DNA of 64,000 bases from Pseudomonas putida. Its GTDB lineage: Bacteria > Pseudomonadota > Gammaproteobacteria > Pseudomonadales > Pseudomonadaceae. The stretch spans positions 5,208,001-5,272,000 of the forward strand of contig NZ_CP026115.2 of NCBI RefSeq assembly GCF_009883635.2. The letters run 5' to 3'. Shown here one piece after another: positions 1 to 64,000 of this stretch (position 1 is its first letter; every line of letters starts with the position of its first letter). The notes below the pieces were generated by a model. That model saw only the letters and a list, made by a program, of their open reading frames with translations, made no database searches and was not told where the DNA came from. Both the position numbers and the translations under genes were made by a program.

Positions 1-462
1 GACGGCCTGCTGCACCCGCTGACCGGCCTCGACCACCTGCTGATGCTGCTGGGTACCGGTGTGCTGGCCGCGCTGACCCGACGCAACCTGACCCTGCCGC
101 TGGCCACCCTGGCCTCGATGTTCGCCGGCGCCGTGTGCGGCCACCTGTTCGGCGATGTGCTGGGCATGGAAACCCTGATCGCCGTGTCGGTGCTGGTGGC
201 GGCCACTGCGGTGCTGCTGCCAAGCCGTCAGCTGCTGCTGGCCATGGCCATGCCGGTGTTCGCCCTGTTCCACGGTTGGGCCCACGGTGTGGAAGCCACG
301 CCGAGCGCCTTCTGGATGTTCAGCGCCGGCTTCGTCACCGTCAGTGGCCTGCTGCTGGCCGTCGGCTTTGGCGTCGGCTGCCTGCTGCGCCGCCACAGTG
401 GCCTGCAGAAGGCCTTCGGTGGCGGCATGCTGGCCGGCGCCGCACTGGTGCTGGCCGGTTGA
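1..462 (+). CDS. ureJ: HupE/UreJ family membrane protein (5' end outside window)
   Basis: The frame is open from base 1, so the N-terminus lies upstream of the window. The visible 153 residues begin with the HupE/UreJ signature HPLTGLDHLLMLLG and continue as alternating hydrophobic helices rich in Gly and Ala, ending in a short membrane tail. Family members are inner-membrane proteins thought to help supply nickel for urease or hydrogenase. The stop codon overlaps the ureF start by one base (TGATG), which indicates translational coupling and a urease role rather than a hydrogenase one. The order ureJ-ureF-ureG is that of the P. putida urease locus. Confidence 0.88.
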   Translation, partial: DGLLHPLTGLDHLLMLLGTGVLAALTRRNLTLPLATLASMFAGAVCGHLFGDVLGMETLIAVSVLVAATAVLLPSRQLLLAMAMPVFALFHGWAHGVEATPSAFWMFSAGFVTVSGLLLAVGFGVGCLLRRHSGLQKAFGGGMLAGAALVLAG

Positions 463-1136
463 TGAGCAGCGACCTGGCACTGCTGCGCTTGCTGCAGCTG
501 GCCAGCCCCGGCCTGCCGGTGGGTGGCTTCACCTACTCGCAAGGGTTGGAGTGGGCCGTCGAGGCGGGTTGGGTGCAGGGCACTGCCGGCTTCAGCGCCT
601 GGCAGCGTGAGCAGATGCACGACACCCTGGCCTGCCTGGACTGGCCGGTGCTGGCGCGCCTGTACCGCGCCTGCGAGGCGGGCGACGCGCAAGCGTTCAG
701 CCACTGGAGCCACTTTCTGCTGGCCAACCGCGAAACCGCCGAGCTGCGCCTGGAAGAACAGCAGCGCGGCTCGGCCTTCGCACGCCTGCTCGATGGCTGG
801 CAGCTGGGCCAGGACCCGGCCTGGCGCACCAGCCTTGCACTCAGCCAGCTCGGCGGTATGGCCTGGCTCGCCGCGCACTGGCAGATCCCGCTGCGTCAAC
901 TCGCCCTCGGCCATGCCTTTGCCTGGCTAGAAGGTGCGGTGATGGCAGGGGTCAAGCTGGTGCCGTTCGGCCAGCAAGCAGCGCAGACCCTGCTGCGCGA
1001 CCTGGGCGCCGAACTGCCTGGCGTGCTGGACCAGGCACTGGCATTGGCCGACGAACAGCTCGGCGGAGGCCTGCCGCTGCTGGCAATCGCTTCTTCGCGT
1101 CACGAAACCCAATACACCCGTTTGTTCCGTTCCTGA
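462..1136 (+). CDS. ureF: Urease accessory protein UreF
   Basis: A 224-residue, mostly helical protein. The N-terminus ([20 protein letters not shown]) is the conserved UreF opening, and the C-terminus ends near [14 protein letters not shown], also typical. UreF joins UreD(H) and UreG on apo-urease and gates GTP-dependent nickel insertion. The start was chosen at the ATG overlapping the ureJ stop, because this gives the canonical N-terminus; the reading frame is open further upstream but only as a shadow of ureJ. ureG follows after 11 bases, so the three genes form one transcript. Length is normal for the family. Confidence 0.95.
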
Positions 1137-1147
1137 GGACTGCATCC

Positions 1148-1771
1148 ATGCAAAGCTATCAGCAACCCCTGCGCGTCGGTGTCGGCGGCCCGGTCGGCTC
1201 TGGCAAGACCGCGCTGCTCGAATGCCTGTGCAAGGCCATGCGCGATCACTACCAGATCGCCGTGGTGACCAATGACATCTACACCAAGGAAGACCAGCGC
1301 ATCCTCACCGAAGCCGGCGCCCTGGAGCCTGAGCGGATCGTCGGCGTAGAGACCGGCGGCTGCCCGCACACCGCCATCCGTGAGGATGCCTCGATGAACC
1401 TGGCCGCCGTCGAAGCGCTGGCGCGCAAGTTCGGCAACCTGGAAGTGATCTTTGTCGAAAGCGGTGGCGACAACCTCAGCGCCACCTTCAGCCCGGAGCT
1501 GGCCGACCTGACCATCTATGTCATCGACGTGGCCGAGGGCGAGAAGATCCCGCGCAAGGGTGGGCCCGGCATTACCAAGTCGGACTTCCTGGTGATCAAC
1601 AAGACCGACCTGGCACCTTATGTCGGCGCCTCGCTGGAAGTCATGGAGCGTGATACCCAGCGCATGCGCCCACAGCGGCCCTGGACCTTCAGCAACCTGA
1701 AAAAGGGCGAAGGCCTGCAGGCGGTGATCGACTTCATCGTCGAGCGGGGCATGCTGGGCGTGAGGGGCTGA
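1148..1771 (+). CDS. ureG: Urease accessory GTPase UreG
   Basis: A 207-residue SIMIBI-class GTPase. The P-loop GGPVGSGKT is at residues 13-21, the nickel-binding CPH motif at 72-74, and the guanine-specificity motif NKTD at 151-154. UreG hydrolyses GTP to drive delivery of nickel to the urease active site in complex with UreF and UreD. All catalytic motifs are intact and the length is standard. It is the last gene of the urease operon seen here; only 4 bases separate its stop from the convergent DUF899 gene, and no clear terminator fits between them. Confidence 0.97.
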
Positions 1772-1775
1772 CCTT

Positions 1776-2504
1776 TCACTCATGGCAGCAGTGCGGTTTG
1801 TCGGGTTGCCCATCATAGCGATCATGATGCCGCACCCAGTCCATGGTCCCGGCTTCGTTGCGCCCCAGTGGCGCGATGTCGAGGAAGTTGTAGGTGTTGA
1901 CCAGGATGTCCAGGCCGCGGGCGTAGGTGGAGTAGGTATGGTAGAGCGTGCCGTCGGTTTCTTTGTAGAAGGCGCTCAGGCCTGGCAGCTCGGCTTCGTT
2001 GCCGGTGTACGGCTCGTAGTTGTAGTGGCGTTGTCCCTCGGTGCCGACGCTGACGCCGAAGTCTTCATTGAAACCACTGCCTTGGGATGAGTACCACGGG
2101 AATCGCCAGCCCATGCGCTGGCGGAAAGCCTGGAATTCGGGGTAGGGCGCGCGCGACACGGCCACCAGCGAGACGTCGTGATGGGCCAGGTGCAGGTTGG
2201 CACTATCGAAATGATCGGCGAGGAATGAACAGCCTGGGCAACCTTCGCTCCAGCCCTCGGCAAACATGAAGTGATAGACCAGCAACTGGCTGCGCCCGGC
2301 AAACAGGTCGGCCAGGCTCAGTTCGCCATCCGGGCCTTGGAAGCGGTAGGGTTGCTCGACCTTGACCCAGGGCAGGGCACGCCGGGCAGCGGCCAGTTCA
2401 TCGCGCTGGTGGGTGAAGGCTTTTTCGTGCAGCCACAGCTGGCGGCGGGCGGCCAGCCATTGCTCGCGCGAGGCGATCGGGTGTTTTTGATCGGGGGTGC
2501 TCAT
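1776..2504 (-). CDS. DUF899 family thioredoxin-like protein
   Basis: A 242-residue protein of the DUF899 family, which has a predicted thioredoxin-like fold. It opens with the family pattern of a Trp-rich helix (REQWLAARRQLWLHEKAFTH). The FMFAEGWSEGCPGCSFLADH segment contains a CxxC pair in the position of a thioredoxin active site. The C-terminus has YNFLDIAPLGRNE, also typical. Biochemical function is unknown; a redox or peroxidase-like role is only an inference from the fold. It is transcribed toward ureG and is probably monocistronic, because a 52-base hairpin lies between it and the upstream HAD gene. Confidence 0.85.
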   Translation of the reverse strand: MSTPDQKHPIASREQWLAARRQLWLHEKAFTHQRDELAAARRALPWVKVEQPYRFQGPDGELSLADLFAGRSQLLVYHFMFAEGWSEGCPGCSFLADHFDSANLHLAHHDVSLVAVSRAPYPEFQAFRQRMGWRFPWYSSQGSGFNEDFGVSVGTEGQRHYNYEPYTGNEAELPGLSAFYKETDGTLYHTYSTYARGLDILVNTYNFLDIAPLGRNEAGTMDWVRHHDRYDGQPDKPHCCHE

Positions 2505-2616
2505 GGTGCTGACTCCGCGAAGGGGGTTCAGCTTTTGGTCGATTCGAGGAGAGGGGAATCGACAGGTTTGCGGCAGGGCCGACGAGTGGTTTGCAGTTGT
2601 CCGTCGGTAGTTTTGC

Positions 2617-2668
2617 AGCGCCTGTGAGGTCGAGCGCCGCCCGCGCGGCGCTCGATCTCACAGGCGCT
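2617..2668. repeat. 52-base near-perfect hairpin
   Basis: Two 24-base arms (2617-2640 and 2645-2668) flank a 4-base loop and pair with one G-T exception. It sits 3' of the HAD gene and 5' of the DUF899 gene, both on the minus strand. No T-run follows on either strand, so it could act as a factor-independent barrier, an mRNA-stabilising stem, or a REP-like element. Its sequence differs from the REP palindromes elsewhere in the window. Confidence 0.7.
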
Positions 2669-2698
2669 GAATGCCTCCCGGCGGGCACCTAGGGGCCA

Positions 2699-3358
2699 TC
2701 ACCCGTGCATGGTCTCTATCAATTCCCACAGCTGTGGATCATTGAAGTCCTTCACCACCAGCTTGGCCCCCGCAGCCAGCAGCCGCTCCGGCGTCTGGGT
2801 GGTGGCAACCCCCACGGTAAAGATCCCGGCCCCGCTCGCCGCAGTCACGCCCGGCAACGAATCCTCGAACGCCAGCGCCTCACCCGCCACCGCTTCCAGG
2901 CGCTGCAGCCCGGTCAGATAGGGCAGTGGATCAGGCTTCGCCCGCTCCAGCTCTTCGGCCACCAGCACATGTTCGAAGCAATCGCCAAGCCCCATGGCCG
3001 TGAGCATGTGCACGGCATTCAGCCGCGGCGCATTGGTCACCACGCACATGCCGATGTCCCAGGCTCGCGCATGGTCCATCAGGCGCAGCAGGCCGGGCAT
3101 GGGTTGCAACGCGGGTGACAGTACACGGAAAAGCGCTTCCTTGCGGTCGGCCAGCGCCTGGCGCTCGGTTGTGTCGGCAAGCGGAAACAATTCGGCAAAC
3201 AGTTCGCCATTGGCCCGGCCACTGACCTGGGCATCGAATTGTTCCTGGGTCAGCTCGCGGCCGTCATAGTCATGCAGCAGTTGGCGGAAGGCCTGCAAGT
3301 GCAGGGTGTCGGTGTCGGTCAAGGTTCCATCGAGATCGAACAGCAGGGCAGTCAGCAT
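2699..3358 (-). CDS. HAD superfamily phosphatase (Gph/YcjU-like)
   Basis: A 219-residue subclass IA haloacid dehalogenase-like hydrolase. Motif I is DLDGT with nucleophile Asp8 and acid/base Asp10, motif II Thr108 (VVTNAP), motif III Lys141 (ERAKPDP), and motif IV Glu165-Asp166 (FEDSLPG). A helical cap lies between about residues 16 and 85. The substrate is probably a small phosphorylated metabolite such as phosphoglycolate or a sugar phosphate; the sequence does not decide which. It is divergent from lexA2, with 95 bases between the starts that hold the LexA2 operator, so it might also be affected by LexA2. Confidence 0.85.
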   Translation of the reverse strand: MLTALLFDLDGTLTDTDTLHLQAFRQLLHDYDGRELTQEQFDAQVSGRANGELFAELFPLADTTERQALADRKEALFRVLSPALQPMPGLLRLMDHARAWDIGMCVVTNAPRLNAVHMLTAMGLGDCFEHVLVAEELERAKPDPLPYLTGLQRLEAVAGEALAFEDSLPGVTAASGAGIFTVGVATTQTPERLLAAGAKLVVKDFNDPQLWELIETMHG

Positions 3359-3445
3359 CAGGTATCCAGGTATTCAAAAAAACAAAAGCCCGGGGATGAT
3401 AACCAAACCTGACGACAAAGGGGGCTGTTCAGCGTACGCCGAAAA

Positions 3446-3461
3446 GAGTACAAATGTACTC
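3446..3461. promoter_or_regulatory. LexA2-type SOS operator
   Basis: GAGTACAAATGTACTC is a palindrome with perfect 6-base arms around AAAT. It contains GTAC-N4-GTAC, close to the GTACN4GTGC site described for the second LexA protein of P. putida, and unlike the CTGT-N8-ACAG box of LexA1. It overlaps the first possible lexA2 start codon (3454), which fits autorepression of the lexA2-imuA-imuB-dnaE2 operon. Confidence 0.8.
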
Positions 3462-4071
3462 CATGAGCAATCTCACCCCCAAACGCCGTGCAATCCTCGA
3501 CTACATTCGCGAGCGCATTGCCGACCACGGCCAGCCGCCAAGCCTGGCCGATATCGCCAGCCGCTTCGGCTTTGCCTCGCGCAGCGTCGCGCGCAAGCAC
3601 ATCACCGCGTTGTGCCAGGCCGGCTACATCGACGTCACGCCCAACCAGGCGCGGGGCATTCGCCTGGCCGAGCCCCTGCGCCGGCCGGAAATCCTCGAAA
3701 TTCCCGTGCTGGGGCAGGTCGCAGCCGGTGCGCCGATCGGCCCGGACCTGGGCATTCACGAGCAATTGCTGCTCGACCCCAGCCTGTTTCGTCGCACACC
3801 GGACTACCTGCTCAAGGTGCGCGGTGATTCGATGATCGATGACGGCATCTTCGACGGTGACCTGGTCGGCATCCGCCAGCAGGGCGAGGCACGTGATGGC
3901 CAGATCGTGGTCGCGCGCCTGGACGGCGAGGTCACCATCAAGCGCCTGCAGCGCCAGCCCGGCGGTTACCGGCTGCTGCCGCGCAACCCGGCCTATGCGC
4001 CGATCGACGTGGGGCCTGAGCGCGAGTTCTTCATCGAAGGCGTGTTCTGTGGCCTGTTGAGGCGCGACTGA
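3454..4071 (+). CDS. lexA2: LexA2 SOS repressor/protease
   Basis: A 205-residue LexA homologue. The N-terminal winged helix (residues 5-70) reads LTPKRRAILDYIRERI. The self-cleavage bond Ala91-Gly92 (VLGQVAAGAP), catalytic Ser126 (RGDSM) and Lys163 (VTIKRL) are all present, so it should be cleaved on RecA activation. It heads a damage-inducible operon and overlaps imuA by one base. The start is uncertain: ATG 3454 lies inside the palindromic operator with only a weak AAGAG upstream, and ATG 3463 (MSNLTPKRR) is an alternative just after it. This would be the second LexA of the genome, dedicated to the mutasome. Confidence 0.94.
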   Translation: MYSMSNLTPKRRAILDYIRERIADHGQPPSLADIASRFGFASRSVARKHITALCQAGYIDVTPNQARGIRLAEPLRRPEILEIPVLGQVAAGAPIGPDLGIHEQLLLDPSLFRRTPDYLLKVRGDSMIDDGIFDGDLVGIRQQGEARDGQIVVARLDGEVTIKRLQRQPGGYRLLPRNPAYAPIDVGPEREFFIEGVFCGLLRRD

Positions 4072-4691
4072 TGGACGCGGTGGTCGACCTCGATCGGCTG
4101 CTCGACCAGCGTCAGGTCTGGCGTGGGCGGCAGGGCCAGGTGCGCCCGGCCGGGTTGCAGCCCACGGGCCATGCCATGCTCGACCAGCGCCTGCCGGATG
4201 GCGGCTGGCCGGCTGCGGCGCTCAGCGAGTTGCTGTTGGCCAGCCCAGGCTGTGGCGAGTTGCAATTGCTCTGGCCATCCCTGTCACGCCTGACCGCTGA
4301 AGGCGGGCGGGTGGTGCTGGTGGCGCCGCCGTTCATTCCCTATGCACCGGCCTGGCAGGCCGCTGGCGTGGACCTGCGCTGGCTGGTGCAGGTCGATGCC
4401 GGGCAGGCCGATGCCCTGTGGGCGGCCGAACAGTGCTTGCGTTCCGGCAGCTGCGCGGCGGTGCTGTGCTGGCCGGAGCGTGCCGATGATCGCGCCCTGC
4501 GTCGCCTGCAGGTGGCCGCCGAGACAGGGCAGGCACTGGCCTTTGCCTGTCGGCCGCAACAGGCTGCGCACAACCCGTCGCCCGCTGCGCTGCGTATTGC
4601 CGTGGATACACGCCCGGCGCAATGGCGCGTCCTCAAGTGCCGTGGCGGCATGCCACCAGCCATGCCAATCGCCTGCCCAGGGCGGGGCTGA
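4071..4691 (+). CDS. imuA: ImuA, translesion mutasome accessory protein
   Basis: A 206-residue protein with distant similarity to RecA/SulA, as expected for ImuA. Recognisable parts are LPDGGWPAAALSELLLA, where RecA would have its early region, and the C-terminal WRVLKCRGGMPP. It works with ImuB and DnaE2 in error-prone bypass of DNA lesions during the SOS response. A full P-loop is not evident. The ATG overlaps the lexA2 stop (TGATG), and imuB starts 7 bases after its stop, so the four genes are a single transcript. Confidence 0.9.
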   Translation: MDAVVDLDRLLDQRQVWRGRQGQVRPAGLQPTGHAMLDQRLPDGGWPAAALSELLLASPGCGELQLLWPSLSRLTAEGGRVVLVAPPFIPYAPAWQAAGVDLRWLVQVDAGQADALWAAEQCLRSGSCAAVLCWPERADDRALRRLQVAAETGQALAFACRPQQAAHNPSPAALRIAVDTRPAQWRVLKCRGGMPPAMPIACPGRG

Positions 4692-4697
4692 TGCAGC

Positions 4698-6116
4698 ATG
4701 CTCTGGGCCTGCATTCTCCTGCCCCAGTTGGCGCTGGATTCGATCCTGCGCGAGCGTGACGACGCCGATGCGCCACTGGTGCTGGTCGGCGGCCCCGTTC
4801 AGCGCCGCCTGCTGCAAGCGGTTAATTCCGCCGCGGCGGCGCTTGGCCTGCGGGCGGGGCAGACGCTGACGGCCGCGCGGGCCCTGGCCGACGGGTTCCA
4901 CTGTGTAGAGGCCGACCCGGCCCGCATCGAGCAGTTGCAGCAATTGCTGGCGGCCTGGGCCTACCGGTTCAGTGCCCAGGTGAGCCTTCACTACCCACGT
5001 GCCCTGTTGCTTGAAGTCGGTTCCAGCTTGCAGCTGTTCGGCCCCTGGCCGTTGTTCGAGGCCCGCCTGCGCGAGGAGCTGGCTGCACTGGGTTTGCGCC
5101 AGCGCATCGTGCTCGCGACCAACCCGGTAGCGGCCCGCATGCTTGCCAACGGCCATGATGGCCTGGCACTGACCTGCGCCGACCAGACCCGGGCAGCACT
5201 GGCGAGCATGCCGATCGAGCGGGTCGGGTTGCCAGCGGACGCTGCCGAAGCTTTTGCCCGCATGGGGCTGCACAAGTTGGGCCAGGTGCTGGCCCTGCCG
5301 CGTGATGCGCTGGCCAGGCGATTTTCCGCCCAGGTGCAATTGCACCTGGACCAGTTGCTCGGGGTGCGTTCCATGGGGTTGGACTTCTACCAACCACCGG
5401 ACCGCTTCGAAACGCGCCTGGAACTCAACTTCGACGTCGAATCGCACCAGGCCTTGCTGTTCCCTTTGCGGCGCATGCTCAATGACCTGGCGGCCTTCCT
5501 CGCCGGGCGCGACTGCGGCGTGCAGCGTTTTAGCCTGTACCTGGAACATGTCGAAGGGCCGGACACTTTGCTGCACGTTGGCCTGCTGGCCGCCGAGCGG
5601 GACGCTGGCATGCTGTTCGAACTGGCCCGCGGGCGCCTGGAGCCGCTGCGCATCCCGGCACCGGTGCGCAACCTGCGGCTGGTCGCTGATGATCTGCCGC
5701 CCTTCGTGCCCCAGCACCAGGCACTGTTCGACCCTCGCGCCAAACAGGCCCAGCCCTGGGAGCAACTGCGCGAACGCCTGCGTGCGCGCCTGGGTGATGA
5801 AGCCGTCAAAGGGCTGCGCGCCGAGGCTGACCATCGCCCCGAATGCGCCTGGCAGCCAGCGGAGCAGGGCGCCCAGGGCAGCCTGCCAGCCTTGCCCGGT
5901 AGCCGCCCAGGCTGGTTGCTGCCCACACCGCAGGCCCTGGAAGCGGCTGACCATATGCTGCTCGGGCAGGCCGAACGCATCGAGTCAGGCTGGTGGGACG
6001 GTGGCGACGTGCGCCGCGACTACTACCGCATCGAAACCCGCGATGGCCTGCGTGGCTGGGCCTATCAGGACCTGGCCCATCCCGGCCCACTATGGCTGCA
6101 GGGCTGGTTCGCATGA
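4698..6116 (+). CDS. imuB: ImuB, Y-family polymerase-like mutasome hub
   Basis: A 472-residue Y-family polymerase homologue. The fold is recognisable (fingers/thumb region near [20 protein letters not shown]), but the catalytic carboxylate motifs are degenerate. The first acidic motif reads LLPQLALD, and the SxDE motif is replaced by LLLEVGSSL. This is the known state of ImuB, which acts as a scaffold linking ImuA, DnaE2 and the beta clamp and not as a polymerase. Its last bases overlap the dnaE2 start (ATGA). A 7-base gap follows imuA. Confidence 0.93.
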
Positions 6117-9100
6117 ACGCGCCGGGCTATTCGCAGGGCTATTCGCAGGGCTTTGCGCCGGGCTATGCCGAGCTCCATTGCCTGTCCAATTTCAGCTTCC
6201 AGCGCGGTGCATCGAGCGCCGAAGAGCTGTTCCGCCGCGCCCGCGAGCAGGGCTACCAGGCCCTGGCGATTACCGACGAGTGCACCCTGGCCGGTATCGT
6301 GCGCGCCTGGCAGGCCGCCAAAGAACAGCAGTTGCGCCTGATCGTCGGCAGTGAAATGCGCCTGCAGGATGGCCCAAAACTGGTGTTGCTGGTGCAGAAC
6401 CTCACGGGTTATCAGAACCTCTGTGCCTTGATCACCCGTGCCCGACGGCGGGCCGAGAAGGGTGACTATCAGTTGTTCGCTGACGATCTGCAGCCACACC
6501 ATGAAGGGTTGCTGGCGCTGTGGATTGCCGATGATGCCGACGACCAGGCTACAGGCCGCTGGCTGTGCAATATGTTCGCCGAGCGCTTGTGGCTGGGCGT
6601 GCACCTGCACCGCGGCAGCGATGATGACCGGCGCTTGTCCCGCTTGCGCGAACTGTCTGCGCAACTGGGCATCCGCGCCGTGGCCTGTGGTGACGTGCAC
6701 ATGCATGTTCGCGGCCGGCGGGCCCTGCAGGACTGCATGACTGCCATCCGCCAACACTGCAACGTGACCGAAGCAGGGCGCCATCTGTTCGCCAATGGCG
6801 AGCGCCACCTGCGTACGCAGGAGCAATTGGCCGAGCTGTACCCGGCAGACCTGTTGGCCGAGAGCCTGGTCATCGCCGAGCGTTGCCAGTTCGACCTGGG
6901 TGAACTGCGCTACCAGTACCCACGCGAACTGGTGCCCGAGGGCCAGACCCCTGCCAGCTGGCTGCGTGAATTGTGCGAGCGGGGCTTGCCCCTGCGCTGG
7001 CCGTCAGGGCCGAGCAGCAAGGTACGCGCGGTGCTGGACAAGGAACTGGCACTGATCGAGGAGCTGGGCTACGAAAGCTATTTCCTGACCGTGCATGACA
7101 TCGTCGCCTTTGCCCGCAGCCAGCACATTCTCTGCCAAGGGCGTGGTTCGGCAGCCAACTCGGTGGTGTGCTTCGTGCTGGGCATCACCGAGCTCGACCC
7201 GATGGAGCATCGCCTGTTGTTCGAGCGCTTCCTGTCGCGTGAGCGCAACGAGCCGCCCGATATCGACGTGGACTTCGAACATGACCGGCGCGAAGAGGTG
7301 ATCCAGTATGTGTTCCGCCGTTACGGCAGGCACCGCGCCGCACTGACTGCCGTGGTCAATACCTATCACGCTGCCGGCGCTGTGCGTGATGTGGCTCGGG
7401 TGCTGGGCTTGCCAGCCGATCAGGTGGATGCCCTGGCCAAGTGCTGCGGCCGCTGGAGCGACCGTATCCCGGACGATCAACGGCTGGTTGAGGCCGGTTT
7501 CGAACCCGGCAGCCCGTCGCTGCGGCGCATTCTGATCCTGGCCGGGGAACTGATCGGTTTCCCCCGTCACCTGTCCCAGCACCCAGGGGGCTTCGTCATT
7601 TCCGAACAGCCGCTGGACCACCTGGTGCCGGTGGAAAACGCCGCCATGGCCGAGCGCACGGTGATCCAGTGGGACAAGGACGACCTGGACATGGTCGGCC
7701 TGCTCAAGGTCGATGTGCTGGCCCTTGGCATGCTCAGCGCCTTGCGCCGCTGTTTCGACCTGCTGCAGCGCCACCGCGGTCGGCAGCTGACCCTGGCGAC
7801 CATCCCCGGCGAAGACCCGGAAACCTACGCCATGATCAGCCGCGCCGAGACCATGGGCGTGTTCCAGATCGAGTCACGGGCACAGATGGCCATGCTGCCG
7901 CGGCTCAGGCCCACCACCTTCTACGACCTGGTGATCGAGGTCGCCATCGTGCGCCCCGGGCCGATCCAGGGCGACATGGTTCACCCTTACCTGCGCCGGC
8001 GCCTCAAGCAGGAACCGGTGACCTACCCCTCGGAAAAACTCAAGGAGGTCTTCGAGCGCACCTTGGGCGTGCCGCTGTTCCAGGAGCAGGTGATGGAACT
8101 GGCCATGGTCGCCGCCGACTACAGCCCCGGCGAGGCCGACCAGCTGCGCCGCAGCATGGCTGCCTGGAAGCGCCATGGCGGGCTGGAACCCCATCGCCAG
8201 CGGCTGGTCGAGGGCATGCTGCGCAACGGTTACGACCTGGCGTTCGCCGAGCGTATCTTCGAGCAGATCAAAGGCTTTGGCAGTTACGGTTTCCCCGAGT
8301 CCCACGCGGCCAGCTTCGCCTTGCTGTGCTATGCCAGCAGCTGGCTCAAGTGCCATGAGCCGGCGATTTTCACCTGCGCGCTGGTCAACAGCTGGCCGAT
8401 GGGGTTCTACAGCCCGGACCAGCTGTTGCAGGAGGCGCGGCGGCAAGGGATCGAGGTACGCCCGGTGGACGTGTTCCACAGCGAATGGGACTGCACGCTG
8501 GAGCCCGATCGCCACGGTGTCTTGGCCATTCGCCTTGGGCTGCGGCAGATCCGGGGTTTCAGCGAGGTGGATGGCCGCCGGTTGGAGCAGGCGAGGGCGC
8601 AGCACCCTTGGCGGGATGTCGAAGACCTGTGTCTGCGCGCCGGGCTCGACAGCCGCGCCCGCGCCCGGCTGGCCGATGCGGGGGCGCTGCGAGCCTTGGC
8701 AGGTGACCGCCACCAGGCGCGCTGGCAGGTGGCGGCGGTGCAGGCGCAATTGCCGCTGTTTGCCGATGTGCAGGCTGTGCCGGAAGCGCAAGTGGCGTTG
8801 CCGGTGCCAACGGTTGGCGAGGACCTGGTTGCCGATTACGACACCTTGGGGACGACATTGGGCCCGCATCCACTCAGGCTGTTGCGTTCACGGTTGCGGG
8901 CGCTGGGCTGTCGCAGTTCTGGCGAACTGGCAGGGGTCGAGCATGGCGATGCGATTGCCGTGGCCGGGCTGGTGGTGGGGCGACAGCGGCCGCAGACCGC
9001 CAGCGGGGTGACCTTCGTTACGCTGGAGGATGAGTTCGGCATGGTCAACGTGGTGGTTTGGCGGGACCTGGCCGAGCGGCAGCGGCGGGCGCTGGTGGGG

Positions 9101-9229
9101 TCGCAGCTGCTCAAGGTGAGCGGGCGGCTGGAGCAGGAGAACGGGGTGCGGCATCTGATCGCCCGGCGGCTGGAGGACATCAGCCCATTGCTGCAGGGGC
9201 TGGATGTCAAGAGCCGGGATTTTCATTGA
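6113..9229 (+). CDS. dnaE2: Error-prone DNA polymerase DnaE2 (ImuC)
   Basis: A 1038-residue C-family polymerase of DnaE2 type. An N-terminal PHP domain begins at [14 protein letters not shown]. The polymerase core carries the catalytic PDIDVDF motif, and [18 protein letters not shown] and [20 protein letters not shown] follow. The C-terminal OB-fold region has [19 protein letters not shown]. It performs translesion synthesis under SOS control. The start at 6113 overlaps the imuB stop by four bases; the frame is open upstream but only inside imuB. The first residues contain a small tandem repeat ([14 protein letters not shown]) not needed by the PHP domain. A REP pair follows the stop. Confidence 0.95.
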
Positions 9230-9234
9230 TTTTG

Positions 9235-9328
9235 CCGGCCTCTTCGCGGGACAAGCCCGCTCCTACAGGATTGCGCGCAAACTGAAGGTTGTGGTGATCC
9301 GGTAGGAGCGGGCTTGCCCGCGAAGAAG
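9235..9328. repeat. REP pair in inverted orientation
   Basis: One REP copy at 9235-9270 and a second, oppositely oriented copy at 9301-9328 share the GCGGG-CAAGCCCGCTCCTAC core and are separated by about 30 bases. This is the common P. putida REP type. It lies between the convergent dnaE2 and aldo/keto reductase genes and can form a long stem-loop that may terminate or protect both transcripts. Confidence 0.85.
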
Positions 9329-9341
9329 TCAACTCGGTCTA

Positions 9342-10163
9342 TCAGATCATCGCCAGATGCTGCTTGCGCGTCGGTGCCGGAAACGCCCGGTCGATTGCCC
9401 GCAAGTCTTCACTGGTCAAGGTCAACGCCCCGGCAGCCGCATTCAGCCGCACATGCTCCGCAGACACCGCCTTGGGAATGGCAATCACATCGTTCTCCCG
9501 CGTCACCCAGGCCAGGCTGACCTGCGCTGGCGTCGCCCCATGGCGCTCGGCGATCTCGCTCAGCACCGGATGCTGCAACAGCCGCCCGGCCTGGGCCAGC
9601 GGGCAATAGGCCATGGTCGGCAAGCCCCGATGGCGACTCCACGGCAACAGGTCGAACTCGATGCCACGCTGCGCCGGGTTGTACAGCACCTGATTGGTGG
9701 CGCACGCCGGGTTGTGCAGTTCGCGCAGGTCATCGACATCGAAGTTGGACACGCCCCAACGGCGGATCTTGCCCTGCTCGCGCAAGCGCTCGAACGCCTC
9801 GACCGTTTCCTCCAGCGGATACTGGCCGCGCCAGTGCAGCAGATACAGGTCGATCACCTCGGTACCCAAGCGCTTCAGGCTGCGTTCGCAGGCTTCAGGC
9901 ACACCTCGACGGCTGGCGTTGTGCGGGTAGACCTTGCTGACCAGGAACACCTGGTCACGGCGCCCGGCAATGGCCTGGCCGACCACTTCCTCGGCGCCGC
10001 CCTCGGCATACATCTCGGCGCTGTCGATCAGGCTCATGCCCTGTTCGATGCCTTGTTGCAGGGCGGCCACTTCGGCAGCCTTGCGGGCCGGGTCTTCGCC
10101 CATGTACCAGGTGCCTTGGCCAATGGCCGGCACGCTGCAACCTGCCAGTTTCACGTAACGCAT
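9342..10163 (-). CDS. Aldo/keto reductase
   Basis: A 273-residue (beta/alpha)8 oxidoreductase using NADPH. The catalytic tetrad is Asp47, Tyr52 (LIDSAEMY), Lys77 (LVSKVYP) and His110 (YLLHW). It resembles the YeaE/2,5-diketogluconate reductase type. The start at 10163 was chosen because GGAGG stands 6 bases upstream and it gives the family N-terminus; the frame is open to 10328 only within the upstream LysR gene. Its first 13 bases overlap the LysR stop, so the two are co-transcribed. The substrate cannot be read from sequence. Confidence 0.9.
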   Translation of the reverse strand: MRYVKLAGCSVPAIGQGTWYMGEDPARKAAEVAALQQGIEQGMSLIDSAEMYAEGGAEEVVGQAIAGRRDQVFLVSKVYPHNASRRGVPEACERSLKRLGTEVIDLYLLHWRGQYPLEETVEAFERLREQGKIRRWGVSNFDVDDLRELHNPACATNQVLYNPAQRGIEFDLLPWSRHRGLPTMAYCPLAQAGRLLQHPVLSEIAERHGATPAQVSLAWVTRENDVIAIPKAVSAEHVRLNAAAGALTLTSEDLRAIDRAFPAPTRKQHLAMI

Positions 10164-11056
10164 GTCACCTCCGGAGTCTGGGTATGGGAAAGCACTACCT
10201 CGAGCAGCGCATGGGCTGCGGTGGAAAGCTTGTGGTCGGCCAAAGCGATCACGCCGATGCGCCGTTCGACGGCGGGTTCGACCAGCGTCACGCAACGTGC
10301 GCCCAGTTCCTGCATCTGGTTGATGCACAGTGCCGGTACCGCGCTGACGCCAAGGCCACTGGCCACCATGCGGCCGATGGTCGACAGCTGGTGGCTTTCG
10401 AAGGCCACCGCCAGTTTGCCGTGGCGCGCCGCGACATTCTGCTCCAGCAGCAGGCGCACCGCCGACGGGCGTTGCAAGGCAATGAAGTCTTCCGCCAGCA
10501 ACTGCGCCCAGGTGACCTGGGTTTGCGTGGCCAGTGGTGAATCGGCCGGCACCACCGCGACGAAGCGGTCCATGTACAGCGGGTGGAAGTTCAGGCCTTC
10601 GCTGTTGTCCGGCTCGAAACCGATGCCCAGTTCGACGCGGCGATGGCGCACCAGTTCCAGCACCTGTTCATTGATCACGTCGTGCACCGTGACATTGACC
10701 TTGGGGTAACGCTGGCGGAACACCTTGAGCGAATGCGGCAGCAGGTTGCCGGCAAAGGCCGGCATGGCCGCCACCGACACGCGGCCAAGTTGCAGGGTGA
10801 AGCGCTGGCGCAGCATCTCTTCGGTGTCATCCCAGTCGGCCAGCAGGCGCCGGGCCAGCGGCAGCAGCACCTCGCCCTCGGCGGTCAGGCTGACGCTGCG
10901 GGTGGTGCGGGTGAGCAGGGCGCCGCCGAGGTTGTCCTCCAGCGCCTTGATGGTCAGGCTCAGGGCCGGTTGCGACACATGCAGGTGTTCACCGGCCTGG
11001 GCGAAGCTCTGGTACTTGGCGACAGCGACAAAGGCGCGCAGTTGCTTGACGTTCAT
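10151..11056 (-). CDS. LysR family transcriptional regulator
   Basis: A 301-residue LTTR: winged HTH at residues 1-60 (MNVKQLRAFVAVAKYQSFAQ) and a substrate-binding domain from about 90. The ATG at 11056 gives the canonical LysR start; 30 extra in-frame codons upstream do not match the family. It is divergent from the CoA-transferase operon (140 bases between starts) and overlaps the downstream aldo/keto reductase. It is therefore the likely regulator of acetoacetate use, with an acyl-CoA or ketoacid as possible effector (inference). The intergenic region is AT-rich, but I could not single out a T-N11-A site. Confidence 0.88.
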   Translation of the reverse strand: MNVKQLRAFVAVAKYQSFAQAGEHLHVSQPALSLTIKALEDNLGGALLTRTTRSVSLTAEGEVLLPLARRLLADWDDTEEMLRQRFTLQLGRVSVAAMPAFAGNLLPHSLKVFRQRYPKVNVTVHDVINEQVLELVRHRRVELGIGFEPDNSEGLNFHPLYMDRFVAVVPADSPLATQTQVTWAQLLAEDFIALQRPSAVRLLLEQNVAARHGKLAVAFESHQLSTIGRMVASGLGVSAVPALCINQMQELGARCVTLVEPAVERRIGVIALADHKLSTAAHALLEVVLSHTQTPEVTCVT

Positions 11057-11196
11057 GACAGCCTCGATCGCTGTTTTGGAAAAGTTATCAATCGATGATG
11101 AAAACAAAATTAACAAATCAGTCGCCAGCGGTGAAGATGGCTGCACACGCTCACCGACAGCCTCGTCGGTTCAACAACTACAAAAGGCGGATCAGC

Positions 11197-11895
11197 ATGG
11201 CCGGACTGGACAAGCGCGTAGCAACCTATGAAGAGGCCCTGGCAGGCCTGACCGACAACATGACGGTACTGGCCGGCGGCTTCGGCCTGTGCGGCATCCC
11301 CGAAAACCTCATCGCTGAAATCAAGCGCCTTGGCGTCAAGGGCCTGACCGTGGTCTCCAACAACTGCGGCGTCGACGGCTTCGGCCTGGGCGTGCTGCTG
11401 GAAGACCGGCAGATCCGCAAGATGATCGCCTCCTACGTTGGCGAGAATGCCGAATTCGAACGCCAGCTGCTCAGTGGCGAGCTGGAAGTCGAGCTGACCC
11501 CGCAAGGCACCCTGGCCGAGAAGATGCGCGCCGGCGGCGCTGGCATCCCGGCCTTCTACACCGCCACCGGCTACGGCACCCCGGTGGCCGACGGCAAGGA
11601 AGTGCGCGAGTTCAAGGGCCGCAAGTACATCCTCGAAGAGTCCATCACCGGCGACTTCGCCATCGTCAAGGGCTGGAAGGCCGACCACTACGGCAACGTG
11701 GTGTACCGCAACACCGCGCAGAACTTCAACCCACTGGCGGCCACCGCCGGCAAGATCACCGTGGTCGAAGTGGAAGAAATCGTCGAGCCTGGCGTGCTGC
11801 TGCCCAGCGAGATCCATACCCCGGGCATCTTCGTCGACAGGGTGATCGTCGGCACCTTCGAAAAACGCATCGAAAAGCGCACCGTCAAGGCCTGA
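11197..11895 (+). CDS. atoD: 3-oxoacid/acetoacetate CoA-transferase alpha subunit
   Basis: A 232-residue family I CoA-transferase A subunit (AtoD/ScoA). The CoA-binding [13 protein letters not shown] motif is at about residues 26-38, and [16 protein letters not shown] is also conserved. With the next gene it transfers CoA from succinyl-CoA or acetyl-CoA to acetoacetate or short fatty acids. ATG 11197 follows an AAGGCGG site; upstream in-frame codons are in the regulatory region. It leads the operon with atoA and atoE. The neighbouring AtoE transporter favours acetoacetate or short-chain fatty acid use over other 3-oxoacids. Confidence 0.93.
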
Positions 11896-11930
11896 GCGCC
11901 GTCCATCAGAACAACAAAGAGATCCTGACC

Positions 11931-12587
11931 ATGGCACTGACCCGCGAACAGATGGCGCAACGCGTCGCCCGTGAACTGAAGGACGGCTACTACGTCAACC
12001 TCGGCATCGGCATCCCGACCCTGGTGGCCAACTATGTACCGGCCGACATGGACGTGATGCTGCAGTCCGAAAACGGCCTGCTCGGCATGGGCGAATTCCC
12101 CACCGAAAGCACCATCGATGCCGACATGATCAACGCCGGCAAACAGACTGTTACCGCCCGCCGTGGCGCGTCGATCTTCGACTCGGCGCAATCGTTCGCC
12201 ATGATCCGTGGCGGCCACGTCGACCTGACCGTACTGGGCGCTTTCGAGGTGGACGTGGAAGGCAACATCGCCTCGTGGATGATCCCCGGCAAGCTGGTCA
12301 AGGGCATGGGCGGCGCCATGGACCTGGTGGCCGGTGCCGACAACATCATCGTCACCATGACCCACGCCTCCAAGGATGGTGAGTCGAAGCTGCTGCCGCG
12401 CTGCAGCCTGCCGCTGACCGGTGCCGGCTGCATCCGCAAGGTGCTGACCGACCTGGCCTACCTGGAGATCGAGGACGGCGCCTTCATCCTGCGCGAGACC
12501 GCGCCGGGGGTGAGCGTTGAAGAAATCATCGAGAAAACCGCCGGCAAGCTGATCGTGCCGGACGATGTCAAGGAAATGACCTTCTAA
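11931..12587 (+). CDS. atoA: 3-oxoacid/acetoacetate CoA-transferase beta subunit
   Basis: A 218-residue family I CoA-transferase B subunit (AtoA/ScoB). The active-site SENG motif, with catalytic Glu47 that forms the glutamyl-CoA thioester, lies in VMLQSENGLLG. The GIGIPTLVANY segment is also typical. It pairs with the alpha subunit encoded 35 bases upstream. The ATG is preceded by AAAGAGATCC. After the stop comes a 120-base inverted repeat before the transporter gene of the same operon. Confidence 0.94.
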   Translation: MALTREQMAQRVARELKDGYYVNLGIGIPTLVANYVPADMDVMLQSENGLLGMGEFPTESTIDADMINAGKQTVTARRGASIFDSAQSFAMIRGGHVDLTVLGAFEVDVEGNIASWMIPGKLVKGMGGAMDLVAGADNIIVTMTHASKDGESKLLPRCSLPLTGAGCIRKVLTDLAYLEIEDGAFILRETAPGVSVEEIIEKTAGKLIVPDDVKEMTF

Positions 12588-12604
12588 AGCATCACACTGT
12601 CCCC

Positions 12605-12724
12605 CCTGTGGGAGCGGCCTTGTGTCGCGAAAGGGCCGCGAAGCGGTCCCGCGATCTCAGCATCGGTGCTGAAATCTCGGGGCTGCCTTGCAGCCCTTTC
12701 GCGACGCAAGGCCGCTCCCACAGG
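12605..12724. repeat. Large inverted repeat inside the ato operon
   Basis: Arms at 12605-12635 and 12694-12724 are 31 bases long and complementary at 30 positions. The core (GGGAGCGGCCTTG) is a second P. putida repeat family, different from the other REPs here. It lies between atoA and atoE and could form a strong stem in the mRNA, lowering atoE expression or stabilising the upstream message. Confidence 0.85.
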
Positions 12725-12776
12725 GGTTTTGTGTTTCTACTGATTTATCCGACAAGACCAATAAAAGGAAGTAACC

Positions 12777-14195
12777 GTGGCCGCTGAAATCCAAGACAGC
12801 CGCTCCGCCCGCTTTGCCCTGCGCTGTTCCAACTGGGCTGAACGCTGGTTCCCCGACTCCTGGGTATTCGCCGCCCTTGCCGTGTTGCTGGTGTGCATCG
12901 GCGCGCTGGCCATGGGCGCCAAGCCGACCGACACCGCCAAAGCCTTCGGCGATGGCTTCTGGAGCTTGATCCCGTTCACCATGCAGATGGCCTTCGTGGT
13001 CATCGGTGGTTACGTAGTGGCCAGCTCGCCACCCGCAGCCCGGCTGATCGACCGCCTGGCGCGCATCCCCAAGAATGGTCGCTCGGCCGTGTGCTGGGTC
13101 GCGCTGATCTCGATGCTGGCCTCGCTGCTCAACTGGGGGCTGTCGCTGGTGTTCGGCGGCCTGCTGGTCCGTGCCCTGGCCCGTCGCACCGAACTGAAGA
13201 TGGACTACCGCGCCGCAGGTGCCGCTGCGTACCTGGGCCTGGGTGCTGTGTGGGCGTTGGGGCTGTCGTCCTCGGCCGCGCAGTTGCAGGCCAACCCGGC
13301 CAGCTTGCCGCCATCGATCTTGTCGATCACCGGCGTGATCCCGTTCACCGAGACCATTTTCCTCTGGCAATCCGGCGTGATGCTGGCAGCCCTGGTGATC
13401 GTCTCGCTGGTGATCGCCTACGCGACGGCCCCCGGCCCGAACAGTGCGCGCAGCGCCGAAGACTGTGGCGTCGATCCCAGCTTCACTGCACCGCCGGCGC
13501 CCAAGCGTACCCGCCCAGGTGAATGGCTGGAACACAGCCCGATCCTGATCCTGATGCTGGTGGCCCTGGCCGCCGGCTGGCTGTACCAGGAGTTCGCCAC
13601 CAAGCCGGCGATCACCGCGATTTCCGGGTTGAACACCTACAACTTGCTGTTCATCATGCTCGGGGCCTTGCTCCACTGGCGCCCGCGCAGCTTCCTGGAT
13701 GCTGTGGCCCGCGCCGTGCCGACCACCACCGGGGTGCTGATCCAGTTCCCGCTGTACGGCTCGATCGCTGCGATCCTCACCCAGGTCAAAGGCGTGGATG
13801 AACAGACTCTGGCCCACCACATCTCGCTGTTCTTTACCCAGATCGCCACCCATGACACCTATGCACTGCTGATGGGCGTGTACTCGGCGGTGCTGGGCTT
13901 CTTCATACCGTCGGGCGGTGGCAAGTGGATCATCGAAGCGCCGTACGTGATGCTGGTGGCCAATGACCTGAAATACCACCTGGGCTGGGCGGTGCAGATC
14001 TACAACGCTGCCGAAGCGCTGCCGAACCTGATCAACCCGTTCTACATGCTGCCGCTGCTGGGCGTGCTGGGGCTCAAGGCGCGTGATCTGATTGGCTTCT
14101 CGTTCGTGCAGTTGCTGGTGCATGTGCCGCTGGTGCTGGTGTTGCTGTGGGCACTGGGCACCACCTTGCAATATGTGTCACCGGTAATGCCTTGA
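12777..14195 (+). CDS. atoE: Short-chain fatty acid/acetoacetate permease AtoE
   Basis: A 472-residue polytopic inner-membrane protein of the SCFA_trans (AtoE) family with about twelve hydrophobic segments. Recognisable parts are the N-terminal NWAERWFPDSWVFAALAVLL and the conserved FIPSGGGKWIIEAP near residue 380. It imports acetoacetate or short fatty acids for the CoA-transferase upstream. The start is GTG with AAGGAAG six bases before it. It is separated from atoA by a large inverted repeat, so it may be transcribed at a lower level. Confidence 0.92.
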   Translation: MAAEIQDSRSARFALRCSNWAERWFPDSWVFAALAVLLVCIGALAMGAKPTDTAKAFGDGFWSLIPFTMQMAFVVIGGYVVASSPPAARLIDRLARIPKNGRSAVCWVALISMLASLLNWGLSLVFGGLLVRALARRTELKMDYRAAGAAAYLGLGAVWALGLSSSAAQLQANPASLPPSILSITGVIPFTETIFLWQSGVMLAALVIVSLVIAYATAPGPNSARSAEDCGVDPSFTAPPAPKRTRPGEWLEHSPILILMLVALAAGWLYQEFATKPAITAISGLNTYNLLFIMLGALLHWRPRSFLDAVARAVPTTTGVLIQFPLYGSIAAILTQVKGVDEQTLAHHISLFFTQIATHDTYALLMGVYSAVLGFFIPSGGGKWIIEAPYVMLVANDLKYHLGWAVQIYNAAEALPNLINPFYMLPLLGVLGLKARDLIGFSFVQLLVHVPLVLVLLWALGTTLQYVSPVMP

Positions 14196-14218
14196 GGTAG
14201 TTGTGCTGCCTGCACCGA

Positions 14219-14246
14219 CCTCTTTGCGGGCGCGCCCGCGAAGAGG
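14219..14246. repeat. REP palindrome between convergent genes
   Basis: CCTCTTTGCGGG and CCCGCGAAGAGG form a hairpin around CGCG. It is a single REP unit of the same family as at 9235 and sits between the 3' ends of atoE and the DapA-like gene. Confidence 0.75.
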
Positions 14247-14258
14247 CCGGTACAGGTT

Positions 14259-15146
14259 TCATTCCGCCAGTTCTGCCAACAATGCCGCCAGGGTCGCTCG
14301 TCCTGGCTCATCCAGTCCGAACACCGGCCGACGTGGCTCACCCACCGGCAACCCGGTCAGTCCCAGCCCAGCCTTGATGGTTGCCGGCAACCCGCCCTTG
14401 AGAATGAAGTCGAGCAACGGCAACTGCCGGTAGAACAGCGCTTTGGACCGCACCAGGTCCCCCTCGAGCACAGCCTGGTAAAGCGCTTGGTTCAGCGCCG
14501 GAATCAGGTTGGGCGCCGCCGTGCACCAGCCTTTGGCCCCCGCCACGAACGCTTCCAGCGCCAGCGGATTGCAGCCGTTGTAGAACGGCACCTGGCCTTC
14601 ACCCAGCAACTGCAGCTTGTGCATGCGCTGGATGTCGCCGGTGCTCTCTTTGACCATGGTCACATTGGCCACTTCGCGGACGATACGCAGAATCAGCTCC
14701 ACCGACATGTCGGTGCCGCTGGTGGCAGGGTTGTTGTAGAGCATGATCGGGATATCGATGGCGTCACCGATGGCGCGGTAGTGCTGGAGGATCTCGGCTT
14801 CGCTGAGTTTCCAGTAGGCGGCCGGCAGTACCATCACCGCGTCGGCGCCCTGGGCCTGGGCAAAGCGGGCGCGGCGCACGGCACCGGCGGTGGTCAGGTC
14901 GGACACGCTGACGATGCTGGGCACCCGCTTGCCGATCTGGGCAAGGCTATACTCGGCCACCTGCTGCCATTCGCTGTCGCTGAGGTAGGCGCCTTCGCCG
15001 GTGCTGCCCAATGGCGCAATGGCTTGCACGCCGCCGTCGATCAGGCGTTCGATGGAATGGCCCAGTGCGGGCAGGTCGAGCTCTTCGCCGCCGGCGCTGA
15101 AGGGGGTGATGGTGTAGCCGATGATGCCGTGGAATTCAGTAGTCAT
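14259..15146 (-). CDS. DapA/NAL family aldolase-lyase
   Basis: A 295-residue class I aldolase of the dihydrodipicolinate synthase/N-acetylneuraminate lyase family. It has GSTGE at residues 47-51, Tyr137 (IMLYNNPATSG) and the Schiff-base Lys166 (VTMVKESTGD). It will cleave or form a bond to pyruvate or a related oxoacid. It is not the housekeeping DapA by context: it sits beside a class II aldolase and faces an XRE-cupin regulator, which suggests catabolism of a hydroxylated acid. ATG 15146 has GGAG nine bases upstream and is preferred to the TTG at 15167. Confidence 0.88.
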   Translation of the reverse strand: MTTEFHGIIGYTITPFSAGGEELDLPALGHSIERLIDGGVQAIAPLGSTGEGAYLSDSEWQQVAEYSLAQIGKRVPSIVSVSDLTTAGAVRRARFAQAQGADAVMVLPAAYWKLSEAEILQHYRAIGDAIDIPIMLYNNPATSGTDMSVELILRIVREVANVTMVKESTGDIQRMHKLQLLGEGQVPFYNGCNPLALEAFVAGAKGWCTAAPNLIPALNQALYQAVLEGDLVRSKALFYRQLPLLDFILKGGLPATIKAGLGLTGLPVGEPRRPVFGLDEPGRATLAALLAELAE

Positions 15147-15179
15147 GGTTATAGGCTCCGCAAGCAAGGCATTCAGGGA

Positions 15180-15962
15180 TCAGTTCAGGCAGTCGGCGTG
15201 GGCACGCAGGCTTTGCCGGGCAAAATAGTTGAAGGCAGCGGCGTGGCGCTTGGGCCGGTCGATCCAGTCGTGGGCTTCGCGGCCCAGTGCCGGGGCGATG
15301 GGCTTGAGGGTGCCGGCCGACATCGCCAGCAGTTGCAGGCGCGCCGCGCGCTCGATCAGTTGGGCATACACGCAGGCCTGCTCGATGCTGGTGCCGGTGG
15401 ACAGCTGGCCATGGTGCGAGAGCAAGATGGCGCGCTTGTCCCCCAGCACGGTGCTGATGATTTCGCCTTCCTCGTTGCCCACCGGCACGCCTGGCCAGGC
15501 TTCGAGGAAGGCGCAATCGTCGTACAGCGGGCACAGGTCCATGTGCGAGACCTGCAGCGGCACTTCCAGCATCGACAGTGCGGCGACGTGGGTCGGGTGG
15601 GTGTGGATGATGCAGTTCACGTCCGGGCGGGCGCGGTACACCCAGCTGTGGAAGCGATTGGCCGGGTTGGGCATGCCTTGGCCTTCGAGCACTTCGAGGT
15701 CCTCATTGACCAACAGCAGGTTGCTGGCGCTGATTTCATCGAAACCCAGGCCCAGTTGCTGGGTGTAGAAGGTGCCAGGTTGCGGGCCGCGGGCACTGAT
15801 CTGCCCGGCCAGACCGGAGTCGTGGCCATGGTCGAACAGAATTCGGCAGGTCAGGGCCAGCTTTTCTCGCACAGTCCACGTATTATCGGCAAGCGAGCCT
15901 TGCATCTGCGTCAGCGCCTGCTGGACCAGTTGGTCCTTGCTGTGTGTCAGGGTCTTGGCCAT
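15180..15962 (-). CDS. Class II aldolase/adducin family protein
   Basis: A 260-residue zinc-dependent aldolase/adducin-fold protein. Metal ligands His120 and His122 (IIHTHPTH) and the His183-His184 pair (LSHHGQL) are present. Relatives act on fuculose phosphate, ribulose phosphate or hydroxyacids, and the exact substrate is unknown. It starts at ATG 15962 with GAGG eight bases upstream. It is 33 bases upstream of the DapA-like gene on the same strand, and the two are probably one operon. It is divergent from the XRE-cupin regulator, with a palindrome between them. Confidence 0.87.
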   Translation of the reverse strand: MAKTLTHSKDQLVQQALTQMQGSLADNTWTVREKLALTCRILFDHGHDSGLAGQISARGPQPGTFYTQQLGLGFDEISASNLLLVNEDLEVLEGQGMPNPANRFHSWVYRARPDVNCIIHTHPTHVAALSMLEVPLQVSHMDLCPLYDDCAFLEAWPGVPVGNEEGEIISTVLGDKRAILLSHHGQLSTGTSIEQACVYAQLIERAARLQLLAMSAGTLKPIAPALGREAHDWIDRPKRHAAAFNYFARQSLRAHADCLN

Positions 15963-16061
15963 GGGGTTTTCCTCTGTGGCGTGATGAGCGATGTCAGCGC
16001 TGCCTGTTCCAAAGCTTTGGTCGGTCGAGGAACAGGTCAGTGCGTGACACAATTAATCCTA

Positions 16062-16080
16062 TATGACACAAAGTGTCATA
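16062..16080. promoter_or_regulatory. Palindromic operator-like site
   Basis: TATGACAC-AAA-GTGTCATA is a 19-base perfect palindrome in the divergent region between the aldolase and the XRE-cupin regulator. A further TGACAC half-site is at 16045-16050. It is probably the binding site of the regulator encoded next to it, and it covers that gene's first possible ATG. Confidence 0.65.
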
Positions 16081-16656
16081 GACAAGCCTGTGGATCTGGG
16101 AAAATCGCGTCGCATGCCTAACCGATTGAAATTGTTAAGAAAAAAACTTGGCGTCACGCTTGAGACGCTGGCCGAAAAATCCGGGATGACCAAGAGTTAC
16201 CTGTCCAAGGTGGAGCGTGGCCTGAACACGCCATCGATCGCTGCAGCGCTCAAGCTGGCCCGGGCTTTGAACGTCAATGTCGAAGAGCTGTTCGCCGAGG
16301 AGCAGGCCGGGCAGAGCCGCTACAGCCTGGTACGCCAGGGCGAGCGCCAGGCGCTGGTGGGCGATGGCCATGGGCCGGGCTATGCGGCGTTGACCCGCCA
16401 GTTCGGGCAGCACTGCCTGTTGCCGTTCCTGATCCAGCCGCCGACCGAGTTCAGCGACCCGACCTTCAAGGAGCATGAGGGTGAGGAATTTCTGTTCGTC
16501 CACGCCGGCCAGGTGGAGGTCGACTTCATGAATGAACGGGTGTTGCTGGAGCAGGGCGATGCGCTGCACTTCAATGCACAGACACCGCACCGCCTGCGTT
16601 CGGTCGGCGAACAGCCGGCGCAGCTGCTGGTGGTGGTGCAGCACAGCAGCGAATGA
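16063..16656 (+). CDS. XRE-family regulator with C-terminal cupin
   Basis: A 197-residue two-domain regulator. A helix-turn-helix (NRLKLLRKKLGVTLETLAEK) begins near residue 20, and a cupin_2 domain lies at about 120-195 (HEGEEFLFVHAGQVEV). The architecture is that of small-ligand-responsive repressors. The cupin likely senses a substrate of the divergent aldolase/lyase pair (inference). The first ATG (16063) lies inside a 19-base palindrome without a ribosome site; the ATG at 16114 (MPNRLKLLRKK) may be the true start and would leave the palindrome as an operator. Confidence 0.85.
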   Translation: MTQSVIDKPVDLGKSRRMPNRLKLLRKKLGVTLETLAEKSGMTKSYLSKVERGLNTPSIAAALKLARALNVNVEELFAEEQAGQSRYSLVRQGERQALVGDGHGPGYAALTRQFGQHCLLPFLIQPPTEFSDPTFKEHEGEEFLFVHAGQVEVDFMNERVLLEQGDALHFNAQTPHRLRSVGEQPAQLLVVVQHSSE

Positions 16657-16666
16657 GGGCAGGGCG

Positions 16667-17452
16667 ATGATCGAAGTGTCGCGGTTCTGGCGGGACCCGG
16701 CATTGCCCTTCGTCGAGGCCCGGCGCGTGGGGGATGGGCGCAAGGTCTGTTATGCCGCCCATTCCCATGAGAGCTTTTCCATCGGCGTGATCACCGGTGG
16801 TTGCAGTACCTACCTGAGTGGCGCCAGTCAGGTCGAGGTCATGGCCGGCACCACGGTGTTGATGAACCCAGGTGTGGTGCACACCTGCAACCCGATCGCC
16901 GGCCAGCCCTGGTCGTACCTGATGCTGTTCGTCGACCTCCCGTGGCTGCGCGCTCGGGGCTTCGTACTGCCAGTGCAGACAGTCAGTACTTCGCCGGATT
17001 TGTACAGCCACTTGCTGCAAGTGTTTGCCGACCTGTTCGACAACGAGCTGGCCGATCGTGAAGATCGCCTGGAGCGTTTTTTTCGCGACCTCCCACGCTA
17101 TTTGCAGCCATTGGTAGATGAAGCGCGAGTGGACCATCCGCAACTGGACGCGGCAGCGGCGTTCATCCGGGCTCATCGCACAGACCCGCTGAGCCTTGGG
17201 GACGTCTGCGCCGCCTGTGGCTTGTCACGCGCTTATCTGATTCGGGCATTCCGCCAGCGCTTTGGCCTTACTCCACACGGTTACCTGCTGGATCAACGGG
17301 TGCAGCATGCACGGGCGCTATTGCGCAAGGGAAGGGCAATCGCCGAGGTGGCGCAGGAGGCGGGGTTCGCCGATCAGGCGCACCTGCAGCGGGCGTTCAA
17401 GCAGCACCTGGCGACGACGCCTGGGCATTACCGCACCGGTGGCCTCAAATAA
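16667..17452 (+). CDS. AraC family transcriptional regulator
   Basis: A 261-residue regulator. The N-terminal cupin-like sensing domain (AAHSHESFSIGVITGG) spans about residues 30-110. The C-terminal double HTH spans about 165-260 and includes SLGDVCAACGLSRAYLIRAF and AIAEVAQEAGFADQAHLQRA. The ATG follows GAGGGCAGGGCG, 10 bases after the XRE gene. It ends 8 bases inside the convergent LysE exporter gene, an arrangement in which the AraC protein usually controls the exporter in response to the exported amino acid (inference). Confidence 0.88.
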   Translation: MIEVSRFWRDPALPFVEARRVGDGRKVCYAAHSHESFSIGVITGGCSTYLSGASQVEVMAGTTVLMNPGVVHTCNPIAGQPWSYLMLFVDLPWLRARGFVLPVQTVSTSPDLYSHLLQVFADLFDNELADREDRLERFFRDLPRYLQPLVDEARVDHPQLDAAAAFIRAHRTDPLSLGDVCAACGLSRAYLIRAFRQRFGLTPHGYLLDQRVQHARALLRKGRAIAEVAQEAGFADQAHLQRAFKQHLATTPGHYRTGGLK

Positions 17453-18026
17453 TCAGAAAGATCGCACTTCCCACCAGTAACACGGCCAGCACCCGATTGA
17501 GCAACTGCAAATAACGCGGCTTGCGCAGATACTGCCCGATCACACTTCCGGCCCAGGCCCAGCAGGCTACTGAAACGAAACAGATCGGCCCGTAGATCCA
17601 GGTGAACAACCACAGCAGTTGCTGTTCGCCACCGGTATAGGCACCCACGCCCGCCACCGCTGCCAACCAGGCCTTGGGGTTCAGCCATTGCATCGCCGCA
17701 CCCTGCCAGGCCGAAGGTGCACGCAGCTGATCTGAGCCTCCCAGCTGGCCATCGTCGCTGGCCAGCTTCCAGGCCATGTACAGCAAAAATGCCACGCCTC
17801 CCCAATGCAGCGCCACGCCCAGCAACGGCCAGCGTAACAGCAGTTCGTGCAAGCCCAGGCCAACCAGCACCAACAGCAGGCAGAAGCCCAGCGTCGCGCC
17901 CGTCACATGCCACAGGCTCGCCCGCAGGCCGTGACGGGCACCGCTTCCGAGGGCGACGACATTGACCGGCCCGGGAGAAATCGATGCAGCAAGGGCGAAT
18001 GCGGCCATTGAAAGGGACAGGCTCAT
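17445..18026 (-). CDS. LysE/RhtB family amino acid exporter
   Basis: A 193-residue inner-membrane protein with about six hydrophobic segments. The family hallmark SISPGPVNVVALGSGARHGL is at residues 15-34, and a conserved WLNPKAWLAAV lies in the middle. LysE/RhtB proteins export amino acids or related metabolites by proton antiport. The substrate is unknown. The 3' end overlaps that of the AraC regulator by 8 bases. Confidence 0.9.
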   Translation of the reverse strand: MSLSLSMAAFALAASISPGPVNVVALGSGARHGLRASLWHVTGATLGFCLLLVLVGLGLHELLLRWPLLGVALHWGGVAFLLYMAWKLASDDGQLGGSDQLRAPSAWQGAAMQWLNPKAWLAAVAGVGAYTGGEQQLLWLFTWIYGPICFVSVACWAWAGSVIGQYLRKPRYLQLLNRVLAVLLVGSAIFLII

Positions 18027-18197
18027 GTTCCGTAACTCCGTGTGTTGGACGATGCCGCCATCCTGCGGCCTTGCCCGGCATGGGTATTGAAGAAAAGTCC
18101 CCTGCGACGCTGCTACAGCTTTTGTAATAGTTTCGCGCTATCAGAAAAACCTGCTGTGCTTGTAGGATCGTCTTCCCTATTTTCAATCAAGGTCTAT

Positions 18198-18287
18198 ATG
18201 AGCACCTTCGCGGAGCCCCCCAGTCTTCGGCCTTTCCGGCCATCCTCCCGCCGTCCTCGTGACGCTTCCTTCGTGAGTACCCGCTAA
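18198..18287 (+). CDS. 29-codon upstream ORF coupled to the TerC/CBS gene
   Basis: A short ORF starting at ATG 18198 with AAGG five bases upstream, better than the ribosome site visible for the next gene. It encodes 29 residues rich in Pro, Arg and Ser, including [10 protein letters not shown] and SSRRPRD. Its TAA overlaps the ATG of the TerC/CBS gene by one base (TAATG), so translation of the transporter is probably coupled to it. Pro/Arg-rich leader peptides control the magnesium transporter gene mgtA in Salmonella, and a similar role in ion sensing is possible here but is inference. No yybP-ykoY riboswitch core was found upstream. Confidence 0.55.
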
Positions 18288-19858
18288 TGGAATGGCTAGC
18301 CGATCCCACGGCCTGGCTAGGCCTGTTGACGCTTATCGTCCTCGAGCTGGTGCTCGGTATCGACAACCTGGTGTTCATCGCCATCCTCGCTGACAAGCTG
18401 CCGCCGCATCAGCGCGACCGCGCGCGGGTCATCGGCCTGAGCCTGGCGCTGATCATGCGCCTGGGCCTGCTGGCCAGTATCTCGTGGATGGTCACCCTGA
18501 CCGCGCCGCTGTTCGAGGTGTTCGGCAAGAGCTTCTCCGGCCGCGACCTGATCATGCTGTTCGGTGGTGTGTTCCTGCTGTTCAAGGCCACCATGGAATT
18601 GCACGAGCGCCTGGAAGGGCACGTCACCCAGGCTACGGGTGCCGTGCGTCATGCCTTGTTCTGGCCGATCGTGGCGCAGATCGTCGTGCTTGACGCGGTG
18701 TTCTCGCTGGACGCGGTGATCACGGCAGTAGGCATGGTCGAAGAATTGTCGGTGATGATGATCGCGGTGATCTTCTCGATCGGCATCATGATCGTCGCCA
18801 GCAAACCGCTGACCCGCTTCGTCAATGCCCATCCGACGGTGATCATGCTGTGCCTGGGCTTCCTGATGATGATCGGTTTCAGCCTGACCGCCGAAGGCCT
18901 GGGCTTCCATATCCCGAAAGGTTACCTGTACGCGGCCATCGGTTTCTCGATCCTCATCGAGCTGTTCAACCAGCTGGCCCGTGCCCGCCGCAAGCGCAGC
19001 CTGCAGCAGCATCGGCCATTGCGTGAGCGTACCGCACATGCCGTGCTGCGGCTGCTGGGTGGCCGCCGGGTCGAAGCTGACGAGCTGGGCGAAGAAATCG
19101 CCGACCTGGTCGAAGGTGGCGAGGAGCAGGTGCTGTTCGACCGCCGTGAGCGGGTGATGATCAGCGGCGTGCTGAACCTGGCCGAGCGGCCGATCCGCAC
19201 GGTGATGACCGCACGTGCCGAAGTCGACGTGATCGACCTGGCGCAACCCGCGCACGCCATCACCGAAGCGCTGGCCAACTCGCCGTACTCGCGCCTGCCG
19301 CTGATCCGCAACGGGCATATCGAGGAACCGCTGGGCTTCGTGCACAAGAAGGAGCTGCTCAAGGAGCTGCTGTCCGGCAACCAGCCAGACCTTGAGCGCA
19401 TGGCGCGGGCGCCGTTGAACCTGCTGGAGAGCTTCAGCATCCTCAACGCCCTGGAGCAGATGCGCAGCCAGTCGACGCACATTGCTTTCGTGATCAACGA
19501 GTTCGGTGATTTCACAGGCCTGCTGACCATGACCGACATCCTCGAGTCGATCGCCGGTGAGCTGCCGGATGCCAGCGAGGTTGAAGGCCCGGCGATCGTC
19601 GAGGAGGGTGGCAGTTTTGTCGTCAGCGGCGCCCTGAACCTGAGCCAGGTCCAGGCGCGTACAGGCTTCAGCGCCCGCGCCACCGAGGACTACCAGACCC
19701 TGGCGGGCCTGGTGATGAGCTTGCTGGACCGCCTGCCGGTGGTGGGTGACCAGCTGGCCTGGAACGGCTGGAGCATGACCGTGGTGGCGGTGGAGGAGCG
19801 CCGGGTGCGCCAGGTGCGCCTTACACCGAGCGCCGACGCTGACGCAGCAGGTGCTTGA
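18287..19858 (+). CDS. TerC family membrane protein with CBS and CorC/HlyC domains
   Basis: A 523-residue protein of the YegH/YoaE type. A TerC domain with about seven membrane segments occupies residues 10-235. It has the acidic motifs [12 protein letters not shown] (Asp26) and [13 protein letters not shown] that are thought to bind metal. A pair of CBS domains follows (about 300-420, [14 protein letters not shown]), then a CorC/HlyC transporter-associated domain (about 435-515). TerC proteins are linked to manganese or tellurium resistance and metal export. It is translationally coupled to a 29-codon leader ORF. Its 3' end overlaps the convergent RarD gene by 38 bases. Confidence 0.9.
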
Positions 19859-20708
19859 AGCCTTCGAGTACCAGCACCAGCACCGCGGCCCAGATCGGCA
19901 GGTAGGTCAGCCACTGATCCGGGCCGATGGTTTCGCCCAGCAGCAGGGCGACGCCCACCAGCAACACCGGCTCGACGTAGCTGAGCAGGCCAAACAGGCT
20001 GAACGGCAACAGGCGGCTGGCCAGTACGTAGGCGATCAGTGCACAGGCGCTGATCGCCCCCAGCAGCGGGATCAGCCCGTAGAGGCCGGGGTGCTGGTGC
20101 AGGTCGGCCGCCGACAACGGCCCCTGGGTGACGAAATAGACAGCCCAGGGCAGCAACAGGCACATGTCGCACCACAGGCCACCGAGGTGGTCGGTGCGGC
20201 AGCGTCGCCGCAACACGAAATAGATCGGGTAGCCGATCGTCACCAGCAAGGTTTCCCAGGCAAAGCTGCCATTCTGGTACAGCTCGTGCCCGACGCCCAG
20301 CGCGGCGCAGCTGACCGCCACTTTCTGCAGGCGTGACAGGCGCTCGCCATACACCAGGCGCCCGGTCAGCACCATGGCCAGCGGCAGCAGGAAATAGCCC
20401 ATCGACACTTCCAGGCTGCGCCCGTGCAGCGGCGCCCAGAGGAACAGCCACAGCTGCACCCCCATCAACCACGACGTACCGACCATGCCCAACAGCAGGA
20501 TCGGCGTCTGACGCACGCGGGCGAGCAGTTCGCCGACGCGTTTCCAGTCCTTGCTGACCAGCATGAACAGGGTGAGGCAGGGCAGGGTGAGCAAGGTGCG
20601 CCAGCCAAAGATCTCTTCGCCATCGAGCGGCGACAGCAAGGAGGTATAGAAATACATCACAGCGAACAGACAGGACGCCATGACCGACGAAATAATGCCT
20701 TTTGACAC
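19821..20708 (-). CDS. rarD: EamA/RarD family transporter
   Basis: A 295-residue inner-membrane protein with ten hydrophobic segments, of the RarD (chloramphenicol-sensitive) branch of the drug/metabolite transporter superfamily. The N-terminus ([20 protein letters not shown]) and the [17 protein letters not shown] and [18 protein letters not shown] segments are typical. The transported compound is not known. The last 38 bases overlap the convergent TerC/CBS gene, so the two transcripts are antisense at their ends. Confidence 0.87.
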
Positions 20709-20740
20709 GAATGCCTCGGATAGGGGAGTGAGCAGGTGGA

Positions 20741-22327
20741 TCAGCCGCGCATGATCTCAGGGGGCGCGTTCTGCGGCAACCGCGCGACGCCGGGTTGTGC
20801 GGCGAGTGCCTTGAGGAAGTCGCTTGCAGGCATCGGCCGGCCAAACAGATAACCTTGCTGAAAGTCCACCTCGCTTCGCGCCAGGTAATCACGCTGGACC
20901 TCGGTTTCCACCCCTTCGGCAACGATCCCCAGGCCCAGCTTGGCCGACAGCTCGATGATGCTGTCGAGAATGTGCTGGGACAAGGCGTCGCCGCCGATCA
21001 TGGCCACGAAGCTCTGGTCGATCTTCAGGTAATCGACCTTGAACTGGCGCAGGTAGTTGAGGCTCGACTGGCCGGTACCGAAGTCATCCAGGGCGATCAT
21101 CACCCCCATGTCATGCAGCTTGGCGAACAGCTCGAGGGCTACCGGAGTGGCTTCGATCAGCTTGCGCTCGGTCAGTTCCAGGGTCAGCCGTACCCGCCCA
21201 GGGGGGAAATGCTGGAGGAAGGTCTGGCAGTCGTCGAGCAGGCTCAGGTCGCGGCAATGGTCGGCGGTAATGTTGATGCCGATGTGGAAGCCGTCTTCCA
21301 GCAGCGCGGTGAAGGGCGCCAGGCTCTGCGCGGTGTGCAGCATCAGGGCCCGGGTCATGGCGACGATCTGGCCACTGTGTTCGGCGTAGGGGATGAACAG
21401 GTCTGGACGCACCAGGCCTTCACGGGGGTGGTTCCAGCGCATCAGCACTTCAGCCCCGGCCCAGCGGTAGTCACCCTTGCGCACCACCGGCTGGAAGTAC
21501 GGCAGAAACTCGTCCGCCTCCAGGGCCCGCCGCAGTTCGGCCCTGGGCGAGCTGGCCCGGCGAATTTGCCAGCGGCAGGCGCCGCCGGCCACCACGCCGA
21601 GTGCCAGCAGCAGGCTGAGCAGGGCAGGGTAGTGGCTGCGCAGCAGCTCGCCTTGCTTGCCGGCCTCGTAGCCACCGTGCACGCTGAATGGGTAGCGGGT
21701 CGAGCCCAGGGTCACATCGGCGGCGGCGGCGACCGGTGGGGCACCGTCATGCACCGCGCCGTCCTTGCCCATCCAGGCGTTGCCGACGCGGATCTGCAGC
21801 GCTTCCTCCGGGCCTATCAGGCGTAATGCGGTGAGCAGGTGATCGCCATCCACGGTAATGATCGCACCGCGATCGCCATCGCTGGCCCGGTACACCAGCA
21901 GGGCATGGCCAGGCGTTACCGAGTTGCCACTCATCAGCCAAAGCCGGCCATCGGTGTAGTCATGGGCGTCGACTGGCTCGTCAAAGTCGCCGAACAGCGA
22001 ACTGCAATACAGGTTGTGCTGCTGGAACAGGTTGGTCGAACGGACGAAGGCATTGCGCGTGACTTGGCTGCGCAAGGCCAGCTGGGCGTCCACGCAAGGG
22101 CTGCCAGCCAGCGGCAGCAGCACCTGCGCGGCATTGGCGAGGTTGTCTAGAATATGATCGACATGCTCCACCACCTGGCGTGCAGTTGCCTGGCTGGAGG
22201 CGCGCAATTCGCGTTCGATCTGCCAGTTCATCACTGCCAGGCCACAGGCAAGCGGCACCACGCCGACGATCCAGGGCAGGAGCGTGCGCCAGCTCCAGCG
22301 AGCAGGGCGTTTGACCGAGAGGGGCAT
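20741..22327 (-). CDS. CSS-motif EAL-domain c-di-GMP phosphodiesterase
   Basis: A 528-residue membrane protein. It has an N-terminal transmembrane segment, a periplasmic CSS-motif domain (residues 40-235, with a Cys in GSPCVD and the YCSS motif), a second transmembrane segment, and a cytoplasmic EAL domain from about 265. Catalytic residues appear intact: EVLMRW (in place of EALLRW), Asn in INITADH, ELTER, DDFGTG, the KID Lys, and AEGVE. Proteins of this build hydrolyse c-di-GMP under redox control of the periplasmic cysteines. It is 32 bases upstream of rarD on the same strand. Confidence 0.9.
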   Translation of the reverse strand: MPLSVKRPARWSWRTLLPWIVGVVPLACGLAVMNWQIERELRASSQATARQVVEHVDHILDNLANAAQVLLPLAGSPCVDAQLALRSQVTRNAFVRSTNLFQQHNLYCSSLFGDFDEPVDAHDYTDGRLWLMSGNSVTPGHALLVYRASDGDRGAIITVDGDHLLTALRLIGPEEALQIRVGNAWMGKDGAVHDGAPPVAAAADVTLGSTRYPFSVHGGYEAGKQGELLRSHYPALLSLLLALGVVAGGACRWQIRRASSPRAELRRALEADEFLPYFQPVVRKGDYRWAGAEVLMRWNHPREGLVRPDLFIPYAEHSGQIVAMTRALMLHTAQSLAPFTALLEDGFHIGINITADHCRDLSLLDDCQTFLQHFPPGRVRLTLELTERKLIEATPVALELFAKLHDMGVMIALDDFGTGQSSLNYLRQFKVDYLKIDQSFVAMIGGDALSQHILDSIIELSAKLGLGIVAEGVETEVQRDYLARSEVDFQQGYLFGRPMPASDFLKALAAQPGVARLPQNAPPEIMRG

Positions 22328-22628
22328 GCTGGGGGATCTTCCTGATGTCTGACGTGCTGAGGATAGCCGCTTGTCGGCGCCAGTGGCGAACTAATGCGCG
22401 ACAAAGCCATTTACGCAATGTAGAATCGGTTTACGAATACAACAATAAGGTCCTTCGTTGCTGAGGGATCAACCCCCGCCGAGAATGGGTCCATATGACA
22501 TACCATGGGTTCAAGCTGATCATTGGTGACTTCCTCGCCCGCAGCGTGCGCGGTATCCCGTGCTCTCCACCATTGCCGTTCCACATCCTACGCATTCATT
22601 AATTTTCGCTGCAGATGAGGGTACGAAC
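22328..22628. other. Intergenic region upstream of hpd
   Basis: About 300 bases between the divergent EAL gene and hpd. It contains two TTTACG elements at 22410-22415 and 22430-22435, 20 bases apart, resembling half-sites of a TyrR/PhhR-type activator. A TGTAGA sequence precedes the second copy, but the spacing is one base short of a TyrR box. A 35-codon ATG frame (22495-22602) is also present without a good ribosome site. No terminator or RNA gene was seen. Confidence 0.4.
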
Positions 22629-23705
22629 ATGGCTGATATCTTTGACAATCCAATGGGCCTGATGGGCTTCGAATTCATCGAACTGGCTTCGCCGACGCCA
22701 GGCGTGCTGGAACCGGTATTCCAGATACTCGGTTTCACCAAGGTGGCCACCCACCGCTCCAAGGACGTGCACCTGTATCGCCAGGGCGGCATCAACCTGA
22801 TCCTCAATAACGAACCGAAGAGCATCGCCTCCTACTTCGCGGCCGAGCATGGCCCGTCGGTATGCGGCATGGCGTTCCGCGTGCGCAACGCCCACGAAGC
22901 TTACGCCCGGGCCCTGGAGCTGGGGGCCCAGCCGGTCGAGATCGAAACCGGCCCGATGGAGCTGCGCCTGCCGGCGATCAAAGGCATCGGTGGGGCACCG
23001 CTCTACCTGATCGACCGTTTCGAGGAAGGCAGCTCGATCTACGATATCGACTTCAATTTCATCGAAGGCGTCGACCGTAACCCGCAAGGGGCAGGCCTGA
23101 AAATCATCGATCACCTGACCCATAACGTCTATCGCGGGCGCATGGCTTACTGGGCCGGTTTCTACGAGAAACTGTTCAACTTCCGCGAGATTCGCTACTT
23201 CGACATCAAGGGCGAGTACACCGGCCTGACCTCCAAGGCCATGACTGCGCCTGACGGCATGATCCGCATTCCGCTCAATGAAGAGTCGTCCAAGGGCGCC
23301 GGGCAGATCGAAGAGTTCCTGATGCAGTTCAACGGTGAGGGCATTCAGCATGTGGCTTTCCTCACCGACGACCTGCTCAAGACCTGGGATGCACTCAAGG
23401 GCTTTGGCATGCGTTTCATGACCGCACCGCCGCAAACCTATTACGAAATGCTCGAAGAACGCCTGCCAGGCCATGGCGAGCCGGTCGACCAGCTGCAAGC
23501 CCGCGGCATCCTGCTGGATGGCGCTTCAGAGCCGGGCGACAAGCGCCTGCTGCTGCAGATTTTCTCTGAAACGCTGCTCGGCCCGGTATTCTTCGAGTTC
23601 ATCCAGCGTAAAGGGGATGACGGCTTCGGTGAAGGCAACTTCAAGGCACTGTTCGAGTCCATCGAGCGTGATCAGGTCCGCCGTGGCGTGCTCAATGCCG
23701 AATAA
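22629..23705 (+). CDS. hpd: 4-hydroxyphenylpyruvate dioxygenase
   Basis: A 358-residue Fe(II) dioxygenase that converts 4-hydroxyphenylpyruvate to homogentisate in tyrosine and phenylalanine catabolism. The iron ligands His162 (IIDHLTHN), His241 (GIQHVAF) and Glu323 (FFEFIQR) are all present, matching 161/240/322 of the P. fluorescens enzyme when the initiator Met is not counted. The start at 22629 has GAGGG upstream and gives the known N-terminus [16 protein letters not shown]. The homogentisate pathway genes are not in the window. A strong hairpin follows the stop. Confidence 0.97.
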
Positions 23706-23714
23706 GTGAAGCGC

Positions 23715-23742
23715 AGCGCCGTCAGCCTTTGCTGGCGGCGCT
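23715..23742. terminator. Hairpin between convergent hpd and CSS gene
   Basis: Arms 23715-23726 and 23731-23742 pair over 12 bases (one G-T) around a CTTT loop. There is no T-run. It overlaps the last codons of the minus-strand CSS gene and lies 10 bases after the hpd stop, so it may serve both transcripts. Confidence 0.6.
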
Positions 23743-24528
23743 ACGAACACGCAGATTACGTTGCCTGTACAAACCCCAGTAAGTGATAGAGCCAGTAATG
23801 ATTCCGACCAGCGCCAGGGACGGGAGCAGTTGTTTCATCGTCTGGCCCCTCTCTTGTGCCAAATAGCCTTTTGCATAGCCCGCCTTGACGGTATAGCCAT
23901 ACTTGGCTGAGACACCCTCTGTGAAAAACTCCTCTTGCGATGGACGTTCCGGGTCGCGACTGTCGCCGTCGGCCCAGATGTACAGATCTCCGAATTCGAC
24001 GAGAAGGGTCAGCCCCGTCTGAAAGGCACGCAGTTCATTGCGCAGCAACATACCGTAGGAGGTGGCAATGACCCCCAGATTCTTGTCTCCGAGCTGATAG
24101 GCGAGCAGAACCGCATTGGGCAATGCCGGGGGGGCCAGCACCAGACGAAATTGCGATCGTTCATCTGGGAACATCTGATCCGGTGTGTAAGGCGTTTTCA
24201 AGGTGTTGCAATAAGGAAGCCCGTTAGCAGTCAATGACAGCGAGCGCAGGTGCGCTGCTTTCGCAACCTGGTCGAGCAATTGCGCCTGGGCAGTCTCGCA
24301 GGAAGTCCCTGCCAGCATAATGGCAGCAGACGCCGAAGCGTGGATTCGATCCAGCGCCAGGTCCACTGAATAAATAGCTTCCTTTACAGAGATGCGTGCG
24401 GTCTCTTCAAGCTTCTTGTCCTGCTGATAATCAATGATCATCAGCCCGCTGCCGACCGGTAGCAAACTGATTGCCAATGTCAGCAACAGTTCTATGAAAC
24501 TCTGCCCTGCAATCTTGATTCTTGACAT
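23722..24528 (-). CDS. Stand-alone CSS-motif periplasmic sensor protein
   Basis: A 268-residue protein with a transmembrane segment at about 10-32, a periplasmic CSS-motif domain (about 35-240, with Cys in AGTSCETA and NGLPYCNTL) and a second transmembrane segment near 235-255. It then stops with a short basic tail. The same layout in the nearby gene at 20741-22327 continues into an EAL domain; here no GGDEF or EAL output domain exists in any frame before hpd. It may be a truncated duplicate or a partner that regulates an EAL protein in trans. The ATG start (MSRIKIAGQSFIELLLTLA) looks normal. Confidence 0.75.
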   Translation of the reverse strand: MSRIKIAGQSFIELLLTLAISLLPVGSGLMIIDYQQDKKLEETARISVKEAIYSVDLALDRIHASASAAIMLAGTSCETAQAQLLDQVAKAAHLRSLSLTANGLPYCNTLKTPYTPDQMFPDERSQFRLVLAPPALPNAVLLAYQLGDKNLGVIATSYGMLLRNELRAFQTGLTLLVEFGDLYIWADGDSRDPERPSQEEFFTEGVSAKYGYTVKAGYAKGYLAQERGQTMKQLLPSLALVGIITGSITYWGLYRQRNLRVRSAASKG

Positions 24529-24658
24529 GCGAATTCAGCCCCCTTTACCGAGCTGACCGAGGTGGGCAGCCCAGTGGAGAGCCTATGAATCAATTACGGC
24601 GCCTGCTGTAATCCAACACCATGCATCTTTTGAGAACTACGCTGCCAGGATGTAGGAC

Positions 24659-25345
24659 TTATTTCGGGTTGAGTTCAGCGATGACCTTCTCGGCCAGCAG
24701 GCTGGTCGAGGCGGGGTTCTGCCCGGTGATCAACCGGCCGTCACAGACCACGAATGACTTCCATGGGTCATCGTCCTTGCTGTAGTCGCCGCCCCGGGCA
24801 ACCAGTTCGTTTTCGGTGAGAAACGGCACCACCTTGTCCAGCTCTGCCAATCTTTCTTCGGTATTGGAAAACCCGGTAACCTTTCGGTCCTTGAGCAACA
24901 GGCTGTTGTCGCTGAGCTTGATGTTCAACAGGCCGACCACGCCGTGACAGACGGCGGCAACAATGCCGTTGTTTTCGTAGATCTTGCGTGCCAGTTCCTG
25001 CAGCGGCGGGTTGTCCGGGAAGTCGTACATCACGCCGTGCCCACCTGTGTAATAGATGGCGCAGTAATCGCCTGCCCTGACCTTGCCCGGGCTTGACGAT
25101 GCGCCCAGACGGTTCATGAACGACTTGTCGTCGTACCATTGCCAGTCCAGCTCCGGGGCCAACTGCAGGCTATGTGGGTCGATTGGCACATAGCCCCCAT
25201 TCGGGCTCACGTAATCGACTTCATACCCGGCTTTCTGCACGGCCTCGACAAAATGCACAGCTTCCCCCAGCCAAAGGCCGGTGGCCCGTTTCAGGGTCGG
25301 GTATTTGGCCGTGTTGGTCAGTACCACCAGAATCTTATTGCTCAT
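24659..25345 (-). CDS. DJ-1/PfpI family protein (Hsp31/glyoxalase III-like)
   Basis: A 228-residue class I glutamine amidotransferase-like protein. The nucleophile elbow is AAVCHG with Cys133-His134, Glu28 (LWLGE) is the conserved acidic partner, and the YYTGGHGVMYDFPDN segment is typical of the HchA/YDR533C branch. Members act as glyoxalases, deglycases or chaperones on stress. The ATG at 25345 has GGGAG seven bases upstream. It stands alone, divergent from a hybrid histidine kinase gene. Confidence 0.88.
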   Translation of the reverse strand: MSNKILVVLTNTAKYPTLKRATGLWLGEAVHFVEAVQKAGYEVDYVSPNGGYVPIDPHSLQLAPELDWQWYDDKSFMNRLGASSSPGKVRAGDYCAIYYTGGHGVMYDFPDNPPLQELARKIYENNGIVAAVCHGVVGLLNIKLSDNSLLLKDRKVTGFSNTEERLAELDKVVPFLTENELVARGGDYSKDDDPWKSFVVCDGRLITGQNPASTSLLAEKVIAELNPK

Positions 25346-25584
25346 CACCACGCTCCCTGGTTTGTTGTTAAAGGGCAATGCGTTCGTTGGCGCGGGGGAA
25401 ACCTATTGAGCATAGCTCTCGTTTGCCAAGGCGCTATCTTGATAATGGCTCTATGCTATTGCTCTATGCCTGCACGATGCGTCGAATGTGAAGCGGTCAA
25501 CAGTGCAGCTATTGCAGCGGCGAATCGTCGGGCAGATGATGCGCAAACGGAGTTTTAACCAAGAGCAATGGTGGAATCACGGCA

Positions 25585-27651
25585 GTGTTCGTAAAAGGTA
25601 CACCACGCAAACCTTCGGCACAGGGCATGGAACTTGCCACTCGGTCATCACCGGCAGAGGGTATGGCTGAGCAGGTCACGCGGTTCGACTGGCGTTACAG
25701 CGCGCTCGGGCCGCTGCCGCATTGGCAGGCCCCTTTGCGCGTTGCCGTCGACATGATGGTGCTTTCGCCGTTTCCCTGCGCAGTGGTCTGGGGCGCCCAG
25801 ATGACGGTGATTCACAACGATGCTTACGCGAAGTTGCTCGAATGTGACGGCCACGCTTTGGGGCAGGCGTTCGACAGACTGTGGGCAAAAGCCTGGAAGG
25901 ACATCGGCCCCTGGGTGTTCAAGGTGCTTGAAGGTGACTCGAACCTCGTCGAAGACCAACCGCTAAGGCTAACGAACAAGCAAACGGGTGCCCAAGCCCG
26001 CTACGCCTTCAGCTACACACCGTTACGCGATGAGCAGGACGAAGTGGTGGGGTTTCTGCACACGGTGATCGAAACCAACGCCAGCGTTGATGCGCATGAT
26101 GAATGGCGCGAGCAGGCGCTCGCGTTCGAGCGCAAGATCGAGCGCATCATGGCCGATCGTGACCACATCTGGCAGCTTTCTCGCGATGCCATGATCGTCG
26201 TTACCCGCGACCTCCGGCTGCAAGCGGCCAACCCGGCCTGGCAGCGTGTTCTGGGCTGGACTGAAGACGAGGTAAGCGGTAAACCGATCCTGGAGCTGGT
26301 CCATCCTGCCGACAGGGCCGAGGTGGAGGTTGCGGTCATGGAGTACGTTAGCGACCGTGGGCGTGAGCAGCTGGAGACGCGCTTGCGCCACAAGGACGGG
26401 CACTACCGCTTGTTCCGCTGGATGGCGAGTTTCGACGGCTCGCTGCTGACGGCTGTCGGGCGAGACATTTCTCAGGATCATGAAGATGCCTTGCAACTGT
26501 CCGATAGCCTTTTATGGGCAACCCAGCGCCTGGAGTCGGTTAGCCATATGGCAGGCGGCATGGCCCACGAGATGAACAACCTGCTGTCGGGTATCGGCGG
26601 CAGCCTGGAGCTCTTGCAGCGGCGCATGGACCAAGGGCGTCTTGATCAAATCGAACGTTATGTGGCGCTGGCCACTGATTCGGTGCAACGTGCCATGACG
26701 CTCACTCACCGCCTCCTGGCATTCTCCCGTCATCAGCCACTGTCACCCAAGCCATTGGACATCAATCGCCAGCTGACCTCCATGGAACCGCTATTGTGCC
26801 AGGTGCTGGGGGCTGAAATGCGGGTGGACTGGGAACTCGACGTAGAACCCTGGACCATCTGTCTGGATGTTGCACAGCTGGAGAATGCGTTGGTGAACCT
26901 GTTTGCCAACGCACGTGAGGCCTGCCTTGAGCGTGGCGTGGTGGCAGTGCGCACGATCAACATGCGCCTGGAGGCACCGTTCCCCGATGAGCGAGGCCTG
27001 GCTCCGGGTGACTATGTCGCCGTGTATGTCACGGACGACGGCCATGGCATGCCCGAAGTGGACATGGCCCGGGCGTTTGAACCGTTCTTCACCACCAAGC
27101 CCATGGGCCATGGCGCCGGGTTGGGGCTGGCGATGGTCTATGGCTTCGTCGGACAGTCGGGCGGCTATGTGTGGCTCGAGTCAGCGCCTGATCACGGTCT
27201 CAAGGTCTGTATGTTGTTCCCGCGTTGCCTTGAACACATCGCGCAAGAAACCCCGCAGCCGGTACCTGCTGTAACTCGAGCAAGAGGTCAACGCGTGCTG
27301 TTGGTCGATGACGAGGAAAACCTGCGTTCGGTGATGAAGGAGTACCTGCAGGAGCGTGGCTTCGACGTGTGCGATGCCAGGGATGCGAACTCGGCGCTCG
27401 AGCGCTTCCGTTACCACGGCCCTTTCGACCTGGTGATCACCGACATCGGCCTGCCGGGTGGTTTCAGCGGGCGGCAGGTCGCCAGGGCGATGCGCATGTT
27501 CGAGCCGGATCAGAAGATTCTGTTCATTACAGGGTTCAACGACAAACCGTTGGAGCCGCAACTATCCGAGACCCCAGGCACGGCGTTGATGCTCAAGCCG
27601 TTCGCCTTGGCCAGCTTGATGAACCAGGCCTTGCTGATGTTGAGCGATTGA
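25585..27651 (+). CDS. PAS-containing hybrid histidine kinase/response regulator
   Basis: A protein of up to 688 residues. An N-terminal PAS-like region (LGPLPHWQAPLRVAVDMM) is followed by a second PAS/PAC (about 195-295). HisKA has phospho-acceptor His in GGMAHEMNNLL, and the HATPase domain has N, G1 and G2 boxes (FANAREA, DDGHGM, GAGLGLAMVYGF). A C-terminal receiver has VLLVDDEE and the Asp in VITDIGLPG. There is no membrane segment, so it should sense a cytoplasmic signal. The start is unsettled: GTG 25585, ATG 25627 and ATG 25663 are possible, and the last gives the best family N-terminus. It converges on a second hybrid kinase after 6 bases. Confidence 0.85.
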   Translation: MFVKGTPRKPSAQGMELATRSSPAEGMAEQVTRFDWRYSALGPLPHWQAPLRVAVDMMVLSPFPCAVVWGAQMTVIHNDAYAKLLECDGHALGQAFDRLWAKAWKDIGPWVFKVLEGDSNLVEDQPLRLTNKQTGAQARYAFSYTPLRDEQDEVVGFLHTVIETNASVDAHDEWREQALAFERKIERIMADRDHIWQLSRDAMIVVTRDLRLQAANPAWQRVLGWTEDEVSGKPILELVHPADRAEVEVAVMEYVSDRGREQLETRLRHKDGHYRLFRWMASFDGSLLTAVGRDISQDHEDALQLSDSLLWATQRLESVSHMAGGMAHEMNNLLSGIGGSLELLQRRMDQGRLDQIERYVALATDSVQRAMTLTHRLLAFSRHQPLSPKPLDINRQLTSMEPLLCQVLGAEMRVDWELDVEPWTICLDVAQLENALVNLFANAREACLERGVVAVRTINMRLEAPFPDERGLAPGDYVAVYVTDDGHGMPEVDMARAFEPFFTTKPMGHGAGLGLAMVYGFVGQSGGYVWLESAPDHGLKVCMLFPRCLEHIAQETPQPVPAVTRARGQRVLLVDDEENLRSVMKEYLQERGFDVCDARDANSALERFRYHGPFDLVITDIGLPGGFSGRQVARAMRMFEPDQKILFITGFNDKPLEPQLSETPGTALMLKPFALASLMNQALLMLSD

Positions 27652-27657
27652 CCGGGC

Positions 27658-29262
27658 TCAGGGACTGCCCAGCATGTTGGCAACCTGAGCCTGCAACTGC
27701 TTGAGCTCGAACGGCTTGCAGATCAGCTGCATGCCCGGCGCGAGAAACCCTTCGCGCGCCATTGCCGTCTCGGCGTAGCCGGTGATGAACAGCACCGGAA
27801 GGTGCGGGCGGAGCGTGCGGGCAATTTCGGCCAGTTGCCGGCCATTCATGCCCGGCAGGCCAACGTCGCTGACCAGCAAGTCGATTGCCTGCGCTGAACG
27901 CAACAGCTGCAAGGCTTCGTTGGCGTTGCAGGCACTCAGGCAGGGATAACCCTCGTCTTGCAACGACTGGCGAAGCAGGTCACGGACATGGGGATCATCC
28001 TCGACCACCAGCACATGGCGGCCTTCGCTGGCAGGTGCTGGGTGCGGTCTGGAGGCCTGGGGCTGTTGTGGCTCAAGATGGCGTGGCAGGTAAAGGTCCA
28101 CCTGTGTGCCGTGGCCAATCTCGCTGAACAGCGCTACATGTCCGTGGGACTGCTTGCTGAAGCCGTAGACCATGGACAGGCCAAGGCCAATGCCCTGGCC
28201 TACCGGCTTGGTACTGAAGAAGGGCTCGAAGGCATGTTCCAGGGTGCTTTGCGACATGCCCTGGCCGTCATCGATGATGCGCAGGCAGGCGTACTCACCT
28301 GTCTCCAGCCCACCACCTGAGGGCCGCTGCGTGTCAATCTTCTGGTTGCGGGCTTCAATGCGCAACTTGCCCCCGTTGGGCATGGCCTCGCAGGCATTGA
28401 CCAACAGGTTGTTCACCGCTTCTTGCAATTGCGCGTCGTCCGCCTGCACTGCCCACAGGTCTGCGGGCAGGTCAAGGTGCAGGCTGACGCCTTGGCCCAG
28501 GATGGCTTCAAGGCGCTGCGGTTGCAGGAGCGCAAGCAAGTCGACGCGCTGACTGTGCAACGACTGCCTGGACGAAAACGCCAGCAGGCTATGGGTAAGC
28601 ACCGCAGCACGTGACACGGCTTGCTGGCCCCTGCGCAGGATTGCATCAAGGCCGTCACAGCGCCCGTTTTTGAGGCGCCGGTCGATCAGTTCGAAACTGC
28701 CCCCTATGCTCGTCAGCAGGTTGTTGAAGTCATGCGCCACACCGCCGGCCAGTTGGCCGATCGCTTCCATCTTGCGGGTTTGCTGCAGGGCGTGGTCGAT
28801 GATGTGTTGTTCCTCGCTACGCGCATCCAGTCGCTGCTGCAGGTCGAGCATATGGTCGCGCGCCAGGTATTGACGGCGCCGATTGCGCAACGCGGTCTGA
28901 GTCAGGTGCAGAAAGCTCCCATCGTCGAAAGGCAGGGCGAGCAGGGTCAGGTTACCTAAGGCAAGATTGGCCTTGGAAGGGCTGGCCGCAGGGGTGCGCG
29001 TCAACAGCAGGATGGGCAGGTCTGACCAGGGTGGCTGTTGATCGATGTAGCTTTTCAACAGGTCGGCGGCTTCGACTTCAAGGGCCTGCTCGGCGATGAT
29101 CGCCACGGCTGCACCTTCGATCAGGCAGGCCTGCAACCTGGCGATATCTTGCGCGCGCAAACAGTCGACACCGGCTGCCGCCAACAACGTCGATGCATTG
29201 TGGGCAAGTTGGTCCGGGGCCAGGATCACAGCACGTTCGTCCATCGACAACGAACTGGCCAA
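27658..29262 (-). CDS. Hybrid histidine kinase with degenerate N-terminal receiver
   Basis: A 534-residue soluble protein. Residues 1-130 resemble a receiver domain in layout but lack the phosphorylatable Asp (AIIAEQALEVEA). A coiled linker follows, then HisKA with His in GGVAHDFNNLL, HATPase (VNACEAMP, DDGQGM, GQGIGLGLSMVYGF), and a C-terminal receiver with VLVVEDD and Asp in LLVSDVGLPG. TTG 29262 is preferred as start because AGGAG stands seven bases upstream; ATG 29244 has no ribosome site. It is a paralogue in type of the convergent kinase at 25585. No DNA-binding partner is encoded nearby. Confidence 0.85.
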   Translation of the reverse strand: MASSLSMDERAVILAPDQLAHNASTLLAAAGVDCLRAQDIARLQACLIEGAAVAIIAEQALEVEAADLLKSYIDQQPPWSDLPILLLTRTPAASPSKANLALGNLTLLALPFDDGSFLHLTQTALRNRRRQYLARDHMLDLQQRLDARSEEQHIIDHALQQTRKMEAIGQLAGGVAHDFNNLLTSIGGSFELIDRRLKNGRCDGLDAILRRGQQAVSRAAVLTHSLLAFSSRQSLHSQRVDLLALLQPQRLEAILGQGVSLHLDLPADLWAVQADDAQLQEAVNNLLVNACEAMPNGGKLRIEARNQKIDTQRPSGGGLETGEYACLRIIDDGQGMSQSTLEHAFEPFFSTKPVGQGIGLGLSMVYGFSKQSHGHVALFSEIGHGTQVDLYLPRHLEPQQPQASRPHPAPASEGRHVLVVEDDPHVRDLLRQSLQDEGYPCLSACNANEALQLLRSAQAIDLLVSDVGLPGMNGRQLAEIARTLRPHLPVLFITGYAETAMAREGFLAPGMQLICKPFELKQLQAQVANMLGSP

Positions 29263-29355
29263 AGCGATTCTCCTGAAACGGTCGACAAGGTGCTTGCCGC
29301 CTTCTATGGTCCGATACCCACTGGACCACGGGCATTCGCCCGGGTTCAACGCAGA

Positions 29356-30411
29356 TTACAGCCCTTGTTGCAGGAAGGGATCGTCCGGGTTCTGCCGCTC
29401 CAGTTCAGCCAGCAGCACCTGAACGTTCTGCAACTGGCCGGACTCCTTCCAGTACTGGATCAGCAGCACCCGTGCCCGGCGATTGGCCGGCTGGCGGTTG
29501 AGCAAGGTTTCCAGCTGCTTCTGCGCGGCATCGGACTGATCCAGCTCGTGCAGGGTCACTGCCAACGTGTAGCGATAGTCGGCATTCTCCGGCTCCAGCT
29601 CCACCGCGCGCGACAAGGCCAGCAGGGCGTATTCGCGTTGGTCATGGCGGATCAGCCAGAGCCCCAGCTCGTATTGCAGGAACGCCGAGTCCGGGCGCAG
29701 TGCCAAGGCTTTGGCCAGCACCTGGCGGGATTGGTCATGGTGGCCTTGGCGTTCCAGCAAACGCACCTGGGTGGCCAGGGCGTCGAGGCCATCCGGGGCC
29801 ATGGCCAGGCTGCGCTGCAGGGCCGCAGCCGCCTGATCGTAATCATTCTCGTGCAGGTACAGGCGCGCCAGGTGCACCTGGGCCTCGGCGTCGTCGGGTT
29901 GTTTTTCCAGGGCCTGCTGGTATTGCTCCAGCGCGGTCTGCAACGGGCCGAAATACAGGCCGATGGCATCCGGGTCGAGGCCGAGCAGGGCATCCACGGC
30001 GGCAAAGCGCACGCTCTGCTCGTCATCGTCCAGCAACGGCCCCAGCACCAGGCTGCGCTGAGAGGGCGGCAGCAGCTTGCGAATGCTGGCAATGGCTGCG
30101 CGGCGCACCAGAGGATCATCGTTTTCCAGGTCCAGGCGGGCCAGCTTCAGTGCCTGCGGCGATGGGTAGTTGGGCAATTCGGCATACAGTGCGGCGCGGC
30201 GGATCGGTGTCAGGTCATCACGCTGCAGTTGTTGGTACAGCACCCGGGCGGCACCCGGCAAACCGTCATGTGCCTGGCGCAGCGCCTTGCCGTAGCTGTG
30301 GGGTGGCAGTACCGGTGGCGCGGGCTTGTCGTCCCGGCGCAGGAAAACGATGGCGAGCGTCACCAGGATCAGCAGCAGTACGGCGATCAGGTAGCGGTGG
30401 CGTCTGGGCAT
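29356..30411 (-). CDS. Membrane-anchored HEAT/TPR repeat protein
   Basis: A 351-residue protein. A single N-terminal membrane anchor (YLIAVLLLILVTLAIVFL, about residues 6-23) is followed by a HEAT-like segment (DDPLVRRAAIASIRKLL and SVRFAAVDALLGL). At least five TPR units come next (for instance AEAQVHLARLYLHENDYDQA). The repeats should face the periplasm. Such proteins scaffold complexes, often in cytochrome maturation or envelope assembly; no specific partner is evident. ATG 30411 was chosen because it places the anchor at the N-terminus. It lies 93 bases upstream of the kinase start and downstream of the oprN terminator. Confidence 0.75.
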   Translation of the reverse strand: MPRRHRYLIAVLLLILVTLAIVFLRRDDKPAPPVLPPHSYGKALRQAHDGLPGAARVLYQQLQRDDLTPIRRAALYAELPNYPSPQALKLARLDLENDDPLVRRAAIASIRKLLPPSQRSLVLGPLLDDDEQSVRFAAVDALLGLDPDAIGLYFGPLQTALEQYQQALEKQPDDAEAQVHLARLYLHENDYDQAAAALQRSLAMAPDGLDALATQVRLLERQGHHDQSRQVLAKALALRPDSAFLQYELGLWLIRHDQREYALLALSRAVELEPENADYRYTLAVTLHELDQSDAAQKQLETLLNRQPANRRARVLLIQYWKESGQLQNVQVLLAELERQNPDDPFLQQGL

Positions 30412-30497
30412 CGGGCGCTGCGGTCCATGGCGGTGGGAAGGCAGAGCTTGGGGCAGAATGCCTTGGGCTGCAAGCCGCGGGGTCGCCAAGGGACCAT

Positions 30498-30529
30498 AAA
30501 AAAGCCCCGCAGACCAAGGCCTGCGGGGC
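30498..30529 (-). terminator. Rho-independent terminator of mexEF-oprN
   Basis: GCCCCGCAG (30504-30512) and CTGCGGGGC (30521-30529) form a 9-bp GC stem. On the minus strand this is followed by six T residues (30498-30503). It lies 50 bases after the oprN stop, inside the gap before the TPR gene. Confidence 0.9.
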
Positions 30530-30578
30530 AAACGGTTGGGGGAGGAACCAACCAAAGGAGTCGTTGAAACGGGGCGGA

Positions 30579-31997
30579 TCAGCGTGCGCTGGCGACGGTC
30601 TCCGGCTGCCAGCCACCGCCGAGTGCCTTGTAGATCGAGACGATGCCGCGGTACAGCTCGACCTCGCCCTGGGCCTGGGCGTCTTCGGCGCTCAGGCGTT
30701 CGCGCTCGGCATCGAGCAGCACCAGGTAGTCCACCGTGCCTTCGCGGTAACGCACCGAGGCCAGGTCGGCCGCCTTGCGGCTGGCCTCGCTCTGGCGCAT
30801 CAGCGATAACAGCCGCTGCTGGGTCTTGTCGTAGTCGCTGAAGGCGTTGGCCGACTCTTCAAGGGCCAGCAGCACCTGCTGTTCATAGTTGGCCAGGGCG
30901 CCTTCGGCGTCAGCCTTGGCACCGCGCAGGCGGGCCCGCACGCTGCCCAGGTCGAAAGCGGCCCAGGTGATGCTTGGCCCCAACGCCCAGGCATTGGCGG
31001 CGGAGGAACCTATCTGCGAGCCACGGGCGGCGGTAAAGCCGAGGAAGCCGCTGAGGCTCACCCGCGGGAACAGGTCGGCGGTGGCCACGCCAACATTGGC
31101 GGTGGCGGCGGCCAGTTGGCGCTCGGCGCTGCGGATATCCGGGCGGCGGCGCAGCAGCTCGCCCGGGTCGCCCACCGGCAAGGCCTTGGCGATGGCCGGC
31201 AAGGCCTTGGGCGCCAGGTCGACGCTCAGCGCGTCCGGGCGCTGGCCGAGCAGGGTGGCGATACGGTGCCGCGCCCGGGCCTGTTCGGCCTGCAGCTGCG
31301 GCACAGTGGCCTCGACACCCGCCAGGCGGGCATCGGCACGGACAACGTCGAGATCGTTGCCAACCCCGGCGTCGCGCAGGGTCACGGTGATGCTGCGTGA
31401 CTCCTGCTGGGTCTTGAGGTTGGCCACGGCGATCTTCTCGCGCAGTTGCGCCCCGCGCAGCTGGCCATAAGCGTCAACCAGTTCGGCGATCAGGCTGACC
31501 TGCAGTTGTTGCAGGTCGGCCTGGGCCACCGCTTCCTGGGCCTCGCTGGCCTCGATCTGGCGCTGGATACGGCCGAACAGGTCAAGTTCCCAGGCCATGT
31601 CCAGGCCCAGGTCGTAACGCTCCTGGTTGACCCGCTGGGTGGTCTGCCCGGGAACCTGGCCTTTGCCGATCTCGCTGCTGGCGCGGCTGGTGACCACCGG
31701 CAACTGGTCGTTGGCGACGTCATCGTGGATCGCCCGGGCAGCCTTGAGCCGGGCGAAGGCCACGCGCAGGTCGCGGTTGCCGTCCAGCGATGCCTGCACC
31801 AGCTGGTTCAGCACCGGGTCGTCGAACTGCTTCCACCACAGGCTCTCGAAGCGGCTGCGGTCGAGGGCCTTGGCCTGCACATCAGTGCTGTCGAATTGTG
31901 CGGGCTGGGTGTCCGGGGTCTTGTAGTCCGGGCCGACCGCGCAGGCCGCCAGGGCCAGCGCCAGCAGGCTCGGGGTCAACGGTTTAAGCAGGTTCAT
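30579..31997 (-). CDS. oprN: Outer-membrane efflux lipoprotein OprN
   Basis: A 472-residue TolC-like outer-membrane factor of the NodT family. The lipoprotein signal ends at LAAC (Cys19) followed by AVGPDYKTP, a hallmark of OprM/OprN proteins. Two outer-membrane efflux repeats are visible (QLPVVTSRASSEIG and FPRVSLSGFLGF). It forms the outer channel of the tripartite MexEF-OprN pump. The start overlaps the mexF stop (ATGA). A rho-independent terminator follows, closing the operon. Confidence 0.92.
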   Translation of the reverse strand: MNLLKPLTPSLLALALAACAVGPDYKTPDTQPAQFDSTDVQAKALDRSRFESLWWKQFDDPVLNQLVQASLDGNRDLRVAFARLKAARAIHDDVANDQLPVVTSRASSEIGKGQVPGQTTQRVNQERYDLGLDMAWELDLFGRIQRQIEASEAQEAVAQADLQQLQVSLIAELVDAYGQLRGAQLREKIAVANLKTQQESRSITVTLRDAGVGNDLDVVRADARLAGVEATVPQLQAEQARARHRIATLLGQRPDALSVDLAPKALPAIAKALPVGDPGELLRRRPDIRSAERQLAAATANVGVATADLFPRVSLSGFLGFTAARGSQIGSSAANAWALGPSITWAAFDLGSVRARLRGAKADAEGALANYEQQVLLALEESANAFSDYDKTQQRLLSLMRQSEASRKAADLASVRYREGTVDYLVLLDAERERLSAEDAQAQGEVELYRGIVSIYKALGGGWQPETVASAR

Positions 31998-34900
31998 GCG
32001 TGGTTCTCCAGCACGGCTGCGTGCTCGGCCTTGCGGGCCTGGCGACGCTCGACGAAGCGGCGGATCAGGAAGAAGAACACCGGGGTCAGGAACAGGCCGA
32101 ATACGGTCACGCCGATCATCCCCGAGAACACCGCCACACCCATGGCATGGCGCATTTCCGAGCCGGCACCGGAGCTGAACACCAGCGGCACCACGCCCAT
32201 GATGAAGGCGATCGAAGTCATCAGGATCGGCCGCAGGCGCAGGCGGCAGGCTTCCAGTACCGCCGCCAGCGGGTCGAGGCCCTTGGCCTGTTCGTCCTTG
32301 GCGAACTCGACGATCAGGATCGCGTTCTTGCACGCCAGGCCCACCAGTACGATCAGGCCGATCTGGGTGAAGATGTTGTTGTCGCCACCCGACACGATCA
32401 CCCCGGTGATGGCCGACAGCAGGGTCATCGGCACGATCAGGATCACCGCCAGTGGCAGGCTCCAGCTCTCGTACTGGGCCGCCAGCACCAGGAAGGCCAG
32501 CAGCACGCACAGCGGGAACACGAACAGCGCGGTGTTGCCCGAGAGGATCTGCTGGTAGGTCAGGTCGGTCCACTCGAAGGTCATGCCGTTGGGCAACTCT
32601 TGCTTGAGCAGCTTCTCGATCGCCGCCTCGGCCTGGCCGGAGCTGTAGCCTGGGGCTGCGGCACCGTTGATCTCGGCAGTGATGAAGCCGTTGTAATGCA
32701 TCACCCGGTCAGGCCCGGAGGTGTCGCTGACCTTGAGGAAGGTCGCCAGCGGGATCATCTCGCCTAGGTTGTTGCGCACCTTCAGCTGGCCGATCTGCTC
32801 GGCATCGAGGCGGAACTGCTGCTCGGCCTGGACGTTGACCTGGTAGGTGCGGCCAAAGCGGTTGAAGTCGTTGGTATACAGCGAGCCCAGGTAGACCTGC
32901 AGGGTGTCGAAGATGTCGGTGATCGCCACGCCGTGGGTCTTGGCCTTTTCCCGGTCGATGGCGGCATCGACCTGCGGCACGTTGACCTGGTAGCTGGTGA
33001 ACAGGCCCGCCAGTTCCGGCACGTTGTGGCTCTTGGCGATGATGTTCTGGGTTTCCTTGTACAGCGCTTCGTAGCCCAGGTTGCCGCGGTCCTCGATCTG
33101 CAGGCGGAAGCCGCCGATGGTGCCCAGGCCTTGTACCGGCGGAGGCGGGAAGATCGCGATGTAGGCGTCCTGGATGTCGGCGAACTTGGCGTTCAGCGCG
33201 GCGGCAATCGCCGCTGCCGACTGGCTCGGGTCCTTGCGCTCGTCGAACGGCTTGAGCGGGGTGAACACGATGCCGCTGTTCGGGCTGTTGGTGAAGCCGT
33301 TGATCGACAGGCCCGGGAAGGCCACCGAATCGGCCACGCCCGGCTGCTTCAGGGCGATCTCGCTCATGCGCTTGATCACCGCCTCGGTACGGTCGAGGCT
33401 GGCGGCGTCAGGCAGCTGGGCGAAGGCCACCAGGTACTGCTTGTCCTGCGCCGGCACAAAACCGGTCGGTGTGGACGAGAAGCCCAGGTAGGTCAGGCCC
33501 ATCAGCCCGGCATAGAGGAACAGGGCGATGCCGCTGGAGCGGATGACCCGGCGCACGCCGCCGACGTAGCTGTGGCTGGCACGGTCGAAGAAGCGGTTGA
33601 ACGGGGCGAACAGCCAGCTGCCCAGCAGCTTTTCCAGGAACCGCGAGAAACGGTCCTTGGGTGCGTGGTGGTCCTTGAGCAGCACGGCAGCCAGTGCCGG
33701 CGACAGGGTCAGCGAGTTGAATGCCGAGATCACCGTGGAAATGGCGATGGTCAGCGCGAACTGCTTGTAGAACTGCCCGGTAAGCCCGGAAATGAACGCA
33801 GCAGGCACGAACACCGCGCACAGTACCAGCGCCGTGGCGATGATCGGCCCGGTCACTTCGCTCATGGCTTTTTGCGTGGCTTCCAGCGGTTTCAGGCCCA
33901 GCCCGATATTGCGCTCGACGTTCTCCACCACGACGATGGCGTCGTCCACCACGATACCGATGGCCAACACCAGGCCGAACAACGACAAGGCGTTGAGCGA
34001 GAAGCCGAACAGGTGCATCACCGCAAAGGTACCGATCAGCGAGACCGGTACGGCCATCAATGGGATGATCGAGGCGCGCCAGGTCTGCAGGAACAGGATC
34101 ACCACCAGCACGACCAGGATCAGCGCTTCGAACAGCGTGTGCACAACCGCCTCGATGGAGCCGCGGACAAACACGGTCGGGTCATAGACGATGCTGTAGT
34201 CCATGCCTTCCGGGAAGTCCTTTTTCAGCTCGGCCATCTTCGCCCGCACTTCGTCGGAGATCTCGATGGCGTTGGAGCCCGGGCGCTGGAAGATCGGGAT
34301 GGCCACGGCCGGCTGGTTGTTCAGCAGCGAACGCAGGGCGTACTGGCTGGAACCGAGCTCGACCCGGGCGATGTCCTTCAGGCGCGTGATCTCGCCGTCC
34401 GCCCCAGCGCGGATGATGATGTTCTCGAACTCTTCCTCGTTGACCAGGCGGCCCTGGGTGTTGATCGACAGCTGGAAGCTGGTCGAACCGGGGGCGGGCG
34501 GGGCGCCCAGCTGGCCGGCGGCGACCTGGCGGTTCTGCTCGCGGATCGCGGCCACCACGTCGCTGGCGGTCAGGTTGCGCGACGCGGTCTTGTTCGGGTC
34601 GAGCCACACGCGCAGCGAGTAGTCGCCCATGCCGAACAGCTGCACGTCGCCGACGCCGCCCAGGCGCGCCAGCTCATCCTTGATGTTGAGGATGGCGTAG
34701 TTGGACAGGTAGAGCATGTCGTAGCGGTTGTCCGGCGAGGTCAGGTGCACGACCATGGTCAGGTCGGGCGAAGCCTTGTCGACGGTGATACCGATCCGGG
34801 TCACTTCCTCTGGCAGCTTGGGCTGGGTACGGGTGACGCGGTTCTGCACCTGCACCTGGGCGTTGTCCAGGTCGGTGCCCAGGGCGAAGGTGATGGTCAG

Positions 34901-35173
34901 GGTCAGCTTGCCGTCGGCGGTGGACTGCGAGGACATGTACAGCATGTTCTCGACACCGGTGATGGCCTGCTCCAGCGGCGCGGCGACGGTTTCACCGATC
35001 ACCTTGGGGTTGGCACCGGGGAAGTTGGCGCGCACCACCACGGTCGGCGGAACCACTTCGGGGTATTCGCTGATCGGCAGCTGGAACAGCGAGATCGAAC
35101 CCGCGATCAGCAGCACCAGCGACAGCACCGCGGCGAAGATCGGCCGGGTAATGAAGAATTTCGAAAAGTTCAT
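31994..35173 (-). CDS. mexF: RND efflux pump permease MexF
   Basis: A 1059-residue HAE1-family RND transporter with twelve membrane segments. The N-terminus MNFSKFFITRPIFAAVLSLV and the two periplasmic loops are typical. The proton-relay Asp pair is in GIVVDDAIVVVENVERN (TM4), and the second half repeats with KNAILIVEFAKD. MexF exports chloramphenicol, fluoroquinolones and related compounds in proton antiport, working with MexE and OprN. It is 12 bases downstream of mexE and overlaps oprN. All signature regions are intact. Confidence 0.94.
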   Translation of the reverse strand: MNFSKFFITRPIFAAVLSLVLLIAGSISLFQLPISEYPEVVPPTVVVRANFPGANPKVIGETVAAPLEQAITGVENMLYMSSQSTADGKLTLTITFALGTDLDNAQVQVQNRVTRTQPKLPEEVTRIGITVDKASPDLTMVVHLTSPDNRYDMLYLSNYAILNIKDELARLGGVGDVQLFGMGDYSLRVWLDPNKTASRNLTASDVVAAIREQNRQVAAGQLGAPPAPGSTSFQLSINTQGRLVNEEEFENIIIRAGADGEITRLKDIARVELGSSQYALRSLLNNQPAVAIPIFQRPGSNAIEISDEVRAKMAELKKDFPEGMDYSIVYDPTVFVRGSIEAVVHTLFEALILVVLVVILFLQTWRASIIPLMAVPVSLIGTFAVMHLFGFSLNALSLFGLVLAIGIVVDDAIVVVENVERNIGLGLKPLEATQKAMSEVTGPIIATALVLCAVFVPAAFISGLTGQFYKQFALTIAISTVISAFNSLTLSPALAAVLLKDHHAPKDRFSRFLEKLLGSWLFAPFNRFFDRASHSYVGGVRRVIRSSGIALFLYAGLMGLTYLGFSSTPTGFVPAQDKQYLVAFAQLPDAASLDRTEAVIKRMSEIALKQPGVADSVAFPGLSINGFTNSPNSGIVFTPLKPFDERKDPSQSAAAIAAALNAKFADIQDAYIAIFPPPPVQGLGTIGGFRLQIEDRGNLGYEALYKETQNIIAKSHNVPELAGLFTSYQVNVPQVDAAIDREKAKTHGVAITDIFDTLQVYLGSLYTNDFNRFGRTYQVNVQAEQQFRLDAEQIGQLKVRNNLGEMIPLATFLKVSDTSGPDRVMHYNGFITAEINGAAAPGYSSGQAEAAIEKLLKQELPNGMTFEWTDLTYQQILSGNTALFVFPLCVLLAFLVLAAQYESWSLPLAVILIVPMTLLSAITGVIVSGGDNNIFTQIGLIVLVGLACKNAILIVEFAKDEQAKGLDPLAAVLEACRLRLRPILMTSIAFIMGVVPLVFSSGAGSEMRHAMGVAVFSGMIGVTVFGLFLTPVFFFLIRRFVERRQARKAEHAAVLENHA

Positions 35174-35185
35174 CGGTGTGGTCCC

Positions 35186-36427
35186 TTAACCGCGTGGCGC
35201 CTGGGCGCTGGCGACTTTTTCGGTGGTGCCGGCCACTTTTGGCGCCGGGTTGCTGGCTTCGAGGGCCTGGCGCTGTTGGGCGAGGGCGGCGAGGGTCTGT
35301 TCACTGGCCATCGGGGTTTCTTCCGGGGTCACCGGCGAGCCAGGGCGCACGCGCTGCAGGCCCTTGACCACGATGCGATCGTCCTTGGCCAGGCCGCTGC
35401 GCACGATGCGCAGGCCTTCAAGCTTCGGCCCCAGTTCCACGGCGCGGTAGGCGGCCTTGTTGTCCTTGTCCATGACCAGCACGAACTTCTTGCCAAGGTC
35501 GGTGCCGACCGCCTCGTCGTTGATCAGCACGGCGTCGTACTGGGCGCTGCCGACCAGCTTCAGGCGGGCATACAGGCCTGGGGTGAACTGGCCGTCGCGG
35601 TTGTCGAACACGGCGCGACCACGGATGGTGCCGGTGCGCGGGTTGACCTGGTTGTCGACGAAGTTCATCTGGCCCAGGTGCGGGTTGCCGGTTTCGTTGG
35701 TCAGGCCCAGGTACACCGGGGTGCTCTGGCCGCGCTGGCCTTCACGCGCCAGCTGGGTGTACTTGAGGTACACGCGCTCGTCGGCGTCGAAGTAGGCGTA
35801 CACCTTGTCTGTGGAGACCACGCTGGTCAGCGGCGTGACATCGGCGGTGACGATGTTGCCAGCGGTGAATTCGGCGCGGCTGACGCGGCCGCTGATCGGC
35901 GCGGTGACGCGGGTGAAGCTGAGGTTCAGGCGGGCCAGGTCGAGCTGGGCCTGGATCGCATCGACCCCGGCGCGGGCTTCGGCGGCGGCGCTGCTGCGCG
36001 ACTCGGCAAGCTCGGCGGAAATGGCGTTGCTGTCACGCAGGCGCTCGCCACGGCGGGCTTCGTTGGCGCTGCGGATGGCGGTGGCCTTGGCCTGTTGCAA
36101 CTGGGCCTCAAGGCGGCGGACCTCTGCCTGGAACGGGCGCGGGTCGATCTGGAACAGCAGGTCGCCTTTCTTCACCTGGGCACCTTCGGTGAAGGCTACC
36201 AGGTCGATCTGGCCGGAGACCCGAGGGCGCACCTCGACGGTTTCCGGCGCTTCCAGGCGGCCGGTGAACTCGTCCCATTCGTTGATCGGCTGCTCGATGA
36301 CCTTGGCGACGCTGACCTTGGGCGCGGCGGGAGCCTGCACGGCGTCGGGGGTGCGGCCACAAGCGCTGAGCACCACCACTGCCAGGGCAGCGAGGGGGAA
36401 GCGCAAGGGTTTGAGTGAGTGATCCAT
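35186..36427 (-). CDS. mexE: RND efflux periplasmic adaptor MexE
   Basis: A 413-residue membrane-fusion lipoprotein. The lipobox LSAC has Cys23. A barrel-sandwich domain (RPRVSGQIDLVAF), a coiled-coil hairpin (about 95-170) and a beta-barrel region follow. It links MexF to OprN across the periplasm. ATG 36427 has GGAG six bases upstream and gives the signal peptide; the extra in-frame codons before it do not. This is the first gene of the operon. The usual activator gene mexT is not next to it, so regulation is presumably from elsewhere. Confidence 0.93.
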   Translation of the reverse strand: MDHSLKPLRFPLAALAVVVLSACGRTPDAVQAPAAPKVSVAKVIEQPINEWDEFTGRLEAPETVEVRPRVSGQIDLVAFTEGAQVKKGDLLFQIDPRPFQAEVRRLEAQLQQAKATAIRSANEARRGERLRDSNAISAELAESRSSAAAEARAGVDAIQAQLDLARLNLSFTRVTAPISGRVSRAEFTAGNIVTADVTPLTSVVSTDKVYAYFDADERVYLKYTQLAREGQRGQSTPVYLGLTNETGNPHLGQMNFVDNQVNPRTGTIRGRAVFDNRDGQFTPGLYARLKLVGSAQYDAVLINDEAVGTDLGKKFVLVMDKDNKAAYRAVELGPKLEGLRIVRSGLAKDDRIVVKGLQRVRPGSPVTPEETPMASEQTLAALAQQRQALEASNPAPKVAGTTEKVASAQAPRG

Positions 36428-36732
36428 GGAGAACTCCGCCAATGTATTAGTAGTGGGCGGAGTGTGAGTGTCTTGCGCGTGACGCACGAATCGAACGGAG
36501 CGAAAGCTATTATCACGCGCAATGATATGTCTGGATCAAACATCGATGGCGGGCATGTGACGGAGTCAGGAGGTAAGCTCTCTAAAGGCAGTACCGGCCT
36601 CTTCGCGGGGCAAGCCCGCTCCTACAGGATCTACACAGCATTCAAGACCTGTGCAGTACTTGTAGGAGCGGGCTTGTCCCGCGAAGAGGCCAGTGCAGAC
36701 ACCTCCGCACAGCAACTGAAATAGGCCCCACC
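36428..36732. other. Intergenic region upstream of mexE, with REP pair
   Basis: About 300 bases between the divergent mexE and MFS genes. The mexE-proximal 150 bases are AT-richer and should hold the efflux promoter; no convincing MexT box was found. The MFS-proximal part holds a pair of inverted REP elements. No ORF with a ribosome site was seen. Confidence 0.5.
36593..36693. repeat. REP pair in inverted orientation
   Basis: REP copies at 36593-36631 and 36661-36693 face each other with about 30 bases between, and share the GCGGG-CAAGCCCGCTCCTAC core with the pair at 9235-9328. Unusually, this pair lies between divergent genes, not at 3' ends. Confidence 0.85.
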
Positions 36733-37905
36733 TTGCGCACGTACCACCGCCTGCCCGGCCCCCTCGGCATCGTCCTCCTCGGCGTGCTGCAAATCCTGGT
36801 CTGGGGCGGCTCGTTCTTCCTCATGGCGGTAATGGCCGACCCGATCAGCCGCGACACCGGCTGGCCCAGCCAATGGGTCTACGGCGCGCTGTCCCTGAGC
36901 TTGATGGTCTCGGCGCTGTTGGCCCCGTTGTCCAGCCGTCTGGTCGCCCGCTACGGCGGCCGCCCGCAAATGGCCGCAAGCGGCGCGGTGGTGGCGGTAG
37001 GGCTGCTGATCATGGCCGCCAGCCATAACCTCGGCCTGTTCCTGCTGGCCTGGGCGGTGATCGGCATTGGCATGGCCATGGGCTTGTATGAAGCGTTGTT
37101 CGCCACCCTCGGCGGGTTGTACGGCGAAGGCGCGGGCAAGGCCATCACCGGCATCACCTTGATTGCCGGCTTCGCCTCGACCCTTTCATGGCCGACCGTG
37201 GCCCTGGCCATCGAACACTTCGGCTGGCGCGCGACCTGCGTTTGCTACGCGCTGGTGCTGATGGTGGTGGTGGCGCCGCTGTACTGGCGAGTGCTGCCCG
37301 CAGGTGGCCGGGTTGAAGTCCCTTCCAAGACGCCAGCAAAAGGCGAAACCGTTGGAGTCGACCGCCAGCTCTACTGGCTGCTGACCAGCATGTTCGCCAT
37401 TGGCGCGATCATCATGACCGCCATCGCCGTACAGTTGGTGGCCGTGCTGCAGGGGTTGGGGCATTCGCTGCCGGTGGCCATCGGTCTGGCGGCGATGCTC
37501 GGGCCCAGCCAGGTGGCGTCGCGGGTGCTGCAGATCCTCGCGGGCAAGCGCCACCCGATCTGGACCGCCCTGGCCTGGGTGAGCCTGGTGTTGATCGGAT
37601 TGCTGATGGTGGCCTTTGTCCCGGCAGCCACGGCGGTGGGCTTGCTGGTGTTCGGCTGCGGCAATGGCCTGCGCGCGATCGTGCGTGGGCTGCTGCCGCT
37701 GGCGATGATGCCGCCGGCGCAGTACGTGCTGCTGATGGGGCGCATGTCGCGGCCCTCCTTGATCGGGCAGGCACTGACGCCGCTGGTGGGGGGCTATCTG
37801 TTCGAGCACTTCGGGTCGATGGGCGTGCTGGTCACCTTGTGCTTGCTGGCGTTGGTCAATGTGGGGTTAGTGGGGTTGGTAATGCGTAAGGTTCGCATGG
37901 TTTAG
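36733..37905 (+). CDS. MFS transporter
   Basis: A 390-residue major facilitator with about twelve hydrophobic segments. The first begins at GPLGIVLLGVLQILVWGG, and the cytoplasmic loop between TM2 and TM3 reads SSRLVARYGGRPQ, a variant of the MFS motif A. The substrate is unknown; the related branch includes YfmO/CynX-like permeases. The start is taken as TTG because the next Met would remove part of the first membrane helix, but there is no clear ribosome site, so the start is doubtful. It stands alone between a REP pair and the Rhs gene. Confidence 0.8.
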   Translation: MRTYHRLPGPLGIVLLGVLQILVWGGSFFLMAVMADPISRDTGWPSQWVYGALSLSLMVSALLAPLSSRLVARYGGRPQMAASGAVVAVGLLIMAASHNLGLFLLAWAVIGIGMAMGLYEALFATLGGLYGEGAGKAITGITLIAGFASTLSWPTVALAIEHFGWRATCVCYALVLMVVVAPLYWRVLPAGGRVEVPSKTPAKGETVGVDRQLYWLLTSMFAIGAIIMTAIAVQLVAVLQGLGHSLPVAIGLAAMLGPSQVASRVLQILAGKRHPIWTALAWVSLVLIGLLMVAFVPAATAVGLLVFGCGNGLRAIVRGLLPLAMMPPAQYVLLMGRMSRPSLIGQALTPLVGGYLFEHFGSMGVLVTLCLLALVNVGLVGLVMRKVRMV

Positions 37906-37973
37906 CATTTACATAGCTGCCGTGACTGCTTCATGGTTAGCCATCACAGAGTGAAATACGTAATAAATCATAT

Positions 37974-40801
37974 TTATAGCCAGTGAGCTAATGTCATGAC
38001 TGAATAAGCAATGCTGTCGGCATTTTTACTTGTGATGTGTGCGCGAAGATAATCGTTCTTTTTGAATGTCGACACTGCATCACTCAGTGAAAGTTGCGCC
38101 GATCTGCCATGTTCTTTGTAGTGCATAGTTTGCTCCTCAATTCGGATGATTTCGTAATTGTTTAGAATGGCTATTTCATAGAAGAAGCTAATTGGGTCGG
38201 CGACCTCGATTGTAGTAAGTTCTCCCAGGTAAGCAACGTTATGAGAGTCTTGCATTGGGATATTGTCTGCAAGATAGAAAAAGTCCCGAGTGCTGGCGCT
38301 GGCTGACGGTATGCCTGGAACTCTTTTCAAGTGACTGATTTCATGTATGATTGTTGCTGCTCGTGTTTGATCTGAAATGGTTTTTGAAAAAAAATTGTCA
38401 AAAATGAAAATTTTGCCTTCAACGTCCTTTTTTAATACCTGTGCCAGTACGGTGCTGTCGGGTCTGGTCGCCCGGTCTATCTTTGGGTAGCCAATGGCTG
38501 GCGTGGCATAGGCTGCTACTACCCTCTCTAACCTTTTCCAACTTTCTACTATTCGAGGTACCATGACGCCATATTGTGGTCCGAAGAAGATTTCCATTCG
38601 TGAGTCACGCGAGGGTTGGCCACGTTCGACAACTTTCCTGAGAGCATCAGCCGCTGTGGTGAGTGCTTGTGCTACTATGCCTGCCTCATTTGGAGGGAAA
38701 TTTAATAGCCCTTTCGCCTTTATGCGCAGCGTGGATGATCGATGCGGTTCAGGTGCATCTTGAGAGGACGACGTCATGAGACCGTTTGAATCAGCATGGG
38801 TGCCAGGATTATTGTGGACCATGCTGTAGAGGTTCAATCCATCGACTGTGTAAGCTGGGTCCGCGCTCAACCAGCGCCCTGCCCAAGGCTGGTAATACCG
38901 GTAGCCGTAGTAATACAAGCCAGTCGCATCGCGCTCCTTGCCCGAAAAGCGTACGGTCTTGTAGTCAGCCTGCGCGCTGCCCATACCGACGTCTCCCCGT
39001 ACGGGTAATACTCCTCCCGGCTGATCAGGTTGCCGCTGCCATCGAGCTCCAGGCCATGGCTGCCGATAAGGTCGCCATACTGGTAACGCAATTGATCATT
39101 GGCAATTTCAGCCGGCTTGCCAGCCACCCAGTGCAAAACGCGCACTTGCGCATGACCGGCTTCACCCACGCACAGGACCTGAAGGTTTTCTTTCCCCGTC
39201 GTTCGCAGTTCCAGATTGGTCAGATAGATGACTTGCTGGCTGTTCAGCTGTTGCGTGCTGCTTTTCAATACGCGCTGGCAGCGGGCATCGTAGCGGTAGT
39301 GTTCGTGATCGCCCGGGGCGCCGTCGCGCACCACGGGGGTGACTTTCTGCAGTTCTCCCCGGGGTGTCCATTCGAGTGCCTGGCCTGGTTGTAACTGGCA
39401 TTGATGGCCAGCGGCTGTAAACAACGCATCCACGTCCTCAGGGATGCCAGTCAACGTATCGGTCACCCCCCGGTTACTGCGGTTGCTGACGGTAATGTCC
39501 GTGGTGTAGCCGTTGTGGGTGGCGGGCGCACTGTGGCGGATCTGGGTCAGATTGCCCGCAGTGTCGTAGTGGAAGTGGCGGGTGTATCGGGTGTAGGTGG
39601 CGTTGTCACTGGCAAGTGGCAGGGATGCCGGAGTTGAATGACTGTTCTGGCGACCCGCATTGGCCATTTCCCGCCCGCTGGCACTGACCAGTTGGTACAG
39701 GCTGTCGTAGCCGTAGAGGTTTTCTGGTTCCACCCGTTGGTTGCGCCAAATGCGCGTCTGCTGAGCCTCGTCCCTGGCATTGAGCACATTGCCCACCGGG
39801 TCGTATTGGTAACGCAGGTCTTGCAGCAATCCGCTTGCACGTTCTACCCGAATCATTCCCAGTCGCTGCGTTCGCGGCTCGTATTGGTAGGTGCATGTCA
39901 CGCCGTTGCCGTGCGTCTCGCTCAGCTTTCTCCCCCCGGCCGTGTGGGCCTGCGCTGTCATGACAGGTTGCTCCGCGCTGTCCTTCACGGTCAGCCAACT
40001 GCCCGCCAACTGCCCGTTCACGCCATACGCCACACGCTGCTGATGGCCAGCCGCATCCCGCGTGATCAGCACATTGCCCATGGCATCGGCGCAGGTGACG
40101 GTGGTGTACCTTTCTGGCCCAAGCAGCGCATTCCAGGCAGTCGGGTCCACGCCGTGCCAATCCATCTGCATGTCGGGGTCAGTTGCCGCTTGGGGCAAAC
40201 GGCGTGTCATCGACAGTGGCACGCCAGAGAGGGCCATGCACTCAGTGGCCATCAGCCCGGCCGTATCGTAATGGTTGATGCAAAGCCCGGCGATGTTCAG
40301 GTCTTTGTCTGCAGCCGTGCTGGCCGCATAAATGAAGCGCTGCGTTGTTCGTGGGACTCCACTGGCAACCTGTTCGGAAACGGCTAGCGGCCGCCCAGGC
40401 AGGGTAGGCACCTCGTAATGCCAGGTGTGGCTGACGGCCTGGCTGTGGTCCTCCGTGCTGTCGTCAGTGCTGAGGATGCCGTTCACGATGAGCAGTGGCC
40501 GGCCAGCGGTGTCGATCAGTTTGACGGAGGTGCCTGCGTCCACGCTACGGGTGTGCAGGGCATCGCCACCCAGGTCGTAGTGATAGATGAAGTTGGCAAT
40601 ATCTGCGTTATTCAGGCGCGGGTCCGCGCTCTGCTTCAGAAAGCCAGATGCAGTGAAGTGGTGACGGGTGATACGTACCTGGGTTTCATCCAGCTGGTCA
40701 GAGTGACGGTAAAAGGCAATCTCGCGCACGGCAAGGCCACGGCTTTCGCAGGCCATTACGGTTGGGGTGTTGCGGTTGACTGCCTTTTCGATGCGACCCA
40801 T
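37974..40801 (-). pseudogene. TccC-like Rhs toxin with M35-type metalloprotease tip, frameshifted
   Basis: From ATG 40801 the protein reads as a TccC-type Rhs protein (TPTVMACESRGLAVREIAFY) with many YD repeats up to EEYYPYGETSVW. There the frame breaks at GCGCGC (38972-38977) and continues one frame over with DYKTVRFSGKERDATGLYYY and the core end DGLNLYSMVHNNP. Removing one GC unit would give one 941-residue protein. The last roughly 276 residues form an unrelated tip with HEISH (codons at 38331-38345), TRDFFY and NADSIAYSV, which match the HExxH, Asp ligand and NADxYxxF pattern of M35 (aspzincin) peptidases. The tip is AT-rich (32% GC in 38341-38400 against 63% in 40441-40500). The gene is broken as read; sequencing error or slippage are alternatives. 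Confidence 0.82.
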
Positions 40802-40909
40802 GGGGCAGCTACCTCGCAAGATCAGGGCGTGACTCGATGCAAGGTAAGCTTCCAGCAAATCCGTCAGTGCGTAACCTGATAAAAATGACAGGTGCCCATG
40901 GGCTCAGGG

Positions 40910-42202
40910 TCAGGAGGCGCTTACCGCTTGCGGTCTTTGCCGACGGTAGAGCACGGTGGTCGCGGTGAACCCACATACCGCCGCGAACATCAGCCAGTAG
41001 GCCGGCGAGGCTTTGTCACCGGTGGCCTGCACCAGCAGCGTCGACACCGCCGGCGTGAAGCCGCCGAACAGCGCGGTGGCCAGGCTGAAGGCCAGCGAGA
41101 AGCCGACCACCCGCACGTTCGCCGGCATCACCTCGGTCAGCGCTGCGACCATGGCGCCGTTGTACAGGCCGAAGAACATCGAGAAGTACAGCAACACCAC
41201 GAGCAGGCGCTCGAAGCTGGCAGCTTCAGCGAGCCAGTGCATGGCCGGGTAGGCGGTCAGCACGCACAGCAGGGAAATCGCCAACAGCTGCGGGCGCCGG
41301 CCGATGCGGTCGGAGAGGGCACCGCCGATGGGCAGCCAGATGAAGTTGCTGACGCCCACCAGCAGGGTCACCACCAGGCTGTCGGTGGTGCTCAGGTGCA
41401 GCACGGTCTTGCCGAAGGTCGGGGTGTACACCGTGATCAGGTAGAACGTGGTGGTGGTCATCGCCGCCAGCAGCCCACCAGCCAGCACTGTGCGCCAGTT
41501 GTCGCACATCGAGCGGAACACCTCGGCAGCGCCTGGGTGATGTGCGCGGGCCTTGAAGGCTTCGGTCTCCTGCAGCGAGCGGCGAATGATGAAGATGAAC
41601 GGGATGATCACGCAACCGATGAAGAACGGAATGCGCCAGCCCCAGGCCGCCACCTCGCTGGTGGCCATGCACGCGTTGAGGGTATAGCCCAGCGCCGCCG
41701 CCACGACGATCGCCACTTGCTGGCTCGCCGACTGCCAACTGGTGTAGAAGCCGGTGCGCCCTGGCGTGGCGATCTCCGAGAGGTACACGGAAACGCCACC
41801 CAGCTCGGCGCCGGCTGAAAAGCCTTGCAGCAGCCGACCCAGCAACACCAGCAGCGGGGCGAGGATGCCGATGCTGGCGTAGCCGGGCACCAGGGCAATC
41901 AGCACGGTGCCGGCGGCCATGATCGACAGCGTCACGATCAGCCCTTTGCGCCGCCCGACCTTGTCGATGTAGGCGCCCAGCACGATGGCGCCCAGTGGGC
42001 GCATCAGGAAGCCCGAGCCGAACACCGCGAAGGTCATCATCAGCGAGGCGAACTCGCTGCTGGCCGGGAAGAACGTCTGGGAGATGTAGGTGGCATAGAA
42101 ACCGAAAAGAAAGAAGTCGAACTGTTCGAGGAAGTTGCCGCTGGTGACCCGCAGGATGGCGCCGAGGGTGGCGCCCCGAGTCGGTGTTGTCGTTTTCATC
42201 AT
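40910..42202 (-). CDS. tcuC: Tricarballylate/citrate proton symporter TcuC
   Basis: A 430-residue MFS permease of the citrate-proton symporter group. It has twelve hydrophobic segments, the N-terminus [19 protein letters not shown] and the motif A loop [13 protein letters not shown]. With tcuA and tcuB upstream on the same strand it imports tricarballylate or citrate. It starts 38 bases after the tcuB stop. No terminator is visible before the Rhs gene. Confidence 0.9.
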
Positions 42203-42240
42203 GGCTCGCTTTTGTTGTTATTGGCTGAAGGGCGCCGCGC

Positions 42241-43398
42241 TCAATCGCTGCCGGCATTGATCGGGTTGGGCTGGCGTTTCTCGATGGCGTGCTTGAGCAA
42301 CGCGGCGCTGCGGAAAATGCCGTGGGCAAACTTGCTGTAGGGCATGGTCAGGAAGAACGCCATCACCAGCCCCAGGTGCAGGGCCAGCAGCAGGCCAAGG
42401 GCGCTGGTCTCGCGCAGCGCCAGCAGGGCCAGGCCGCTGGCGCTGACCAGCAACAGCAGGGCGATGAAACCGCGGTCCATGGGTTTCTGTTCGGCGTCGC
42501 CGTGGTTGGGGTTGCGTCGCAGGTTGAGGTACAGCAGCCCGGCAGGGCCGACCAGCAGGCCGAGACCACCGGCAATACCGAGCAAGACCGGCAGGCTCAG
42601 CACCGGGTACGGCGCCGCCAGACCCAGCAGGTAGTGGTAGAGCGTTGCGCTGGCGGTGGCGGCCAGGCACAGCAGGAAACCGTAGAACGTCAGGTGGTGG
42701 AAGCGCCGCCGCCACAGGGTGAAACGGTCATCGGCATTGTTGCAGCCTTGGCCGTGGCCGCCGTCCAGGTACTTGAGCTTGGCCACGCTGGCGGTCGCTT
42801 CAAGTGCTGCGGCGGTTTTCAGTGCAGTGGGTGCCTTCGGCGGTGAAACGTCACGCCAGAATCGGCGCACGCCCAGGGTCAGGGCAATGACCGCGAAGCC
42901 GAACACCGCGCCGAACATCAGCGCCAGGGTGTTGTGCGGGAAGATGCCGTAGAAGTTGCCGCCGGGCATGGCCGTGAACAGGTTGCCCATGGCCAGCAGC
43001 GTCAGGCACAGGAACAGCACCAGGCCGAATCCGCTGGCCAGCGCCAGTGTCAGGCCGTTGCGCTGGTACAGGCGGCCCAGGGTGCGCGGCCAGGCGTATT
43101 CGGCGTAGGTGTCGAGGCGCACCTTGGCCATGGCCTTGGGCACGTTGACCTGGAATTCGTGGGGCGCGGCGTACTGGCAGGCGTGCAGGCAGGCGCCACA
43201 GTTGTGGCACAGGTTGGCCAGGTAGTGGATATCGGCCTGGCCGAACTCCAGGCGCCGGGTCATGGCCGGGAACACCGCGCAGAAACCTTCGCAGTAGCGG
43301 CAGGCATTGCAGATGCTCATCTGCCGCTGCACTTCGCTTTCGTGCACGTTCAGCGCCGGGACCAGTTGGCTCTGTGATTGCGGGTCAAATAGCTGCAT
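42241..43398 (-). CDS. tcuB: Tricarballylate utilisation electron-transfer protein TcuB
   Basis: A 385-residue membrane iron-sulfur protein. Two cysteine clusters lie in the N-terminal third ([15 protein letters not shown] and [16 protein letters not shown]), each suited to a 4Fe-4S centre. About six hydrophobic helices with conserved His follow. In Salmonella TcuB reoxidises the FAD of TcuA and passes electrons to the quinone pool. The start overlaps the tcuA stop by 14 bases, so the pair is translationally coupled. Confidence 0.93.
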
Positions 43399-44830
43399 GG
43401 CGTGCCTCCCGGTTGTCGACGAAGCCTGCGCTGGCGGCCGCCTGCACGCCGGCGATGCGGCCGAACGCCGTGCCGATGGCCATGCCGATGCCGGCGGTAT
43501 AGCCCTTGCCCAGTACGTTACCGGCCATCATTTCTCCTGCGACGAAAAGGTTGGGGCTGGGTTTGCCGGCGAAATGCACGGCGGCGCTGTCATCGGTGGC
43601 CAGGCCCAGGTAGGTGAAGGTGACGCCTGGCTTGAGCGGGTAGGCGTAGAACGGTGGCTTGACCAGCGGGCGGGCCCAGTGGGTCTTGGCCGGGGTCAGG
43701 CCTGCGGTGTGGCAGTCGTCGAGTGCGGTGTGGTCGAAGGTGCCGGCCTGGCAGGCGTTGTTGAACGCCTCGATGGTCTGGTGGAACTGCGCTTGTGGCA
43801 GGCCCAGCTTGCGCGCCAGTTCGGTCAGGGAGTTCGCCGTGGTGCCCGGGAACACTGGTGGCATGAAGCGGCCGATGGCCTGCTGGTCGATGATCGAATA
43901 GGCTTTTTGGCCCGGCTGGCCGGCCACCAGGCGGCCCCAGATGGCATAACGCTTGGGCCAGAAGTCTTCGCCTTCGTCATAGAAACGCTCGCCGTCACGG
44001 TTGACCACCACGCCCAGCGACACACAGTCGATGCGGGTGCAGATGCCGCCGTCATACAGCGGCGCGCGGGCGTCGATGGCGACCATGTGCGCCTGGGTCG
44101 GGTCGCCGATGATGTCGGCGCCGAGTTCGCCCATGCGCTTGAGCAGGATGCCGGTGTTGAAGCGCGTGCCGCGGATCAGGAAGTTGTCCGACGGCCATTC
44201 GCCACGGGCATTCTGGCCCCAGGCTTCACGCAACCACTCACGGTTGGACTCAAAGCCGCCCGCCGCCAGCACGCAGGCCCTGGCCTGGATGCGCTCGGCA
44301 GGCCGCTGGCGGCCCTCGACCTCGCGGGCGGGCAAGTGAGCGGCGACGAACCTGCCGCCCTGCAGTTCGATATCGTTGACCTGGGCGTTGTAGCGCACCT
44401 GCACGCCGAGCCGTTCGGCGCTGCGGAAGTAGGCGTTCACCAACGCCTTGCCACCGCCCATGAAAAACGCGTTGGTCCGCGCCACGTGCAGGGCGCCGGA
44501 CAGCGGCGGCTGAAAATGCACACCATGGCTGCGCATCCAGTCGCGGCAGCTGGAGGACGCACGGATGGCTATGCGCGCCAGTTTTTCGTTGGTCAGGCCG
44601 CCGGTGACCTTCAGCAGGTCCTGCCAGTACTCCTCTTCGGGGTAGGCGTCGACCAGCACATCCTGAGGCGCGTCGTGCATGCAGCGCAGGTTGCGGGTGT
44701 GCTGCGAATTACCGCCACGCCAGGCCTTGGGCGCGGCTTCCAGCAGCATGACGCTGGCGCCGGCCTCGCGGGCCATCAGTGCGGCGCAGAGGGCGGCGTT
44801 GCCACCGCCGATTACAAGAACATCGATCAT
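43385..44830 (-). CDS. tcuA: FAD-dependent tricarballylate dehydrogenase TcuA
   Basis: A 481-residue flavoprotein of the fumarate reductase/succinate dehydrogenase flavoprotein family. The dinucleotide-binding motif [14 protein letters not shown] is at residues 4-17, and a second conserved FAD segment, [19 protein letters not shown], lies near the C-terminus. It oxidises tricarballylate to cis-aconitate. ATG 44830 has AGGAG five bases upstream and gives the FAD motif at the N-terminus. It leads the tcuABC unit and is 115 bases downstream of the tcuR stop. Confidence 0.93.
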
Positions 44831-44945
44831 TGTCGCTCCTCGGTCGCAAGGCGGCATGAACGAAAGGCCCCTTGCGAGTGAGGAGAAAGTAGGCCTGTCG
44901 GCCGGGCGCCGAAAGGCGGGCTATGGCATGGGGTGTTCAGTTTTT

Positions 44946-45878
44946 CTAAAGGCTTGCGTCTTCGATCCAGGTCGCGCCCGGCCATTGCCGCTGGCTGACG
45001 AGTTGGCGGGCGACGTCGGTGATCACGCGCCTGGCGGCCAGCGCGGCGGGTGACAGCTCATCGTCCGCCAGGGTTGCCAGCAGGTTGCGCCGGCCGACGT
45101 GGGGGTCGCTGATCTGCGCGACCCGCAGCCCGCTTTCACCACTGAGCGCCGCAGCGGCGCCCGGTTGGATGGTTGCGGCATGGCCGGCACGCACGGCGTT
45201 CATCAGCACGGCCAGGCCATCGACTTCCATGATGATGTTCGGCACCAGGCCGGAGCGTTCGAACGCAGCCATCAGGGTCGAGCGCAGACCATGCTGGGCG
45301 CTGGGCATGACCAGCGGCAGCGGGCCCAGGTCGGCCAGGTGCATACTGCCTTGGGGCGCGTGGGGTAGTTGTGGGGGGCTGATGACGAACAGCCGTTCAT
45401 CGAGCAGCGGCGTCACGCTCCAGCGTTTGCCACCTTCGAGCTGGAACAGGATGGCGAGGTCGATTTGCCGGGCGTTGAGCTGCGCGGCGAGGTGCCCGGA
45501 GAGCATTTCCACCACGTGCAGCTGGATGTCGGGGTAGCGCTCGCGCATGGCATTGATCAGCGGCAGGGCGAGCACGGTCGCGGTGGTGGGCGGCAGGCCG
45601 ACGGTGACGTAGCCGCTCATGCGCCCACGGTGGGCGGCCAGGATGGCGTTGTCGGCCTGGCGCAGGCTGAGCTGGGCATGGTGCAGGAAGGCCGTGCCAG
45701 CGCTGGTTGGTGTGACCCCTGTGCTGCTGCGGTTGAGCAGGCGGGTACACAGCTCGCTTTCGAGCTTGGCGATCTGCTGGCTCAGCGCGGAGACGCCGAC
45801 CTCCAGTTCGAGCGCGGCGCGGCCAAGGCTGCCGTGTTCGATGATCTTGACGAAGTAGCGCAGTTGTCTGAGTTCCAA
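44946..45878 (-). CDS. tcuR: LysR-type regulator TcuR
   Basis: A 310-residue LTTR. The winged HTH reads ELRQLRYFVKIIEHGSLGRA from residue 2. A TTG start at 45878 is chosen because AGGAG stands five bases before it and it gives the canonical LysR N-terminus; no suitable ATG exists. In Salmonella TcuR activates tcuABC when tricarballylate is present. Here it is transcribed in the same direction as tcuABC, upstream of it. A weak or non-ATG start fits a low-level regulator. Confidence 0.88.
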   Translation of the reverse strand: MELRQLRYFVKIIEHGSLGRAALELEVGVSALSQQIAKLESELCTRLLNRSSTGVTPTSAGTAFLHHAQLSLRQADNAILAAHRGRMSGYVTVGLPPTTATVLALPLINAMRERYPDIQLHVVEMLSGHLAAQLNARQIDLAILFQLEGGKRWSVTPLLDERLFVISPPQLPHAPQGSMHLADLGPLPLVMPSAQHGLRSTLMAAFERSGLVPNIIMEVDGLAVLMNAVRAGHAATIQPGAAAALSGESGLRVAQISDPHVGRRNLLATLADDELSPAALAARRVITDVARQLVSQRQWPGATWIEDASL

Positions 45879-45965
45879 GTGTGCTCCTGACGAGGACGAT
45901 GGGCAGTCGGTCAGTTTACATCGCTGTCGGGTGCATGGCTGCGCTGGCGAGGCAATCTCAACCAC

Positions 45966-47012
45966 TCACGCGCTTTCCCGCGCGATCAACTCGCATTGCA
46001 GCAGGTTCAAGCGCTGCACCTCGCCCTCAAGCCCCACGCTGCCCAGATGCTGCAACACCCGCAACGCCGCCAGTTCGCCAATTTCTCGCGAAGGCGGGCG
46101 CAATGTGGTCAGGCTCGGCAACAGCATCTCGGCGAACGGATAGTCACCAAAGCCCATGATCGCCAGGTCGTGTGGCAAGCGCAGCCCGGCGCGCTGGCCG
46201 GCGAGGAGGGCACCGGCGGCCAGGTTATCGTTGGCGAAGATGATCGCCTGTGGCCGAGGCGTGCGGCGGATCAGCGCCTCCATGGCCTGGCGGCCGGCCT
46301 CGAACGGCGCGCAGTCGGCCGACGGCACGAAAACCCAAGGTTCAAGCCCGGCTTCACGCAGCGTCTGGATGTAGCCGTCGCGCCGCTCCAGCGCACTCAA
46401 GTCGCCAGCGGCGCTGTTCTGCACGAACGCAATCCGCCGGTGGCCCTTCTCCAACAGGTAGCGACAGGCCTGCACGCCTACCTGATGGTGCAGGAAACCC
46501 ACCTGCAGTGGCGCCCGCTCAGGGCAGTAATCCCAGATCTCGACCACCGGCACATCGGCCTCGGCCAGCATTTTTTCGGTAGCCGGGCTGTGGAAATGGC
46601 TGGTTACCACCAGCGCCGCTGGCGACCAGCCGAGAAAGGCGCGCACCGCGCTTTCCTCCTGCGCTTCGCTGAAGTAGCTGGAGGCCAGCAGCAACTGGTA
46701 GCCATGCCGGCTCAAGGTGTCGCTGAAGGCTTGAATGGTCTGGGCGAAGATCGGCCCGGAAATGTTCGGGATGACCATGCCGACGATACGCCCACGGGCC
46801 GAGGCCAGCCCGCCGGCCACCAGGTTGGGCACGTAACCCAGCGCCTGAACCGCCGCTTCGATGCGCGCGCGCAGGGGCGGGGAGACCTGTTCGGGCTGAT
46901 TGAAGAAGCGCGATACGCTGATGGCCGAAACCTCGGCGGCCCGCGCCACGTCGGCGAGGGTGACGCGACCTGCGCCGCGCCGCTTGCGGGACGGTTCCTT
47001 GGCTTGGCTCAC
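45966..47012 (-). CDS. LacI family transcriptional regulator
   Basis: A 348-residue LacI/GalR regulator. The N-terminal HTH and hinge are VTLADVARAAEVSAISVSRF (residues 17-36) and LGYVPNLVAGGLAS, and a periplasmic-binding-like effector domain follows (about 75-340). It is close to the GntR (gluconate) subgroup in its HTH. The start is GTG 47012 with GAGG seven bases upstream. It is divergent from the TonB-dependent receptor operon, and two LacI-type palindromes lie in the shared region. It is thus the probable repressor of both itself and the receptor/monooxygenase operon, in response to a sugar-like ligand. Confidence 0.9.
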   Translation of the reverse strand: MSQAKEPSRKRRGAGRVTLADVARAAEVSAISVSRFFNQPEQVSPPLRARIEAAVQALGYVPNLVAGGLASARGRIVGMVIPNISGPIFAQTIQAFSDTLSRHGYQLLLASSYFSEAQEESAVRAFLGWSPAALVVTSHFHSPATEKMLAEADVPVVEIWDYCPERAPLQVGFLHHQVGVQACRYLLEKGHRRIAFVQNSAAGDLSALERRDGYIQTLREAGLEPWVFVPSADCAPFEAGRQAMEALIRRTPRPQAIIFANDNLAAGALLAGQRAGLRLPHDLAIMGFGDYPFAEMLLPSLTTLRPPSREIGELAALRVLQHLGSVGLEGEVQRLNLLQCELIARESA

Positions 47013-47040
47013 AGTTTGGCCTCATGGGGAAATGAGGCGA

Positions 47041-47054
47041 TGTTAGCGCTAACG
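47041..47054. promoter_or_regulatory. LacI-family operator O1
   Basis: TGTTAGCGCTAACG contains the perfect palindrome GTTAGCGCTAAC. It lies 29 bases upstream of the LacI-regulator start codon, suited to autorepression. Confidence 0.8.
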
Positions 47055-47142
47055 AGGCCATGACTTGCAAATAGCTTTATTGCATATAAAACTGACTTTT
47101 TATTATTTGACCTGCTAAGTAACAGGCTTTGATACTTGATCA

Positions 47143-47156
47143 TGTTAGCGCTAACA
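47143..47156. promoter_or_regulatory. LacI-family operator O2
   Basis: TGTTAGCGCTAACA is a perfect 14-base palindrome with the central CG step typical of LacI/GalR operators. Its centre is 102 bases from that of O1. It lies 117 bases upstream of the TonB receptor start. Two matching sites invite repression by DNA looping. Confidence 0.85.
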
Positions 47157-47273
47157 AGCGCTGCTGTTGGCAAGCGCCTGCCACTCGCACGAGCGAGACC
47201 AGACAACCACAGCAACACCTCGTCGGCCCCATGAGTGTGGGCCATGGTCTGGTCATCGAAGGCAGTGAGCATC

Positions 47274-49478
47274 ATGTACAAAGAGCGCAACGCATTCCCG
47301 TTCAAGCATCGCCAACCGCTGGCTGCTGCCGTGCTCCTGGCCGCTATCGGCCAACCCGCGCAGGCGGCCGATAATGCCCCGCAAGCCACGGCGCTCGACG
47401 CAGTGACGGTGACTGCCACTCGCCGCGAATCGACCCTGCAGGAAGTGCCAGTGGCGGTTTCGGTGCTCGATGGCGAACAGCTCGAGCGCGACAACCGCAC
47501 TAATGTCGCCAGCATCGTGCAGCAGGTGCCGACCCTCAACTACCGCGCCGGTGCCTCGAACAAGGACACCTCGCTGTTCATTCGCGGTGTGGGCACCATT
47601 TCCACCTCGCCCGGTGTCGAACCGACTGTGGCGACGGTGGTCGACGGCGTGGTGTTCGGTCGCCCCGGCCAGTCCACCCTCGACCTGCTCGACCTGGCGC
47701 GCATCGAAGTGCTGCGTGGGCCGCAGGGCACACTGTTCGGCAAGAACGCTTCTGCCGGCGTACTCAACGTCGTCAGCAAACCAGCCCCCGAGCAGCCCGA
47801 AGGCTACGTGGATTACTCGCACTTTGGTGGCGGCAACGAAAATCGCTTGCGCTTCGGCATTGGCGGCCGCCTGAGCGAGCAGCTCAAGGGCTCGTTGAGC
47901 ACCCTGTGGGGCGACTATGACGGTAACGTCGAAAACGTCGCCAATGGCCATGATGTCAACGGCTACGAACGCAAGGGCGCCCGCGGCAAGCTGGAGTTCG
48001 AGGCCAGTGATGACCTGCGCCTGACCCTGATTGCCGACTACATGGATGGCGAGGACACGCTGCCTAGCGGTGTCATCACCCGCGCCAGCACGGCCATCGC
48101 CAGCCAATTGCGCCCGGTCGAGCCCAGCACCCACAACCGTGACATCAACAGTGACTTCAAGACTCGCGTCGACGACCGCAACCAGGGCCTGTCGGCGCAG
48201 CTCGACTGGCAACTGGGCGATTACACCCTGACCTCGATCAGCGCCTGGCGCGGCTGGGACAATACCCAGTACCAGGACGGCGACCGCCGCGCCTTGCTAC
48301 CGATCACCGCCTCCCACGACAAAGGCACGGTGGACTACGACCAGTACAGCCAGGAGTTCCGCCTGACTTCGCCCAAGGGCCAGTTCAACGAATACGTACT
48401 GGGCGCCTTCTACATGCACGGTACCTCCAACGAGACGTACCAGCGGCTTTCGGTCAACAGCGGCGTGGCGAACACGGGCAGGGCGGATTATTCGACGAGC
48501 AACGACAGCGTCGCGCTGTTTGGTGAGAACACCTTCAATTTCACTGAAGATTTCCGTGCGATTTTCGGCCTGCGCTGGACCCACGATGACCTTGAGTACG
48601 ACCACCGCCGCGTGTCGACGTCGCCCATTGCCGTCACGGGCATCCAGCCATCGACGGCCAGTTCCGGTTCGGTGGATGAGGACGGCTGGAGCGGCCGTAC
48701 CGGCCTGCAGTACGACTTCAATGACAATCTCACCGGCTACCTGACTTATTCGCGCGGTTACAAGGGCCCGGCCTACAACGTGTTCTTCAACATGCAGCCG
48801 CGCGATACCGAGGCGCTCAAACCGGAAACCTCCGATGCCTACGAGGTGGGCCTCAAAGGCACGGCACTGGATAACCGCCTGATGGCCAACCTGGCGGTGT
48901 TCCACACCGACTACGACAACTACCAGGCCAACTTCTACGACACCGTGGCCAACCAGGTGGTGACCCGCCTGGTCAACGCCGGCAAGGTCAAGACCCAGGG
49001 CGTCGAGCTCGATGCCAGTTTCCAGGCCACTCGCCAGCTCAAGTTCTCGGCGGCAGCGGCCTATACCAAGGCACGGGTCGATCACTTCAACTGCCCGGCA
49101 GGTGCTACGGCCAACTGCGACATCGACGGTGGCCGCCTGCCGTTCACGCCGGACTGGAAAGCCTACGTGCGCGCCGATTACCTGATCCCGCTGGACAACG
49201 GGCTGGATGTGGAGCTGTCCAGTGACTACAGCTGGCAGGATTCGGTGCAGTTCAGCCTCGACCAGAACCCCGACACCGTGCAGGGCGCCTATGGCATCTG
49301 GAACGCCGGCATCGCCCTGGCCGACTACAACGCCGGTTGGCGCGTGGCGTTGCTGGGCAAGAACCTAGGCGACAAGTCGTACGCACAGATGCTGGCCAGC
49401 GGCGGCGACTACATCTACCGGGCGGTGCCGCGCGACGACGGGCGCTACTTCGGCGTTCAACTGCGCAAGGACTTCTGA
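47274..49478 (+). CDS. TonB-dependent outer-membrane receptor
   Basis: A 734-residue receptor. The signal peptide ends near QPAQAADNAP. The TonB-box/plug starts with LDAVTVTATRRESTLQEVPV, the plug domain runs to about residue 165, and a 22-strand barrel ends with aromatic FGVQLRKDF. There is no N-terminal signalling extension, so it is a pure transporter. Its barrel type (LNYRAGASNKDTSLFIRGVG) is of the non-siderophore group often used for organic substrates (inference). It leads an operon with a flavin monooxygenase, aldo/keto reductase and SsuA-like protein, behind LacI operators. Confidence 0.9.
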   Translation: MYKERNAFPFKHRQPLAAAVLLAAIGQPAQAADNAPQATALDAVTVTATRRESTLQEVPVAVSVLDGEQLERDNRTNVASIVQQVPTLNYRAGASNKDTSLFIRGVGTISTSPGVEPTVATVVDGVVFGRPGQSTLDLLDLARIEVLRGPQGTLFGKNASAGVLNVVSKPAPEQPEGYVDYSHFGGGNENRLRFGIGGRLSEQLKGSLSTLWGDYDGNVENVANGHDVNGYERKGARGKLEFEASDDLRLTLIADYMDGEDTLPSGVITRASTAIASQLRPVEPSTHNRDINSDFKTRVDDRNQGLSAQLDWQLGDYTLTSISAWRGWDNTQYQDGDRRALLPITASHDKGTVDYDQYSQEFRLTSPKGQFNEYVLGAFYMHGTSNETYQRLSVNSGVANTGRADYSTSNDSVALFGENTFNFTEDFRAIFGLRWTHDDLEYDHRRVSTSPIAVTGIQPSTASSGSVDEDGWSGRTGLQYDFNDNLTGYLTYSRGYKGPAYNVFFNMQPRDTEALKPETSDAYEVGLKGTALDNRLMANLAVFHTDYDNYQANFYDTVANQVVTRLVNAGKVKTQGVELDASFQATRQLKFSAAAAYTKARVDHFNCPAGATANCDIDGGRLPFTPDWKAYVRADYLIPLDNGLDVELSSDYSWQDSVQFSLDQNPDTVQGAYGIWNAGIALADYNAGWRVALLGKNLGDKSYAQMLASGGDYIYRAVPRDDGRYFGVQLRKDF

Positions 49479-49506
49479 CCGTGGCTGCATTTCAAGGAGA
49501 CAGAGC

Positions 49507-50841
49507 ATGAACCGTCAAATGAGCCTGGGCGCTTTCCTCATGGCCACCGGGCACCACATTGCCGCCTGGCGCCACCCAGAGGTGCCCGCCGACCCGCTGG
49601 ACTTCGACACCTATCGGCGCACCGCGCAGATCGCCGAGGCCGCCTGCTTCGATGCCCTGTTCGTCGCCGACAGCGTTGCCGCCCCCAGTGACGCATTGGC
49701 CAGCCGCAGTGCCCGCTCGGTGTATTTTGAACCGCTGACCCTGCTCTCGGCCCTGAGCGCGGTCACCGAGCGCATTGGCCTGATCGCCACCGCCACCACC
49801 AGTTACAACGAGCCGTACCACGTGGCACGCAAGTACGCTTCGCTCGACCACCTTTCCGGCGGCCGTGCCGGCTGGAACCTGGTGACGTCGGACGCTGCCG
49901 CCGAAGCCGGCAACTTCGGCCGCGATGCTCATATCCCCCATGCCCAGCGCTATGCCCGTGCCCGCGAGTTCCAGCACGTGGTGCAGGGCTTGTGGGACAG
50001 CTGGGCCGACGATGCTTTCGTGCGTGACAAGGCGAGTGGCCAGTTTCATCGCCCGGAGGCGGTTCGGGCTGTGGACCACGAGGGCGAACACTTTCGCGTG
50101 CGCGGCCCCCTGAACGTGGCCCGCTCGCCACAGGGACGACCTGTACTGGTACAGGCCGGGTCTTCGGAAACCGGCCGTGAACTGGCCGCCGAAAGCGCGG
50201 AGGTGGTGTTTACCGCCCAGCCCAGCCTGGCCCGCGGCCAGGCCTTCTACGCCGACCTCAAGGGGCGCCTGGCGCGTTACGGGCGAAGCGAAGACACGCT
50301 GAAGATCATGCCCGGTGTGTTCGTCGTGGTCGGGCGCAGCGAACAAGAGGCCCAGGCCAGGTACCAAGAGTTCCAGGACCTGGTCGACCCGCGGGTGGGT
50401 GTCGCCTTGCTCGGGCGCATGCTCGGCAATTTCGACCTGTCCGGCTACCCGCTGGATGGCCCGTTGCCTGAGTTGCCGCCGACCGAGGATGGCCAGCGCA
50501 GCCGTCAGCAGCTGCTCATTGAACTGGCCGGCCAGGAGCAGCTGACCCTCGCCGAGTTAGGCCGCCGTATTGCCGGCGGGCGAGGGCACTACAGCCTGAT
50601 CGGCACGCCGACGCAGATCGCCGATGAACTTCAAGCCTGGTTCGAAGGTCGCGCGGCCGACGGCTTCAACGTGCTGGTGCCGCACCTGCCACTGGGGCTC
50701 GAGGACTTCGCTACGCAAGTGGTCCCCGAACTGCAGCGCCGTGGCCTGTTCCGCCAGTGCTACCAGGGCCGCACCCTGCGTGAGCACCTGGGCCTGCAGC
50801 GGCCCGCCAACCCCTACTTTGCCGACCGAGGTCAACCATGA
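49507..50841 (+). CDS. NtaA/DszA/DmoA-type FMN-dependent monooxygenase
   Basis: A 444-residue flavin-dependent monooxygenase of the bacterial luciferase superfamily. The N-terminus (MSLGAFLMATGHHIAAWRHP), the FDALFVADS strand and GGRAGWNLVTSDAAAEAGNFG mark the NtaA/SnaA/DszA/DmoA group. Members attack chelators such as nitrilotriacetate, or cleave C-S bonds in sulfones and dimethyl sulfide. They need reduced FMN from a separate reductase, and no reductase gene is seen here. AAGGAG stands eight bases before the ATG. The last four bases overlap the next gene (ATGA). With the SsuA-like protein nearby, an organosulfur substrate is most likely. Confidence 0.88.
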   Translation: MNRQMSLGAFLMATGHHIAAWRHPEVPADPLDFDTYRRTAQIAEAACFDALFVADSVAAPSDALASRSARSVYFEPLTLLSALSAVTERIGLIATATTSYNEPYHVARKYASLDHLSGGRAGWNLVTSDAAAEAGNFGRDAHIPHAQRYARAREFQHVVQGLWDSWADDAFVRDKASGQFHRPEAVRAVDHEGEHFRVRGPLNVARSPQGRPVLVQAGSSETGRELAAESAEVVFTAQPSLARGQAFYADLKGRLARYGRSEDTLKIMPGVFVVVGRSEQEAQARYQEFQDLVDPRVGVALLGRMLGNFDLSGYPLDGPLPELPPTEDGQRSRQQLLIELAGQEQLTLAELGRRIAGGRGHYSLIGTPTQIADELQAWFEGRAADGFNVLVPHLPLGLEDFATQVVPELQRRGLFRQCYQGRTLREHLGLQRPANPYFADRGQP

Positions 50842-51881
50842 GCTACATCGCCAACCCCGAGCGCTATACCAGCATCCCCTATCGCCGCGTCGGCCGCAGT
50901 GGCCTGGTATTGCCGGCCTTGTCCCTGGGGCTGTGGCACAACTTCGGTGATGCCACGCCCATCGATACCCGGCGTGCGCTGCTGCGCACGGCCTTCGACG
51001 CCGGCATCACCCACTTCGACCTGGCCAACAACTACGGCCCACCCTATGGCAGTGCCGAAAGCAACTTCGGCCGCCTGCTGCGCGAGGACCTGCGCAGCTA
51101 CCGCGACGAGTTGATCATCTCCAGCAAGGCGGGCTGGGACATGTGGCCGGGGCCTTACGGGCAGGGTGGCAGCTCGCGCAAGTACCTGCACGCCAGTCTC
51201 GACCAGAGCCTGCAGCGCCTGGGGCTGGACTATGTCGATATCTTCTATTCGCACCGTTTCGATGCCGACACACCGCTGCAGGAAACCGCCATCGCCCTGG
51301 CCGACATCGTGCGCCAAGGCAAGGCGCTGTACATTGGCATCTCCTCCTATTCCGCTGGCAAGACCCGCGAAATTGCCGCGCTGCTGGCCGAGCTGAAAGT
51401 GCCGCTGCTGATCCACCAACCCTCGTACAACCTGTTCAACCGCTGGATCGAGCAGGACCTGCTCGCCACCACGGAGGCCGTCGGTGCGGGTGTGATCGTG
51501 TTCACCGCCCTGGCTCAGGGGCTGCTCAGCGGCAAGTACCTGAACGGTATCCCGGCCGATGCCCGAGTCAATCGCGTCGGCGGTGGCTCGCTGCTGCCGC
51601 AGCACCTGTCCGAGGCCAACATCGCCCGTGCCCGTGCGCTCGACGGGATTGCCCGGCGTCGTGGCCAGAGCCTGGCGCAACTGGCATTGGCCTGGACCCT
51701 GCGCGACCCGCGTGTGAGTTCGGCCCTCATCGGTGCCAGCCGCCCCGAGCAGATCACTGAAAACGTCGCGGCACTGAACAACCTGGCATTCAGCCCCGAA
51801 GAACTGGCCGAGATTGACCAGTACGCCGTGGAAGGCGGGATCAACCTCTGGGAAAAACCCTCGACCGACTGGAAGGAGTGA
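50838..51881 (+). CDS. Aldo/keto reductase (YghZ/Gpr-like)
   Basis: A 347-residue aldo/keto reductase of the YghZ (glyceraldehyde 3-phosphate reductase) type. Tetrad residues lie in ITHFDLANNYGPPYG (Asp, Tyr), IISSKAGWDMWPGPYG (Lys) and DIFYSHRFD (His). It should reduce an aldehyde using NADPH. A monooxygenase that removes sulfonate or cleaves a C-S bond releases an aldehyde, so this enzyme may act on that product, as the reductase does in the sulfoquinovose monooxygenase route (inference). Its start overlaps the monooxygenase stop, and the binding-protein gene starts 3 bases after its stop. Confidence 0.9.
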   Translation: MSYIANPERYTSIPYRRVGRSGLVLPALSLGLWHNFGDATPIDTRRALLRTAFDAGITHFDLANNYGPPYGSAESNFGRLLREDLRSYRDELIISSKAGWDMWPGPYGQGGSSRKYLHASLDQSLQRLGLDYVDIFYSHRFDADTPLQETAIALADIVRQGKALYIGISSYSAGKTREIAALLAELKVPLLIHQPSYNLFNRWIEQDLLATTEAVGAGVIVFTALAQGLLSGKYLNGIPADARVNRVGGGSLLPQHLSEANIARARALDGIARRRGQSLAQLALAWTLRDPRVSSALIGASRPEQITENVAALNNLAFSPEELAEIDQYAVEGGINLWEKPSTDWKE

Positions 51882-51884
51882 CCG

Positions 51885-52814
51885 ATGCGCATGCTACATC
51901 TTGTGATGCTCCTGCTGCTGGGGCTGACCGGTGCGGTGCAGGCGGCGGACCCCAGCACCTTGCGCATCGGGTACCAGAAAGGCTCGATCAGCCTGGTGCT
52001 GGCCAAACAGCACCAACTGCTGGAGCAGCGGTTCGCCAACACCCGGGTGCAATGGATCGAGTTCCCCGCCGGCCCGCAGATGCTCGAGGCCCTGAATATC
52101 GGCAGCCTCGACATCGGCTCGACGGGGGATATCCCGCCGATCTTCGCCCAGGCCGCCGGTGCCGACCTGCTGTACATCGGCGCTGAGCCGGCGAAGCCGA
52201 AGGCCGAGGTGATCCTGGTGCCCGCAAGCAGCCCGATCGAATCGGTCGCGGGGCTCAAGGGCAAGCGCATTGCCTTGCAGAAGGGCTCCAGCGCACACAA
52301 TCTGCTGCTGCGCAGCCTGGCCAAGGCCGGGCTGGGCATGGCGGACGTGCAGCCGGTGTACCTGGCGCCGGCTGATGCACGAGCTGCATTCGAGCGCGGT
52401 AGCGTGGATGCGTGGGTGATCTGGGACCCGTTCTATTCGGCCATCGACCTGGAGGGCAAGGCGCGTCTGCTGGCCAATGGCGAGGGGCTTGGCCTGATCG
52501 GGCCATTTATGCTGGGTGCGCGCGGGTATGTCGAGGCCAACGGCGATTTCGTCAAACGGCTGCTGGCGGAGATCAGCCGGGCCGAAGCACTGACGCGCAG
52601 CGACGAGGCGGGCAGCATCCGCTTGCTGGCGCAGTTCATGGGGTTGCCTGAAGAGGTGGTGCGGCGCAGCTTCAGTCACCGCCCGGCGTCGCCGCTGATT
52701 CCGGTGAGTGACGAGATCGTGGCCGAGCAACAGCGCACGGCGCAGCTGTTCTTCGACAACCGGCTGTTGCCCAAGCGGGTCGACATAGCTGGCGCGGTCT
52801 GGGGGCGACATTAA
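51885..52814 (+). CDS. SsuA-like periplasmic substrate-binding protein
   Basis: A 309-residue periplasmic binding protein with a signal peptide (LVMLLLLGLTGAVQAA). The SsuA/TauA/NMT1 fold is clear: LRIGYQKGSISLVLAK, LNIGSLDIGSTGDIPPIFAQ and DAWVIWDPFYSAID. Family members bind aliphatic sulfonates, taurine, nitrate or related anions for ABC uptake. No ABC permease or ATPase gene is adjacent, so it either borrows another transporter or acts in the periplasm. Last gene of the LacI-controlled operon. Confidence 0.9.
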   Translation: MRMLHLVMLLLLGLTGAVQAADPSTLRIGYQKGSISLVLAKQHQLLEQRFANTRVQWIEFPAGPQMLEALNIGSLDIGSTGDIPPIFAQAAGADLLYIGAEPAKPKAEVILVPASSPIESVAGLKGKRIALQKGSSAHNLLLRSLAKAGLGMADVQPVYLAPADARAAFERGSVDAWVIWDPFYSAIDLEGKARLLANGEGLGLIGPFMLGARGYVEANGDFVKRLLAEISRAEALTRSDEAGSIRLLAQFMGLPEEVVRRSFSHRPASPLIPVSDEIVAEQQRTAQLFFDNRLLPKRVDIAGAVWGRH

Positions 52815-52821
52815 CATCGCT

Positions 52822-52867
52822 TGCATTGGCTTTTGCACACGCATGTTTCGCGTACAAGGCCAATGCA
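52822..52867. repeat. Inverted repeat between convergent genes
   Basis: TGCATTGGC (52822-52830) and GCCAATGCA (52859-52867) are perfectly complementary with 28 bases between. It lies between the ends of the SsuA-like and GNAT genes. A terminator role is possible, but no T-run follows. Confidence 0.4.
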
Positions 52868-52875
52868 GGCAGAGG

Positions 52876-53355
52876 TTACCCTCGGGCAAACTGCATCAGT
52901 TTGTCGCCATCCAGCCGGTAGCGCACCCACTCATCCTGCGGCTCGGCGCCCAGCGACTGGTAGAAGCCGATCGCTGGCTCGTTCCAGTCCAGCACACTCC
53001 ACTCGAAGCGCCCGCAACCTTTAGCCACGGCTTCGCGTGCGATGTGCCGCAGCACGTCCCGACCTGCGCCACCGCCACGCTGTTCCGGGGTGATATACAG
53101 GTCTTCCAGGTAGATGCCGTTGCGGCCCTGCCAGGTCGAATAGCTGTAGAAGTACACGGCAAAGCCGATGGCCTTGCCGTCGCGCTCGCAGATCAGGCTG
53201 TGCACGGTGCTGCCTTCGTCGAACAGACTGTGCTCGATATCGGCCAGGGTGGCGACCACTTCGTGGCGGGCGCGCTCATACTCGGCCAGCTCGGTGATGT
53301 AGGCAAGAATCTGCGCGGCGTCGCTGCGAACGGCAGGGCGGATGGTCAGGCTCAT
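52876..53355 (-). CDS. GNAT N-acetyltransferase (diamine acetyltransferase-like)
   Basis: A 159-residue GNAT-fold acetyltransferase. Acetyl-CoA motif A is YLEDLYITPEQRGGGAGRDVL, split as YLEDLYI and RGGGAG, and the C-terminal WSVLDWNEPAIGFYQSLGA is typical of the spermidine/diamine acetyltransferase group. It probably acetylates a small amine or amino acid. It is divergent from a LysE-type exporter, with an inverted repeat in the shared promoter region, so the two may respond to the same compound. Confidence 0.87.
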   Translation of the reverse strand: MSLTIRPAVRSDAAQILAYITELAEYERARHEVVATLADIEHSLFDEGSTVHSLICERDGKAIGFAVYFYSYSTWQGRNGIYLEDLYITPEQRGGGAGRDVLRHIAREAVAKGCGRFEWSVLDWNEPAIGFYQSLGAEPQDEWVRYRLDGDKLMQFARG

Positions 53356-53380
53356 GCAGGGGCTTCCTTGTTCAAGTGAA

Positions 53381-53424
53381 CGGTACAGTGATTTGTATCT
53401 GCATAATTTAACGTAACTGTACCG
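53381..53424. promoter_or_regulatory. Inverted repeat in divergent GNAT/LysE promoter
   Basis: CGGTACAGT (53381-53389) and ACTGTACCG (53416-53424) are perfectly complementary, 26 bases apart, in an AT-rich region between the two starts. Such paired GTACAGT/ACTGTAC elements resemble binding sites of MocR/GntR-type regulators. No regulator gene is adjacent. Confidence 0.55.
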
Positions 53425-53477
53425 GTCGCAGGGCAGGGCGACTCCGTTAGTGTGACAGCACCTGCAACAATTCTGGA

Positions 53478-54107
53478 ATGCCTGCCATGCTTGCCTCTGC
53501 CGACCTGCTGACCGCCTTCGTACTGTTTGCCTTCGTTTCCTCGATCACACCGGGGCCCAACAACACCATGCTGCTGGCCTCGGGCGTGAACTTCGGCGTG
53601 CGCCGTTCGATCCCGCATGCCATGGGCATCAGTGTCGGCTTCATGGTCATGGTGCTGGCGGTGGGCCTGGGCCTGGGCGAGGTGTTCAAGGCCTGGCCGC
53701 CGCTGTACACCGTGTTGCGTTATACCGGTGCGGCCTACTTGCTGTACCTGGCCTGGAAGATCGCCACCTCAGGGCCGCTCGGCGGCGACTCGCCGGGCGC
53801 GCGCAAGCCGCTGGGGTTCTGGGGCGCAGCGGCATTCCAGTGGGTCAACCCCAAGGCCTGGGTGATGGCGGTGGGGGCAATCACCACCTACACGCCGGCC
53901 CAGGGCTATGTGATGAATGTGGTGGTGATCGCTGCGCTGTTCGCCCTGGTCAACCTGCCCAGCGTCGGCGTCTGGGTGATGTTCGGCAGCGCCCTGCGCA
54001 ACCTGCTGCAGAACCCGCGCTGGCTGATGCTGTTCAATGTCCTGATGGCCTTGCTGCTGGTGATTTCACTCTACCCGCTGCTGTTTGTAGAATCGGCGTT
54101 TTCATGA
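53478..54107 (+). CDS. LysE/RhtB family amino acid exporter
   Basis: A 209-residue inner-membrane protein with about six hydrophobic segments. The motif SSITPGPNNTMLLASGVNFG is at residues 21-40, and FQWVNPKAWVMAVGA in the middle matches the exporter at 17445. Two start codons (53478 and 53487) are possible. It is divergent from the acetyltransferase, and an exporter plus an acetyltransferase suggests detoxification of an amino acid or amine analogue (inference). The next gene follows after 21 bases. Confidence 0.88.
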   Translation: MPAMLASADLLTAFVLFAFVSSITPGPNNTMLLASGVNFGVRRSIPHAMGISVGFMVMVLAVGLGLGEVFKAWPPLYTVLRYTGAAYLLYLAWKIATSGPLGGDSPGARKPLGFWGAAAFQWVNPKAWVMAVGAITTYTPAQGYVMNVVVIAALFALVNLPSVGVWVMFGSALRNLLQNPRWLMLFNVLMALLLVISLYPLLFVESAFS

Positions 54108-54128
54108 ACCCATGAGTACACCAACCCG

Positions 54129-55013
54129 ATGCAGTTGATTCCCTGGTCCTTCGACAGCTCCGAAGGCTTCACCTTGCGTGGCTGGCGCTCGCCAGCCAGC
54201 GGCAAGCCACTGCTGCATTTCCTGCACGGTAACGGCTTTTGCTGCCTGGCCTACCAGCCGTTGCTGTTGAGCCTGAGTGAACATTTCGATCTGTGGCTCT
54301 GCGATGTGCAGGGCCATGGTGACAGCGACCATGGCGGCGACTTCCGCGGCTGGAACAGGACCGCTGCGCTGGCGGTGGAAGCCTTCGAGGCCGGCCGTGG
54401 GGAATATGGCGAGCTTCCCCGGTACGCAGTGGGGCATAGTTTCGGTGGCGTACTGACCGGTTTGATGCTGGCCAGCCAGCCGAGTTTGTTCGCCCGTGCC
54501 GTGTTGCTCGACCCGGTGCTGTTCAGCCGGCGCATGATCGGTGTGATGGGCGCCGCTGCGCTGGTCGGCCTGCACCGCCGCCACACTTTGGCGCGCAAGG
54601 CTGCCAGCCGGCGCAGCCATTGGCCGGACCGTGAGGCGGCGCGGGCATCGCTGCAGGGGCGTGGCATCTTCAAAGGCTGGACCGACGCGGCGCTGCAGGC
54701 GTATGTCGAACACGCCATCGGTGATTGCGGCGAGGTCGTGGTGCTTAAGTGCCGGCCCAGCCGCGAGGTGGAGATCTTCAGCTCGTTCCCGTCGCGCATG
54801 TGGGCGCAGCTGGCTGCCATCCAGGTGCCGACGCTGGTGCTTTATGGCGAACACACTTATCCCTTTGTGCCACATTCGGTGCAGCGTCTGGTCAGCCTCA
54901 ACCCTGCGGTGAGCGCCCGGCAGGTCCCCGGCGGGCATTGTTTCATGCAGGAAGACCCATTGCATTGCGGCCACGAGGTACAGGCGTACTTGATGGAGCG
55001 ATTGGCTGGATAG
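54129..55013 (+). CDS. Alpha/beta hydrolase
   Basis: A 294-residue alpha/beta hydrolase. The oxyanion region is HFLHGNGFCCLAY, the nucleophile elbow GHSFGG has Ser104, and the catalytic His is likely in PGGHCFMQEDP. A helical cap lies between about residues 130 and 220. The natural ester or amide substrate is unknown. It lies 21 bases after the LysE exporter on the same strand and could be in the same transcript. Confidence 0.83.
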   Translation: MQLIPWSFDSSEGFTLRGWRSPASGKPLLHFLHGNGFCCLAYQPLLLSLSEHFDLWLCDVQGHGDSDHGGDFRGWNRTAALAVEAFEAGRGEYGELPRYAVGHSFGGVLTGLMLASQPSLFARAVLLDPVLFSRRMIGVMGAAALVGLHRRHTLARKAASRRSHWPDREAARASLQGRGIFKGWTDAALQAYVEHAIGDCGEVVVLKCRPSREVEIFSSFPSRMWAQLAAIQVPTLVLYGEHTYPFVPHSVQRLVSLNPAVSARQVPGGHCFMQEDPLHCGHEVQAYLMERLAG

Positions 55014-55076
55014 ATTTTCCAGCAAGTACTGCGGCTGTCCTGGCAATTAAGCTGATTCTTTTCAGGGCAGCACATC

Positions 55077-56051
55077 ATGGACTTCAATGGCTTTGACGAA
55101 CACCCCTACCTGAAGGAACGCTTCACGTACTCCTGCAAGGCAATAGCGCATCTGCGCCAATCGTTTGATCACACTATTGCCCCTCTCGTTAAACCGAGCG
55201 AGTTGTCGGTGGTGGCGGTGGGCTCTTATGGACGATGTGAAGTTTCATGCGTCTCGGACATGGACTTCTTCATCCTGCATGACCGCGGCATGAGTCCAGC
55301 GGTGCTCGCTCAAGTGCTGCAACAGACTACTGAGAAACTACGGACACTGAGCCTGCCAGGGGAGAGCGATAAAGAAAAGTTCAGTGCTGCCGCCCTGGTA
55401 GAGCGCTCGATCTTGAGCGCAAATATAGGGGGCAAGCGTGAGTCGAGCGATACGCTCACGCGGCGCATGCTACTGCTACTGGAGAGCCGCTCGTTGTTTG
55501 GTGATGCCTGCTTAGGTGACACCCAACAAGACTTATTGCGCGAGTATGTACCTGACAATCAGGGACGAGGACTCGCACGCTTCATGCTTAACGACCTGGT
55601 GCGCTACTACCGTACGTTGATGAGCAATTTTGAAGAGAAAGTCGTCGAGGGCAAGGCCTGGGGCGTGCGCAACATCAAACTGCGTTTCTCACGAAAGCTG
55701 TTGTTCATGGGTGGGATCGTGCTGATTGCGCAATCGTGCGGGCTGCCAGGTGAAGGCAAGCGGAACAGGATTCGACACCTATCAAGGTATACGCCTTTGC
55801 AACGCTTGGCGCTGCTGGGTCAGGAAAATCCGCATACCCCAATCGTACTTGAACAGTACGCGTGTTTTCTGCGCATGGTCTCATCGCCAGCCAACCGTCA
55901 ACTGCTGGACAGTCTTCAGCCGGTACAGGCCCTTCGCGAACCGCTGTACCGGGAGTTCAGAGCACTTGGCAAGTGCTTTTCCACCAGCCTGCAACAGTGG
56001 CTCCAGGCTCAGTATCCCGAGCACCCAATCCACGATGCCCTCCTGTTCTAG
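55077..56051 (+). CDS. Nucleotidyltransferase-fold protein, unknown role
   Basis: A 324-residue protein with the polymerase-beta nucleotidyltransferase signature: GSYGRCEVSCVSDMDFFI, with Gly49-Ser50 and the metal-binding Asp61 and Asp63. The rest is helical and charged (RGLARFMLNDLVRYYRTLM) and resembles the GlnD/DUF294 type. It would transfer a nucleotide to a protein, RNA or small molecule; no target is evident. It stands alone, and base composition by eye is lower in GC than its neighbours, suggesting acquisition. Housekeeping GlnD is excluded by size. A defence role is possible but not shown by any partner gene. Confidence 0.65.
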   Translation: MDFNGFDEHPYLKERFTYSCKAIAHLRQSFDHTIAPLVKPSELSVVAVGSYGRCEVSCVSDMDFFILHDRGMSPAVLAQVLQQTTEKLRTLSLPGESDKEKFSAAALVERSILSANIGGKRESSDTLTRRMLLLLESRSLFGDACLGDTQQDLLREYVPDNQGRGLARFMLNDLVRYYRTLMSNFEEKVVEGKAWGVRNIKLRFSRKLLFMGGIVLIAQSCGLPGEGKRNRIRHLSRYTPLQRLALLGQENPHTPIVLEQYACFLRMVSSPANRQLLDSLQPVQALREPLYREFRALGKCFSTSLQQWLQAQYPEHPIHDALLF

Positions 56052-56156
56052 CAGTGAGATTATTGTTCTGCTGGTGGGACAATCAGTGCCGATTTAGCCA
56101 TCTTGTCTTGAATTGAGGTCATCGGTAAGTTGATGGCCAGCGAGAGGAGATTTTTC

Positions 56157-57044
56157 ATGAAAAAGATTCTGGGTATCCACCGCAGCCCTCACGCCCATTG
56201 GGTCGGCGATGGCTTTCCCGTGCGTAGCCTGTTCACCTACGACAACCTGGCCAGCAAGATCAGCCCGTTCCTGCTGCTGGACTATGCCGGCCCGTACGAC
56301 TTCACCTCGACCAGCGAGCGTCGCGGTGTCGGCCAGCACCCACACCGCGGGTTCGAAACCGTGACCATCGTCTATCAGGGCGAGCTGGAACACCGCGACT
56401 CCACGGGTGCCGGCGGCCTGATCGGCCCGGGTGACGTGCAGTGGATGACGGCCGCCAACGGTATCATCCATGAAGAGTTCCATTCCCCGGCGTTCGCCCG
56501 TACCGGCGGCACGCTGGAGATGGTGCAGCTGTGGGTCAACCTGCCGGGGCGCGACAAGCGAGCGGCTGCCGGGTACCAGACGCTGCTGTCGGCGGATATC
56601 CCCGTGGTGCAACTGGAAGGCGACGCCGGTAGCCTGCGGGTGATCGCCGGTGCCTATCAAGGGCATGCTGGCCCCGCGCGGACCTTTACCCCGATGGAGG
56701 TATGGGACCTGCGCCTGAAAGCGGGTGCCATCCTGCAATTGCCGATCGCCGACGGCCACAATGCTGCACTGGTGGTGCTGCGCGGTGGCGTGCGGGTCAA
56801 CGGCGATCGCGAAGCGGGTCCGGCCAGCCTGGTGCTGCTGGAGCGCGGCGGTGAGGATGTGGCAATCGAGGCGCTTGAAGGTACCAGCCTGCTGCTGCTC
56901 AGCGGTGAGCCGATCGATGAGCCTATTGTTGGTTATGGTCCGTTCGTGATGAACAGCCAGGCAGAGATTGCCGAGTCATTCGATGATTTCCACGCCGGGC
57001 GGTTTGGGCAAATGGCGGGCGAGGGCGCTGGCCTGGATCATTGA
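56157..57044 (+). CDS. Pirin family protein
   Basis: A 295-residue bicupin. The metal site residues His61, His63 (GQHPHRGFETV), His105 and Glu107 (NGIIHEEFH) are in place. The second cupin (about 175-290) lacks a comparable site, as usual. Pirins are Fe-dependent; some act as quercetinase and others as regulators, and the role here is unknown. ATG 56157 has AGGAG seven bases upstream and gives the family N-terminus; the in-frame ATG codons at 56130 and 56133 are less likely. A palindrome follows the gene. Confidence 0.9.
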   Translation: MKKILGIHRSPHAHWVGDGFPVRSLFTYDNLASKISPFLLLDYAGPYDFTSTSERRGVGQHPHRGFETVTIVYQGELEHRDSTGAGGLIGPGDVQWMTAANGIIHEEFHSPAFARTGGTLEMVQLWVNLPGRDKRAAAGYQTLLSADIPVVQLEGDAGSLRVIAGAYQGHAGPARTFTPMEVWDLRLKAGAILQLPIADGHNAALVVLRGGVRVNGDREAGPASLVLLERGGEDVAIEALEGTSLLLLSGEPIDEPIVGYGPFVMNSQAEIAESFDDFHAGRFGQMAGEGAGLDH

Positions 57045-57050
57045 TTGCCT

Positions 57051-57097
57051 GTACCGGCCTCTTCGCGGGCAAGCTTGCCCCGCGAAGAGACCGGTAC
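57051..57097. repeat. REP palindrome
   Basis: A single long palindrome of the same REP family (GTACCGGCCTCTTCGCGGG paired with CCGCGAAGAGACCGGTAC). It lies between the pirin and alkA genes, which are in the same orientation, so it may separate their transcripts. Confidence 0.8.
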
Positions 57098-57127
57098 AAA
57101 CCCTGCAAATCTTGGCATGATGCTGCG

Positions 57128-58039
57128 ATGCCTCTGTCCCGACTGCATGCCGTTCACCGCTCCCTCAATGCCTCCGGCCAGCACACTTTGTGGCTGCGCT
57201 ACCCCACGCCTTACCACTGGCCTTCGACCCAGGCCTTCCTGGCCGCGCGCTGCATCCCCGGCATCGAAACCTTCAGCGCTGGCACCTATCGCCGCAGTTT
57301 CCCCGTGTCAGGCAAACATGGTGTACTCGAAGCCCGGCCCGCCAGCGGCAATCGCTTGTTTATCCAGCTCAGCGGCGTGCCTGCCTCAGCTGTACCAGGC
57401 CTGATCGCACGCATTCGCCGCTTCTTCGACCTCGACGCCAACCCCGCGCGTATCGCTGCCGAGCTGCGCCGCGACCCTTTAATGGCCAGGTTGCTCGCCG
57501 CCCGCCCGGGCCTGCGCGTCCCCCAGGGCTGGGATGCCTGCGAGCAAGCCATGCGCACGGTGCTCGGCCAGCAGATCAGCGTGGCGGGTGCCATGACTCT
57601 GGCCGGGCGCCTGGTGGCGCGTCATGGCCAGCCGCTACGTCTGCCGGCCGAAGGCCTGACCCATGTCTTCCCTACGCCGAACGTGCTCGCCAACGCCGAC
57701 CTGGAAAACCTGGGCATGCCCCGCGCACGCGCTGCCACCCTGGGTACCTTGGCGCGGGCACTGCTGGCAGAACCAGAGCTGTTGCGAAAGGGCCAGGCCC
57801 TGGAGCCGCTGTTGGCCAACCTCTGCCGGCTGAAAGGTATCGGCCCCTGGAGCGCCCTCTATCTGGCGCTGCGCCAGGCGGGTGCCGCTGATGCGTTGCC
57901 GCTGGGCGATGTAGCGTTGGCCAAGGCCCTGCGCATGCTGGAAGGGCCCGACGCCCAACTGGCCGAACGCGCCCAGGCCTGGCGCCCTTGGCGCGCATAT
58001 GCCGCGCAGCATCTGTGGGCGTCCCTCGCAGACAAATAG
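57128..58039 (+). CDS. alkA: DNA-3-methyladenine glycosylase II (AlkA-type)
   Basis: A 303-residue HhH-GPD base-excision glycosylase. It has an AlkA N-terminal domain (about 1-105), a helix-hairpin-helix (LCRLKGIGPWSALYLAL, about 232-248) and the catalytic Asp261 (LPLGDVAL). It removes alkylated purines from DNA. The ATG at 57128 begins the family N-terminus. No Ada box or ada gene was seen upstream, so adaptive-response control is not evident. The gene stands alone. Confidence 0.9.
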   Translation: MPLSRLHAVHRSLNASGQHTLWLRYPTPYHWPSTQAFLAARCIPGIETFSAGTYRRSFPVSGKHGVLEARPASGNRLFIQLSGVPASAVPGLIARIRRFFDLDANPARIAAELRRDPLMARLLAARPGLRVPQGWDACEQAMRTVLGQQISVAGAMTLAGRLVARHGQPLRLPAEGLTHVFPTPNVLANADLENLGMPRARAATLGTLARALLAEPELLRKGQALEPLLANLCRLKGIGPWSALYLALRQAGAADALPLGDVALAKALRMLEGPDAQLAERAQAWRPWRAYAAQHLWASLADK

Positions 58040-58256
58040 ACCGGTCAGCGACCGCCTGTCGTGAAGTGCCAGCATTCGATCGAACAGGCGAGGCTGATCA
58101 TCGTTCTTCCACTAAGGTGCTAGATGATTCTTCCGCATGATCATTGCCCCGGCGCATGGACGCCCCGCTTGGGCATGCGCAATATCAATTGGCGCCCTGC
58201 CTGCCAAAGGCGTACTCACACACAACAGGCCATCCAAGTACAAAGAGGGTCGTACC

Positions 58257-58517
58257 ATGTCGTTGATAGGAGTTTCCATGCTGGAAATGCGGCAGATCAT
58301 CGAGCAGGCCTGCCTGCCCGACCGCTGCGAAGTCAGCTGCCCGGACGGCGCCACCCTGACCATCCGCCTGGGTCAAGGGCAAAGCCTGGAGGAGGGGGTG
58401 ACCCTCTCCGGGGTCTCACTGCAGAGCTTGAACAGTTGTCGCGACTTGGTGAATCTGGTCGGCCAACTGCATACCTTGCGAGACAGCCACCCGGCAGCGC
58501 TCAGGGCCATCGCCTGA
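58257..58517 (+). CDS. DUF1652 family small protein
   Basis: An 86-residue protein matching the Pseudomonas DUF1652 pattern: MLEMRQIIEQACLPDRCEV at the N-terminus, a central TLTIRL strand and SLQSLNSCRDLVNLVGQL at the C-terminus. The function is unknown. ATG 58257 has GAGGG upstream at good spacing. Upstream in-frame codons back to 58137 do not match the family. It converges with the Yip1 gene after 18 bases. Confidence 0.82.
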   Translation: MSLIGVSMLEMRQIIEQACLPDRCEVSCPDGATLTIRLGQGQSLEEGVTLSGVSLQSLNSCRDLVNLVGQLHTLRDSHPAALRAIA

Positions 58518-58535
58518 GCACCCGATGTGCACCGG

Positions 58536-59150
58536 TCAGCCGAGGCTGGCCGGGCGCACGTATTCCGGCATCAGGCCGTTGCTCCAGAACAGGATCATCG
58601 ACACCAGGATGGTCACCAGCAACAGCAACCCCACCCCCCACACGCAGCTGGCAAACAACATGGCCTGTTCCTTGCGCAGGCGCAGGAAGGTCTGCAAGCC
58701 GCCGTACAGCAACACCGTGGCGTACGCTGATGCGGCGACCAGCGCCAGCAGTGCCAACCAGCGGATCGGCACCAGGCCGAACACGCCGGCGAAGAACCAC
58801 GGCGTGGCGCAATAGGCCGCAAAGCCGATGCATTGATTGAGCGTCGGTTGTGCATCGAAGCCGCGCGACATCCAGCGAATCATCACTCCCATCAGCATCA
58901 CCCCGACCACCGTGGTGGCATACAGCAGCCCGGCCAGTTGCGCGGCGCTGGCCATGCTCAGGCGCACGCGGTCTTCCGCGGCCAGGCTCCAGCCAAAGGT
59001 GGTGGTGCCGACGAACAGGCACAGGGCAGGGATCAGGGCCAGCACCAACAGGCGCGGCAGGTATTGTTGCGGGTGGTCTTCCTCGGCGCGGCGGATGTCG
59101 ATCCAGGCGTCGGCGGGATGGGTAAAGAGCTTGAGCAACGGGCTGTTCAT
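58536..59150 (-). CDS. Yip1 family inner-membrane protein
   Basis: A 204-residue protein with five hydrophobic segments of the Yip1 type (the cytoplasmic N-terminus FTHPADAWIDIRRAEEDH is characteristic). It is an integral inner-membrane protein; bacterial members have no settled function. It lies convergent to the DUF1652 gene, 88 bases downstream of the small hypothetical gene. Confidence 0.8.
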   Translation of the reverse strand: MNSPLLKLFTHPADAWIDIRRAEEDHPQQYLPRLLVLALIPALCLFVGTTTFGWSLAAEDRVRLSMASAAQLAGLLYATTVVGVMLMGVMIRWMSRGFDAQPTLNQCIGFAAYCATPWFFAGVFGLVPIRWLALLALVAASAYATVLLYGGLQTFLRLRKEQAMLFASCVWGVGLLLLVTILVSMILFWSNGLMPEYVRPASLG

Positions 59151-59238
59151 GGTGTTCTCCAGAAGGCAGGGCCTTGTAGGTATGGAGATCCGCCGTTTGC
59201 GTCAGGTTCATCCGGGTGCGTCGCCGTTGATCGACTTG

Positions 59239-59526
59239 TTACTGCAGCTCCAGCAACAGGTTCAGGCCGCCATCTCCGCATTTGCCCTGGTCACGGACCA
59301 CCCCGCGGTAGCTGCGCCCATCCCAGACGAACGCCACGCTGTGGGCGCGCTCGACCTTGTCCGGCAGTGGCGGGCAGATATGCAGGCGCAGGGCGGGGCG
59401 GCCCTGGAGGTTGAGGGCGGCGAGCTGACATTGGCATTCCACGCTCAGGGCTACCGGGCCGAACAAGGTGTCGCGGACGTAGTCGAGCTGCAGGCTGGAG
59501 TTGGGCGCGCGGCCGGGCATCTTCAT
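59239..59526 (-). CDS. Hypothetical protein, 95 residues
   Basis: A short frame with start ATG 59526 (MKMPGRAPNSSLQLDYVRD) and end LLLELQ. It has four Cys, two of them in VECQCQL, and alternating hydrophobic strands (RPALRLHICPPLP, HSVAFVWDGRSYRG) that suggest a small beta-rich domain, possibly PilZ-like in size, though no PilZ motif is clear. I do not recognise the family. Codon use agrees with neighbouring genes. A ribosome site is not clear. Confidence 0.5.
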   Translation of the reverse strand: MKMPGRAPNSSLQLDYVRDTLFGPVALSVECQCQLAALNLQGRPALRLHICPPLPDKVERAHSVAFVWDGRSYRGVVRDQGKCGDGGLNLLLELQ

Positions 59527-59683
59527 GGCCGCTGGGTTCCTGGGCGTTGGCACAGGAGGAAAGGTTGGGTGGGCATAGGCGGCAGGCTCCTGGCAAAAGG
59601 ATGGCACGTATCATCTTTTGGAAGCTTACTGGAGGCAGATGTTCAACTTGTTTCAGGGGATTTGTGGGGTGTGCCGACGAAAG

Positions 59684-59702
59684 GGCCGCATGGCGGCCCT
59701 GT
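59684..59702 (-). terminator. Terminator-like hairpin of the effector module
   Basis: AGGGCCGC and GCGGCCCT pair around ATG, 15 bases after the stop of the partner gene, followed on the minus strand by TTT. It likely ends the effector/partner transcript. Confidence 0.65.
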
Positions 59703-59717
59703 ACAGTGCAGTTCGGT

Positions 59718-60610
59718 CTATTTGCGTTTGCGCCTGGTGGATTGAACCGGCGCCTCTTCAAACGCCTCGGGTGGTGCAGGTGCTGCCCGCACATTGAAGA
59801 GACGGCATATCACGTACCAACATATGGCTACGGAAAGGTTGTAGGGAAACAGCACGGCCCAGAACGGCAATTGCCAGTTCTTCTTGCCCTGCATTTCACC
59901 GGGTTCGCCGGTGCGCCAGGGGGCGTAGTGGTTCCAGGCTTCTGAGGGAGTGAGGCAGATGGCGTGCAACGGCCTGTGCCACCAGTTGGGTTCGCCTGGT
60001 GGAGGGAGTTTGTCGTGGCCGTGGTCCATGAAATGGCGGAGGTATTCCCAGACTTCGGCGACGTATTTTACGTCGGATTCGGTGGGCTCGTTGCTATCGA
60101 TCCAGAGGCAGTCTTCTTGGTGAAGACTGCCGTCCTCTCGGCGAGGGGCGAATGCCAGTGCGTAACTGGTGCTGAAGGATGAGCCGCTGAATTCGGTACG
60201 TTTTAATAAGCCTGCACCGATGGACTTCCAGTCAAAAATAATAAGCTTGGCAACACGTCGGTAGTAAATTTTTTTGTCAATCTATTAAGATATATCGTGG
60301 AGAGGTTTCGTATGAAGAAGATCCTATAGGCTAGAAATGGAGAAAAGGTGAGGGGTAGAAGTAGTAATGCGACAATAAATATGTCTCCACCTTCCAGTGA
60401 GTAGTCAATTTCTGCGTCGGTGAGAGTAAAGTAAGAGAAAATGGCTGTACCTAAAATCATCGCTGTGTAAAGTTTTCCCATGAACACGGAGTCTGAGACC
60501 CAAGGGTTTCTCAGGTGCATCACTGAAGATGTGGTTTCGATAAGTTGGCTAGAAATTCGTGGAGTGATTCCTGTTTTTTGGTTAGGGCCGAAAAGCCAAG
60601 CTACTGACAT
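59718..60610 (-). pseudogene. DUF6708-like partner (putative immunity) of VasX-like effector, frameshifted
   Basis: The frame from ATG 60610 (MSVAWLFGPNQKTGITPRIS) has two membrane segments (MILGTAIFSYFTL and FIVALLLLPLTFSPFLAY). It reaches IYLNRLTKK, then shifts at an A7 tract (60269-60275) and stops at 60203. One frame over, the sequence continues without a stop as YYRRVAKLIIFDWKSIGAG, through SFSTSYALAFAPRREDGSL, to GEPGEMQGKKNW and a last membrane segment, ending at 59718. One extra base would give a 297-residue protein. Such membrane proteins sit beside VasX/BTH_I2691 effectors and probably give immunity (inference). It starts 4 bases after the effector stop. Sequencing error or slippage at A7 cannot be excluded. 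Confidence 0.85.
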
Positions 60611-60614
60611 AGGA

Positions 60615-63596
60615 TTATCGCCCAAGATTGAATGTTGCAGTTGATGGAGTGTTGTATGGGCCCTGGTTTGCGTAGTAATTGATGGTGAGCCATAGGGTCG
60701 TTGAAGGCTTGGCTTGGACTTTGTAATGAATGACTAGTCCTGCTTCGGTAAGGTAGCAGCTAGGTGGGGTGCGAAGAATTGTGGTGGTGCCATCAATATC
60801 TTTGCTTTTCAATGTTCCTTGCCATTCACTTACCTCCAATGTGAAATCTCGCAAAAGTATCGTGAATTCCGCAGTGGGTGCCACCTCGATTACTTGGGTG
60901 TGGATAATAGTCGCCCAGTCAGGTGTTGGCCATTGGTTGTTGTCTCTCCAGGCAGTGGTAAGTTTTCCAAGACCTAGTTGCCGCGTGCATTTTTCGGTAA
61001 GCAATATTGGGGCATAAGATTCAGCATGCCATAACTCAATTTCTTCTTGCATATTGACAAAAGGTGGGAGCTTATTCTTGAGGTCTAATTTCAAGTTTTC
61101 ACGTATTTCGCCATCGTTCTCTTTTGTCCCGAATATACTTCTGCTTGCCCATAGCTCAATTGGAGAGTGGAGTCGTTCATGCGCTTTGGAATGGAGGTAA
61201 AACCCGGCAGCAATCACAGCAGCGCCCGCTAGTATTATTCCTGCAGCGGCCCAGCCTGCAAATGGAATAAACACTGTCGGTCCGGCAAGTGCAAGGCTTC
61301 CCTCCAGAACAAGAACGGATCCAGCAGCAGTTGCTATACCTCCAGTGAAAGTATATAAACCTGAGGCGAGACTGCCATTTTGCCATTGACGCAGGCCCCT
61401 CAAGGAATCTGAAGTTAGGCCGAGAAATATTGATGGATAACCTGATAGGCGGACGGATAGATTACTGCCTAGAAATTTGATTATACCGTTGCCAAATCCC
61501 ATGCCTGGCATTGTCGAACCCAACTTCAGCATGATTGCCTTCTGCGTAGCCCGCACGCTGACCAGCGTTGCGGATGCCGCGCCGATCACTCCAAAGATTG
61601 AGGAAGCGAAGCCGAAGGTATATTCCGGTGTGTCGCTTTTCTGCAAGTTGTTGTAAGCCGATTTAAGCGCGAAAATGTTGAACCACAGCATTCCGGCATT
61701 CAAACCCGTCCCGACACCGGAAGTGAGCAACCCTAGCAACGTTGGCTTTACCAGTGAAGTCGTGGTCATCTCCAGCGTCACTTTCCTACTACCCGAGATG
61801 CGCAACTGCTTCATTTCTTCAACTTGCGCCATCCCGCTTTTCAGGTATTTCTCCACTTCCTGGCTGAAGGGATTCTCGCGGATCAGCCTGTCAGTGATGT
61901 TGTACCGCGCCGCCAGCAGCCCCAGCGCTTTTTCGGCATTGGCCTCGCGCGCGGCAGCTTGCACTTGCTGGCGCAGGCTGTTGCTGGCATCCCAGCGCGT
62001 CTGTCCGCGCATGCGCTTCAGCACCACGGTGCTCACCGATTGGGCCGTGAGGTCAGTGATGCCGGCAAAGGCCGGGAAGCGGCCAACCAATCCTTCGATG
62101 ACATTGTCACTGCCACCGAGCAAGGTGCCGATTGCGTCGGCCTTGTCGCGAAACGGGTTGAAGGGCGCCAGCGCTTCGTACAGCGGACTGTCATGCTGGT
62201 CCAGCCAGCGCTCCAGGCGCTTGAAGCGCAGGTCTTGGTCTTCGGTGCCGGGCACGGGTTGGCCCATGGGGTGAATCAGCAGGGCCAGGGACATTTCCAG
62301 TCCGCGGGCGGAACTGAGTTCGTCCCGGTCATAGCAGGCCAGCGCAGCCGCCAGGCTATATGGATCATCCAGATGGCCGGCTTCGGCGGTGGCCAGCCAG
62401 GCGTCGTGATCGTTGCTGGCTTGCAAGGCCAGTTCACGCATCTGGCTGATGCGGTACTCCAGTTCGTCGCGTTCCTCCAGAAACTTGAGGTACTTGGCGG
62501 TATCGATACGCTGCCCCAGTCGATGGCCCTGCTCGGAATAGTCTGGGTGGGTGAGCACCCGGAAGCGTTCCTCGTAAGGCGGCTTCGGTCGGCTGTCCGG
62601 GCGTATCCTCAGGGCTGCCGTGCCCAGGGACGGGTTGTCGGGTGGGTACATGCTTTCCAGGGTCTTGTTCAGCAACGTGGCAATCAGATTGCGATGGTGG
62701 AAATCGCGGCTCTGCGGGCTGAGGCGTTCGGCATCCAGCTGGTAGCACATCGGTACATCAGCCTGCTCGGTACCCTGCGCGGGTCTGATATGGGGCAGTT
62801 GTTCGGAGGGCATCAGGTCGCGCATCTGATGCTGGTAGGCCGACACCGACAGGCTCAGATCCAGGGCCAGGCCTTCGGCGTCGCTGAGCACCACCACGGC
62901 GGGGATCTTCGGTTGGGTGTAAGGGTAGTGCCGTGCAACGGCGTGCAGGCTGCCGGCGAGCAATGCCGAAGTGCGTGGCTGGCTGCTCCAGCTCAGTGAC
63001 ATGCGTTGCGCGTCCGGCTTGAAGTCTTCGACCCAGGTTTGCAAAGCGCTGACCGGCAGCACATGGGCCTGGTTGGACGGCGCCTGGTTGCCGGCAATCA
63101 ACTCGGCCATGTTCAGCTGGCGCATGTGCCGTTTGCGCATGGCCAGCGAACCGGTGATGCGCGCGGTCACGGCATTGCTCCACAGGTGCGGGCTGTAGGC
63201 GATCCAGACTTCCTTGGCGCTGGTCTCGCAGGTGTCGGCCCAGACCCAGCCCATCGCCCGGCCGGACAAGTAGCGGTCGCGCCGTTGGTAGTGCTCCAGG
63301 CACCGGTGGCGCAACTCCTTGTACTGACCTTCACCGTCGTACTCGTGGATGACCAGCTTTTCGCCCTGGGTGCCTTTCATGAACACGTAGACATAACCCG
63401 GACGCAGGGCGCGCAGGGTGTAGGCGGACTGCTGCAGTGAAGGGAAGCCTTGCTCCAGGGCGAAGCCGGAGTCGCTGTAGCGGCAGGGCGGGGCAGCGCC
63501 GCTACGTGGCACGATGGCGTAGCGCACTGGCAGGATCGGTACCCGTGCACTGCAGGCAGGGGGCGATGCGGCGCGGCTCACGGTAGCGTCATTCAT
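60615..63596 (-). CDS. VasX/BTH_I2691-like type VI secretion effector
   Basis: A 993-residue protein. The N-terminus carries the VasX_N pattern ([12 protein letters not shown], then [16 protein letters not shown]) used by type VI effectors of the BTH_I2691 family. The middle is soluble and helical. From about residue 635 there are several hydrophobic stretches ([53 protein letters not shown]), suiting a colicin-like pore-forming toxin, and a soluble tail follows. GC drops from about 63% in the N-terminal part to below 45% in parts of the last 300 codons. The next gene is its membrane partner. No T6SS structural genes are in the window. The ATG has GAGG upstream. Confidence 0.88.
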
Positions 63597-63909
63597 CGGG
63601 TGATTCCTCGGACTGGTAATCGACGATCAGCTGCAATTACGCTGAGGCCGAACACTAGCGAGGAAGCCATTCTTGGGGGAGCGTCACTCTTCCTATTAAA
63701 TTGTAGGAGTTGTCGACACGTAATCGCGCAGTCGTTCAATCCCCCGAAACGCCAATGCCTATCATCCCCCAATTCGGGGAATTCCCATGGGTAATCCTCC
63801 CCAATCGGTTCCGCTTCCATTTCTAACTAACTGAAATCAAACGCCATTCCCTTGTGGCACACACCTTGCTGACCTCTTCGCAGTGTTTCCTGTGTCCCGG
63901 AGGTGCAGC
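63597..63909. other. Divergent intergenic region with sigma-54 promoter
   Basis: About 310 bases between the effector start and the last gene. It contains a consensus -24/-12 promoter (63855-63870) for the rightward gene and short inverted segments around CCCCAATTCGGGG (63767-63779). No RNA gene or ORF with a ribosome site was seen. Confidence 0.5.
63855..63870 (+). promoter_or_regulatory. Sigma-54 (-24/-12) promoter
   Basis: TGGCACACACCTTGCT matches the RpoN consensus TGGCAC-R-N4-TTGCW at every defined position, with GG (63856-63857) and GC (63868-63869) correctly spaced. The ATG of the following gene is 40 bases downstream. An activator of the NtrC type is required; its site is not identified. 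Confidence 0.85.
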
Positions 63910-64000
63910 ATGTCGACCCCGTCCAAAGGCCCCGTCCTGACATCATTCGTCCTGGCCCTGTTTGGCTGGGAAGCGCCCGCCGAGGCCGCCGTGCAGTGCC
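63910..64000 (+). CDS. Start of an exported protein gene (3' end outside window)
   Basis: ATG 63910 with GGAGG six bases upstream opens a frame running off the window. The 30 residues seen have a polar start (MSTPSKG), a hydrophobic stretch (VLTSFVLALFGW) and a small-residue region (APAEAA) with a possible signal peptidase cut. The identity is not recognisable. It lies behind a perfect sigma-54 promoter, so expression depends on RpoN. Confidence 0.6.
   Translation, partial: MSTPSKGPVLTSFVLALFGWEAPAEAAVQC

Follow-up and report, generated by a model that had tools for sequence, protein, structure and literature searches.

What does a five-gene group in Pseudomonas putida take up and break down, when it joins a LacI-family repressor to a TonB-dependent receptor, a flavin-dependent monooxygenase, an aldo/keto reductase (AKR) and a sulfonate-type periplasmic binding protein (SBP)? 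A preliminary description had proposed the uptake and desulfurisation of a sugar-linked organosulfur compound by a gene set for which no description was known. We examined this proposal in the window, meaning the whole 64,000-nt stretch of DNA that was analysed, and in related loci of other genomes. The organosulfur use, the monooxygenase and AKR logic and the sugar link found support, while the claim of an undescribed set needed partial correction. Nothing in the results pointed to the glucosinolates or thiosugars named in that description. On balance we favour, with modest confidence, an operon that is repressed by LacI and scavenges a sulfonated sugar or a close sugar-like sulfonate, the best candidate being sulfoquinovose, the sugar of plant sulfolipid, or its glycerol glycoside.

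Table 1. Genes and putative control sites of the locus (window coordinates).
Feature	Position	Strand	Remarks
LacI-family repressor	45966..47012	-	Pfam LacI and Peripla_BP_3
Operator-like palindrome TGTTAGCGCTAACG	47041..47054		Near the lacI start; putative operator
Sigma-70-like promoter of the receptor operon, TTGACC-N18-GATACT	47107..47136	+	6 nt 5' of the second palindrome
Operator-like palindrome TGTTAGCGCTAACA	47143..47156		Immediately 3' of the promoter-like site; putative operator
TonB-dependent outer-membrane receptor	47274..49478	+	Pfam plug and beta-barrel
FMN-dependent monooxygenase, NtaA/DmoA family	49507..50841	+	TIGR03860; putative C-S-cleaving enzyme
Aldo/keto reductase, YghZ (AKR14) type	50838..51881	+	NF007388; putative aldehyde reductase
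SsuA-type periplasmic sulfonate-binding protein	51885..52814	+	SsuA-family model; operon without its own permease or ATPase

All five genes were recovered at their given positions, and Pfam and NCBIfam agreed with the families first assigned to them (Table 1). The lacI gene is divergent from the receptor gene, which is followed by the monooxygenase, AKR and SBP genes in operon-like packing (28 nt gap, 4 nt overlap, 3 nt gap); for the receptor, the ATG at 47274 is a more likely start than the listed GTG at 47235. Beyond 52814 lie a GNAT gene on the opposite strand and then a LysE-family gene, and no SsuC permease or SsuB ATPase of the operon was found among the genes checked there. The best NCBIfam model for the LacI protein was Pseudomonas GntR, at 278 bits and under the cut-off of 400, and the receptor reached no NCBIfam equivalog cut-off. 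The SBP scored 491 bits against the SsuA-family model (cut-off 299). The AKR matches PF00248 and passes the YghZ subfamily model NF007388 (522 bits, cut-off 448); whether 6-dehydroglucose or another aldehyde, its substrate would be one for which it is a putative reductase. Its residues D61, Y66, K97 and H139, the AKR catalytic tetrad, are kept in 43 of 43 orthologues.

The monooxygenase and AKR had been likened to the sulfoquinovose monooxygenase route, with the enzyme assigned to another branch. In agreement with this, the monooxygenase scored 579 bits against TIGR03860 (NtaA/DmoA; cut-off 279.7) and just 55 bits against the SsuD-type model TIGR03565 (cut-off 518). Its solved relatives include YtnJ/MoxC (360 bits), DszA (321 bits) and EDTA monooxygenase (240 bits); because YtnJ, DszA and others match about equally well, the substrate cannot be read from the sequence by itself. 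In the tree, every module monooxygenase fell into one supported group (96/99), the characterised enzymes lying outside the sampling of that tree, and the literature consulted yielded no demonstrated reaction for any enzyme of this clade. A 57% homologue of the monooxygenase in genome G813 (L129) was not part of the module.

A gene-neighbourhood survey considered 53 monooxygenase orthologues (L005-L057) out of 80 loci kept, with identity thresholds of 50% for the receptor and LacI, 60% for the AKR and 55% for the SsuA-type SBP. Around these orthologues we found the receptor in 52 loci, LacI in 49, and the AKR and the SBP in 43 each. Because these four neighbours recur in this way, the five-gene grouping is not due to chance; the absence of the AKR from 10 loci and of the SBP from 10 counts against the favoured reading. 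The module occurs in 96 of 298 sampled Pseudomonas genomes, about a third, and also in Xanthomonas and other Proteobacteria. Some of these neighbourhoods were read with a crude gene caller, and some genes were missed or mis-started. In Solimonas, the copy carries an extra TauD-family dioxygenase with a sulfonate-type permease and ATPase (best matches, below curated cut-offs). Genes of the tau family were near 7 of the 10 loci without an SsuA-type SBP and 4 of the 43 with one (Fisher p 2e-4, for related loci with kinship ignored), and the idea that tauABCD replaces the SBP was set aside because the test ignores that kinship. Four module copies contain an exported-looking alpha/beta hydrolase, and a fec-type iron transporter cluster adjoins some copies, for example L024.

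The divergent gap between lacI and the receptor gene holds two palindromes. Over 7.1 kb, no promoter match other than its promoter-like site was found; shuffled sequences gave a mean of 1.0, so the match says little alone. Counting operators within the window genome was rejected as evidence, as a reversed control equalled the real pattern (2 vs 2 with one mismatch). The case for an operator is made instead by location and by a survey of the 298 Pseudomonas genomes. The exact operator 15-mer was found in 75 of them, where it always precedes the monooxygenase orthologue by 2.3-2.9 kb, and was absent from all 202 genomes without that orthologue; a control pattern had 0 matches among those listed. 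Conserved operator-like sites are confined to the module locus. With a DNA-binding domain, a sugar-binding domain and a palindrome at its own divergent promoter, the LacI protein shows the pattern of a local regulator and is predicted to bind there.

The proposed link to sugars was strengthened by relatives in another bacterial family. In all five module-bearing genomes of that family, orthologues of the LacI, receptor, monooxygenase and AKR genes share a locus with a CUT1-type sugar ABC transporter, where the window has an SsuA-type SBP instead. The transporter SBP of one of these loci, L113, has its best match in SmoF, which binds sulfoquinovosyl-glycerol (408 bits, 179/385 residues; next 200 bits), and the SmoF likeness of the other four (L125-L128) was judged by similarity to L113. 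At the position of the functional SmoF residue His13, L113 has Gln, a point against the sulfosugar reading. Between the window and L113, the effector domain of LacI (191/273) is better kept than the DNA-binding domain (34/56), which suggests that the two regulators share a ligand.

Use of a sulfonate by the module is well supported. The closest relatives of the SBP are the SsuA proteins of X. citri (393 bits) and E. coli (391 bits), and the SBP has each of the five residues (Q31, G63, G81, S136, W180) described as ligand residues in X. citri SsuA, aligned in 42-43 of 43 orthologues. In PMC3839906, MOPS, MES, CHES and HEPES stabilise the SsuA protein of X. citri, growth on three of the four requires it, and an ssuA knockout does not grow with HEPES, MOPS or MES as sole sulfur. 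Against the favoured reading, X. citri SsuA is known for ring-amine sulfonates, with no sulfosugar among the ligands in the sections examined, and the window SBP is of SsuA rather than SmoF type. The X. citri ssu2 operon consists of a nitriloacetate-type monooxygenase, an oxidoreductase, SsuA, SsuC and SsuB (PMC4501297), named Xac3200 SsuD2, Xac3199 SsuE2, Xac3198 SsuA2, SsuC2 and SsuB2 (PMC3839906, PMC4501297). A TIGR03860 monooxygenase, an AKR and an SsuA-type SBP are adjacent in ssu2 order in the window and in the Xanthomonas loci L041, L045 and L048. Loci L041 and L048 have the whole ssu2 gene order (monooxygenase, reductase, SBP, permease, ATPase) with the receptor upstream. SsuC- and SsuB-type genes are present in the Xanthomonas copies, the SsuB score being below its cut-off; LacI is absent from 3 of 3, which counts against the favoured reading. 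The X. arboricola SBP is almost identical to the X. citri SsuA chain (613 bits).

The monooxygenase, oxidoreductase, SsuA and SsuCB genes had been published as X. citri ssu2, and the novelty first claimed was in part mistaken; of the five-gene set as a whole we found no description in the open-licence literature. TonB is not mentioned in the main text of PMC3839906 or PMC4501297, LacI is not mentioned in PMC4501297, nor "regulator" in PMC3839906, and the string "sulf" was not found in the available portion of an earlier LacI regulon study (PMC4052901). The receptor XAC3201, next to Xac3200 by numbering, increased on cellobiose, a sugar that induced genes for sulfur uptake as well (PMC10714752), and a proteome table of X. 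citri lists it under iron (PMC5504864).

For the favoured operon we infer the sugar identity of the sulfonate, the reaction, the ABC partner and the LacI ligand as follows. The TonB receptor would bring the compound across the outer membrane, and the SsuA-type protein would bind it in the periplasm and pass it to an ABC transporter from another locus, for which the SsuCB of the same genome is the obvious candidate. A separate ssu locus carries SsuA, SsuD, SsuC and SsuB; the frame tested as SsuE beside that locus was a peroxiredoxin. In the cytosol, the NtaA/DmoA-type monooxygenase, supplied with FMNH2 by a reductase encoded elsewhere, would cleave the C-S bond to give sulfite and an aldehyde (from sulfoquinovose, 6-dehydroglucose), which the AKR would reduce to the alcohol (glucose). 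LacI bound to the palindromes would repress the receptor promoter until released by a sugar-like ligand.

A general ssu2-type operon whose substrates are bulky alkanesulfonates other than sugars (MES, MOPS and similar ring amine sulfonates, and natural counterparts), with LacI sensing a carbon signal and not the substrate, would account for the stabilisation and growth data reported in PMC3839906. The matching Xanthomonas gene order and the equal closeness of the window SBP to the E. coli and X. citri SsuA proteins agree with it. This alternative is unlikely but deserves serious weight; it leaves unexplained both why a SmoF-like transporter adjoins the orthologous set in five of five genomes and the constant pairing with a LacI-family gene.

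If the operon instead served to oxidise a different organosulfur compound, such as a thioether, sulfone or S-conjugate, in the manner of YtnJ- or DszA-type enzymes, this would fit the rank of those enzymes among the best solved relatives. However, the SBP retains the sulfonate ligand residues and the transporters of the orthologues are of sulfonate or sulfosugar type, and we regard this reading as improbable. Still more improbable is a route in which the TonB receptor imports an aminopolycarboxylate or a metal chelator for C-N cleavage, comparable to nitrilotriacetate/EDTA monooxygenase; the name of TIGR03860, the EDTA monooxygenase match, the listing of XAC3201 under iron and the fec-type clusters beside copies such as L024 might point to it. 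The EDTA monooxygenase match is weaker than those to YtnJ or DszA, and we rank a chelator or iron module low because the sulfonate-type SBP, the orthologues' transporters, including the SmoF-like variant, and the sulfur-source phenotype of the X. citri knockout indicate sulfonates.

Against the sulfosugar reading, the search for a GH31 sulfoquinovosidase with PF01055 gave 0 matches in the window genome, with the control positive in 6 of 14 named genomes including E. coli, and no GH31 match in the five genomes with the SmoF-type transporter. GH31 was found in 4 of 25 module-bearing Pseudomonas tested (25 of the 95 carriers besides the window genome). One of the four proteins was tested and passed NF007746/PRK10426, the YihQ model, at 767 bits (cut-off 553). 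GH31 as an accessory enzyme was rejected on this low count, and the three of the four that were read with their flanks had no module LacI, receptor, monooxygenase, AKR or SBP nearby.

Tentatively, and with doubt slightly prevailing, the module may represent a further oxygenolytic sulfosugar pathway, with a DszA/NtaA-type rather than SsuD-type monooxygenase for sulfoquinovose or its glycosides, a reductase of YghZ type, LacI as the sensor and a TonB receptor of its own. Were this true, it would serve sulfur scavenging in the 96 Pseudomonas genomes, Xanthomonas and other Proteobacteria, mostly without a GH31 sulfoquinovosidase; plant sulfolipid would be a common pseudomonad sulfur source, and the exported-looking hydrolase of four copies a candidate sulfolipid lipase. 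Use of the plant sulfolipid sugar by the operon would mean an unrecognised sulfur route in a large share of pseudomonads. Testable functions are offered for monooxygenases that carry a nitrilotriacetate annotation, for a TonB receptor that in X. citri has been classed with iron or cello-oligosaccharides, and for a LacI regulator whose operator-like sites were seen at a single locus. Through the SmoF-like variant, the question of the substrate can be put to a direct test.

Among known systems, the NtaA/DmoA/DszA monooxygenases belong to the same curated family as the window enzyme, which scores twice the cut-off, whereas the module enzymes form a clade of their own with a fixed neighbourhood (in a tree without the characterised enzymes). 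The operon shares an SsuA-type binding protein with E. coli-type ssuEADCB; unlike it, the operon lacks an SsuD-type enzyme, SsuE, SsuC and SsuB, and has LacI where E. coli is described with CysB/Cbl control (PMC4501297). The X. citri ssu2 operon, judged via the X. arboricola and X. dyei loci, has orthologous monooxygenase, AKR and SsuA genes in the same order; in those two loci they are 75, 80 and 60% identical to the window, and the receptor lies upstream. In contrast to ssu2, the window operon has LacI and operator-like sites but no SsuC or SsuB, and the published "SsuE2" is an aldo/keto reductase, not a member of a flavin reductase family. With the sulfo-SMO/ASMO pathway (SmoC or SquD monooxygenase, SmoB or SquF reductase, SmoEFGH transporter) the window shares the flavin monooxygenase and AKR logic; a SmoF-like transporter adjoins module orthologues in another family, and some published clusters likewise encode no flavin reductase of their own (PMC9594981). 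SquD is closely homologous to SsuD (PMC9594981), whereas the window monooxygenase is a TIGR03860 enzyme, the SBP is of SsuA type, the operon includes a TonB receptor and LacI, and the genome has no GH31. Membership in the sulfo-SMO pathway proper was rejected on the differing monooxygenase family and SBP type and the absence of GH31, and the locus is best read as a route probably analogous to the sulfoquinovose monooxygenase route, built on a non-orthologous enzyme.

The five genes named in the preliminary description lie where it had placed them, and family searches returned matching assignments. In this 6.19 Mb single-contig genome (window 5208001-5272000), lacI is on the minus strand and divergent from the TonB-dependent receptor gene, and the receptor, monooxygenase, aldo/keto reductase (AKR) and substrate-binding protein (SBP) genes are packed as in an operon, with a 28 nt gap, a 4 nt overlap and a 3 nt gap. 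The monooxygenase was assigned to the FMN-dependent family TIGR03860 (579 bits against a cut-off of 279.7), the AKR to the YghZ subfamily and the SBP to the SsuA family. The tricarballylate utilisation genes tcuC, tcuB and tcuA and a LysR-family gene directly adjoin the module on its left and are regarded as a locus apart.

Coordinates of the module, its neighbours and features of related loci
Feature	Position	Location	Remark
tcuC, tcuB, tcuA, LysR-family gene	40910-45965	left of module	
lacI	45966-47012	minus strand	
Palindrome TGTTAGCGCTAACG	47041	lacI-receptor gap	putative operator
Sigma-70-like promoter match	47107-47136		sole one in region; ends 6 nt before second palindrome
Palindrome TGTTAGCGCTAACA	47143	lacI-receptor gap	putative operator
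TonB-dependent receptor	47274-49478	plus strand	
Monooxygenase	49507-50841	plus strand	
AKR	50838-51881	plus strand	
SsuA-type SBP	51885-52814	plus strand	
DDE_3 transposase piece	L016:6942-7583	between receptor and monooxygenase	Azotobacter vinelandii CA
Alpha/beta hydrolase	L014:9326-10633	between monooxygenase and AKR	
Alpha/beta hydrolase	L050:9323-10663	between monooxygenase and AKR	
Alpha/beta hydrolase	L051:9324-10664	between monooxygenase and AKR	
Alpha/beta hydrolase	L052:9324-10652	between monooxygenase and AKR	
GH31 enzyme	L132:1162-3381		DFGE motif

At up to one mismatch, the window genome held no palindrome sites beyond the two in the lacI-receptor gap; a reversed control pattern gave the same number of matches, so the count in one genome alone is uninformative. 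The promoter search likewise returned one match in shuffled sequence. A scan of 298 Pseudomonas genomes located the exact 15-mer ATGTTAGCGCTAACA at 75 places in 75 genomes, with no occurrence of its reversed control among the rows listed. A monooxygenase orthologue (E <= 1e-180) was present in 96 of these genomes; all 75 places sit 2290-2876 bases upstream of one, and the 202 genomes lacking the orthologue have no exact 15-mer. Among 50 loci within L005-L059 having both LacI and receptor, 49 carry, in the gap separating LacI from the divergently oriented gene, a site with at most two mismatches (two sites in 11), the sole exception being L059, with a palindrome at four mismatches only. Because operator-like sites are confined to its own locus, LacI looks like a local repressor, with putative binding.

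The preliminary description had proposed a gene-neighbourhood survey. Of the first 53 (L005-L057) of the best 80 loci listed, 52 contain the receptor and 49 LacI; the AKR and the SsuA-type SBP each occur in 43 and are each missing in 10; one locus (L015) is interrupted by a contig end. All three Xanthomonas copies lack LacI. Of the 26 monooxygenase loci that are more remote (L058, L060-L084), 15 show a binding-protein match at 25-35% identity. A transposase piece lies within the Azotobacter copy, and a TonB-ExbB-ExbD-like gene set, perhaps the receptor's dedicated energiser, adjoins the module in L011, L012, L037 and L050. Four copies contain a PETase-like alpha/beta hydrolase with a GYSMG motif and, by eye, a signal-peptide-like start, possibly a lipase or esterase for the module substrate. 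Further pointing to sulfur, tau-family genes lie near 11 of the 53 listed copies. In Solimonas (L056), a TauD-family dioxygenase, SsuA-family SBP, receptor, monooxygenase, AKR, fused sulfonate-type permease and ATPase stand behind one operator with two mismatches, the TauD, SBP, permease and ATPase matches all being under NCBIfam cut-offs.

The LacI was matched (E <= 1e-85) in 8 of 398 sampled genomes of the phylum, one of them, G649, outside the family (68% identical). At its locus (L113), lacI and the AKR share one strand; the other carries a UgpC/MalK-type ATPase (464 bits against a cut-off of 432), an SBP_bac_1 protein, two permeases, the receptor, the monooxygenase and then an alkaline-phosphatase-family gene. 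The closest solved relative of the L113 SBP is SmoF, a sulfoquinovosyl-glycerol-binding protein (408 bits, 179/385 residues identical), followed by a trehalose/maltose-binding protein (200 bits). Among the residues that we take to be SmoF contacts (His13, Ser43, Gln46, Asp67, Asp113, Gly166, Thr220, Trp276 and Arg345), all are kept except His13, which is changed. In 187 genomes of the G649 family, seven passed E <= 1e-130 and five hold a close orthologue (89-100%); all five carry LacI, AKR, SmoF-like transporter, receptor and monooxygenase, and TGTTACCGGTAACA lies close to lacI. SmoF likeness was measured on L113, to which the other four were matched (72-97%), and the G740 genes are fragmented. 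Of the remaining pair (G813 and G805, at 57% identity), G813 lacks the module. Window and L113 LacI agree at 191/273 effector-domain and 34/56 DNA-binding-domain positions; the better-kept effector domain suggests that they share one signal despite different SBP types and operator centres. Of 44 monooxygenases placed in a tree, those of the module cluster together with support (96/99) in a group of 19 rows; its members come from Pseudomonas, Xanthomonas, Solimonas, Undibacterium and three of the five SmoF-type genomes, plus one long, unsure row.

We read the module as probable LacI-controlled uptake and desulfonation of a sulfonated sugar, with sulfoquinovose (SQ) or its glycerol glycoside as best candidate; a general operon for bulky sulfonates is a real rival. 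Against a sugar, GH31 is absent from the window genome and the five SmoF-type genomes and occurs in only 4 of 25 module-bearing Pseudomonas tested, 10 of the 53 listed loci do without the AKR, and His13, presumably a SmoF contact, is altered in L113. Also against it, the ligands known for X. citri SsuA are ring-amine sulfonates (excerpt of PMC3839906). GH31 enzymes are found at L132 and also L130, L131 and L133; that of L132, the one tested, passes NF007746/PRK10426, and in all three of the four loci read GH31 lies away from the module.

The X. citri operon comprises Xac3200 (nitriloacetate monooxygenase, SsuD2), Xac3199 (oxidoreductase, SsuE2), SsuA2, SsuC2 and SsuB2, with SsuD2 and SsuE2 unlike their E. 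coli counterparts according to the authors (excerpt of PMC4501297). The same excerpt terms Xac3199 SsuE2 in a flavin two-component system; its orthologues in our loci belong to the aldo/keto reductases, which makes an aldehyde reductase the probable identity of Xac3199. MOPS, MES, CHES and HEPES stabilise X. citri SsuA, taurine and sulfate do not, and the knockout strain fails to grow when HEPES, MOPS or MES is the only sulfur source (excerpt of PMC3839906). The window SBP scores 393 bits against this SsuA (3e4r) and 391 against that of E. coli (2x26); the X. arboricola module SBP scores 613 against the X. citri chain and is followed by SsuC (above cut-off) and by an ATPase that scores best with the SsuB family (364 bits, under the cut-off of 395). 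Ligand residues Gln36, Gly68, Gly86, Ser141 and Trp185 (excerpt of PMC3839906) correspond to Q31, G63, G81, S136 and W180 in the window SBP and are kept in its orthologues, with three of these positions unaligned in one row. From gene numbering and the X. arboricola and X. dyei loci, we infer that XAC3201 is the module receptor. This TonB transporter gene is up on cellobiose versus glucose, cellobiose triggered sulfur uptake and assimilation, and the explanations suggested by the authors were uptake of cello-oligosaccharides or cross-talk in signalling (excerpt of PMC10714752); a sulfonate receptor role would fit the latter. The TonB receptors XAC3201 and XAC0852 are both filed under cello-oligosaccharides there, and XAC3201 under iron elsewhere (PMC5504864); they are numbered beside the ssu2 and ssu1 sulfonate genes, respectively, and may be sulfonate receptors.

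The preliminary description had called the set undescribed. This does not hold for the monooxygenase-AKR-SsuA-CB part, already published for X. citri, and stands for LacI control, the receptor as a system part, the spread in Pseudomonas and the SmoF-like variant, none of which is described in the open-licence literature searched. The main texts of PMC3839906 and PMC4501297 do not mention TonB, nor does PMC4501297 mention LacI or PMC3839906 a 'regulator'.

In the simplest account, the receptor would import the substrate across the outer membrane, the SBP would capture it in the periplasm, an ABC transporter encoded elsewhere in the genome would import it, the monooxygenase would cleave the C-S bond and the AKR would reduce the resulting aldehyde, with FMNH2 supplied from elsewhere in the genome. 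The window genome has seven FMN_red matches and a separate locus with SsuA, SsuD, SsuC and SsuB. SquD, a close SsuD homologue, converts SQ to 6-dehydroglucose, which an aldo/keto reductase converts to glucose, and some SquD clusters have no flavin reductase of their own (excerpt of PMC9594981). The preliminary description had noted such logic with an enzyme of another branch, and both points agree with our comparison: the monooxygenase-plus-AKR logic is shared, but because the window monooxygenase is not an SsuD homologue of the SquD kind, the operon falls outside that pathway, and by analogy it may work like it.
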